Assembly (NCBI GenBank): GCA_021783235.1
Contig: JAJXUD010000048.1
Coordinates: forward strand, 1-35,570
Reading direction: 5' to 3'
DNA length: 35,570 nt
Source: Myxococcales bacterium
Lineage (GTDB): Bacteria > Myxococcota > Myxococcia > Myxococcales > JAKAPL01
Positions 1 through 35,570 of this stretch are shown piece after piece; positions within the stretch are counted from its first letter, which is position 1, and each line of letters starts with the position of its first letter. Below the pieces are notes generated by a model, which had not been told where the DNA came from, made no database searches, and saw nothing but the letters and a program-made list of their open reading frames with translations. Position numbers and translations under genes: made by a program.

Positions 1-24
1 CGCTACACGCTTCGGTCGGGCCAT
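1..24 (-). CDS. Start of an unidentified gene, cut by the left edge
   Basis: On the minus strand an ATG at 24-22 opens a reading frame that runs off the window and reads MARPKRVA. It is preceded by a strong Shine-Dalgarno sequence (AAGGAGAGG, positions 36-28) at short spacing, and by a plausible sigma70 promoter. Eight residues are too few to name a family. The Arg/Lys-rich start would suit a DNA-binding or ribosome-associated protein, but that is a guess. The gene lies downstream of the broken toxin on the same strand, yet it has its own signals, so it probably begins a separate unit. Confidence 0.5.
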
Positions 25-380
25 TGTCCTCTCCTTTGGAAAAGATCGCACTTTCCCAATAGAGGCTTTGGCCTTTTGTTCAAGCGAAATCACACCGCCA
101 CGCCCTCGCTAGACGAACGCCCATGCTAACGCCTATGGGTCTCTACCTCTGGCTGAGCTTTCGGTTGTCCCTCGACGCATTTCTCGGCTGGCGGCTGGTG
201 ATCGGCAATAGCTGGATCGGCTTGCTCGGCATCGAAATGCTCTACCGACGTTGGCGATTTGGACAGGCCGCGACGGGAGGCACGCCCGAGAGCGCCCCGC
301 CGACCACTTGATGGATGGGCCTGGAAGCATGGAGACGGCTCGGCTGGCACTCCGCAAGCCGAGCGGCAGTCGCCCAGACC
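25..380. other. Stretch without a convincing gene
   Basis: Between the left-edge gene and the true end of the broken toxin there is no gene I can support. It contains the leader and possible promoter of the left-edge gene, plus out-of-frame reading through the toxin's 3' side. A 62-codon plus-strand frame (123-311) is hydrophobic at its start but has no ribosome binding site and no recognisable family, so it is not called. Confidence 0.4.
56..83 (-). promoter_or_regulatory. Possible sigma70 promoter of the left-edge gene
   Basis: Read on the minus strand, TTGAAC (83-78) and TATTGG (61-56) are separated by 16 nt, about 30 nt upstream of the ATG at 24. The -35 box matches the consensus at four of six positions and the -10 box is weak. 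The stretch is clearly AT-richer than the rest of the window, which supports a regulatory role. Confidence 0.35.
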
Positions 381-708
381 CTAGCCGGCTCCGTCGAAGG
401 TCCACGCTTGGTTGCGACCTCCGCGAAGTACGCGGTTCACGAGGCCTCGACCAGCATCGTGTTCGCCCCTGGACGATCCGAAGGAGACTTCGGATGATCT
501 CCCGCTGTTCGTCCATCAGTAGGTCGCCTTCGATGACGAGAGCGATCGCGAAGGCGCGTTCGAGAACCCGCTGGTCGCTCTTCCCGCGGAGCCCACGGTC
601 TCGAACCGAGACGACCTCGAAGCCCTCCTTCCTCAACCTGGCGGCAACGGTCGGAGACAGGTTCTCATCCAGGAGCAGCTTCGCCTGCCTGGGGAGGGCG
701 ACCGACAC
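381..708 (-). pseudogene. Broken DUF5615 (PIN-like) toxin
   Basis: The start MSVALPRQAKLLLDEN, followed by LSPTVAARLRKEGFEVVSVRD, is the typical opening of DUF5615 PIN-like ribonuclease toxins, which pair with DUF433 antitoxins. Two lesions are visible. First, the text passes from VLERAFA almost directly to LVIEGDLL. The central segment that normally carries the conserved LVT-x-D-x-DF stretch, roughly 20-25 residues, is missing. Second, near 460-475 the frame shifts: the original frame becomes Arg/Ser-rich nonsense, while the next frame reads GRGLVNRVLRGG and reaches a stop at 381-383, as the family C-terminus should. The start lies inside the 3' end of the DUF433 antitoxin gene (44-bp overlap), the usual operon order. 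The family assignment rests on recalled sequence patterns. The protein is almost certainly inactive. Confidence 0.65.
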
Positions 709-1234
709 GCGGGTAAGCTCTCACAAAGAGCCGCGAGAAGGCGAGGTCATCCTTGGACAGCTCTCGGTAGTCCGAGCGGATGTTCTTCTCCGACTCGCCG
801 CGCTCCAGCATCCCGCCGATGTGGCGCACCGCCAGCCGGGTTCCCTTGAAGACGGGCTCGCCGCCGAGGACATCGGGATTGGAGACGACCCGCTTGCGCT
901 CCCACGCCTGGAAGTGGCTCAGGCGATGGCGCAGCTTGGTGACCACGGGGGAGATGTTCAGCTTCAACAAGTCGGAGACCTCGACCGATGAGACCCGTCC
1001 CTTTCGCGACAGGGCTCCTTCGACCTTCTTGAAGAGCGCGACTCGGTCGTTCACGGTCAGCTCGATGCCCATGCGCGTCTTCGCTTGAAGGTAGACCAGA
1101 GCAGCAAACGAGAGGCGAGGGGGCGTCGCCTTCGGTAGGACGTGATACTCCAGCTCCTTGCGCACCTCGGGCTCGGGCACGTCGGCGAGCGCAGCCGCCT
1201 GCGCGGGGGTAAATTCGGGGCTCGTGGCGGTCAT
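665..1234 (-). CDS. DUF433-type antitoxin with extended N-terminal region
   Basis: A 189-residue protein. The C-terminal third (about residues 115-180) has the DUF433 signature: NPDVLGGEPVFKGTRLAVRHIG, then GES-x(5)-DYRELSKDDLAFSRLFVRAYP. DUF433 proteins are small winged-helix DNA-binding antitoxins of DUF5615 PIN-like toxins. The N-terminal 110 residues (FTPAQAAALADVPEPEVRKELE at the start) look like a helix-turn-helix or MerR-like extension, as in larger VapB45-like antitoxins. The start is supported by AGGAAGGA five to six bases before the ATG and by an excellent promoter. The frame is intact although the downstream toxin is broken, so the antitoxin may survive as an orphan regulator or anti-addiction factor. 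It probably represses its own promoter, as is usual for the type; no operator was identified. Confidence 0.8.
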   Translation of the reverse strand: MTATSPEFTPAQAAALADVPEPEVRKELEYHVLPKATPPRLSFAALVYLQAKTRMGIELTVNDRVALFKKVEGALSRKGRVSSVEVSDLLKLNISPVVTKLRHRLSHFQAWERKRVVSNPDVLGGEPVFKGTRLAVRHIGGMLERGESEKNIRSDYRELSKDDLAFSRLFVRAYPRVGRPPQAGEAAPG

Positions 1235-1257
1235 AAGTCCTTCCTGTTCAGGGTATC

Positions 1258-1286
1258 ATTATAATCCCCCGCCTTCAATGCGCCAA
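1258..1286 (-). promoter_or_regulatory. Sigma70 promoter of the antitoxin operon
   Basis: On the minus strand a perfect TATAAT (1263-1258) lies 17 nt from TTGGCG (1286-1281, four of six matches to TTGACA). Transcription would start near 1251, giving a leader of about 17 nt that contains the AGGAAGGA ribosome binding site before the ATG at 1234. It is the best consensus promoter in the window and stands out against the GC-rich background, which fits a horizontally acquired toxin-antitoxin locus. Confidence 0.7.
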
Positions 1287-1360
1287 CTGGGCGTCACGAG
1301 CGCCGGCTGCCGTCGGCAGAGCACCCTGCCGGCATATGACCTGAACGCCGTATTCATTCG

Positions 1361-1399
1361 GTGGAGATCTTCGGCACCGACGAGTTCGAGGTCTCATGA
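1361..1399 (+). pseudogene. Remnant: N-terminus of a HigB/RelE-like toxin
   Basis: GTG at 1361 opens a short frame reading VEIFGTDEFEV and then a stop. This resembles the usual start of HigB/RelE-type host-inhibition toxins (EIFGTDEFE, normally followed by a Trp-Phe pair). Only 11-12 codons remain; the rest of the toxin, about 100 residues in the family, is absent and the frame meets the antitoxin start. It is interpreted as an internal deletion that removed the body of the toxin. The identification rests on a short motif and the antitoxin-like sequence immediately after it. Confidence 0.45.
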
Positions 1400-1500
1400 A
1401 GCTGCATCGGTGGGAAGACATCCAGAAGAGGTCCAAGCTCTCTCGGGAACGTCGTCGGGAGCGTGTCGCCTCAGGAGGCGCGCGCCGAGATGACGGCGGA
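1396..1500 (+). pseudogene. Remnant: N-terminus of a HigA/XRE-like antitoxin
   Basis: ATG at 1396 (overlapping the stop of the toxin remnant) begins MKLHRWEDIQKRSKLS, a typical opening of XRE-family antitoxins that follow HigB-like toxins. After about 22 residues the sequence becomes Arg/Gly-rich and no helix-turn-helix follows. A different frame briefly reads EARAEMTAEA, which suggests a frameshift near 1460. The right boundary is approximate. With the fragment before it, this looks like the scar of a HigBA module. Confidence 0.45.
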
Positions 1501-1591
1501 GGCGTCTTCCCGGCTATCTCGCGGACCGCCCGCAGGTCGCCTTCGACCCGGCCCGTGCCGGTCGTGCGGAAGTGGCGCGGCGATCAGCCCT

Positions 1592-2140
1592 TCAGGGCGG
1601 GGAGCCCGCCTGGATCGTGCGCTGCAGCCGGGACAGGTCGTACCCCTGGGCCTTCACGCGCTCGAGGAGGCGGTCGTACACCTCGGGCGCCAGATGGGGG
1701 GTTCGGCTCAGGATCCAGAGGTAGTCACGGCTCGGATGCCCCACCGCGGCATACTGATAGCCGGGGTCGAGGTCGATGATCCAATAGGCGCCCCAGAAGG
1801 GCCAGAAGAAGCTGACCTCCAGCTTCGCGTTGGAGGCCCGGTCCGTGACCCGAGCCCGACCCTTGGCGACCTTGACGGGGCCGTCGAGCGAACCGCGGTG
1901 GCAGCGGTTCACGACCTCGATGTCCCCGTCCCTGCGGAGGCTGTAGGTCGCGCTGGTGCCGGTGCAGCCCTTCTCGAAGCTCTGTGGAAATAGGGCGATC
2001 TCGTACCAGACGCCCAGGTATCGCTGCAGGTCCACGTGATCGACGGTCTGCAGCGGCGGCAGCCGCAACTGGGAGGTCGTCGTCGCGCAGCCCGCTCCGG
2101 CGAGCCCGAGCAAGAGGACGTTCAAGGCGTCGAGCTTCAT
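1592..2140 (-). CDS. blc: Outer-membrane lipocalin (Blc-like)
   Basis: A 182-residue lipoprotein. The signal peptide ends in a lipobox (LAGAGC, Cys18) and the first lipocalin motif follows (YLGVWYEIALFP, with the invariant G-x-W). Then come NRC and a strand-rich core with VSFFWPFWGAYWIIDLD and YLWILSRTP, matching bacterial Blc lipocalins, which bind fatty acids or lysophospholipids at the outer membrane. The C-terminal helix (EVYDRLLERVKAQGYD) is complete and the length is normal. The start is chosen so that the signal peptide begins the protein; no clear ribosome binding site was seen. The divergent hydrolase gene begins 151 bp away. Blc is often induced by envelope stress in enterobacteria; nothing here shows regulation. 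Confidence 0.9.
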   Translation of the reverse strand: MKLDALNVLLLGLAGAGCATTTSQLRLPPLQTVDHVDLQRYLGVWYEIALFPQSFEKGCTGTSATYSLRRDGDIEVVNRCHRGSLDGPVKVAKGRARVTDRASNAKLEVSFFWPFWGAYWIIDLDPGYQYAAVGHPSRDYLWILSRTPHLAPEVYDRLLERVKAQGYDLSRLQRTIQAGSPP

Positions 2141-2291
2141 GGCAGTTTGATGGCCACGACGGGGCGAACTCGCAACCGCGTGGCGCCGTACTGACGGCGA
2201 CGCTCCGGGCGGGCGCGGCACTTCACGTCGACCGACGGGAAGTTCTACGCGCGCTGCACTGACGCTTGACCGCCAGGGGATCGGGGCGCGA

Positions 2292-2891
2292 ATGTCCCCC
2301 ACCATGGAGACCTTCGAACTGCGCCCAGCCGAGACCGCCCTCGTCGTCGTCGATCTCCAGAAGGCGGTCGTCGCGATGGAGACCGCGCCTCGGACGACGC
2401 GGGAGGTCGTGGAGAACGCCGCCCGCCTCGCCGATGCCCTGCGAGGTCGCGGCGGCCTCGTGGTGCTGGTTCGGGTGGCCACCCGCCCGGATGGGAAGGA
2501 CATGCTGCGTCCGGTCCTCGACCCCGGGGCCCCTGCCTCGTCCGGGTCGCGTTCGGCCGACTGGGCGGAGATCGTGCCCGAGCTGGCGGGGCACCCCGAG
2601 GACCACCTCCTCACGAAGAAGCAGTGGGGCGCGTTCTACGGCACCGACCTCGACCTCCAGCTCCGCCGCCGAGGCATCTCCACCCTGCTCATGTGCGGCA
2701 TCGCCACCTGCTTCGGCGTGGAGAGCACGGCCCGCGACGCCTTCGAGCGCGGCTACCAGCAGCTCTTCGCCGAGGACGCGATGGCCTCGCGGAGCGCCGA
2801 GGAGCACCAGCACACGGTGACCCGCATCTTCCCGCGGATGGGGCGGGTGCGGAGCACGGCGCAGCTGCTCGCGGCGTTGAACGCGCGCTGA
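2292..2891 (+). CDS. yecD: YecD-like isochorismatase-fold hydrolase
   Basis: A 199-residue cytoplasmic protein with the isochorismatase fold over nearly its whole length. Asp21 (VVVDLQ) and Lys109 ([12 protein letters not shown]) match two of the catalytic positions. The third site, normally Cys in cysteine hydrolases of this superfamily ([12 protein letters not shown]), reads [16 protein letters not shown], so Gly142 stands where the nucleophile should be. E. coli YecD reads NIGVESTAR at this place and shares [20 protein letters not shown], so this is the YecD-type branch rather than a nicotinamidase. The substrate is unknown for the branch. A purine-rich GGGGAT lies about 13 nt before the ATG; a second ATG at 2304 is possible. 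It is divergent from the lipocalin and not in an obvious operon. Confidence 0.85.
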   Translation: [199 protein letters not shown]

Positions 2892-3033
2892 AGAAGCTCG
2901 AGGGTGCGACCGTCAGGAAGACCAGCTGAACCCTTCAGAGAAGATCGACGCCGGGATCGCACGCGGAGCTGGCTGGCGCGGCAGGCTCATGGGCGGGCGT
3001 CTGGCGAGCCGCGCTCGGGCAGCGCCACGGCGG

Positions 3034-3471
3034 TCACTCCTCCTCCACGAAGGAGCCGGTCTCGCTGAACGTCGCCTCGCGGCGCTTCCGGTCGCGCTCG
3101 AAGGCGACCTCGAAGGTCGTCTTGCCGTCTGCCTTGGTCTGCCTCTCCGCCGCCAGCGGCTCGATCCCCGCGTAGCGCGACCGGAAGGCCGACAGGACGC
3201 CCGCTGGAAGGCTGCCGAGGGGAACCTTCTCCTCGGTCTGGAGGAGCAGCCCCTCGGGCGTCAGGTCGAGCTCGAGCGGCTTCCCTTCGCTCGAGATCTT
3301 GACCTCGTACTGAAGCTTGCCCTGGTCCTTCTCTGGCTTGCACGACGCCAGCCGGGCGGTCGGGTGCAGCCTCTTCACCGCTTCCTTCACGGCCGTAGGG
3401 CACGGCTTCGAGGCGAGCGCGGGCGCGGGTAGGCCGGTCAGCGCCAAGAGCAGTATCGAGCCACGGAACAT
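3034..3471 (-). CDS. Small exported PepSY-like protein
   Basis: A 145-residue exported protein. The signal peptide (MFRGSILLLALTGLPAPALA) ends in a good AxA-type site. The mature part (CPTAVKEAVKRLHPTARLASCKPEK, then YEVKISSEGKPLELDLTPEG) resembles PepSY-like or BLIP-like domains, in which a helix is followed by strands carrying a tyrosine-rich motif. A second copy seems present later (AFRSRYAGIEPLAAERQ, then TTFEVAFERD), so two such units may pack together. Two Cys residues could form a disulphide. The start is well supported by GGAGGAG eight bases upstream. It is a single gene, divergent from the lipoprotein at 3552. Function is unknown. Confidence 0.75.
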   Translation of the reverse strand: MFRGSILLLALTGLPAPALASKPCPTAVKEAVKRLHPTARLASCKPEKDQGKLQYEVKISSEGKPLELDLTPEGLLLQTEEKVPLGSLPAGVLSAFRSRYAGIEPLAAERQTKADGKTTFEVAFERDRKRREATFSETGSFVEEE

Positions 3472-3551
3472 GAGCGAACTCCTCCGGAGTCGGGTTCTTC
3501 GCGTCCCGACGGTATCATGCGGTTGGTCATCGTCGCTGAGGAGGCTCGAAG

Positions 3552-4346
3552 ATGAGAATCGGGATCGTCGCCGTGGGCCTCGCGGCGAGCGGCTGCGCGA
3601 CGTCGGGGGTGGCGGCCTGGCACGCGCGGGTCGATGCGGTGCGGCAGGACGCCTCGCCGAGCGGGAAGCTGCTCCGCTCCGAGCTCCTCTACGAGGGGGT
3701 GACCGAGCACACCTTCGACGTCTACCAGGGCAACGCCGCTCTCGACGAGGCGACGCGGCGCGGGCTGGCCCTCCTGTTCGACGCCGCGGCGGCGGAGCCG
3801 CGGCGTCCGGCGGTCTGGAGCCTGTTCGAGCGCTGGCGCCGCTACCTCGGGTCGAGCTTCGACGCCCCGGCGGGCAGCCGGCTCGTCTGCGCGGCGGCCG
3901 ACCGCGTGCAGACGTTCGCGCTCGAGAGGCTCTGCGGCGACGTCCTCTGGCAGGCGCGGCAGCGCGCCGAGGCCCTCGCGCGCTGGCGCTCCTTGCTTCG
4001 GCTCTCGCCGCGGCCGGACCAGCGCTGGTCGATCCTCGCCCGCCTCGACGAGGCGAGCCTCGATCTCGCCCCGGAGCTGACGGGGCTCTCGCCCCCGGAG
4101 CTCGACGCCCTGCGCCGCTGGGAGCGCGCCCGCGACCGGAGGGAGGCCGCGCTGCTCTCTGCCCGGATCTGCCGGGCCAATTGCCATGCGCAGTTCGTCC
4201 AGTGCCGGGGATCGCTGGTCGCCTGGGCGACCGACTCCTGCGACCGCCTCCGGTCGTCCTGCCGCAATCGCTGCTCACCCGAGGCCGAGTCGCCCGAGAG
4301 CTCGGACTTCGGGGGCGGAGCGGAGGGGCTCCGGCTGCTCCCGTGA
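3552..4346 (+). CDS. Lipoprotein of unknown function with a Cys-rich tail
   Basis: A 264-residue predicted lipoprotein. The signal peptide MRIGIVAVGLAASGC has a lipobox at Cys15. The middle (about 60-200) is helical and Ala/Leu/Arg-rich with a weak TPR-like rhythm (LCGDVLWQARQRAEALARWRSLLRLSP). The end carries six Cys spaced CRANCHAQFVQC, then CDRLRSSCRNRC, suitable for disulphides in the periplasm. The start is supported by GAGGAGG eight bases upstream. A TATCAT sequence near 3514 could be a -10 box. I do not recognise the family. It stands alone between divergent and co-directional genes. Confidence 0.75.
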   Translation: MRIGIVAVGLAASGCATSGVAAWHARVDAVRQDASPSGKLLRSELLYEGVTEHTFDVYQGNAALDEATRRGLALLFDAAAAEPRRPAVWSLFERWRRYLGSSFDAPAGSRLVCAAADRVQTFALERLCGDVLWQARQRAEALARWRSLLRLSPRPDQRWSILARLDEASLDLAPELTGLSPPELDALRRWERARDRREAALLSARICRANCHAQFVQCRGSLVAWATDSCDRLRSSCRNRCSPEAESPESSDFGGGAEGLRLLP

Positions 4347-4468
4347 GCCTTTGAATATCGGGGCGCTCGCGTCGTCGAAGGCGCGGCCATGCGCCTGTGC
4401 CCTCCCGCCGCCTCGTCCACCGCCCTCGCCGCGCCGGTGCGGCGAGGCGTGCGCCGCCGGGAGCGCCA

Positions 4469-4945
4469 ATGAAAGAGCTGACCTCGGAGATCGAGATCGA
4501 AGCGCCGCCCGCGCGCGTCTGGCAGGTGCTGACCGACTTCCCGGCGTTCCGGCAGTGGAACCCGTTCATCCGCGAGATCAGCGGGGCGGCGCGGGCCGGC
4601 AACCGGCTGCGGGTGCGGCTCGGCCCGCCCGGCGGCCGGGCGATGACCTTCGAGCCGCGCGTCCTCGTCAGCGAGGAGAACCGCGAGCTGCGCTGGCTCG
4701 GGCGCGTGGGTCTGCCGGGCATCTTCGACGGCGAGCACCTCTTTACGCTCGAGCCGCTCGCCGGCAACCGCACCCGCTTCGTCCAGCGCGAGCTGTTCCG
4801 CGGCCTGCTCGTCCCCCTCTTGGCGGGCTCGCTCGATCGCGGCACGCGCCGGGGCTTCGAGGAGATGAACCGGGCGCTCAAGGAGCGGGTCGAGGGCTCC
4901 CGGTCGTCGCCCCCGATCGATCGCTCTTCTTCGCGTGCGAGTTGA
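4469..4945 (+). CDS. SRPBCC (polyketide-cyclase-like) protein
   Basis: A 158-residue cytoplasmic protein. It opens MKELTSEIEIEAPPARVWQVLTDF and continues FRQWNPFIREISG, the usual start of START/Bet v 1 (SRPBCC) proteins. The pattern continues with LRVRLGPPGG, RELRWLGRVGLPGIFDGEHLFTLEP and TRFVQRELFRGLL, then a C-terminal helix (GFEEMNRALKERVE) that closes the ligand cavity. These proteins bind hydrophobic ligands; the ligand cannot be predicted. The start at 4469 follows GGGAG; an in-frame ATG at 4397 would add a low-complexity Arg/Ala extension and is less likely. The tail after residue 145 (SRSSPPIDRSSSRAS) looks disordered. Confidence 0.85.
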   Translation: MKELTSEIEIEAPPARVWQVLTDFPAFRQWNPFIREISGAARAGNRLRVRLGPPGGRAMTFEPRVLVSEENRELRWLGRVGLPGIFDGEHLFTLEPLAGNRTRFVQRELFRGLLVPLLAGSLDRGTRRGFEEMNRALKERVEGSRSSPPIDRSSSRAS

Positions 4946-5135
4946 AGTGCTCGAAGCGCCCAGCCCCACGGACGGGCCGATCAGTTTTCGGCCGGTCATG
5001 CCAGATCTGGCGCGGTTCGCTCGACGCTTCTGCGTTGCCCGTGAGAAAGCTTCGTCAAGACAGTCTCTTGCGGCTTGGCCCGCTCTTTGCCTTGTCCGCG
5101 CCAGTGGACATCAGCCCTCTCGACAGGAGCACGGA

Positions 5136-5504
5136 ATGACACGTTGTTTCTTGCGAAGTAGCATGCTTGCGCTGGCTCTATCGACCGCTTGCGGACCGGG
5201 ACCCGGTGTCGCGAGCAGCGCGAACGGAGGAAACGCGAGCGGCAGTGGCTCGAGCGGCAGCAGCTCGAGCAGCAGCTCTCAGGCCGAGCAGGTGAACGGG
5301 AGTTGCCCCTCGAGTCCCTCGACGCTCACGGGAACGAACGCCCAAGGTGCGAGCTGCTCGTCGTACAGCGACTGCGCGCCAAACTGCTGCAGCTGTAACG
5401 GTTCGAGCGGGCAGCAGTACCTCGCGGCGGCCTGCACCGACGGGCAGTGCAGCGGAAGCAGCACGGCGTGCGCCGATACCGAGAGCCAAACCCTCTGCCC
5501 CTGA
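5136..5504 (+). CDS. Small Cys-rich lipoprotein with Ser/Gly linker
   Basis: A 122-residue lipoprotein. The signal peptide ends LALSTAC (Cys19), followed by a Ser/Gly linker (about residues 25-50) and a Cys-rich domain with ten cysteines (CSSYSDCAPNCCSCNG, then CTDGQCSGSSTACADTESQTLC). The linker would hold the knot-like domain away from the membrane. AGGAG seven bases before the ATG supports the start. The next gene, 31 bp downstream, encodes the same type of protein and probably shares the transcript. Such lipoproteins are numerous in myxobacteria; no molecular function is known. Confidence 0.75.
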   Translation: MTRCFLRSSMLALALSTACGPGPGVASSANGGNASGSGSSGSSSSSSSQAEQVNGSCPSSPSTLTGTNAQGASCSSYSDCAPNCCSCNGSSGQQYLAAACTDGQCSGSSTACADTESQTLCP

Positions 5505-5535
5505 ATTCACCCCTTCCCACGAAACGGAGAGAACG

Positions 5536-6366
5536 ATGCGACCTCTAATCACGATGATCACGACGATGGCGCTGCTGGCGGCCTGCGGCAGCGGTGGCGC
5601 TTCAGGCAAGACGAACGGCGGCGGCACGAGCTCGGGCTCGAGCAGCGGCGGGACGGGTTCGAGCGGCGGCGGCAATCCCGTCACGAACCCGACCTGCCCC
5701 GCGGGCTGCCCGAGCGGCGAGTTCTGCTTCGACGGCCTCTGCGCGGTCGGCTGCATGTCGGATTCGAACTGCGCCTCGAACCAGTATTGCGACACCGAGT
5801 GGACGCACCTCTGCCAGGACAAGACGGTGGCGAGCTGCTCCGCGAACTCGGATTGCCAGAGCGGCCAGCTCTGCGTCGAGGGGCTCTGCAGCGCCACGCT
5901 CACCCAGCAGCCCCCCCAGCCGTGTAACCCCAACGCGAATCTCGCCTCCGGGCAGAGCGATGGCTGTGATTCAACCTCGGTCTGCCTGCAGCAGAAGGAC
6001 TCGAGCGGAAACCCGGTCGGGGCGCCCTACTGCCAGAGCTTCCCGGCCTGCGGCGCGCCGGGTTCCAACCCCGAATGTCCGGTGGGACAGTACGGCTCGC
6101 TCTGCAATGACGGCTACCTTCCGGCCAAGGGGCGCTTCTGCATGCCCGGGACCTGCAAGACCGCCGTGGATTGCCCCTCGTCCTGGGGTTGCGTGATGTA
6201 CCCCTCCGGCCCCGGGCTCGGCGCCTGTTCCAATGGCTCGTTCGGCTCGGTCTGCGATTCGACGCATCCGTGCGAGAGCGGGCTGACCTGCTACACGGAG
6301 ATGGGTAGCTTCGGCCAATGTATCTCGGGCGGCTTTGGCACCACGAGCGGTGGCACCACCAGCTGA
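5536..6366 (+). CDS. Cys-rich lipoprotein, reading frame ends at a TGA inside a repeat
   Basis: As written this is a 276-residue lipoprotein. The lipobox is MALLAAC (Cys17), then comes a Gly/Ser linker, then a long Cys-rich part with repeated units such as [24 protein letters not shown] and CTVGQ-like loops, ending [18 protein letters not shown] before the ATG supports the start. The stop TGA (6364-6366) falls at the fifth codon of the second unit of a 15-bp repeat, where every other unit has a Gly codon. The same frame then stays open for another 146 codons to 6807. I therefore read the real gene as 5536-6807 with a nonsense codon. A sequencing error, a true mutation or readthrough are all possible. 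Confidence 0.75.
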
Positions 6367-6531
6367 GGCACCACGAGCGGCGGCACCACGAGCGGCGGCA
6401 CCACGAGCGGTGGCACCACGAGCGGTGGCACCACGAGCGGTGGCACCACGAGCGGTGGCACCACGAGCGGTGGCAGCACGAGCGGTGGCAGCACGAGCGG
6501 TGGCAGCACGAGCGGTGGCAGCACGAGCGGG
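6337..6531 (+). repeat. 13 tandem copies of a 15-bp unit ([10 protein letters not shown] coding)
   Basis: Thirteen perfect-length 15-bp units run from 6337 to 6531 with consensus GGCACCACGAGCGGT. Units 1-9 encode Gly-Thr-Thr-Ser-Gly and units 10-13 encode Gly-Ser-Thr-Ser-Gly. Unit 2 (6352-6366) ends TGA instead of GGN. Because 15 is a multiple of three, copy-number changes would lengthen or shorten the linker without changing frame. The tract joins two Cys-rich domains. Confidence 0.95.
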
Positions 6532-6807
6532 AGTTGCTCGGGCACCGGGCAGATCGGCGGAACTTGCAGCTCGAACTGCGATTGTCAGTCGGACTACTGC
6601 CAGATCAATCCGGTCTCCAGCGTCTGCTGCAGCGGCCCCGGGCAGCAAAACTCGTTGTGCCAGAACACCTGCGATTGTCAGGCTGGCCTCGGCTGCTCCG
6701 CCAACGGCTCGTGCTGCTCGGCTCCCGGGTCGTCCCCGAGCGGCCAGAGCTGTTTTACCGACTGTGAGTGCCAGTCGCTGAACTGCAAGATCGGCACGTG
6801 CGCGTGA
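6367..6807 (+). pseudogene. In-frame continuation of the Cys-rich lipoprotein after the TGA
   Basis: This is the same frame as the gene starting at 5536. It encodes eleven more repeat units and then a compact Cys-rich domain ([42 protein letters not shown]) with about 20 cysteines, ending at TGA 6805-6807. The CxC-x(n)-C pattern occurs three times. There is no start codon or ribosome binding site for separate translation. Without readthrough this domain is lost from the protein. The preserved coding pattern and unshifted frame argue that the interruption is recent or artefactual. Confidence 0.6.
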
Positions 6808-6817
6808 GGTTCGAAGC

Positions 6818-6847
6818 GCGGGGGCCCGGCCAACGCCGGGTCCCCGC
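6818..6847 (+). terminator. Strong hairpin after the Cys-rich lipoprotein gene
   Basis: GGGGGCCCGGC (6820-6830), loop CAAC, then GCCGGGTCCCC (6835-6845). Two more outer pairs bring the stem to 13 bp with a single G-U. It lies 10 bp after the stop at 6807 and before the next gene. No T-run follows, so it would be an intrinsic terminator without U-tract or an mRNA 3' end stabiliser. Confidence 0.55.
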
Positions 6848-6851
6848 CGCA

Positions 6852-6860
6852 TGCTAGTGT
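6852..6860 (+). promoter_or_regulatory. Extended -10 box abutting the regulator gene
   Basis: TGCTAGTGT (6852-6860) fits TGn-TAnnnT and ends eight bases before the ATG at 6869, where the transcription start should fall. No -35 box and no ribosome binding site were seen. This suggests a leaderless transcript; similar boxes occur before 12773 and 16453. Confidence 0.4.
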
Positions 6861-6868
6861 CGTGCTCG

Positions 6869-8581
6869 ATGGCCGTCCTCGTCCTCGAGAGCTCCCGGCA
6901 TCGCATCGAGCTCGACCGACCGGCGCTCTCCATCGGCTCCTCGCGTGCCTGCGACGTGATCCTCGAGGGGAAGGGGGTCAGGCCGCAGCACGCGGTCCTC
7001 TTCCGCGAGGGGAGCGGCTTTCGGATCGTGGCCTCCGCGGGCGCTCCGCTCGAGGTCAACGGCCGGCGGGTCGACGGAGCCGTGCTCGCCGAGGGCGATC
7101 GGCTGGCGCTCGGCGGCGCGAGGCTCACGCTGGTGGGCACGGCGCCGCCGGCCGCCTCGCCCGTCCTTCCGGCGGCCGACCGGGCGCTGCGGGGCATCGC
7201 CGCCTTCGGCGCCACGCTGGGGCAGGGGCTGAGCTGGCGTGAGCTGCTCGAGCGGCTCCTCGATTCCGCCGTTCGCGACCTCGCCGCCGACGCCGGCCTG
7301 CTCGCGGCGCCGTCTCCGTTGGACGGCGAGGCTCGGATCGTCCTCTCGAGACCCGCTCATGCCGAAGCCCTGCGCTCGGACTCCCTCATCGCGCAGGTGT
7401 TCCAGAGCGGCGGGCCGCTCCTCTACCCGGATCCCGGCCGAGCCGCCACCGCGCGGTTGCGAAACGCGCCCAGCCTCGCCATCGACCTCGCCAGCGCGGC
7501 GGCCGTGCCGCTCTCGTTACCGGGTGAGACGCTGGGGGCCCTCTTCGTGGGCCGCCGCGCCGGGCAGCCGCCGTTCGGGCCCGAGGATCTCACTGCGCTG
7601 ACCGCCTTCGCGGCGGTGGCCGCGCTCCTGCTCGGCAACGCCCGTGAAGTGACCGAACTCGCCGAGAAGGTCCGCGGCCTCACCGCCCGCTTGCAGGCCC
7701 TCGCGGGTGTCGACCTCATCGGCGACAGCCCGGCGCTGCGGGAGGTCGTGCGCACCGCCGAGCGCGTCGCCGAGAGCGGGTTGGCCGTCCTCGTTCGGGG
7801 CGAGACCGGCACCGGCAAGGAGCTGCTCGCGCGTCTCCTCCACCGCCGCTCCGGCCGCCCGGGGCCATTCGTCGCGCAGAGCTGCGCTGCCATCCCCGCC
7901 GAGTTGGCCGAGTCGGTCCTCTTCGGCAGCGTGCGGGGGGCGTTCACCGGCGCGGAAGACCGGGAGGGGCTCTTCGAGGCGGCGCGGGGCGGCACCCTCT
8001 TTCTCGACGAGGTGGGCGAGCTGCCCCCGATCCTCCAGCCGAAGCTCCTGCGGGCGCTGCAGGAGAAGGCCATCGTTCGCGTCGGCGATTCGCGCGAGCG
8101 ACCCGTCGACGTGCGCGTGATCTCGGCGACGCACCGCGACCTCGCCCCGCCCGCCTTCCGGCAGGATCTCTACTTCCGAATCGCCCAGCTCGTGCTGCTC
8201 CTGCCGCCTTTGCGCGATCGCGGCGACGACGCGCTGCTCCTCGCTCACCACTTTCTCCGTCGCGAGCGGCCCGGGCTCGCGTTCACCCCCCGCGCGCAGG
8301 CGTGCCTCCTGGCCCATCGCTGGCCGGGGAACGTGCGCGAGCTCGAGGGGAAGGTGCGCAGCGCCGCCCTGCTGGCGATCCATCGGGAGATCGGACCGCG
8401 AGAGCTGGGCTTCGGCGAGCCCGAGGGGATCGAGCCGCTCGACGCGGCCCGCGATCGCTTCGTGAGGCGCCATGTCGAGGAGGCCGTCGCGCGGTCGGGG
8501 GGAAACAAGCGGCGCGCCGCCGAGCTCCTTGGCATCAGCGTGCGCAGCCTCTTTCGATACCTCGGAGACGCCGGGGAATGA
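6869..8581 (+). CDS. FHA-GAF-sigma54 transcription activator
   Basis: A 570-residue enhancer-binding protein. An N-terminal FHA domain (about 5-90; SIGSSRACDVIL, PQHAVLF, LEVNGRRV) reads phosphothreonine. A GAF-like domain follows (about 105-255). Next comes the AAA+ domain, with Walker A GETGTGKE near 311, the GAFTGA sigma54-contact loop at 357-362, Walker B GTLFLDEVGEL near 375 and the arginine-finger region FRQDLYFRI. A Fis-type helix-turn-helix ends the protein (NKRRAAELLGISVRSLFRYL). It should activate sigma54 promoters when the FHA domain binds a phosphorylated partner, plausibly the kinase two genes downstream. The start at 6869 is preferred to ATG 6851, which sits inside the -10-like box and four bases from the hairpin. 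Its stop overlaps the next start. Confidence 0.93.
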   Translation: MAVLVLESSRHRIELDRPALSIGSSRACDVILEGKGVRPQHAVLFREGSGFRIVASAGAPLEVNGRRVDGAVLAEGDRLALGGARLTLVGTAPPAASPVLPAADRALRGIAAFGATLGQGLSWRELLERLLDSAVRDLAADAGLLAAPSPLDGEARIVLSRPAHAEALRSDSLIAQVFQSGGPLLYPDPGRAATARLRNAPSLAIDLASAAAVPLSLPGETLGALFVGRRAGQPPFGPEDLTALTAFAAVAALLLGNAREVTELAEKVRGLTARLQALAGVDLIGDSPALREVVRTAERVAESGLAVLVRGETGTGKELLARLLHRRSGRPGPFVAQSCAAIPAELAESVLFGSVRGAFTGAEDREGLFEAARGGTLFLDEVGELPPILQPKLLRALQEKAIVRVGDSRERPVDVRVISATHRDLAPPAFRQDLYFRIAQLVLLLPPLRDRGDDALLLAHHFLRRERPGLAFTPRAQACLLAHRWPGNVRELEGKVRSAALLAIHREIGPRELGFGEPEGIEPLDAARDRFVRRHVEEAVARSGGNKRRAAELLGISVRSLFRYLGDAGE

Positions 8582-8964
8582 GGCGAGCGACCCTCGCCAT
8601 GCTGCTGCTCGCGCTCGCGGCCTGTCCGCTGGACATTCGCGTCGCCTGTCCCAACGACGACAGCTCGCCCTGCGGGCCGGGCCAGTTCTGCGTCCAGGGC
8701 GCCTGCAGCGACGCCCCGATCCCTTTCGGCGCGGCCTGCTCGAGCGACTCCGACTGCGGCGCGGGGGCCTGTGCGACGCCGTTCCCCGGCGGCTACTGCG
8801 TCGCGGGCTGCGACTCGGGGGGGCAGTGCCCACCCGGCGGCGCCTGCGTCGGCGGCACCTGCTTTCAGGCTTGCGGCCAGAGCTCGGATTGCCGAGCGGG
8901 GTACAGCTGCAAGGCCGCCAGCTCGGCCGTCTTCGCACCCATGGTCTGCGTGCCGGTGGCTTGA
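8578..8964 (+). CDS. Cys-rich lipoprotein coupled to the sigma54 activator
   Basis: A 128-residue lipoprotein with lipobox LALAAC (Cys16) and about 18 further cysteines in repeats such as CGPGQFCVQGAC, CSSDSDCGAGAC, CPPGGACVGGTC and CGQSSDCRAGYSC. Its ATG overlaps the TGA of the activator (ATGA), so translation is coupled. The kinase gene begins 31 bp after its stop. The position between an FHA activator and a Ser/Thr kinase suggests an envelope sensor or accessory of that signalling pair; this is inference from context. Unlike the other Cys-rich lipoproteins here it has no long Ser/Gly linker. Confidence 0.85.
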   Translation: MRRATLAMLLLALAACPLDIRVACPNDDSSPCGPGQFCVQGACSDAPIPFGAACSSDSDCGAGACATPFPGGYCVAGCDSGGQCPPGGACVGGTCFQACGQSSDCRAGYSCKAASSAVFAPMVCVPVA

Positions 8965-8995
8965 CTGGCACGGAGGGCCCCCTGACAATCGGGCG

Positions 8996-10528
8996 GTGTC
9001 CAAGGAGAACGCTTCGCTGCTCGGCGGCCGCTACCGGCTCGTGCGCGAGCTGGGGCGCGGCGGCATGGCGTGCGTCTACCTCGCCCGCGACGAGACGCTC
9101 CAGCGCGACGTCGCGGTCAAGCTGCTCCCCCCGGCTGTCCTGGACGAGGGGGCGGCGAAGCGGCTCGAGCGCGAGGCGCGCCTCGCCGCGGCGATCCACC
9201 ACCCGAACGCCGTGGTGGTCTACGACTTCGGAGCCGACGGCGGCCGGCCCTACCTCGTCAGCGAATACGTCGAGGGGACGACCTTGGCCGGCCTCGCCGA
9301 CCGCGGCCTCGGCCGGTTTGCCGAGAGCGCCGCGCTCCTCCTCCAGCCGGTCGCCAGCGCGCTCGGCGCGGCACACGCCCGTGGCGTGGTTCACCGCGAC
9401 GTCAAGCCCGCGAACGTCCTCGTCTCGACCGACGGGCAGGTGAAGCTCGCCGATTTCGGCATCGCGATCGCCAAGGCCGCCACCTCGCGGCTCACGGGCG
9501 AGGGGCTGCTCACCGGTTCGCTCCCCTACCTCGCCCCCGAGCGAATCGACGGAAGAGAGGCGGAGCCGCCCGCGGACGTCTTCTCGCTGGGGGTGAGCCT
9601 CTATGAGCTCGCGAGCGGCGCGCTGCCCTTTGGGGGCGACAGCCCGGCGGCGATGGCGGCGGCGGTGCTCGCCGGCCGCTGCCGCCCGCTCGCGATCGCC
9701 TGCCCCACGGCGCCGCCGTCGATCGCGGCGCTCTGTCACCGCTGCCTCTCGAGCGACCTCGCCGTCCGGCCGCGAGATGGAGCAGAGCTGGCGGCGCTCC
9801 TCGCCGCGGTGTTGGCCGAAGAGGGCATCGCCGAGCCGGCCGCGGAGTTGCAGCGCTACCTTCGCGCGCCCGAGGCCTACGAACGCGCCCTCGGCATCCG
9901 GCAAGGACGGCGCTGCGCGGACCAGGCTCGCGCCGCCTCCTCACGCGGCGATCTGATCGCGGCGGCGCAGTTCGCGAGCCGGGCGGCGACCTACCAGCCG
10001 GGACTCGAGGTCGCCGAGCTCGTGACGCCGCCGCGGCGCCGAGGTCGGTGGGGCGTGGCCCTCGCACTGGGGGCGCTCGCCGCGGTCGGGGCGGGCGGCG
10101 CCTGGAGCGTTCACCGGCGCAGGCTCGAGCCCCGCCGGCTGGAGCCGATCGCCGGCGCTCCGCCCGCGCCCGCTCCAGACTCGTCGAAGAGGCCCGCGGT
10201 CTCGCTTCCTCTCCCGGTCGCCGAGGTCCGGCCGAGGGCGCTGGCCCGTCGCTCTCACGGGGGCCGAGGGCCACTGGCCGGAGAGCAGGGGGGCGAGTTC
10301 CCGCCAGCCCACGTCAGCCTCCGCACCGAGCCCTGGGCGCAGGTCTTCGTCGACGGCCAGTCGGTCGGCTACACGCCGACAGTGCGTGAGCTGACGCTCC
10401 CACCCGGGCGCCACCTGCTTCGGTTGGTCAATCCGTACCATCCAATTCGCGAGGCGCCGCTGACCTTGGGGCCTGGGCAGTCGCTCGACCTCGATTACGC
10501 TCTCGGCGCGGAAGCCGGGGCGAACTGA
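8996..10528 (+). CDS. Transmembrane Ser/Thr kinase with PEGA domain
   Basis: A 510-residue Hanks-type kinase. The kinase domain spans about 12-280: Gly loop GRGGMACVY, Lys42 (VAVKLL), HRD with Asp135 (VVHRDVKPANVL), DFG Asp153 (LADFGIA) and LAPER. A membrane segment is at about 350-372 (GVALALGALAAVGAGGAW). The external part ends in a PEGA domain (about 436-505: HVSLRTEPWAQVFVDGQ, YTPTVRELTLPPGRHLLRL), which often contacts cell wall or protein surfaces. All catalytic residues are present. The start is GTG at 8996, chosen because the kinase fold begins a few residues later; TGACAAT just upstream may be a -10 box. The FHA activator upstream is a natural phospho-partner. Confidence 0.93.
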   Translation: MSKENASLLGGRYRLVRELGRGGMACVYLARDETLQRDVAVKLLPPAVLDEGAAKRLEREARLAAAIHHPNAVVVYDFGADGGRPYLVSEYVEGTTLAGLADRGLGRFAESAALLLQPVASALGAAHARGVVHRDVKPANVLVSTDGQVKLADFGIAIAKAATSRLTGEGLLTGSLPYLAPERIDGREAEPPADVFSLGVSLYELASGALPFGGDSPAAMAAAVLAGRCRPLAIACPTAPPSIAALCHRCLSSDLAVRPRDGAELAALLAAVLAEEGIAEPAAELQRYLRAPEAYERALGIRQGRRCADQARAASSRGDLIAAAQFASRAATYQPGLEVAELVTPPRRRGRWGVALALGALAAVGAGGAWSVHRRRLEPRRLEPIAGAPPAPAPDSSKRPAVSLPLPVAEVRPRALARRSHGGRGPLAGEQGGEFPPAHVSLRTEPWAQVFVDGQSVGYTPTVRELTLPPGRHLLRLVNPYHPIREAPLTLGPGQSLDLDYALGAEAGAN

Positions 10529-10531
10529 GCC

Positions 10532-11272
10532 TTGATCCAGCTCCTCGCCATCGCGCTCGCGGCCTCGGGGCCGGCGCTCCCGGACGAGCGAGGGAGGCCG
10601 TTGCTCGCGCAGGCCGTCGATGCCTACCGCGCGGGCCAGCTCGGTCGCTGCGACGCGCTGCTCGACGCGCTCCTGACGGAGCCGTCTCGCCCGCCCAAGC
10701 CCGAGCTCGCGGAGAGTCTCGTGCTGCGGGCGGCCGTGGCCTTCGCGAATGGGCGGCGCGAGGGGGCACGGGAGGAATTGGTGCGCGCGCACGGCCTCGG
10801 CGTGAGAGTCGCGATGCCCCCTGACCTCTTTCCTCCCGACTTTCGGGACTTCGACCTGACGGTGCGGCGAGAGGAGGCGGTCCGCATCGCTCGCCTGCAG
10901 TCGCTCAGCGCGGCGCCCCTCCTCCCGGCCGCCATGCCGCCGCGGCCCCCTCGGGTCATCATCCTGAGGCCGACGCCCTCGACCGAGACCCCGCTCTGGG
11001 CACTCGCGCCGCTGGGCATCCCGCAGCGTCGCCGGGGGGCGGTGGCCTGGGGAGACTCCCTAGGCGCGGCGCAGGTCGCGGCGCTCGGCATCGGCCTCGG
11101 CAGCCTCGCGGCGGCGCTCGCGATGCAGGGGCCTCGAGGTCTCTACTCGGCGGCGCAAGCGCCGACCGCTCGCGCCTTGAACGTCGCCTACCTCGCCGGC
11201 TGTTACGGTGCTCTGGGCCTCTACCTCCTCGGGGTCGCGGACGGTTTCGCCTTCGGATCTTCGGCCCAATGA
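10532..11272 (+). CDS. TPR-like membrane protein of the kinase cluster
   Basis: A 246-residue protein starting with TTG three bases after the kinase stop. A short hydrophobic start (IQLLAIALAASGPALP) looks like a signal peptide. Residues 25-95 form helix pairs of the TPR type (AVDAYRAGQLGRCDALLDALL, LAESLVLRAAVAFANGRREGAREELVRAHGLG). A Pro-rich stretch follows, then two or three membrane helices at the C-terminus (AAQVAALGIGLGSLAAALAM, LNVAYLAGCYGALGLYLLGVADGF). Similar proteins often follow PEGA kinases in myxobacteria, probably as envelope partners; the role is unknown. A hairpin ends the cluster two bases after the stop. Confidence 0.8.
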   Translation: MIQLLAIALAASGPALPDERGRPLLAQAVDAYRAGQLGRCDALLDALLTEPSRPPKPELAESLVLRAAVAFANGRREGAREELVRAHGLGVRVAMPPDLFPPDFRDFDLTVRREEAVRIARLQSLSAAPLLPAAMPPRPPRVIILRPTPSTETPLWALAPLGIPQRRRGAVAWGDSLGAAQVAALGIGLGSLAAALAMQGPRGLYSAAQAPTARALNVAYLAGCYGALGLYLLGVADGFAFGSSAQ

Positions 11273-11273
11273 T

Positions 11274-11295
11274 CGAGCGGCGCCGGGCCGGCTCG
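11274..11295. terminator. Hairpin between convergent genes
   Basis: CGAGCGGC (11274-11281) pairs with GCCGGCTCG (11287-11295) with one bulged G. It fills the 28-bp space between the TPR-like gene (stop 11272) and the minus-strand Trp-rich gene (stop 11301), so it could serve both. No T-run on either strand. Confidence 0.4.
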
Positions 11296-11300
11296 CGGGG

Positions 11301-11819
11301 TCAGAGGCCGAACCACATCGACCCGCCGCCGTCGCCCTCACCGTCGTCAATCTCCGCCTGGTCGAAGGCAAACGGCCTGTTGTCGTCTCCGAACGGGTCG
11401 TCATCGTCGAAAGAGTCGTCGCCGTCGGCGGCGGCGTCCGAAGCCGCGGGCTTCGGCTCGCGCCGGTGCTGCCAGCCGTCGAGGCTCGCGCCCGACCACT
11501 CGCCCTTGGGATCGCTGAAGGGCCGGTGGTCGAACGGCCACCAGTTCCCCCAGACCCACGGCGCGACGATCCACTGCCAGCCCTTCGGCGCGAAGTAGAC
11601 GAAGCTCCTCGGCGGCTCGCCGGGTCGGTAGTGGGTGTACTGCTCTCCGCGGGGAGCCCAGATCCAGCCGAAGAGGGTGGTGAAGACCCACTGCCCCGCC
11701 GCCTTGGCGGGAGCGCGGGCGGGGGGCCGAGCTGGGCCCGGGCGGTCCCCCTGCTCTCCGCGGGCGAGCGGCGCGGCGAGCAGGGTGAGGGCCGCGAGCG
11801 CCGCGGCGAGCGATCTCAT
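11301..11819 (-). CDS. Exported Trp-rich protein with acidic tail
   Basis: A 172-residue exported protein of unknown family. The signal peptide (MRSLAAALAALTLLAAPLARG) is followed by a Pro/Ala linker. A Trp/Tyr-rich core (about 40-115) comes next: WVFTTLFGWIWAPRGEQY, FVYFAPKGWQWIVAPWVWG, WWPFDHRPF. The C-terminal 50 residues are strongly acidic (DDSFDDDDPFGDDN). The aromatic repeats look like a short beta-rich or carbohydrate-facing domain; the acidic tail could bind cations. GGAGG before the ATG supports the start. Single gene, convergent with the kinase cluster. Confidence 0.75.
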   Translation of the reverse strand: MRSLAAALAALTLLAAPLARGEQGDRPGPARPPARAPAKAAGQWVFTTLFGWIWAPRGEQYTHYRPGEPPRSFVYFAPKGWQWIVAPWVWGNWWPFDHRPFSDPKGEWSGASLDGWQHRREPKPAASDAAADGDDSFDDDDPFGDDNRPFAFDQAEIDDGEGDGGGSMWFGL

Positions 11820-11946
11820 GTCGAGCCTCCGGCGTCGCCGGCTTGGACGGGGTCGCCGCCCTTCGATTCAGCGGCATCGTAGCAGAGGCGAGCGGGGCGG
11901 CTGATTGCTTGCCGCGCTCCCGGTCGGTTCTTATGACTTGCGGACC

Positions 11947-12648
11947 ATGCTCACGCTCCGGAGAGCCCAGGACCGAGGCCACGAGAACCACGGCTGGCTC
12001 GACACGCACCACACGTTCTCGTTCGCGGACTACTACGACCAGCGCCACATGGGCTTCGGCCCCTTGCGGGTCATCAACGACGACACGGTGGCGCCGGGGG
12101 CGGGCTTCCCGCCGCACGCCCACCGCGACATGGAGATCCTCTCCTACGTGCTCGAGGGGGCGCTCCAGCACAAGGACAGCATGGGCAACGGCTCGGTGAT
12201 CCGTCCGGGCGACCTCCAGCGGATGAGCGCCGGCACGGGGGTCACCCACAGCGAGTTCAACGCCTCGAAGGACGCGAAGGTCCACTTCCTCCAGATCTGG
12301 CTGCTCCCCCGGCAGCGCGGCCTGCAGGCGGGCTACGAGCAGAAGCATTTCAGCGACGACGAGCGGCGGGGGAAGCTGCGGCTCATCGCCTCGCCGGACG
12401 GGGCCGAGGGCTCGGTGAGGGTCGCGCAGGACGCCTGGCTCTACGCGACGCTCGTGGGCGGCGGCGGCGTGGTGCGGCACGTCCTCGCCCAGGGGCGCAA
12501 GGGCTGGCTGCACGTCGCGCGGGGCACCGCCGAGGTGAACGGCCGGACGCTCTCGGCGGGCGACGGCCTCGCGATCGAGGGGGAGGAGTCGCTCTCGATG
12601 GGTTCGATCGACGAGGGCGAGCTGCTGCTCTTCGACCTCGGGGTCTGA
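11947..12648 (+). CDS. Pirin-family cupin (YhhW-like)
   Basis: A 233-residue bicupin. The N-terminal pirin domain has GWLDTHHTFSFADYYD, then PPHAHRDMEILSYVLEG and GTGVTHSEFN. His57, His59, His101 and Glu103 form the usual metal site and fall at the same positions as in E. coli YhhW, which shows quercetin 2,3-dioxygenase activity in vitro. The second cupin (about 150-233) ends with the domain typical of YhhW. The true substrate of such proteins is uncertain. The start at 11947 matches the family start (MLTLRRA); TTATGACT about 10 nt upstream may be a -10 box, and no ribosome binding site is seen. It lies beside stress-type genes. Confidence 0.93.
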   Translation: MLTLRRAQDRGHENHGWLDTHHTFSFADYYDQRHMGFGPLRVINDDTVAPGAGFPPHAHRDMEILSYVLEGALQHKDSMGNGSVIRPGDLQRMSAGTGVTHSEFNASKDAKVHFLQIWLLPRQRGLQAGYEQKHFSDDERRGKLRLIASPDGAEGSVRVAQDAWLYATLVGGGGVVRHVLAQGRKGWLHVARGTAEVNGRTLSAGDGLAIEGEESLSMGSIDEGELLLFDLGV

Positions 12649-12703
12649 GGGGCGGCGAGCTCCGAGCTCCAGCGCCGGCGCGGGCTGGCTAGGAACCCGG
12701 CAG

Positions 12704-12727
12704 GGGCGGCCCGAGAGGGCGCCGCCC
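12704..12727 (+). terminator. Possible hairpin after the pirin gene
   Basis: GGGCGGC (12704-12710) and GCCGCCC (12721-12727) can form a 7-bp stem with a 10-nt loop, 55 bp after the pirin stop and before the universal stress protein. No T-run. In this GC-rich background a chance match cannot be excluded. Confidence 0.3.
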
Positions 12728-12757
12728 GCCAGATGGGCCAGTCGGCTCGGCCGTGGC

Positions 12758-12763
12758 TAGCTT
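12758..12763 (+). promoter_or_regulatory. -10-like TAGCTT before the universal stress gene
   Basis: TAGCTT (12758-12763, within GGCTAGCTT) ends nine bases before the ATG at 12773. The gene has no ribosome binding site, so a leaderless transcript is likely. The identical hexamer lies before the gene at 16453. Confidence 0.35.
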
Positions 12764-12772
12764 CCCGCGTAT

Positions 12773-13243
12773 ATGGACCCGAACCTCGAGCGGGAGCTCT
12801 TCGAAGCCCAGCGGCCCACCGCGCCGTTGCACGGCATCCTCTGCGGGGTCGACGGCACGGATCAGTCGGAGAAGGCCGCCCGCTGGGCCGCCCGGCTCGC
12901 GGCGCCGTTTCGCGCCAAGCTGACGCTCGTGAGCGTGCTCCAGCTCTACCGGGTCCCCGGCCTCCCGGAGCCGACGGAGGCCGCCGAGAAACAGACCATC
13001 GCGGCCCTGGAGGGGCTGCTCCGCGATCTGAGCGGCTCCCTGAAGCAGCCGGGGCTCGCCATCGAGCGGCTCGTTCGCGTCGGCCGGCCGGCGGAGATCC
13101 TGGCCGAGCTGGGGAGCGCGCCCGAGATCGACCTCCTCGTCATCGGCAGCAGGGGCGGCAGCCCGCTCGCGCGGGCGCTCCTCGGGACGGTCGCGGACCG
13201 GCTCGTGCGGCTGACCGACAAGCCGGTCCTCATCGTGCGCTAG
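12773..13243 (+). CDS. Universal stress protein (UspA family)
   Basis: A 156-residue cytoplasmic protein with one Usp domain. It has the strand GILCGVDGTDQSEKAARWAARLA, the motif DLLVIGSRGG and the ATP-binding pattern G-x2-G-x9-G(T) (GSRGGSPLARALLGTVADRL), ending in KPVLIVR. This is the ATP-binding subtype by motif. Usp proteins support survival under starvation or redox stress; the exact role varies. It probably forms a transcript with the PRPP-synthetase-like gene 29 bp downstream, a combination also seen in stress-related nucleotide clusters elsewhere. Confidence 0.93.
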   Translation: MDPNLERELFEAQRPTAPLHGILCGVDGTDQSEKAARWAARLAAPFRAKLTLVSVLQLYRVPGLPEPTEAAEKQTIAALEGLLRDLSGSLKQPGLAIERLVRVGRPAEILAELGSAPEIDLLVIGSRGGSPLARALLGTVADRLVRLTDKPVLIVR

Positions 13244-13272
13244 AGCCCTCGGCGCCCAGCCCCCGCCTCGTC

Positions 13273-14211
13273 GTGACGCCGCTCATCGTCTCAGGCTCGG
13301 GGCACGGGGCCCTCGCCGCGGCGATCGCGGCGGAGCTCGGGGCCGAGCTCGCCGAGGGCGCGCTCGGCCGATTCCCCGACGGAGAGCAGCGGGTCGAGCT
13401 CACGGCGGCGCCGCGGGGGCGCCCCGTCTTCCTGGTCCAGCCGCTCGGCTCCCCGATCGGGGAGCGGCTCCTCGAGCTGCTCTTGCTCGCGGACGCCTGC
13501 CGCCGTTCGGGCGCCGGCTCGGTGACGGCGGTCGTCCCGTACCTGGGGCTCGCGCGGCAGGATCGGGTGACCCGCGAGGGGCAGCCGCTCGGCGCGCGGG
13601 TGCTCGCCGAGGCGCTCGAGACGGCGTCGCTCGCCCGGATCCTCGCCGTCGACCTCCACGGCCCGGCGGCCGTCGCCTCGTTCCGAACGCCGATCATCCA
13701 GCTGACGGCCGTGCCCGCGATCGCCCGCGAGCTCGCCGTCGGCGGCACCGAGGGTGCGGTGCTGGTCTCGCCAGACCTCGGCGCGGTCAAGCTCTGCGAG
13801 GCGTACGCCGGCCTCCTACGGCTGCCGCTCGCGGTGATCTACAAGCTTCGCCGGTCGGGCTCGGACGTGGAGGTCCGGAGCGTCATGGGCGAGGTGCGGG
13901 GGCGGCGCGCCCTCGTCGTGGACGACATGATCTCGACGGGCGGCACCATTGAAGCGGCGCTGGACGCGCTGCTCGAGCGGGGCGCCCGGCCCGAGGTGAC
14001 CGTCGCGGCGACGCACGGGCTCTTCGTCGGCGAGGCTCGCGATCGGCTCCGGCGGCCCGAGATCGTCGGAGTCCTGACGAGCGACAGCCTCCCGCCGGCG
14101 CCGGGGCTGCCCGAAAGGCACCGCGTGGTCCCGCTCGCATCGCTCTTCGCGGACGCCATCCGGCGGATCCTCGGGGGAGAGCCCCTCGGCGAGCTGCTCG
14201 CGTCGCGCTGA
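13273..14211 (+). CDS. PRPP-synthetase-like protein
   Basis: A 312-residue protein with the two-domain fold of ribose-phosphate pyrophosphokinase: GRFPDGEQRVEL, FLVQPLG, VTAVVPYLGLARQDR, ILAVDLH, VLVSPDLGAVKLCEAYA and the PRPP loop ALVVDDMISTGGT (near 216-228). Prs makes PRPP from ribose 5-phosphate and ATP. The region after RQDR differs from standard Prs: the loop lacks the usual RQDRK Lys and reads RQDRVTREGQPLGAR, so this is a divergent paralogue, likely not the housekeeping enzyme. The GTG start at 13273 fits the family's first strand (TPLIVSGSG). It is convergent with the phosphoribosyltransferase fusion gene 34 bp away, which could use its product. Confidence 0.85.
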   Translation: MTPLIVSGSGHGALAAAIAAELGAELAEGALGRFPDGEQRVELTAAPRGRPVFLVQPLGSPIGERLLELLLLADACRRSGAGSVTAVVPYLGLARQDRVTREGQPLGARVLAEALETASLARILAVDLHGPAAVASFRTPIIQLTAVPAIARELAVGGTEGAVLVSPDLGAVKLCEAYAGLLRLPLAVIYKLRRSGSDVEVRSVMGEVRGRRALVVDDMISTGGTIEAALDALLERGARPEVTVAATHGLFVGEARDRLRRPEIVGVLTSDSLPPAPGLPERHRVVPLASLFADAIRRILGGEPLGELLASR

Positions 14212-14245
14212 ACTCCCGCGCCAGCTCCCGCCCCGGGGCCCCCGT

Positions 14246-15610
14246 TCACGGGTGGGCGGCCGCCTCCTCCGCGCCGAGCCGCCGGACGAACCAGTCGGCG
14301 GCGAGCCGGGCGACCTCGTCCAGCGCGCCGGCCTCCTCGAAGAGGTGGGTCGCGCCGGGCACGATGACGATGGACTTCTCGCACGGGAGCCGCCTCAGCG
14401 CCCGCTCGTTCAGCTCGATGACCTCGAGGTCGTCGCCGCCGACGATGAGGAGGGTGGGGGAGAAGACGCGCTCGAGCGCCTCGCCCGCGAGATCCGGCCG
14501 GCCGCCGCGCGAGACCACGGCCGCGACGCTGCTCGGCCGCATCGCGGCGGCGACCAGCGCGGCGGCGGCGCCGGTGGACGAGCCGAAGTAGCCGAGGCGA
14601 AGCGACGCGAGCGAGCGCTCGCGCAGGAGCCAGTCGGTGGCGGCACCGAGCCGCTGGGCAAGGAAGCCGATGTCGAAGCGGAGCCGCGCGTCGATCTCGT
14701 CCTCGAGCTCCTCGCGCGCCGTCAGGAGGTCGAAGAGGAGCGTCGCGAGCCCGGCCTCCCCGAGCGCCCGGGCCACATAGCGGTTGCGCGGGCTGAAGCG
14801 GCTCGAGCCGCTGCCGTGAGAGAAGAGGACGATCCCGTGGGCGCCCCGGGGGACGCGCAGGTTTCCGGGGAGCGTGACCGCTCCGGCCTCGATGCGGATC
14901 TCGCGCTCCTCCACGCCCGAAGCCGGCACGCCCGCGGAGGCCTTGGCCGGCGAGGCCCGCGCGGACTGGCGCTCCCGCCGCGCCCGGTCGAGCAGCGCGA
15001 TGACCTCGTCGTCGGTCACCTGATCGAACTGGTCGTACCAGGAGCCGATGGCCCAGAGCGCCGGAGGCAGCTCGAGGCAGACCAGCTCGTCGGCCTCCCG
15101 CTCGAGCCGCTCGGCGGTCTCCGCGGCGGCAATCGGCGTGGCGACGACGATTCGCCCGGCGCCGAGGCCGCGAAGCGCTCGGATGGCGGCCCGGACGGTT
15201 CCTCCCGTGGCGACGCCGTCGTCGACGAGGAGAACGGTCCGGGCGGTCAGATCGGGCAGCGGCCGGCCCTTGCGGTAGCGGCGCACCCGCCGCTCGACCT
15301 CATCGCCCTCGCGCGAGACGATCCGCTCCACGTCGCCCGGGCTCGCCCCCACCGCCCCCACGAGCGCCGGGTCGAGGAAGAGCGCGCCGCCCTCGGCGAT
15401 GGCCCCCATCCCGAGCTCCGGCTGGTAGGGGGCGCCGACCTTGCGGACCACCAGGACGTCGAGCGGAGCCCCGAGCGCGCGCGCGACCTCGAATCCCACC
15501 GGGACCCCGCCTCGCGGCAGCGCTAGCACGATCGGCCGCAGGGCCCGGTAGCGCTCGAGCGCAGCGGCCAGCCGAACGCCCGCCTCGGATCGATCGAGGA
15601 ACCGTTCCAT
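14246..15610 (-). CDS. Phosphoribosyltransferase-dienelactone hydrolase fusion
   Basis: A 454-residue two-domain protein. The N-terminal part (1-220) is a type I phosphoribosyltransferase: ALPRGGVPVG, VRKVGAPYQPELGMGAIAE and the PRPP loop VLLVDDGVATGGT at about 126-138. After a Ser/Ala linker (about 235-255), the C-terminal part (260-454) is an alpha/beta hydrolase of the dienelactone type. It has the oxyanion strand VLFSHGSGSS, the nucleophile elbow GSSTG (Ser in YFGSSTGAA), Asp in VGGDDLEVIE and His in PGATHLFEE. Both active sites look complete. Known fusions of this kind have no defined substrate. The start at 15610 is the family start (MERFLDR), upstream codons being low complexity. It faces the PRPP-synthetase-like gene. 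Confidence 0.9.
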   Translation of the reverse strand: MERFLDRSEAGVRLAAALERYRALRPIVLALPRGGVPVGFEVARALGAPLDVLVVRKVGAPYQPELGMGAIAEGGALFLDPALVGAVGASPGDVERIVSREGDEVERRVRRYRKGRPLPDLTARTVLLVDDGVATGGTVRAAIRALRGLGAGRIVVATPIAAAETAERLEREADELVCLELPPALWAIGSWYDQFDQVTDDEVIALLDRARRERQSARASPAKASAGVPASGVEEREIRIEAGAVTLPGNLRVPRGAHGIVLFSHGSGSSRFSPRNRYVARALGEAGLATLLFDLLTAREELEDEIDARLRFDIGFLAQRLGAATDWLLRERSLASLRLGYFGSSTGAAAALVAAAMRPSSVAAVVSRGGRPDLAGEALERVFSPTLLIVGGDDLEVIELNERALRRLPCEKSIVIVPGATHLFEEAGALDEVARLAADWFVRRLGAEEAAAHP

Positions 15611-15783
15611 GGCCTCTCCCCGCGGGGGCCCGATCTCGCCCGGGGTCCCGCTGTGTCTCCAGGGAACAAGCTGGCCACGCGCTGCTGGTTTACCAGTGAA
15701 CGGCCCGCCGGCCGGGCGAAAGTCCTTTACTCGGGGGAGCGGCCGGGAATAGTGCTCTTCGTCCGTCCACGGAGGGTAACGAC

Positions 15784-16365
15784 ATGAAGAAGCTCCTGAT
15801 CCTCGCCGCCGCCGCCGCATTCTCGGCCTGCGCCTGCGCCGCGAGCGCCCGGGCCGCCGAGGCGAAGCCTGAGGCCAAGAAGGCCGCGAAGAAGAAGGGC
15901 GCCGAGCCCGTCGCCGCGACCGTGGGCGAGAAGAAGAGCGCGAAGTGGAGCGACACCACCGAGAAGGCCGCCGCGACCCCCGAGCAGAAGGCGGTCCTCA
16001 AGCACGGAAAGGCGACCAGCGTGACCGGCGAGCTGGTCGAGGTCTCCTGCTTCCTGCAGCTCGGCAAGCGCGGCGAGAAGCACGTCCCGTGCGGCACGAA
16101 GTGCATCCAGAACGGCCAGCCGATGGGCATCGTCGACGACAAGGGGACGCTCTACGTGCTCTTTGCCGAGGCGCACGACCCGCGCCGCGACGGGCAGGTC
16201 GATCTCAAGGCGACGTTCCTGCCGCTGCTCGCGAAGCGGGTGACCGTGAGCGGCATGGCCGAGGAGCACAAGGGCGTCCACGCGCTCTACGTCGACACGG
16301 GCGCGCTCGGGGCTCCGGCCGCGCCGGCCCCCGCCCCCGCGGCGCCGACCCCCGCGACCCCCTGA
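15784..16365 (+). CDS. Small exported protein with a three-Cys OB-like domain
   Basis: A 193-residue exported protein. The signal peptide (MKKLLILAAAAAFSACACAASARA) is followed by a Lys/Ala-rich linker (about 25-75). A compact domain follows at about 80-170: TGELVEVSCFLQLG, KHVPCGTKCIQNGQPMGIVDDKGTLYVLFAE and RVTVSGMAEEHKGVHALYV. The Cys in VSCFL and the CGTKC pair are the striking residues; the order of strands suggests an OB-fold that may hold a metal or disulphide. Related uncharacterised proteins exist in several phyla. The tail is Pro/Ala-rich. GGAGGG before the ATG supports the start. It is divergent from the fusion gene, 173 bp away. Confidence 0.75.
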   Translation: MKKLLILAAAAAFSACACAASARAAEAKPEAKKAAKKKGAEPVAATVGEKKSAKWSDTTEKAAATPEQKAVLKHGKATSVTGELVEVSCFLQLGKRGEKHVPCGTKCIQNGQPMGIVDDKGTLYVLFAEAHDPRRDGQVDLKATFLPLLAKRVTVSGMAEEHKGVHALYVDTGALGAPAAPAPAPAAPTPATP

Positions 16366-16439
16366 CGCCGCGCCGGCGCCCGGTGGGTTCGGGGGCCGGC
16401 ACGCGCGACCCCGCCGTACCGGTCGCCGCTGCACGGCCC

Positions 16440-16445
16440 TAGCTT
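16440..16445 (+). promoter_or_regulatory. -10-like TAGCTT before the FG-GAP gene
   Basis: TAGCTT (16440-16445) ends seven bases before the GTG at 16453. The seven bases TGGGGGC could also serve as a poor ribosome binding site, but the spacing to a -10 box fits a leaderless start. Confidence 0.35.
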
Positions 16446-16452
16446 TGGGGGC

Positions 16453-17547
16453 GTGCGGCTCGCCCTCGCCCTCCTCGCGGTGGGTCTCCTCGGTTCGCCG
16501 GCCGTGCGCTCTCGCGTCTGGGCGCCCGAGGGTTGGCGCCGGCTCGATCTGCCGGCGGGGCTCGTCCCGTCGTGCGTCCTCGCCGTCGACGTTCGGCGTC
16601 GCGGCCTCCCCGACGTCGTGGTCACCGACGCGGCCTCGGACGACCTGCGGCTCTTGCTGGCGCAGGGCGGCGGTCGCTTCGGGCCGGCCGTCACGCTGAG
16701 GACCGGACTCGGCCCCATGGCGGTCGCGGCCGGCAACCTCGACGGGAGCGGCCGGCCCTCCCTCGCGGTCGCGACCCGGCTCGGGACGCTCACGCTCTTC
16801 GAGCCGGCGAAGCCCAACGGCTTCGCGCCGCGCCGCGACGTGCTCGCGGGGAACGTGGCCACCGACGTGGCGCTCGCCGATGTGAACGGCGACGGCTTCA
16901 CCGACGCCGTCGTCGCCGACCCCGGAGTCGGCGCCATCGAGCTCCTGCTCGGGGACGGGAGGGGCCAGCTCCGGCTGTCGGCCCGGGTCCCGGTGATGCC
17001 CGGGATCTCCCGGCTCGGCGCCGCCGATCTGAACCGGGACGGCCGCGCCGACGTCGTGGCGCTCGACCCTGCGATGCTGTCGATCTCGGTCCTCCTCGGC
17101 CGGCCCGACGGCACGCTCGAGCTGCGGCGCGACTTTCCGGCGGGTCCACCCCCGACCGCGCTCGCGCTCGCCGACCTCGACGGCGACGGCTTCGTCGACG
17201 CCGTGGTGACGAACGGCGGGACCGACAGCTTCCAGATCCTCTACGGCGACGGCCGCGGCGGCTTCTCGGCGCCGCGGCAGCTCCTCACCGGCCTCTTCCC
17301 GAGCGCGGTGGCCGTGGGCGATTTCGATCTCGACGGCCGTCCAGACCTCGCCATCGCGAGCGGCGCGCTGAACAGCGTCTGGCTCTACCGCAACCTCGGC
17401 GGCCGCCGCTTCGCCGATCCCGTCACGCTGCTCACGGGCCTCGGACCCGCCTGGCTCTCGGTGGGCGACCTCGACGGCGACGGCCGCCCGGATCTCGCGG
17501 TGGCGGACGCGCGCGGCAACAGCCTGACGCTCCTGTTGCAGCGCTGA
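16453..17547 (+). CDS. Exported seven-repeat FG-GAP/VCBS propeller protein
   Basis: A 364-residue exported protein. After a signal peptide (VRLALALLAVGLLGSPAV) there are seven FG-GAP/VCBS-type repeats of about 46 residues. Calcium loops of the D-x-D/N-x-D-G-x2-D type are clear in five (DVNGDGFTD, DLNRDGRAD, DLDGDGFVD, DFDLDGRPD, DLDGDGRPD) and degenerate in the first two (VRRRGLPD, NLDGSGRPS). Each repeat continues with a V(V/L)LLG-type strand. The whole should fold as one seven-bladed beta-propeller of the integrin alpha type, stabilised by calcium and used for binding. No extra enzyme domain is present. GTG start. Confidence 0.88.
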   Translation: MRLALALLAVGLLGSPAVRSRVWAPEGWRRLDLPAGLVPSCVLAVDVRRRGLPDVVVTDAASDDLRLLLAQGGGRFGPAVTLRTGLGPMAVAAGNLDGSGRPSLAVATRLGTLTLFEPAKPNGFAPRRDVLAGNVATDVALADVNGDGFTDAVVADPGVGAIELLLGDGRGQLRLSARVPVMPGISRLGAADLNRDGRADVVALDPAMLSISVLLGRPDGTLELRRDFPAGPPPTALALADLDGDGFVDAVVTNGGTDSFQILYGDGRGGFSAPRQLLTGLFPSAVAVGDFDLDGRPDLAIASGALNSVWLYRNLGGRRFADPVTLLTGLGPAWLSVGDLDGDGRPDLAVADARGNSLTLLLQR

Positions 17548-17631
17548 CCCTGCGGGCGAGGCTGCCCGGGGAAGGGGCGAGCGACGCCGTGGCGCCCAAG
17601 CCTTCGCGCGGACCGTCGCCGGCGCGCGCGG

Positions 17632-18768
17632 TCACTTGCCGGCCGTGGCCTCCGGCGCGAGCCATTGCGATGGGTCGAGCGCCTCGCCGTGGTGGCGGAT
17701 CTCGAAGTAGAGGTAGGGCCCCTTGAGGCTGCCGGTCGCCCCGAGGGTGCCGAGCCGGTCGCCGGTCTCGACGAGATCGTCGGGCTGCCGGTCCATCGTC
17801 GCGAGGTGGGCGAAGAGCGTGTAGAAACCGTCGCCGTGGTCGACGATGAGGAGGTTCCCGTAGCCGGAGAGCCAGCCCGCGTGGACCACCCGGCCGCGGT
17901 GGACGGCGAGGATCTGGGTCCCCTCGGGGGCGCGCAGGTCGATCCCTTTCTGCAGGGTCACGGTACGCCAGCGGGGATTGTAGATCTGACCGAAGCCGAC
18001 CTCGACGGAGCCCGCGCAGGGGCGAGGGAGCCTTCCCTTCTCGCGCGCAAAGTCCGTGCTCTCCATTCGCAGCGGGGGCAGCGCGGAGACGACCGCCGCG
18101 AGCCGGGCCTGGGCCGCCTTCAGCTCGGCGGCGGCCTTCTGGTGCAGGCCGCGCTCGTCCCGGACGGCGGCGAGCAGCGCGGCGTGGCGGGAGCGGCGCG
18201 CCGCGGCCTCGGCGCGCGCGGCCTTGGCCGCCGCCGAGCGCTGAGCGAGATCGCGGGCGAGCCCGGCGACCCGGTCGCGCTCGGCGCGGGCGTGCTTCAG
18301 ATCGGCGAGGCAGCCGCGCGCCTGGCCAAGCTCGGCGCCGAGGATCCGCTCGAGCTCCGACTGCCGGCGCGCCGCCTCCTGGATCGAGCGGGCGTCGAGG
18401 ACGAGGTCGAGCCGCCGCTCGGCCGAGAGTCGCTGCCAGACGCGCAGCCGGGGTCCGAGCCGCCGCAGCTCGTCCTGGGCGCGCCGCTCGGCGTCGGCCT
18501 CGGATTGGCGGGCGCTCTCGAGGTCGGCCTCGGCCTTCCGCTCGAGCTTCTCGGCCGAGATGGCCGAGGCGGTGGCCGCGGCCTCGGCCCGCTCGGCGTC
18601 GTCGAGCGCGCCGAGGAGCGAGACCTCCTCGTGGCCAAGCCGCTCGACGTCGAGCTGCTCCTGCCGGAGCTCGTCGGTGACGGCGCGGAGGCGGTCGCGC
18701 GCCCCCGCGCCGGGCGGCTGCGCGGCCCCGAGGAGCGCGGCGACGCCGAGCGCGGCGAGGGGGCTCAT
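17632..18768 (-). CDS. envC: EnvC-like murein hydrolase activator with degenerate LytM domain
   Basis: A 378-residue exported protein. The signal peptide (MSPLAALGVAALLGAAQPPGAGA) leads into a long coiled coil (about 25-240, rich in Ala/Glu/Arg heptads). A C-terminal LytM/M23 domain follows (about 255-370). Active LytM enzymes need H-x3-D and H-x-H zinc ligands. Here the first reads QKGID (Gln273) and the second YLYFEIR (Tyr352, Tyr354), while FAHLA keeps one His. E. coli EnvC has the same loss (SLYFEIRRQG) and works by activating amidases under FtsEX control. The start overlaps the ftsX stop by four bases (ATGA), and the operon order ftsE-ftsX-envC confirms the assignment. Confidence 0.9.
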   Translation of the reverse strand: MSPLAALGVAALLGAAQPPGAGARDRLRAVTDELRQEQLDVERLGHEEVSLLGALDDAERAEAAATASAISAEKLERKAEADLESARQSEADAERRAQDELRRLGPRLRVWQRLSAERRLDLVLDARSIQEAARRQSELERILGAELGQARGCLADLKHARAERDRVAGLARDLAQRSAAAKAARAEAAARRSRHAALLAAVRDERGLHQKAAAELKAAQARLAAVVSALPPLRMESTDFAREKGRLPRPCAGSVEVGFGQIYNPRWRTVTLQKGIDLRAPEGTQILAVHRGRVVHAGWLSGYGNLLIVDHGDGFYTLFAHLATMDRQPDDLVETGDRLGTLGATGSLKGPYLYFEIRHHGEALDPSQWLAPEATAGK

Positions 18769-19658
18769 ACCTTGAGGAAGCGGCCGACGGAGAGGCCGCT
18801 CGCGGCGAGCCCGAGGAGGGCGCCGAAGGTGGCGATGCCGGCGAGCAGCCGCCCGAGCGGGAGGGGCGAGGCCCCGAGCGACGCGAGGAGCGGGACCGCG
18901 ACCGCCGCCCGGGGCCAAGCCCAGAGCCACGCCCCGCCGAGGGCGAGCGAGGCGAAGGAGCCGCCCAGGGAGCCCTCGATGAGCCCCTCGACGAGAAAGG
19001 GGAGCCGGACGAAGGAGTCGGTGGCGCCGACGAGCTTCAAGATGCCGATCTCGTCGCGCCGCGCGTAGACGGCGAGCCGGAAGGTGTTCGAGACGAGGAT
19101 GACCGTGGTGGCGACGACGACGCCGAAGAGGGCGAGCCCGGCGCGCCGCAGCCAGGCGAGCAGCCGGACCGCGGGGCCAATCCACTGGGAGCCGTCGTCG
19201 ACGTCGGCGACGCCCGGCAGCGCCCGCAGCTCGCCCGCGAGCGCGGCGAGGCGCGCGGGGTCGAGGCTCGGGACGGGGCGCACCACGGCGTCCCGCAGCG
19301 GGTTCTCGGGCAGGTCGTCGAGCACCGGGCCGACGTCCCCGAGGCTCTGGCGCAGCGCGGCCAGCGCCTGCCGCTTGTCGAGCAGCCGGGGCGGCGCCTC
19401 CGAGGAGGGCTCGCCGAGAGCCGCGAGCCGGCGGCTCACCTCGGCTCGCTCCGCGGGGGTCGCGGCGTCGTCCAGGTAGACGGTCAGCTCGAGATCGCGG
19501 CCCCACGACGAGAGCGCCCGCGCGGCCACCGCGCCCGCCGCGCCGAGGCTCCCCACCGCGAAGAGCGCGAGCGCGATGGTGGCCGTGGCGACCGCGGCGC
19601 CGAACGGTGACTCGCGCATCCCCTTGAGCGCCCGCCGAAAGACGTAGGGCAGGCTCAC
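18765..19658 (-). CDS. ftsX: Cell division ABC transporter-like membrane protein FtsX
   Basis: A 297-residue inner-membrane protein. It has a cytoplasmic start with VFRRALKGMRESPFG, TM1 at about 20-46 and a periplasmic domain at 47-170 with the typical strand LELTVYLDDAATPAE and an ECD ending VADVDDGSQWI. TM2 is at about 173-198, then the cytoplasmic coupling stretch RRDEIGILKLVGATDSFVRLPFLVEG, which is diagnostic of FtsX. TM3 and TM4 lie at about 221-249 and 271-292. FtsX transmits ATP-driven movements of FtsE to the periplasmic activator EnvC at the division site. Four-base overlaps with ftsE and envC give tight translational coupling. Confidence 0.96.
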   Translation of the reverse strand: MSLPYVFRRALKGMRESPFGAAVATATIALALFAVGSLGAAGAVAARALSSWGRDLELTVYLDDAATPAERAEVSRRLAALGEPSSEAPPRLLDKRQALAALRQSLGDVGPVLDDLPENPLRDAVVRPVPSLDPARLAALAGELRALPGVADVDDGSQWIGPAVRLLAWLRRAGLALFGVVVATTVILVSNTFRLAVYARRDEIGILKLVGATDSFVRLPFLVEGLIEGSLGGSFASLALGGAWLWAWPRAAVAVPLLASLGASPLPLGRLLAGIATFGALLGLAASGLSVGRFLKV

Positions 19659-20368
19659 CGCCGCTCCTCCCAGCTGCCGCGATCCGGGATGGCGGCCCGC
19701 CGGGAAGCCGAGCCGCTCTCCTCGAGGATCCGCCCCCGGTCCAGGGTGAGCGTCCGCTTCTGGTAGCGCTCGAGGAGGCTGTGGTCGTGGGTCGCGACGA
19801 GCACCGTGGTGCCGCGGACGTTGACGTCCGCGAGGAGGTTCATGATGTCGAGCGTGAGCGCCGGATCGAGGTTCCCGGTCGGCTCGTCGGCGAGGAGGAT
19901 GGCGGGGTCGTTGACGAGCGCGCGCGCGATGGCGACGCGCTGCTGCTCGCCGCCCGAGAGCCGCTGCGGGGGGTTCGCCGCCTTGTGCTCGAGCCCCACC
20001 GCCTCGAGCACCGCCATGACCCGGCGGCGGATCTCGCTCGACGAACGGCCGAGCACGTGGAGCGTCAGGGCGACGTTGTCGAAGACGGTGGCCGAGGGCA
20101 GCAGCTTGAAGTCCTGGAAGACCACGCCGATGTTGCGCCGCAGGTAGGGGATGGCCGACTCGCGGATGCGGGCGATGTTGCGCCCCGAGACGAGGATCTG
20201 CCCGCGGCTCGGCCTCTCGGCGCAGAAGATGAGCTTGAGGAGCGTGGTCTTGCCGGCCCCCGAGGCGCCGGTCAGGAAGACGAACTCCCCCTTGTCGACG
20301 TCGAGGTTGACGTCCACGAGGGCGGGCTGGCCCCGGTACTGCTTGTGGACGTGGAAGAGCTGGATCAC
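19655..20368 (-). CDS. ftsE: Cell division ATP-binding protein FtsE
   Basis: A 237-residue ABC ATPase. Walker A is GASGAGKTT (34-42). The Q-loop region reads [19 protein letters not shown], the signature is LSGGEQQR and Walker B is [12 protein letters not shown], with the switch His in [10 protein letters not shown]. It begins [20 protein letters not shown], a standard FtsE start. With FtsX it couples ATP hydrolysis to septal peptidoglycan splitting. The C-terminal tail after residue 215 ([20 protein letters not shown]) is longer than in E. coli. The gene follows the conserved unknown gene by 42 bp on the same strand. Confidence 0.97.
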
Positions 20369-20410
20369 GCGCGGCGGCGGAACCGGGGGCGGCAGCCCCT
20401 CGGCACCAGG

Positions 20411-20965
20411 CTATTGCTGCGTCTCGTCGTCACCCGACCCAGACAGGTAGCTCAGGATGATCTCGTCGAGGCTCTTCTCGCTGATGAGATCCTCGGCGAA
20501 GAGGGCGCCGGCGACGACGTCCGGCGCGGCCGCCGGCTCGGGCGGCTTCGGCGCCGGGGTCGGGGGGGCGGCCTGGGGGCTGGGCTCGGCGGGCGGCTCA
20601 TCGCCCACCGCGAGCTGGCCCGGCTGGAAGGCCCGTGCCCCACCGCCCTGCTCGCCCTCGTCGAAGGCGCCGCCCACGAGGTTGCGCAGCATCTCCTTGT
20701 GCTGCTCTTCCATCAGCTCGCGGACCAGCTTCTCGAGCTCCTCCGCCTTCAGCAGATCGGCGTAGGAGGTCTTCTTCGACGAGAGGATGTTCCCGCCCAC
20801 GAACAGGTGCGTGATGATGTGCGGGTTGTCGACGCCCGAGTCCTCGGTCTGGACGTGATAGACCTTCCCCTTGTGCTTGATGTTGTGGTTGAAGCCGACG
20901 ACCATCTTCTGGCCTGGCTTCTTGGGGGGGGCGGGCATCATCGGGCGGATCGAACCACCGCACAT
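20411..20965 (-). CDS. Conserved unknown protein leading the ftsEX operon
   Basis: A protein of up to 184 residues, first in the division operon. The N-terminal part (about 15-65) is compact and conserved-looking: QKMVVGFNHNIKHKGKVYHV, then QTEDSGVDNPHIITHLFVGGNILSSKKTSY. A helical stretch follows (ADLLKAEELEKLVRELMEEQHKEMLRNL), then a long Ala/Pro linker and a C-terminal peptide rich in acid and Ile/Leu (LFAEDLISEKSLDEIILSYL) that could be a docking helix. Similar proteins next to ftsE occur in myxobacteria as I recall; function unknown. Two in-frame ATGs at 20941/20938 (MMPAPPKKPG) are as likely as 20965, where only a weak AAGG precedes. Confidence 0.8.
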   Translation of the reverse strand: MCGGSIRPMMPAPPKKPGQKMVVGFNHNIKHKGKVYHVQTEDSGVDNPHIITHLFVGGNILSSKKTSYADLLKAEELEKLVRELMEEQHKEMLRNLVGGAFDEGEQGGGARAFQPGQLAVGDEPPAEPSPQAAPPTPAPKPPEPAAAPDVVAGALFAEDLISEKSLDEIILSYLSGSGDDETQQ

Positions 20966-21130
20966 TAGCCTTGGCGCGAGCGGGGAACAAGCCGCGGGCG
21001 GAGGGCCCGGTCGATGGGGGGACCCTTCGAGCCGTCCGCCCGCCTGGCCGGAGCTTTGACAGCGGCTCCCCCTGGGTGGAATCCTAGCCCTCGGCGGAAC
21101 TCAGCTCCATGCCCCGCCGGAGGTCTACCA

Positions 21131-24100
21131 TTGCGCGCACGCACCTGGGCCCTGTTCGCGGCCGCCTCGCTCCTCGCGTGCGGCCGGACGCCGCTGCATC
21201 GCTGCGACGTCGACGGCTGCCCGAGCGGCCAGACCTGCGCGCTCGAGGGGACGCTCTGGAGCTGCGTCGCGGGCGACGGCGGAACCGACGCGGGGAGCGA
21301 CGCGGGCTCGGACGCCGGCTTCGACGGCGGGACCGACGCCGGCTGCTCGGCTCCCGGCTTCCAGTGGTGCGACGGTAGCTGCACCGACATCGCGGCCGAT
21401 CCCTCGAACTGCGGTGGCTGCGGACGGCTCTGCCCGGCTGGGGACGTCTGCCAGGATGGCACCTGCCAGTGCCCGGCCTCGGGCCCGTGCGGCCAGTGCC
21501 CTCCGGGCCAGCTCCTCTGCGGCGGGGCCTGCGTCGATCCGAACACCGACCCGGGGAACTGCGGCCTCTGCGGCAAGGCTTGCGGCTCGGGCGAGAGCTG
21601 CAACGGCGGCGCCTGCGGCTGCCCAGCGAACGAGATCCAGTGCGGGGCGGGCTGCACGAACCCGCTCGGCGACCCGCAGAACTGCGGCTTCTGCGGCAAC
21701 GCCTGCGCGGCGGGTCAGGCCTGCGTGAACGGCGGCTGCGCCTGCACCGGCTCCGAGATCGTCTGCGGCAGCGCCTGCACCGACACCGCGACCGATCCAC
21801 TGAACTGCGGCGGCTGCGGCAGCATCTGCCCCGCGGGGGCCGCCTGCGTCGCCGGGCAGTGCCAGACGAGCTGCGCGCCGCCGAGCGTCCCCTGTCCCGA
21901 CGGTAGCTGCGCCGACCTCTCGAGCGACCCGAAGGACTGCGGCCAGTGCGGCACCGTCTGCGGCGGCGCCAGCCCGCTCTGCAGCGCCGGAAGCTGCAAG
22001 GCGAGCTGCGGCCCGGGGCTGACCTCGTGCAACGGGGCCTGCGTCGACCTCGCCACCGATCCAGGGGACTGCGGCCAGTGCGGCATCGCCTGCGCGGCCA
22101 CCGAGGTCTGCGCGGGCGGCCTCTGCGGCTGCGCCGCCGGCGCCACGTTCTGCAAGGACGGCTGTGACGACCTCTCGTCCGAACCGTTCGACTGCGGCAG
22201 CTGCGGCGCCGCCTGTCCGGCCGGCGCGTTCTGCGTGCAGGGCCAGTGCCAGCAGAGCTGTCCGCCGGGCGACCTTCAGTGCGGCGGAGCCTGCGTGAAC
22301 CCGCTCACCGATTCCGCGAACTGCGGCGCCTGCGGCAAGGCCTGCGGCGCGGGCAGCTCCTGCCAGAACGGGCAGTGCCTGCCGGTCTGCCCGAACGGCG
22401 CGAGCGACTGCTCGGGGGTCTGCGTGGATCTCCAGAGCGACCCGCAGGACTGTGGGAGCTGCGGCCACGCCTGCCCCACGGGGCAGCTCTGCTCGACCGG
22501 CCAGTGCGCCCAGAGCTGCCAGAGCGGCCAGACCGACTGCTCCGGCGCCTGCGTCGACCTCGTGACCGACCCGCTCGACTGCGGGAGCTGCGGCAACGTC
22601 TGCGCGCCCTCGCAGATCTGCCAGGGCGGCCTCTGCGGCTGCCCGGCGGGCGACCTTCTCTGCGCCGGGAGCTGCGTCGACCCGGCCACCGATTCGAAGA
22701 ACTGCGGCTCCTGCGGCAACGCCTGCGCGGCGGGCACGAGCTGCCTCGCGGGGAGCTGCCAGAAGGGCTGCGGGCCCGGGCTCACCGACTGTGGCGGCGC
22801 CTGCGTGAACACGGAGACCGATCCCGCGGACTGCGGCGCCTGCGGCCACCTCTGCGCCGCCGGCCAGAGCTGCGTCGCGGGGAGCTGCGCGCTCGTCTGC
22901 CCGAGCGGCGAGGCCGTCTGCAACGGAAGCTGCGTGAACCTGCAGACGGACCCCGCGGACTGTGGCGGCTGCGGCAACGCCTGCCAGGCTGGTCAGAGCT
23001 GCCAGGCGGGCAGCTGCTTCTCGGCCGACGGCGGTACGGACGGCGGTGTCGACGGCGGTGTCGACGGAGGCACCGACGGCGGCGTCTGCCCGCCGGGGGC
23101 GATCGACTGTTCGGGCACCTGCGTCGACCCGCAGAGCGACCCCTCGAACTGCGGCGGCTGCGGGAACGCCTGCGCGCCGGGCGCGTCGTGCAGCGGCGGC
23201 GTCTGCGGGGCTCCCTGCCCGCCGGGGCAGCAGAACTGCTTCGGCTTCTGCATGGACGTGCAGAGCAATCCCTACAGCTGCGGGAGCTGCGGCAACATCT
23301 GCCAGAGCGGCGTCTGCCAGAACGGCGCCTGCGCCTGCAACCCCGGCCAGACGAGCTGCGGCGGCGTCTGCACGATCACCCAGACCGACCCCGGCAACTG
23401 CGGCGGCTGCAACAAGGTCTGCCCGTCCGGGGCCGTCTGCACGAACGGCCAGTGCGCGACGAGCTGCCAGCCGCCCGACACGAACTGCGGCGGCAGCTGC
23501 GCGAACCTCCAGACCGACCCCGGCAACTGCGGCGGCTGCTTCAACGCCTGCCCCATCGGCCAGCAGTGCTCGAACGGCGCCTGCGCCTGCCTCCCGCCCG
23601 ACGTCCTCTGCAACGACTTCGGCTTCCAGCTCTGCTCGAACCTCGAGAACGACCCGCTCAACTGCGGCGGCTGCGGGGTGATCTGCACCCAGGGCTCCTG
23701 CGTGGCCGGGCAGTGCACCGGCACGAGCTGCCCCTCGGGCCAGCTCCTCTGCTCGGGGAGCTGCATCGATCCGCAGACGGATTCCCAGGACTGCGGCGGC
23801 TGCGGCAATGCCTGCGGCCCGAACGAGGTCTGCCAGCAGGGCGTCTGCAGCTGCACGCTCGTCTGCCAGCCGGGCGAGTCGCTCTGTGGCTGCGCCTGCG
23901 TGAACCTCAGGACGGACCGGTCGGACTGCGGCAGCTGCGGCAACGTCTGCCCCGCGGGCGACAGCTGCACGGGTGGCCACTGCAAGCCGCCGGTCAGCTG
24001 CTACCCCGGTCAGCTCGACTGCAACAACACGTGCATCGATCCGAGCACGAGCGACGGGAACTGCGGCTCGTGCGGCAACCGCTGCTCGAGCGGGACGATC

Positions 24101-25009
24101 TGCGTGAACGGGAGCTGCGCCTGCCCGCCGGGCGACATCAGCTGCGGCGGCGTCTGCGTGGATCCGGCGAGCGCTCCGAACGACTGCGGTAGCTGCGGGG
24201 ACGTCTGCCCGACGGGCGATGTCTGCTCGAACGGCCAATGCGTCGGTAGCTGCGCGCCGTCTCTCACCGACTGCGCCGGCCACTGCCTCGACAGCCAGAC
24301 CGACAGCAAGAACTGCGGCGCCTGCGGGGCGGCCTGCCAGGGCGGGCAGCTCTGCAGGGGCGGACAGTGCGTCTGCCCGCCCGATCTCGTCGACTGCCGC
24401 GGCCACTGCGTCGATCTCTCCTTGAGCGCGACCGACTGCGGGAGCTGCGGCAACGCCTGTCCGGCGGGCCAGTCCTGCCTCTTCGGCGGTTGCACCGCGA
24501 GCTGCCCGGGCGGCCTGACCGCCTGCATGGGCGCCTGCTCCGACGTCACCTCGGACTCGTCGAACTGCGGCGGCTGCGCGGTGAGCTGCTACGGCGGCGA
24601 GACGTGCCAGAACGGCGGCTGCGCCTGCACCGGTGGGTTGACCCCATGCAACGGGCTCTGCGTGGACACGGCGAGCGACCCGAACGACTGCGGCGGCTGC
24701 GGCCAACGCTGCGGCCCGAACCAGGTCTGCGCGAACGGCTCCTGCGCGGCGAGCTGCCCCTCGGGGGAGACGGACTGCGGCGGCGCCTGCGCCGACCTCT
24801 CGTCGGACGTCCAGAACTGTGGCGGCTGCGGCCTCGCGTGCCTCGCCGGCTCGAGCGAGATCTGCCAGGGCGGCAGCTGCGTCTGCCCCCAGGGGCAGAC
24901 GCTCTGCCAGGGCCAGTGCACCGACACGACGGTCGACCCCGACGACTGCGGCGGCTGCGGCATCCTCTGCGGGCCGAACGGGAGCTGCGTCAACAGCCAG
25001 TGCCAGTGA
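21131..25009 (+). CDS. Giant Cys-rich repeat lipoprotein (28 repeats)
   Basis: A 1292-residue lipoprotein. The TTG start at 21131 is fixed by GGAGG seven bases upstream and gives a signal peptide ending ASLLAC (Cys17). An Asp/Gly linker (49-71, repeats of DAGS/DGGT) is followed by 13 repeats. A second Asp/Gly linker (633-652, DGGTDGGV type) is followed by 15 more. Each repeat is about 43 residues with about eight Cys, in the pattern C-x-G-x-C-(V/A)-(D/N)-x(6)-D-x2-(N/D)-C-G-x-C-G-x2-C-x(5)-C-x-G-x-C. More than 200 cysteines are estimated. The pattern matches the myxobacterial Cys-rich proteins sometimes called MXAN_6577-like. It should form a long disulphide-braced rod on the cell surface; adhesion is a guess. 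No enzyme domain. Confidence 0.93.
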   Translation: MRARTWALFAAASLLACGRTPLHRCDVDGCPSGQTCALEGTLWSCVAGDGGTDAGSDAGSDAGFDGGTDAGCSAPGFQWCDGSCTDIAADPSNCGGCGRLCPAGDVCQDGTCQCPASGPCGQCPPGQLLCGGACVDPNTDPGNCGLCGKACGSGESCNGGACGCPANEIQCGAGCTNPLGDPQNCGFCGNACAAGQACVNGGCACTGSEIVCGSACTDTATDPLNCGGCGSICPAGAACVAGQCQTSCAPPSVPCPDGSCADLSSDPKDCGQCGTVCGGASPLCSAGSCKASCGPGLTSCNGACVDLATDPGDCGQCGIACAATEVCAGGLCGCAAGATFCKDGCDDLSSEPFDCGSCGAACPAGAFCVQGQCQQSCPPGDLQCGGACVNPLTDSANCGACGKACGAGSSCQNGQCLPVCPNGASDCSGVCVDLQSDPQDCGSCGHACPTGQLCSTGQCAQSCQSGQTDCSGACVDLVTDPLDCGSCGNVCAPSQICQGGLCGCPAGDLLCAGSCVDPATDSKNCGSCGNACAAGTSCLAGSCQKGCGPGLTDCGGACVNTETDPADCGACGHLCAAGQSCVAGSCALVCPSGEAVCNGSCVNLQTDPADCGGCGNACQAGQSCQAGSCFSADGGTDGGVDGGVDGGTDGGVCPPGAIDCSGTCVDPQSDPSNCGGCGNACAPGASCSGGVCGAPCPPGQQNCFGFCMDVQSNPYSCGSCGNICQSGVCQNGACACNPGQTSCGGVCTITQTDPGNCGGCNKVCPSGAVCTNGQCATSCQPPDTNCGGSCANLQTDPGNCGGCFNACPIGQQCSNGACACLPPDVLCNDFGFQLCSNLENDPLNCGGCGVICTQGSCVAGQCTGTSCPSGQLLCSGSCIDPQTDSQDCGGCGNACGPNEVCQQGVCSCTLVCQPGESLCGCACVNLRTDRSDCGSCGNVCPAGDSCTGGHCKPPVSCYPGQLDCNNTCIDPSTSDGNCGSCGNRCSSGTICVNGSCACPPGDISCGGVCVDPASAPNDCGSCGDVCPTGDVCSNGQCVGSCAPSLTDCAGHCLDSQTDSKNCGACGAACQGGQLCRGGQCVCPPDLVDCRGHCVDLSLSATDCGSCGNACPAGQSCLFGGCTASCPGGLTACMGACSDVTSDSSNCGGCAVSCYGGETCQNGGCACTGGLTPCNGLCVDTASDPNDCGGCGQRCGPNQVCANGSCAASCPSGETDCGGACADLSSDVQNCGGCGLACLAGSSEICQGGSCVCPQGQTLCQGQCTDTTVDPDDCGGCGILCGPNGSCVNSQCQ
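21344..25006 (+). repeat. 28 imperfect Cys-rich coding repeats of about 130 bp
   Basis: The unit is recognised by an NCGGCG or DCGSCG core, found 28 times in this stretch (13 before and 15 after the second Asp/Gly linker). Variants replace the last Gly (GGCN, GGCF, GGCA in repeats 16, 17 and 25) or the Asn/Asp (YSCGSCG in repeat 15). The units are diverged at DNA level, so expansion is not recent, but recombination between them is possible. Confidence 0.9.
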
Positions 25010-25039
25010 CGCCGCCCACCGGGAGCTAGGGCGAGAGCC

Positions 25040-26035
25040 GTGCGCGCGTGGCTGCTCGAGCGGGTGGGGGAGGGGCGCCGGCTCCGGCTCGTCCGGCGGC
25101 CGATGCCGTCACCGGGCGCGGGCGAGCTGCTCCTGCGGCTGCGCGCCTGCGGAGTCTGCGGCACCGACGGCCACCTCGTTTCGGGGGCGGTCACCCCGCC
25201 GCGCCTCCCCGTCGTCCCCGGGCACCAGGTCGTCGGCGAGGTGATCGGGAGTGGCCGCGGCGTCTCGGGCTTCGCCCTGGGCGATCGGGTCGGCGTGGGC
25301 TGGCTCGCCTCGACGTGCGGCCGCTGCCGCTTCTGCCGCACGGCCCGCGAGAACCTCTGCCCGCGGGCCCGCTTCACGGGCTTCCACCGGGACGGCGGCT
25401 TCGCCGACGCGATGGTCGCGCGGGCGGACTTCGTCTACCCGATCCCCGAGGGTTTTCCGGACGCCTCGGCGGCCCCGCTCCTCTGCGCCGGGATCATCGG
25501 CTACCGGGCGCTTCGGCTCTCCGAGGCGCGCCCGGGCGATCGGCTGGGTCTTTACGGCTTCGGCGGGTCGGCGCACCTCGTCGCCCAGCTCGCCCGCCGG
25601 CGCGGCTGCGAGATCTACGCCGTCAGCCGCGACGACGCCCACCTCGCGCGGGCACGCAAGCTCGGCGCCCGCTGGACGGGGAAGCCCGGCGAGCGTCCGC
25701 CCGAGAAGCTCGACGCGGCCATCCTGTTCGCCCCGGCCGGCGAGCTCGTCCCGGAGATCCTGGAGGCGCTCGGGCCAGGCGCCACGCTCGCGATCGCGGG
25801 GCTCACGCTGACGCCGATTCCCTCGCTCGACTACGACCGGATGCTCTTTCGGGAGCGCCGCCTGACCAGCGTCACCGCGAGCAGCCGCGAGGACGCGCGC
25901 GAGCTGCTCGCCGAGGCCTCCGGCGCGGGGCTGAAGACCGAGATCGAGCGCTTCCCACTCGCCCGCGCGTCCGAGGCGCTCTCGCGCCTGATCCACGATC
26001 GCCTCCGCGGCGCCGCCGCGGTGCTCCTCCCGTAG
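25040..26035 (+). CDS. Zinc-dependent alcohol dehydrogenase (MDR family)
   Basis: A 331-residue cytoplasmic oxidoreductase. The catalytic zinc ligands are present: Cys40 (GVCGTD), His62 (PGHQVVGEV) and Cys149 (LLCAGIIGYRAL). The structural zinc site is Cys93, Cys96, Cys99 and Cys107, in the same spacing as Geobacillus-type alcohol dehydrogenases. The dinucleotide-binding loop reads LYGFGGSAHLV. It should oxidise alcohols or reduce aldehydes with NAD(P)H; the substrate is not predictable. The GTG start at 25040 follows GCTAGG ten bases upstream, with no good ribosome binding site. The gene starts 30 bp after the giant lipoprotein but looks functionally unrelated. It ends nine bases from the convergent lipoprotein gene. 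Confidence 0.92.
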   Translation: MRAWLLERVGEGRRLRLVRRPMPSPGAGELLLRLRACGVCGTDGHLVSGAVTPPRLPVVPGHQVVGEVIGSGRGVSGFALGDRVGVGWLASTCGRCRFCRTARENLCPRARFTGFHRDGGFADAMVARADFVYPIPEGFPDASAAPLLCAGIIGYRALRLSEARPGDRLGLYGFGGSAHLVAQLARRRGCEIYAVSRDDAHLARARKLGARWTGKPGERPPEKLDAAILFAPAGELVPEILEALGPGATLAIAGLTLTPIPSLDYDRMLFRERRLTSVTASSREDARELLAEASGAGLKTEIERFPLARASEALSRLIHDRLRGAAAVLLP

Positions 26036-26044
26036 GCTCGAGGG

Positions 26045-27151
26045 CTACTGGCAGTTGCCGATCGACGCGTCGGGCTCGCCGGCGAGCGGGACGCACTGGC
26101 AGCTTGCGCCGAGATCGGGCGCTCCGAGAAGGCAGGGCGGCTCGCAGTCCGAGCCGCCGTCCGAGCCGGGGAGGCAGGCGAGGCCCGGCGCGCACGGGTT
26201 CTGGCCGCTGCCGTGGATCGGCGTGCAGCTCGCCCCGCGGCTCCCGGCGTCCGGGGCCGAGGTCGCACAGCCGCCGTAGGGCGCGTCGAGGTCGTCGGGT
26301 AGGCAGGTCGCTCCCGCGAAGCAGCCGCGTCCCCCGATCTCGCACGGTGGGCCAGCGAGGCAGAGGCCGAAGGGCCAGCCCGAGGCGGAGGAGCAGTGCT
26401 CGTCCGAGACGCAGGAGGGGCCGCCGTCCGCGTCGCAGAGGGGAACGCACTCGCCCTCGGCGGAGAGGCCGCTGGGGTCTGGCAGGCAGAGCATCCCCGC
26501 CGCGCAGAGGAGCGAGCCGTCGCGGTTCGAGGCCAGCGGGTCGCAGCGGCCGTACGGGGTGACCACCGTGCCGATCGCCGCGCAGACGTCGCCTCCGTTC
26601 CCGGGCAAGCAGCTCCCGGCGAGGTGGGGGCCGAGGGCACAGGGGAGCCAGGGCGTGCAGGCCGATTGGCCCGCCGGGCTGCAGTAGCCGGGCAGATCCG
26701 GATCGCCGCAGCTCGTGAGGTACGGGCACGGCGCCGAGTCGGCGCCATCGCAGGGGACGAGGCAGAGCGTCCGCTGGTTACCGCTCCAACTCGCCGCGAC
26801 GCACTCGAGCCCCGCGGGCGCGGGGCCGCAGCCGACCCCGGGTTCGCAGGCCTCGCCGTCGGCCGGCAGGCGGCAGGTCGACCGGCTGGAGTCGCAGGTG
26901 AGCCCCGCCGCGCAGCCGCCGGCGACCGCGGGGTCACAGGAGGCGCCGATGCCGCCGCCGTCGATCGCCATCCCCGTGGCGCCGCCGCCGTCGCCGCCCC
27001 CTCCCCCTCCCGAAGAGGAGGAGCCTCCCCCGACCGGCGAGCCGCCGCTGCCCGAGCCGCCGCCGAACGTGCCGGAGAGTGTGGGGGCGAAGGAGGCGGA
27101 GCAGGCGCCGACCATCGCGAGCGCCCCACCGAGCAGAAGACCGCGGATCAT
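26045..27151 (-). CDS. Cys-rich lipoprotein, last gene of the redox operon
   Basis: A 368-residue lipoprotein. The lipobox is AMVGAC (Cys17), then a Gly/Ser linker (about 28-70, with runs of Gly and Ser) and about 290 residues with many cysteines in short loops (CDPAVAGGCAAGLTC, CEPGVGCGP, CAAGMLCLPDP, CFAGATCLPDD, CAPGLACLPGS). No CxxCH heme motif is present. The loops resemble the Dickkopf-like or myxobacterial Cys-rich type. It lies 65 bp after the monoheme lipoprotein on the same strand. The leader is a little longer than other gaps in the operon, so it may have partial independence. Role unknown; perhaps a surface scaffold. Confidence 0.82.
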   Translation of the reverse strand: MIRGLLLGGALAMVGACSASFAPTLSGTFGGGSGSGGSPVGGGSSSSGGGGGGDGGGATGMAIDGGGIGASCDPAVAGGCAAGLTCDSSRSTCRLPADGEACEPGVGCGPAPAGLECVAASWSGNQRTLCLVPCDGADSAPCPYLTSCGDPDLPGYCSPAGQSACTPWLPCALGPHLAGSCLPGNGGDVCAAIGTVVTPYGRCDPLASNRDGSLLCAAGMLCLPDPSGLSAEGECVPLCDADGGPSCVSDEHCSSASGWPFGLCLAGPPCEIGGRGCFAGATCLPDDLDAPYGGCATSAPDAGSRGASCTPIHGSGQNPCAPGLACLPGSDGGSDCEPPCLLGAPDLGASCQCVPLAGEPDASIGNCQ

Positions 27152-27216
27152 GTGGCGGTTATGGCACGCGGCCCAAAGCCGCGGCAACTTCCCGCCCGGT
27201 GGCCTCGCCGCCCGCG

Positions 27217-27828
27217 TCAGTTGTTCTGCGCGCCCGCGTCGATCCAGGACTGGATCGCCTCGACGAGCTGCGCCGGCAGCGGCGGGCTCCCGGCCGGCGG
27301 CATCGGCTGGCCGTACTGGCTGGTCGTGCCGGTCTGGGTCACCTTGATGTAGAGCATGCTCTGGCTCGCGTTGCCGGGGACCACGCGGAGGATCTGCGCG
27401 TTCCACGACGAGGGCTCGCCCGTGCCGTTCGCGCCGAGCAGCGCCGTGTACGGGTCGGTCACGAGATCGAGGCTACCGAAGTACTTGCTGGCCCCGGCGC
27501 CGTGGCAGACCGTGCAGCCCTGGGCCTGGATGACGTTCTTGAGGACGAACTGGAAGGTCGCCGCCTGCTGCGTCCCGCCGTCGGACGGGGCCGGGGGCAG
27601 CGCCAGCTCGCAGAGCTGGTTTTGGCACGTCTGGCCCGGGTCGCATTGCGGATCGATGGTGCAAGGGCGCGGCGCGATCTGGCAGGCGCCGCCGGCGCAG
27701 TGGAAGCCCTGCGGGCAGTCGCCGTCGTGGACGCAGCCTTCGACCGGGTTGACCCCGTTCTCGACGGGCGGTTCGAGGCAGGCGGTGAGGCCGAGCGTGA
27801 GCGTGAGCAGGAGCGCGTGGCGTCTCAT
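27217..27828 (-). CDS. Monoheme c-type cytochrome lipoprotein
   Basis: A 203-residue lipoprotein with lipobox LGLTAC (Cys17). Residues 30-75 are Cys-rich loops of the same type as in the other lipoproteins here (CVHDGDCPQGFHCAGGAC, CDPGQTCQNQLC). The C-terminal part (about 88-203) is a cytochrome c domain: heme motif CTVCH (Cys105, Cys108, His109), probable axial Met in MPPAG (Met176) and the final helix LVEAIQSWIDAGA. The arrangement CxxCH...MPPAG...WIDAGA is usual in many bacterial c-type domains. Its ATG directly abuts the stop of the upstream diheme gene (TAGATG). It probably sits on the outer or inner membrane facing the periplasm and passes electrons. Confidence 0.88.
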   Translation of the reverse strand: MRRHALLLTLTLGLTACLEPPVENGVNPVEGCVHDGDCPQGFHCAGGACQIAPRPCTIDPQCDPGQTCQNQLCELALPPAPSDGGTQQAATFQFVLKNVIQAQGCTVCHGAGASKYFGSLDLVTDPYTALLGANGTGEPSSWNAQILRVVPGNASQSMLYIKVTQTGTTSQYGQPMPPAGSPPLPAQLVEAIQSWIDAGAQNN

Positions 27829-28311
27829 CTACACGCCTCCGTCCGCAGGCGCCGTCGTCGGCACGAAGAGCCGGCCGGGAGCGGGCGGGAAGCCGTTGAC
27901 GATGGGCTGCGGCGCCGCCGAATGGCACGAATTGCACGAGATCCCCGGCGGCGGAGGGAGATCCATCCGCATCCGGTGATCGCCCCACTGCGCCTCGACC
28001 CGGAGGGGCGGCGTCAGAGTCTCGGAGGTGTAGAAGTTGCCCACGTCGTCGGCGACGAGGGTCAGCGCCCGGTTGGGGCTGGACGAGTCGGTCACCAGGA
28101 TCTCGGCGTTCGACAGCCCGGCGTCCGCCGGCGACTTCGGGTCGGGGAAGACCGTGCCGGCGAGGGTCCAGGTCCGCTGCGCCGCCGTGCCCGTTGCCGA
28201 GTGGCACTGCATGCAATCGGAGCCCGGTAGCATCGATGGCGTTCCGTAGAGCCCCGAGACGTCGTAGCAGCCCCCGGCGAGGAGGGCGACGAGCAGGATT
28301 TCACTGCGCAC
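27829..28311 (-). CDS. Diheme c-type lipoprotein with an inserted beta domain
   Basis: A 160-residue lipoprotein. The GTG start at 28311 gives a signal peptide with lipobox LLAGGC (Cys15). Two heme motifs are widely spaced: CMQCH (Cys33-His37) and CNSCH (Cys126-His130). Between them lies a beta-rich segment (TLAGTVFPDP, AEILVTDSS, GNFYTSETLTPPLRVEAQWG) that looks like a carboxypeptidase-regulatory or CnaB-like domain. The start overlaps the end of the YceI gene by 11 bases, so translation is coupled. An in-frame ATG further upstream lies within the YceI gene and would not give a signal peptide. I know of no named family with this layout; it may couple redox state to binding. Confidence 0.85.
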   Translation of the reverse strand: MRSEILLVALLAGGCYDVSGLYGTPSMLPGSDCMQCHSATGTAAQRTWTLAGTVFPDPKSPADAGLSNAEILVTDSSSPNRALTLVADDVGNFYTSETLTPPLRVEAQWGDHRMRMDLPPPPGISCNSCHSAAPQPIVNGFPPAPGRLFVPTTAPADGGV

Positions 28312-28843
28312 GGTCGAACCAGAGGTCGAGCTTGATGCCCATTGCGTCGTTGATGGGGACGAAGAGGAGCTGCGGGCGCTGGATACCAAAGCCCTCGACG
28401 CTGGCGTCGAAGTCGCTCGTGACGTGGACCCGGTTCGCCCCCTCGTAGGTCAGCGTCACGGGCACGGTCTTCGTCTCGTTCTTGCCGTGCAGGTTCATCT
28501 CCACCTTGGCGTCGGCCTTCTGCGTGCCGCTCGCCTGGCCCGGGTCGAAGTGGACGAGCGCCTTGGCCGAGACGTTCGGGAAGCGGGCCGCCTCGACGGT
28601 CTCCATCATGTGCTCGTCGCGGTTCGAGTTCTCCGAATCGAAGTCCTTCACGTGGCCGACCACCTGGGCCTGGACGGTGCCGTCGGGCTTCATCAGCGCC
28701 TTGCCGTCCAGGTGGCCATGGTCGGTGCCGGTGAACTGGTGGAGTTTGTGGACGAGGTGGTAGCTGACCGTCGACTTCGATGCGTCGAGGTTCCACATGG
28801 TGCCCGCCGAGAGGGCCACGGAGAGTGCGATGGTCTGGAGCAT
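28301..28843 (-). CDS. YceI-family periplasmic protein
   Basis: A 180-residue exported protein. A short signal peptide (MLQTIALSVALSAG) is followed by the YceI beta-barrel. It shows WNLDASKSTVSYHLVH, the loop FDSENSNRDEHMMETVEAARFPNV (the family's most conserved element), EMNLHGKNETKTVPVTL, and the end FDASVEGFGIQRPQ, then DAMGIKLDLWF. YceI proteins bind polyprenyl-type lipids such as ubiquinone-like isoprenoids in a lipocalin-like barrel. In E. coli yceI lies beside the cytochrome b561 gene yceJ; here the neighbour is a four-helix His protein, an equivalent pairing. AAAGGAAG before the ATG supports the start, 18 bp after the membrane gene. Confidence 0.95.
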   Translation of the reverse strand: MLQTIALSVALSAGTMWNLDASKSTVSYHLVHKLHQFTGTDHGHLDGKALMKPDGTVQAQVVGHVKDFDSENSNRDEHMMETVEAARFPNVSAKALVHFDPGQASGTQKADAKVEMNLHGKNETKTVPVTLTYEGANRVHVTSDFDASVEGFGIQRPQLLFVPINDAMGIKLDLWFDRAQ

Positions 28844-28861
28844 GGGGGCTTCCTTTCGGGG

Positions 28862-29989
28862 TTAGAAGAAGAGGGCCGAGACGCCGGTGGTCATCGCCGC
28901 GGCCGTGATGTAGCCGATGATGAGGTGGGTGATGGCCATGGTCCCCTGGTTCACGTAACCCTCTCGAGAGACCGTGTAGATGCCGAGCGGGATCTCGGAG
29001 GCCATGCCGATGGTCGCGACGAGCATCGACCATTTGTGGATCGTCACGCTGTCGATCCCCTCGCTCTTCTTCTCGAAGGGGACGGGGGCGAAGAGCGCGA
29101 GGAGCCCGGTGGTGGCGAAGCTCAGCACCGTCGCCATCTCGAGGGTGCTGTGCCAGATCTCGAACTGGCCGCTGCTGCCGCCGCCTCCGAAGCGATCCGA
29201 GTAGTTGAGCTGGCCCGTGATCACCGTGCCGAGCATCAGCGCCGAGGTGGCGATGCCGAAGGCCTGGTGGACCTCGAGCATCGATCGGCGCGTCTTGACC
29301 TTTCGCTCGACGATCGCGGCGTCCGCGGCGGAGGGGCCGCTCTCCTGGACCAGGTCGAAGCTCATACTCGACGGCGCCTCGGGGGCGTCCGCCGGCCTGC
29401 CCGAGGCGGTCGTGGAGCCCTCGACGTCGTGGGCGGGGATGACGTCGTCGCTCCCCCCGGCGGGCGTGCTGCCGCTCGCGGGGCTCGCGAGCACCCGTCG
29501 AGTCGAGACCGACTGGCCGGCAGAACCGGCGGGGACCTTCTCCTTGATGGTCACCCAGTGGCAGTGCTTGTGGTGGGCCTTGCACTTCTTGACCCGCCGG
29601 CTGCGCGTCACGAACTGGGGAGCGGCCGGCGCGGGAGCGGGCGCCGGGGCCTCCTCGACCTCCGCGGGGCTCGAGCGGACGGGCTTCCGCTCGGGCGCCG
29701 GGGGAGCTGCCTCCTCCGCTGGCGCCTCCTCGGAAGGGCGTGCCACGGGGGCGCGGCGCGGAGGAGCGGGGAGCGCTTCGTCGGGCTTGATCTTGTCGTC
29801 GTCGTCGTCCGCGTCGTCGGAGGACGACGGGGCGGCGGGGCCGGCGCCATGGATCACCCGGGCGGGCCCGGGCGCGGCGGCGGGTTCGTCATCGTCGAGC
29901 TGCGCCCGCGCGGCGGAAGCCTGCGGGAGCAGCGCGACGATGACGGCGAGGCGGAAGAGGATCGAGGAGAGACGCAGTCGCCGGTTCAC
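28862..29989 (-). CDS. Four-helix membrane protein, probable b-type cytochrome
   Basis: A 375-residue protein. A signal peptide (1-26) is followed by about 205 residues of Pro/Ala/Glu-rich low-complexity sequence. This holds a Cys/His motif, CKAHHKHCH (136-144). Four membrane helices then follow at about 240-262, 280-302, 317-340 and 351-373. Each helix has one His near its start: His241, His280, His318, His355. With the N-terminus outside, His241/His318 lie on the periplasmic face and His280/His355 on the cytoplasmic face. Two bis-His b hemes would fit, as in cytochrome b561. This is inference from spacing; I recognise no close family. YceI and c-type lipoproteins flank it. The long periplasmic linker could reach the lipoproteins. 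Confidence 0.75.
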   Translation of the reverse strand: MNRRLRLSSILFRLAVIVALLPQASAARAQLDDDEPAAAPGPARVIHGAGPAAPSSSDDADDDDDKIKPDEALPAPPRRAPVARPSEEAPAEEAAPPAPERKPVRSSPAEVEEAPAPAPAPAAPQFVTRSRRVKKCKAHHKHCHWVTIKEKVPAGSAGQSVSTRRVLASPASGSTPAGGSDDVIPAHDVEGSTTASGRPADAPEAPSSMSFDLVQESGPSAADAAIVERKVKTRRSMLEVHQAFGIATSALMLGTVITGQLNYSDRFGGGGSSGQFEIWHSTLEMATVLSFATTGLLALFAPVPFEKKSEGIDSVTIHKWSMLVATIGMASEIPLGIYTVSREGYVNQGTMAITHLIIGYITAAAMTTGVSALFF

Positions 29990-30003
29990 GATGGGGGCTT
30001 ACT

Positions 30004-31173
30004 CTACTGCGGCATGCCGCAGTTGATCCAGGCCAGGATCCGACTCTGGTCGGAGGAGGACAGTCCGCCCCCCGGCGGCATCGAACCGCTCTGAATCCTC
30101 GAGGAGATGTTCGAGGAGTCGCCCTGCACCTGGCTGTACTGCGTGAAGTAGCTGTGGCACTGCGAGCAGTTGTTCGTGAAGAAGCTCAGGGCGAAGTTGG
30201 ACCAGGTGTCCGGCGTGCACTGCGGCGCGCCGCTCGTCGAGCCGCCGCTCGAGGAGCTGCTCGACGAGCTGCTCGTCGTGCCGCCGCTGCTGCCGCCCGA
30301 GCTGGAGCTCCCACCCGAGGTCGAGCTGCCACCCGAGGTGGAAGAGCCGCCCGAGGTCGAGCCACCGCCCGAGGTCGTCGTGCCCGTGGAGCAGCTACCG
30401 GAGGTCGGGAAGCAGTTCGAGCCCACCGTGTTCCCGCTCGAATCCTGGATCTGGTAGCACTGCGAGCCCGTGGGGCAGGCCTGGCCGCTGCTGCAGTCGG
30501 TGCCGCAGAACGTCGCGTTGGTCGAGTCCTGGAGGCAGAAGTTCTTGGTGCCGCCGCAATCGGAGTTCTGCGTGCAGGCCTTGCAAAGGGTGGAGCCGCC
30601 CGTGCCGCCGCTCGAGGTCGAGCTGCCGCCCGACGTGGAGCCGCCGCTCGTGAAGCCGCCGCTGCTGCCCGAGGAGGAAGAGGAGGACGACGACCCAGAG
30701 CCGCTGCCGGAGCCCGAGCCGCTTCCGGAACCGCTGCCAGAGCCGGAGCCATTGCCGGAGCCGCTGCTGCCCACGCCGGTCGCGCCGGAGCCGCCGTTCG
30801 AGCTGGACGAACTGCCGCTGCCGCTGCCGACGTTCGAGCCGCTGCTGCCCGAGCTCTGCGCGCCGGAGCCGCTGGGCGTCGACGACGCCGGGGCGCACTC
30901 GTGCGTCTCCTTGTCGCAGAGCTGGCCGCTGCCGCAGCCCTGGAGCGTGCAGTCGGGGACGCACTGGCCCTGGGGGCAGAAGTCGCCCGCGTTGCAGTCG
31001 GCCGAACTCCGGCAGCTCCGGTACGGCGAGGGGGAGCAGACGCCGCTCATGCAGGCGTCTCCCGGCGCGCAGTCGAGGTTGCTGCGGCAGGCCGCCCCCG
31101 GCTGGCCCCCGCTGCAGGAGGCGAGAAACGCGGCGGCCACTGCGACGATTCCGAAGGCGAGCGAGCGGTTCAT
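30004..31173 (-). CDS. Cys-rich c-type cytochrome lipoprotein, first gene of the redox operon
   Basis: A 389-residue lipoprotein. The lipobox is FLASC (Cys20). The first Cys-rich part (about 25-95) has CRSNLDCAPGDACMSGVC and CNAGDFCPQGQC. A long Ser/Gly linker (about 100-190, with GS dipeptide runs) leads to a second Cys-rich part (about 198-265) and a second Ser/Gly/Thr linker (about 265-320). A C-terminal cytochrome c domain follows, with heme motif CSQCH (Cys336-His340), probable axial Met365 in MPPGG and the final helix RILAWINCG. The linkers look like flexible spacers for reaching across the envelope. CAGGAG eight bases before the ATG supports the start. It leads the operon; the next gene begins 14 bp after its stop. 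Confidence 0.88.
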   Translation of the reverse strand: MNRSLAFGIVAVAAAFLASCSGGQPGAACRSNLDCAPGDACMSGVCSPSPYRSCRSSADCNAGDFCPQGQCVPDCTLQGCGSGQLCDKETHECAPASSTPSGSGAQSSGSSGSNVGSGSGSSSSSNGGSGATGVGSSGSGNGSGSGSGSGSGSGSGSGSGSSSSSSSSGSSGGFTSGGSTSGGSSTSSGGTGGSTLCKACTQNSDCGGTKNFCLQDSTNATFCGTDCSSGQACPTGSQCYQIQDSSGNTVGSNCFPTSGSCSTGTTTSGGGSTSGGSSTSGGSSTSGGSSSSGGSSGGTTSSSSSSSSSGGSTSGAPQCTPDTWSNFALSFFTNNCSQCHSYFTQYSQVQGDSSNISSRIQSGSMPPGGGLSSSDQSRILAWINCGMPQ

Positions 31174-31493
31174 GGTCGGGCTCCTGAAAAGTTTGCGCGA
31201 ACATACGCAAGGTCCGGGCCATGGTTCCATCGAACGCAACCCATCGGAATGACGATCTCGTGATCGGCAGAGGCGTTCACGAAGTGTACGGCTGATCTCA
31301 CCCCGGACAGTGCGGCTGGGTGCATTCACGCAGCCTCCGCCGCCGTCGCCTCCTTAATAGCGGGCTGGTCGTGCGGCGGCCCCTCCCCTCGGCGAGCGCA
31401 AAAAGAGCGGCTTCGCCCAATCGTCACAGACGGCTTTCTGGACGGTCACCTCGGGCGCGTATACCTCGGCGCGTCCCCACACCGGAGGTCGTC
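31174..31493. promoter_or_regulatory. Divergent regulatory region of the redox operon and porin
   Basis: This 320-bp gene-free stretch separates the minus-strand redox operon from the plus-strand porin. It is less GC-rich near the operon. TTGCG (31193-31197) and CGCAA (31206-31210) form an inverted repeat with an 8-bp spacer in the operon leader, just upstream of its ribosome binding site; this could be an operator or a leader hairpin. No clear -10/-35 pair was recognised for either gene. A plus-strand frame extends into it from the porin but has no signals and would bury the signal peptide. Confidence 0.45.
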
Positions 31494-33074
31494 TTGCCCC
31501 TGCTCGCACCGCTCGCACTCGCCCTGACCCTCGTCGCAGATCCCGCGGCGAACGCCGCCCCGCCGGAGGCGCCCGCCCCGGCGGGCCAGCCCGAGAACCG
31601 GGCCGGCCAGGCGGCCACCCCGCCCACCGAGACCCCGCAGTTCGTCTCGCCGGCCCATGAGCCCGCGCCGCCCGAGTCGCCGGAGGCCAAGGACCCCGGC
31701 ATCCGGCTCGAGCTCACCACCCTCGAGGCGCTGCGCAAGCAGGGCGTCATCTCGGAGAAGCAGCTCGCGGGGGCGCGCGAGGATCTCATCGAGGAGGGCT
31801 CGCACGTGCTCACCGCGCCGACCCTCGTCGTCGGCAAGTTCGCCACCACCATGTACGGCTTCATCGAGGCCGACATGATGCACGACAGCACCCGTAGCTT
31901 CGTCGACCTCGCGGGGATGGGCGGCGTCGCCCAGCCCGGCACCGAGAACGGCGACAACGGCCGCACGATGTTCGGCATCCGCAACAGCCGGCTCGGCTTC
32001 CACCTGACGGCGCCCGAGACCAACGGAATCCGCGCGAGCGGCTGGCTCGAGATGGACTTCCTCGGCAACCAGCCGGGCACGGCGCCGCAGCCGGGCTTCA
32101 AGGAAGGCCCGTTCTGGAACAACCCGACCTTCCGCGTCCGCCACTTCCTGCTCAAGCTGGACAACGACGTCGTGGCCCTCTGGTTCGGCCAGACCTGGGA
32201 ACTCGTCGGCTGGCAGGCGGCGTTCCAGCCGAACACCGTGGCGATCCAGGGCGTCCCCGGCGAGCTCTACTCTCGGACTCCGCAGCTTCGGCTCGTCAAG
32301 TCGGTCCACCTCGGCCCGACGACCCTCGAGGTGGCCGCCGCGGCGCTGCGCCCCCCGCAGATGGACAGCGAGGTCCCGGATCTCCAGGGCGGCGTCAAGC
32401 TCTCGATCGACCACTGGACCGGCGTGCAGACCGTCGGCGCGACGGGCACCTCGATCGCCCCGGCGACCTTCGGCCTCTCGGGCGGCCTGCGAAACTACAA
32501 GCTCGTCGACGGCCCGAACCCGGACAGCCTCGCCTCCACCTGGGGCCACGCGCTCGCGGCGGACGTGATGTTGCCGATCCTCCCCGCGAAGGAGCGCAAG
32601 GAGTGGGCGCTGACGTTCGTCGGCGAGGCCTCGACCGGCTCGGGCGACGCCGACCTCTTCACCGGCCTCACCGGCAACGCCGCGGTCGGCGCGCCCTCGG
32701 GCTTCGCCGGCGGGCCGAGCAAGTACTCCGCCGTCGCCGACATCGACCCGGGCCTCGCCGGCTGGGGCCCCACGGGCTCGCTCGAGACGATCGACTGGCG
32801 CTCGCTCATCGTCTCGGCGCAGCTCTACCTGCCGCCGAACGGCGATCTCTGGCTCGCCGCCTCGTACAGCAACACCTACTCCGACAACATGTCGGACTTC
32901 GGCTCGCCCGCCTCGGTCTTCAACCACGAGATCTGGTGGGACGTGAACCTCTTCGCCGACGTGACCCCCTCGACGCGGCTCGGCTTCGAGTACTCGCACT
33001 TCGACACGGTCTACTTGAACGGCGTCCAGGCGCCCGACAACCGCTTCCAGCTCTCCGCGTTCTACATCTTCTAG
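31494..33074 (+). CDS. Outer-membrane beta-barrel porin
   Basis: A 526-residue outer-membrane protein. The TTG start follows GGAGG at 31483-31487 and gives a signal peptide (LPLLAPLALALTLVADPAANA). A Pro/Ala linker and a short helical stretch come next (LELTTLEALRKQGVISEKQLAGAREDLIE), which could form a coiled coil. The barrel begins YGFIEADMMHDSTR and continues with many amphipathic strands (SRLGFHLTAPETNGIRASGWLEMDF, VALWFGQTWELVGW). It ends QLSAFYIF with a terminal Phe, the usual outer-membrane insertion signal. The pattern resembles phosphate-selective (OprO/P-like) and DcaP-like porins. The substrate is unknown. Divergent position beside the redox operon may mean joint regulation. Confidence 0.85.
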   Translation: MPLLAPLALALTLVADPAANAAPPEAPAPAGQPENRAGQAATPPTETPQFVSPAHEPAPPESPEAKDPGIRLELTTLEALRKQGVISEKQLAGAREDLIEEGSHVLTAPTLVVGKFATTMYGFIEADMMHDSTRSFVDLAGMGGVAQPGTENGDNGRTMFGIRNSRLGFHLTAPETNGIRASGWLEMDFLGNQPGTAPQPGFKEGPFWNNPTFRVRHFLLKLDNDVVALWFGQTWELVGWQAAFQPNTVAIQGVPGELYSRTPQLRLVKSVHLGPTTLEVAAAALRPPQMDSEVPDLQGGVKLSIDHWTGVQTVGATGTSIAPATFGLSGGLRNYKLVDGPNPDSLASTWGHALAADVMLPILPAKERKEWALTFVGEASTGSGDADLFTGLTGNAAVGAPSGFAGGPSKYSAVADIDPGLAGWGPTGSLETIDWRSLIVSAQLYLPPNGDLWLAASYSNTYSDNMSDFGSPASVFNHEIWWDVNLFADVTPSTRLGFEYSHFDTVYLNGVQAPDNRFQLSAFYIF

Positions 33075-33102
33075 CCACCCGCGGAAGGCGTGCGCACAGC
33101 CC

Positions 33103-33140
33103 CCCCTCTTCCGGCGCGGAGCAGAGTGCCGGGAGAGGGG
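33103..33140. terminator. Hairpin between porin and gatA
   Basis: CCCCTCTTCCGGC (33103-33115) pairs with GCCGGGAGAGGGG (33128-33140): a 13-bp stem with one U-G pair and a 12-nt loop. It lies 28 bp after the porin stop and 49 bp from the gatA stop on the other strand, so it could end both transcripts. No T-run on either side. Confidence 0.6.
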
Positions 33141-33189
33141 CCGGGGGCAGTGAGGCGGCCTCGGGCTCGGCGACCCCTTTCGGCTGCTC

Positions 33190-34665
33190 TCAGGAGATCG
33201 TCGGCGCCTGGCGGTGCAGCGGCAGCTCGCGCTCCAGCGCCCCGCCGAGCGCGAAGAGCGTCTCCTCGTCGAACGGCCGGCCGAGGAGCTGCAAGCCGAT
33301 GGGCAGCCCGGCCTTCGAGAAGCCGCAGGGGACCGAGAGGCCCGGCAGCCCGGCGAGGTTGCAGGAGATGGTGAAGATGTCCGCCAGGTACATCTGGAGC
33401 GGATCGTCCACCTTCTCGCCGAGCCGGAAGGCGGGCGTCGGCGTCGTCGGGCCGACCAGGGCGTCGCAGCTCTCGAAGGCCCGCTCGAAGTCGCGCCGGA
33501 TGAGCGTGCGGACCTTCTGGGCCTTCAGGTAGTAGGCGTCGTAGTAGCCGGCCGAGAGCACATAGGTGCCGAGCATGATGCGCCGCTTCACCTCGGGGCC
33601 GAAGCCGTCGGCGCGGGTCCTCAGGTACATCTCGCGCAGCGAGCGGGCGTCGGGGGAGCGGGCGCCGTAGCGGACGCCGTCGTAGCGCGCGAGGTTCGAG
33701 GAGGCCTCGGCGGTGGCCACGATGTAGTAGGTCGCCACCGCGTACTCGGTGTGCGGCAGCGAGAGCTCGACCGTCTTCGCGCCGAGCGCCTCGAGCCGGG
33801 CGATGCCCGCGCGCACGCTCGCCTCCACCTCGGGGTCGAGACCCGAGACGAAGTACTCGCGCGGCACGCCGACCCGCAGCCCCTTCACGCCCCGGGCGCT
33901 GGCGGCGCGGTAGTCGGGCACGGGCACGTCGGCCGAGGTCTGGTCGAGCGGGTCGTGGCCCGCGATGGCCTGCAAGAGCAGCGCGCAGTCCTCGGCGGTC
34001 CGGGCCATCGGCCCCACCTGGTCGAGCGAGGAGGCGAAGGCGACGACGCCGTAGCGGCTGACGCGGCCGTAGGTGGGTTTGAGCCCCGCGATTCCGCAGA
34101 GCGAGGCGGGCTGCCGGATGGAGCCGCCGGTGTCGGTGCCGAGGCTGCCGAAGACCTCGCGCGCCGCCACCGCCGCCGCGCTGCCGCCGGAGGAGCCGCC
34201 GGGCACGCGCGAGAGATCCCAGGGGTTGTGGACCTTCTCGAAGGGCGTGTTCTCGTTCGACGAGCCCATGGCGAACTCGTCCATCGAGAGCTTGCCGGTG
34301 AGCACGGCCCCCGCGGCCTCGAGCCGCGCCACGGCGGTGCCGTCGAAGGGCGGCCGGAAGCCGCGCAGGATCTTCGATCCCGCCGTGGTCTCGACCCCCT
34401 CGGTGACGAAGATGTCCTTGAGGGCGAGCGGCACGCCGTCGAGCGGCGAGAGCGCGCTCCCCGAGGCGCGCCGGCCGTCCGCCGCCTTCGCCGCGGCGAG
34501 CGCCCCGGCCTCGTCCACGAGGAGGAAGGCGTGGATCTTCGGATCGAGCTCGGCCGTGCGCGAGAGGCTCGCGCGCGTCGCCTCCTCGCTCGAGAGCTCC
34601 TTGCGCGCAAGCCGCTCGGAGAGCTCGGCGATCGTCAGCGCGCAGATCTCGACGGAGGCGGCCAT
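33190..34665 (-). CDS. gatA: Asp-tRNA(Asn)/Glu-tRNA(Gln) amidotransferase subunit A
   Basis: A 491-residue amidase of normal length. The amidase-signature catalytic triad is complete: Lys83 (LALKDIF), cis-Ser158 (PGGSSGGSA) and Ser182 ([13 protein letters not shown]), with the same spacing as in characterised GatA. The end ([24 protein letters not shown]) is typical. GatA releases ammonia from glutamine or asparagine, which GatB uses to convert Glu-tRNA(Gln) or Asp-tRNA(Asn). The gene starts four bases after the gatC stop. No gatB follows: the next gene is convergent, so gatB must lie elsewhere. Confidence 0.97.
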
Positions 34666-34669
34666 CCGG

Positions 34670-34960
34670 TTACTCCATGATCTTCGGCACGAGGAAGGCG
34701 CCGCCGAGGGAGGCGGGCGCGTTCTGCGTGGCGGCTTCGGCGGAGAGGGACGGGCGGACCTGGTCCTCGCGCGGCGGCACCGCCGCGGCGACCGCGGAGG
34801 TCGGGGGCACGGCCTCGGTGTCGAGCGCGCGCAGCTTCTCCACGTAGCCGAGGATGCTCGTCAACTCGCCGGCGAGCCGCCGCTCCTCGTCCTCGGAGAG
34901 CGCGAGGTGCGCGAGCGCGGCCACGCGGCGGACCTCGGCCCGGTCGATCTGGATCGCCAT
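34670..34960 (-). CDS. gatC: Asp-tRNA(Asn)/Glu-tRNA(Gln) amidotransferase subunit C
   Basis: A 96-residue protein of normal GatC length: [51 protein letters not shown] and the C-terminal [11 protein letters not shown], with the ending [11 protein letters not shown]. GatC wraps around GatA and stabilises the GatCAB complex. It lies between the TPR gene (three-base gap) and gatA (four-base gap) on the same strand, so the three genes are co-transcribed. Confidence 0.97.
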
Positions 34961-34963
34961 GAC

Positions 34964-35570
34964 TCAGCTCCCCTTCAGCGCTTCGATCTGCGCCTTCGCC
35001 ACCGGTGCGTCGGGGCCGTCGGGGGTCAGGTCGAGGTAGCGCTTGTAGTACTTGATCGCCTTCTCCTTCGCACCCGAGTAGCGGTAGGCCTCGGCGAGCC
35101 CCATCATCGCCTCGGTGAACTCGGGGCTCTTCTTGAGGGCGGCCTGGAAGGCGGTGATCGCGGGCTCCCACTGCTCGAGGTTCGTGTAGGCGAGGCCGCG
35201 GCCCGAGTCCGGCTCGGGCGAGGTCGGGTCGACCCGGGCGGCCTCCTCGAACATCGCGAGCGCCTCCTTCGGCCGGTTGTCGAGGAGCTTGTGGCCGCGG
35301 CCGAGGTACCAGTTGAAGTCGTGCCCCGCGCCCCTCGCCGGCCGCTCGCCCTTCGCGCCCGCGGCTTCGGCTTCGGCGCGGCCGCCCGGCTCTGCCTTGG
35401 CCTCCTCTGCCTTGGCTTCCGCCTTGGGCTCGGCCTTGGCTTCCGCCTTCGCCTCGGCCTTCGGCGCAACGGCCGGTGCTGGCGCGGGGCCCGCCTGGGC
35501 CGGTGGAGCCGGAGCGGCCGCCGGCTGCGGCGGGGCGGCCGGAGCCGGGACCGCGGCGGCGCTCGCGGCG
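34964..35570 (-). CDS. TPR protein with Ala/Lys/Glu-rich linker, cut by the right edge
   Basis: The frame enters from the right edge without a start and ends at 34964, leaving about 201 residues. The first 85 are Pro/Ala- then Ala/Lys/Glu-rich (AKAEAKAEAKAE type), a flexible linker. About three TPR units follow: HDFNWYLGRGHKLLDNRPKEALAMFEEA, GLAYTNLEQWEPAITAFQAAL and GLAEAYRYSGAKEKAIKYYKRYL. In myxobacteria such linkers often follow an N-terminal zinc-ribbon or membrane segment, which would lie outside the window. It precedes gatC by three bases; the reason for the pairing is unknown. Confidence 0.85.
   Translation of the reverse strand, partial: AASAAAVPAPAAPPQPAAAPAPPAQAGPAPAPAVAPKAEAKAEAKAEPKAEAKAEEAKAEPGGRAEAEAAGAKGERPARGAGHDFNWYLGRGHKLLDNRPKEALAMFEEAARVDPTSPEPDSGRGLAYTNLEQWEPAITAFQAALKKSPEFTEAMMGLAEAYRYSGAKEKAIKYYKRYLDLTPDGPDAPVAKAQIEALKGS

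Follow-up and report, generated by a model that had tools for sequence, protein, structure and literature searches.

A gene block encoding heme lipoproteins, a four-helix protein and YceI

We analysed a 35,570-nucleotide stretch of DNA from a Myxococcales bacterium (contig JAJXUD010000048.1), here called the window. It carries a minus-strand block of five genes (31173..27217) that encode, in order, a monoheme lipoprotein, a four-helix protein, a YceI protein, a diheme lipoprotein and a second monoheme lipoprotein. These genes are nearly contiguous, with successive spacings of 14 bp, 18 bp, an 11 bp overlap and 0 bp, and they are probably transcribed as an operon. A first-pass annotation had described six minus-strand genes mostly 0-18 bp apart; all six open reading frames are present, and the spacing holds for genes 1-5 but not for gene 6, which lies 65 bp beyond gene 5. 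Each of the four heme c motifs that it had listed was also located in the sequence. The features are as follows.

30004..31173, minus strand: gene 1, monoheme c-type lipoprotein, 389 aa, with lipobox LASC, Cys-rich N-terminal repeats, Ser/Gly spacers and a C-terminal heme domain
30154..30168, minus strand: heme c motif CSQCH of gene 1, found in the sequence
28862..29989, minus strand: gene 2, four-helix b561-like protein, 375 aa, with a GTG start, a signal peptide and a long Pro/Ala-rich linker
28865..29326, minus strand: four-helix core of gene 2, residues 222-375, from the AlphaFold2 model
29348..29359, minus strand: FDLV of gene 2, residues 211-214, the local form of the conserved (D)FDLL linker motif
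29267..29269, minus strand: His241 of gene 2, helix 1, putative periplasmic-side heme b ligand
29150..29152, minus strand: His280 of gene 2, helix 2, putative cytoplasmic-side heme b ligand
29036..29038, minus strand: His318 of gene 2, helix 3, putative periplasmic-side heme b ligand
28925..28927, minus strand: His355 of gene 2, helix 4, putative cytoplasmic-side heme b ligand
28301..28843, minus strand: gene 3, YceI-family lipocalin of a divergent subgroup, 180 aa (PF04264, 45.5 bits)
27829..28311, minus strand: gene 4, diheme c-type lipoprotein, 160 aa, GTG start, with a transthyretin-like domain between two heme motifs
28201..28215, minus strand: heme c motif CMQCH of gene 4, found in the sequence
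27922..27936, minus strand: heme c motif CNSCH of gene 4, found in the sequence
27217..27828, minus strand: gene 5, monoheme c-type lipoprotein, 203 aa, with a Cys-rich half and a heme half
27502..27516, minus strand: heme c motif CTVCH of gene 5, found in the sequence
26045..27151, minus strand: gene 6, Cys-rich lipoprotein without heme motif, 368 aa, probably outside the conserved module

The four-helix protein has a histidine pattern like that of eukaryotic cytochrome b561

No Pfam or NCBIfam model matches gene 2 above its cut-off. The strongest sub-threshold hints for its family come from the b561 families: PF03188 scores 15 bits against gene 2 (cut-off 23), and PF01292, which does not match gene 2 itself, reaches 19 bits in its best family member, the relative at locus L069 (cut-off 30.1). 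Aligning the family with PF01292 sequences in hhalign gave 62%, and a PDB sequence search with the gene 2 profile returned only chance-level matches to ba3 oxidase. An AlphaFold2 model built from seven aligned sequences has four helices, at core residues 3-46, 54-79, 93-120 and 127-153, with a mean pLDDT of 81. Foldseek found no significant solved structure for this model; the only b561-type entry among the 50 matches listed was the E. coli superoxide oxidase CybB (5oc0, TM-score 0.56, E 2.3).

The annotation had noticed one histidine in each helix, and this pattern is borne out by the modelled helices and by conservation. His241, His280, His318 and His355 lie one per helix, near the helix starts, and all four are kept in 53 of 54 distinct sequences of the family. 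Because of this position, the histidines of helices 1 and 3 share one face and those of helices 2 and 4 the opposite one, a pairing derived from helix direction only. In eukaryotic b561 proteins, histidines 1 and 3 bind the non-cytoplasmic heme and histidines 2 and 4 the cytoplasmic heme (PMC10691727). The arrangement in gene 2 matches the ligand pattern of the eukaryotic b561 core, unlike that of E. coli YceJ, whose sequence has two histidines within its last helix, presumably two of its heme ligands. The candidacy of gene 2 as a PF01292 b561 like YceJ was rejected on both Pfam score and histidine pattern.

The likeness to the eukaryotic b561 and CYBDOM proteins (PF03188) extends to a small conserved residue four positions after the helix 4 histidine, and in CYBDOM proteins the N-terminus that precedes the core is outside (PMC10691727), as is predicted for the extracytoplasmic N-terminal part of gene 2. 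Gene 2 differs from these proteins in being bacterial and below the PF03188 threshold, in having four helices rather than six, and in carrying a linker in place of the DOMON domain. CybB is likewise a four-helix membrane protein of similar size, but its histidines are distributed differently and it has no partner genes of the Rieske or cytochrome c kind. We regard gene 2 as b561-like in anatomy, with formal b561 membership unproven; its binding of heme b and its membrane topology are predictions. Its relatives also conserve two Arg residues ahead of helix 1 and the sequence APxP in the loop between helices 2 and 3.

The linker holds a short motif as well. FDLL, FDLV, FDLF, FDFL or FELL, often as DFDLL, occurs at 56 of 66 loci, 12-23 residues before the four-helix core, and most of the remaining ten loci have near variants (DFNLL, DIDLL). 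Only 0.26% of shuffled linkers carry the motif, which may be a docking site. The gene 2 linker further contains a Cys/His cluster, CKAHHKHCH, that is absent from the relative at locus L001.

A conserved pair with an exchangeable redox partner

A profile search within Myxococcota found the gene 2 family in 86 of 195 genomes; no relatives were found in plasmids. At 54 of 66 loci a YceI gene lies within 4 kb of the four-helix gene, always on the same strand, 43 times downstream and 11 times upstream. The other 12 loci have no YceI within 4 kb, among them a paralogous locus in the window's own genome, where a second gene 2 copy stands with a diheme gene. Locus L001 repeats the order of the window: gene 1, gene 2, YceI and diheme genes, then a Cys-rich protein without heme. 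The gene order that the annotation had asked about in other Myxococcota is thus conserved. Its proposal that YceI and redox lipoproteins outside the cytoplasm accompany a membrane protein of the b561 type is likewise supported.

A further redox gene usually completes the locus. Across the 66 loci, 35 have only a Rieske gene, 15 only a diheme gene, one has both, one has only the gene 1 type and 14 have none of these. All 36 Rieske matches are on the same strand and downstream. A simple script supplied the open reading frames outside the window; among the 14 loci with neither partner, three (L088, L091 and L108) have a monoheme CxxCH reading frame nearby, and several more run close to the end of a contig. 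At the loci checked, the Rieske partner is Tat-exported, with two Rieske domains at L074 and L066 and one at L070. On a quick tree, the Rieske and diheme partners changed at least twice, which makes the exchange an old and infrequent one; the near-exclusive pattern therefore stems from a small number of independent changes and does not amount to 50 independent observations.

We conclude that the conserved unit is the four-helix protein with YceI, usually joined by one redox partner, either Rieske or diheme cytochrome c. The six-gene set proposed in the annotation does not hold as a unit, since gene 6 and the gene 5 heme domain were not found elsewhere at the locus.

The YceI protein and the lipoproteins

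The annotation's assignment of gene 3 to YceI is well supported: PF04264 matches it at 45.5 bits, above the cut-off of 23.7, and it has a signal peptide. Two further YceI genes in the same genome score 185 and 158 bits, and by this comparison gene 3 belongs to a divergent subgroup. A PDB search with the single sequence found nothing, whereas a profile of the subgroup (11 rows, E. coli YceI itself among them) matched the solved structures 1y0g (9e-40) and 1wub (2.5e-13), as well as the structure of a Campylobacter polyisoprenoid-binding protein. The gene 3 protein may bind an isoprenoid-type lipid.

Genes 1, 4 and 5 have the features of c-type cytochromes, each with a signal or lipobox and CxxCH, and cytochrome c maturation genes (PF01578), on whose presence the annotation's heme lipoproteins depended, are in the genome. 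From the Cys and His content of each protein, 0.003-0.012 CxxCH motifs per protein would be expected by chance, and the observed counts are about two orders of magnitude higher. The C-terminal CxxCH domain of gene 1 recurs upstream of or near the four-helix gene at four other loci (L051, L060, L064 and L003). Both CxxCH motifs of gene 4 are invariant across six homologues. In its model the two heme motifs enclose a beta sandwich; confidence is low at the heme flanks, and the best fold match is the transthyretin-like domain of carboxypeptidase D (E 0.016). One diheme homologue, at L061, is extended to ten CxxCH motifs, and at one locus (L006/L053) the genes immediately upstream encode a cytochrome c and a porin-like protein that carries CSQCH near its N-terminus.

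The Cys-rich half of gene 5 is common to its relatives, and the heme half was not found at other loci; with the Cys-rich half alone kept, we rejected the heme domain as a core part. Gene 6 has no CxxCH and no Pfam or NCBIfam match, and tblastn gave no match to it in six homologous loci taken from the genome scan. Without a heme motif, behind a 65 bp gap and lacking homologues at related loci, it was rejected as a member and probably lies outside the conserved module.

Comparison with described systems

The annotation knew of no described system with this gene set. For the core pair this was mistaken, as a b561 and a YceI protein make up the published LcoA-BcnA system, in which mutants of either gene show more membrane lipid peroxidation (PMC9113575). 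It is described as a system for the detoxification of lipid peroxyl radicals, and its authors suggest that the b561 re-reduces YceI-bound ubiquinone, a mechanism that is only proposed (PMC9113575). The E. coli pairing that the annotation named is also real, with yceJ and yceI adjacent in that order. Our loci share with LcoA-BcnA a gene for a diheme-type membrane protein adjoining a YceI lipocalin gene, usually b561 first, and this adjacency extends to the 54 loci only if gene 2 is counted as a b561. They differ in three respects: YceJ matches PF01292 at 105 bits, whereas gene 2 has no such match and one histidine per helix; neither a Rieske protein nor a cytochrome c accompanies the pair in its published description; and the YceI here is divergent.

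A membrane b-type protein together with a Rieske protein also recalls cytochrome bc1/b6f, and the Myxococcaceae partner with its two Rieske domains is closest to bc/b6f subunits. Gene 2, however, has no PF00033 or PF13631-type sequence. The genome has two separate, ordinary cytochrome b/Rieske loci, so the module is not its only such system. No MtrB/PioB porin (PF11854), as would be expected of an MtrABC/PioAB system, was found in the genome, which is 97% complete. In the literature we found no description of YceI with Rieske, nor of YceI in Myxococcus.

A lipid-protective redox module as the favoured reading

Our preferred reading, to which we give slightly less than an even chance, is that the module represents a variant of LcoA-BcnA, the envelope pair of b561 and YceI, with a different b561-type protein, added exchangeable carriers and a lipid-protective job. 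Gene 2 would be an inner-membrane electron conduit of the b561 type with two b hemes, one near each face, His241 and His318 ligating the periplasmic-side heme and His280 and His355 the cytoplasmic-side heme. It would shuttle electrons one at a time between the quinone pool and the periplasm, where YceI would carry an isoprenoid lipid, perhaps quinone. The lipoprotein cytochromes c here, or the Rieske proteins of other lineages, would be dedicated one-electron partners on a path towards the outer membrane. The likeliest job would be to limit lipid peroxidation by holding envelope lipids, or the lipid bound to YceI, in the reduced state, as proposed for LcoA-BcnA.

Several lines of evidence count for this reading: the gene linkage, the histidine pattern, the LcoA-BcnA phenotype and the nature of the partners, since all those found at four-helix loci are redox proteins (36 Rieske, 16 diheme c and, at some others, monoheme c). 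The genome also has no PF01292 b561 above cut-off to serve as the usual YceI partner, and gene 2 may fill that place. Against it stand the lack of a significant sequence or fold match between gene 2 and any b561, the divergence of the adjoining YceI, the status of the LcoA-BcnA mechanism as a proposal and the 12 loci without a nearby YceI. In addition, the two invariant Arg residues that precede helix 1 would be placed outside, contrary to the positive-inside rule. A broader statement, which we advance with considerable reserve, is that gene 2 founds a bacterial b561-type family with a eukaryotic, CYBDOM-like histidine pattern and that it and YceI together make up a standard redox machine of the Myxococcota envelope, on which Rieske proteins and cytochromes c are exchangeable and dock via (D)FDLL.

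The annotation's idea that electrons move between the quinone pool and lipoproteins in the periplasm or on the surface can be taken as electron export, with the four-helix protein oxidising inner-membrane quinol and the lipoprotein cytochromes passing electrons to acceptors at or beyond the outer membrane. We consider this fairly unlikely. The lipoproteins do lack an Asp after the lipid-bearing Cys and have long spacers, and both the upstream cytochrome c and porin-like genes at the L006/L053 locus and the ten-motif homologue at L061 would suit such a path. The missing MtrB/PioB porin and the two ordinary cytochrome b/Rieske loci speak against it, as does the Rieske partner that stands without a cytochrome at 35 of 66 loci, Rieske proteins not being a usual part of surface export; YceI is not known to take part in export chains either. 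Surface export by the lipoproteins is possible but unsupported. Electrons might instead flow inward, from superoxide or reduced periplasmic carriers to quinone, through an enzyme like superoxide oxidase, in which a positively charged site lies close to the P-side heme (PMC11869295). The invariant Arg pair, on the predicted periplasmic side, is comparable with that site, and 5oc0 is the one b561-type structure among the Foldseek matches listed. That match is not significant, however, the histidine pattern is unlike that of the PF01292 family (with YceJ as the example), and superoxide oxidase includes no dedicated Rieske or c-type partners, so we judge inward flow unlikely.

Rieske and c-type proteins are generic one-electron donors, and the module could feed electrons to an enzyme of the periplasm or outer membrane, such as one that modifies the YceI-carried lipid. 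The exchangeability of the partner and the resemblance of the linker motif to a docking site would agree with this, yet the neighbourhoods examined hold no conserved enzyme gene, and the idea seems to us rather improbable. That unrelated envelope genes are adjacent by chance is scarcely credible: gene 6 and the gene 5 heme half are indeed not conserved at the locus, but for genes 2-4 this explanation is already contradicted by the conserved linkage, with YceI on the same strand at 54 of 66 loci and Rieske downstream in 36 of 36 cases, while each genome has only a few YceI genes.

Implications for Myxococcota

What the common YceI proteins do is not settled. Our results suggest that a known envelope-protection pair has a widespread version that had not been described. 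If a Rieske protein or cytochrome c is always dedicated to the b561-YceI unit of Myxococcota, electron transfer would be central to the work of YceI pairs, and the partner would identify a redox reaction that can be measured. A eukaryotic-type b561 ligand pattern would, if confirmed, be placed in bacteria beside a lipid carrier. The Rieske form would occur in genera that include laboratory-tractable myxobacteria, provided that its lineages are Myxococcaceae, as they appear to be, and deletion tests may then be within reach.

Porin-like and redox genes around gene 2 and its homologues

The redox gene block is flanked in the window by genes on both sides:

21014-25009, plus strand: 1331-aa ORF in which the MXAN_6577-like cysteine-rich protein family matches 13 times (870 bits)
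31320-33074, plus strand: porin-like ORF (Porin_4 at 20 bits, below the cut-off of 27 bits)
33190-34665, minus strand: GatA amidotransferase subunit (594 bits)

An alcohol dehydrogenase gene lies just beyond the end of the 1331-aa ORF. The porin-like ORF adjoins gene 1, the monoheme c-type lipoprotein gene, and is transcribed divergently from it.

At L006, a Myxococcota locus with a homologue of the b561-like gene 2, a cytochrome c gene and a gene for a 463-aa porin-like protein, which together occupy L006:5598-7503, both lie just upstream of that homologue. This protein carries FARQTGFSCSQCH at its N-terminus; family and PDB searches returned no match for it, and we take it to resemble fused cytochrome-porins such as Cyc2. 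At L004, the gene 2 homologue has a plastocyanin/azurin-type copper protein gene (L004:7211-7756) as its immediate upstream neighbour. The diheme lipoprotein homologue at L061 is incorporated as a fusion into a longer protein (L061:4296-5906, minus strand) with ten CxxCH motifs and with matches of the Geobacter multiheme type.

The periplasmic linker of gene 2 itself contains a Cys/His cluster, KKCKAHHKHCHW (window 29539-29575, minus strand). The cluster possibly binds metal; it was not observed in the relative at L001.
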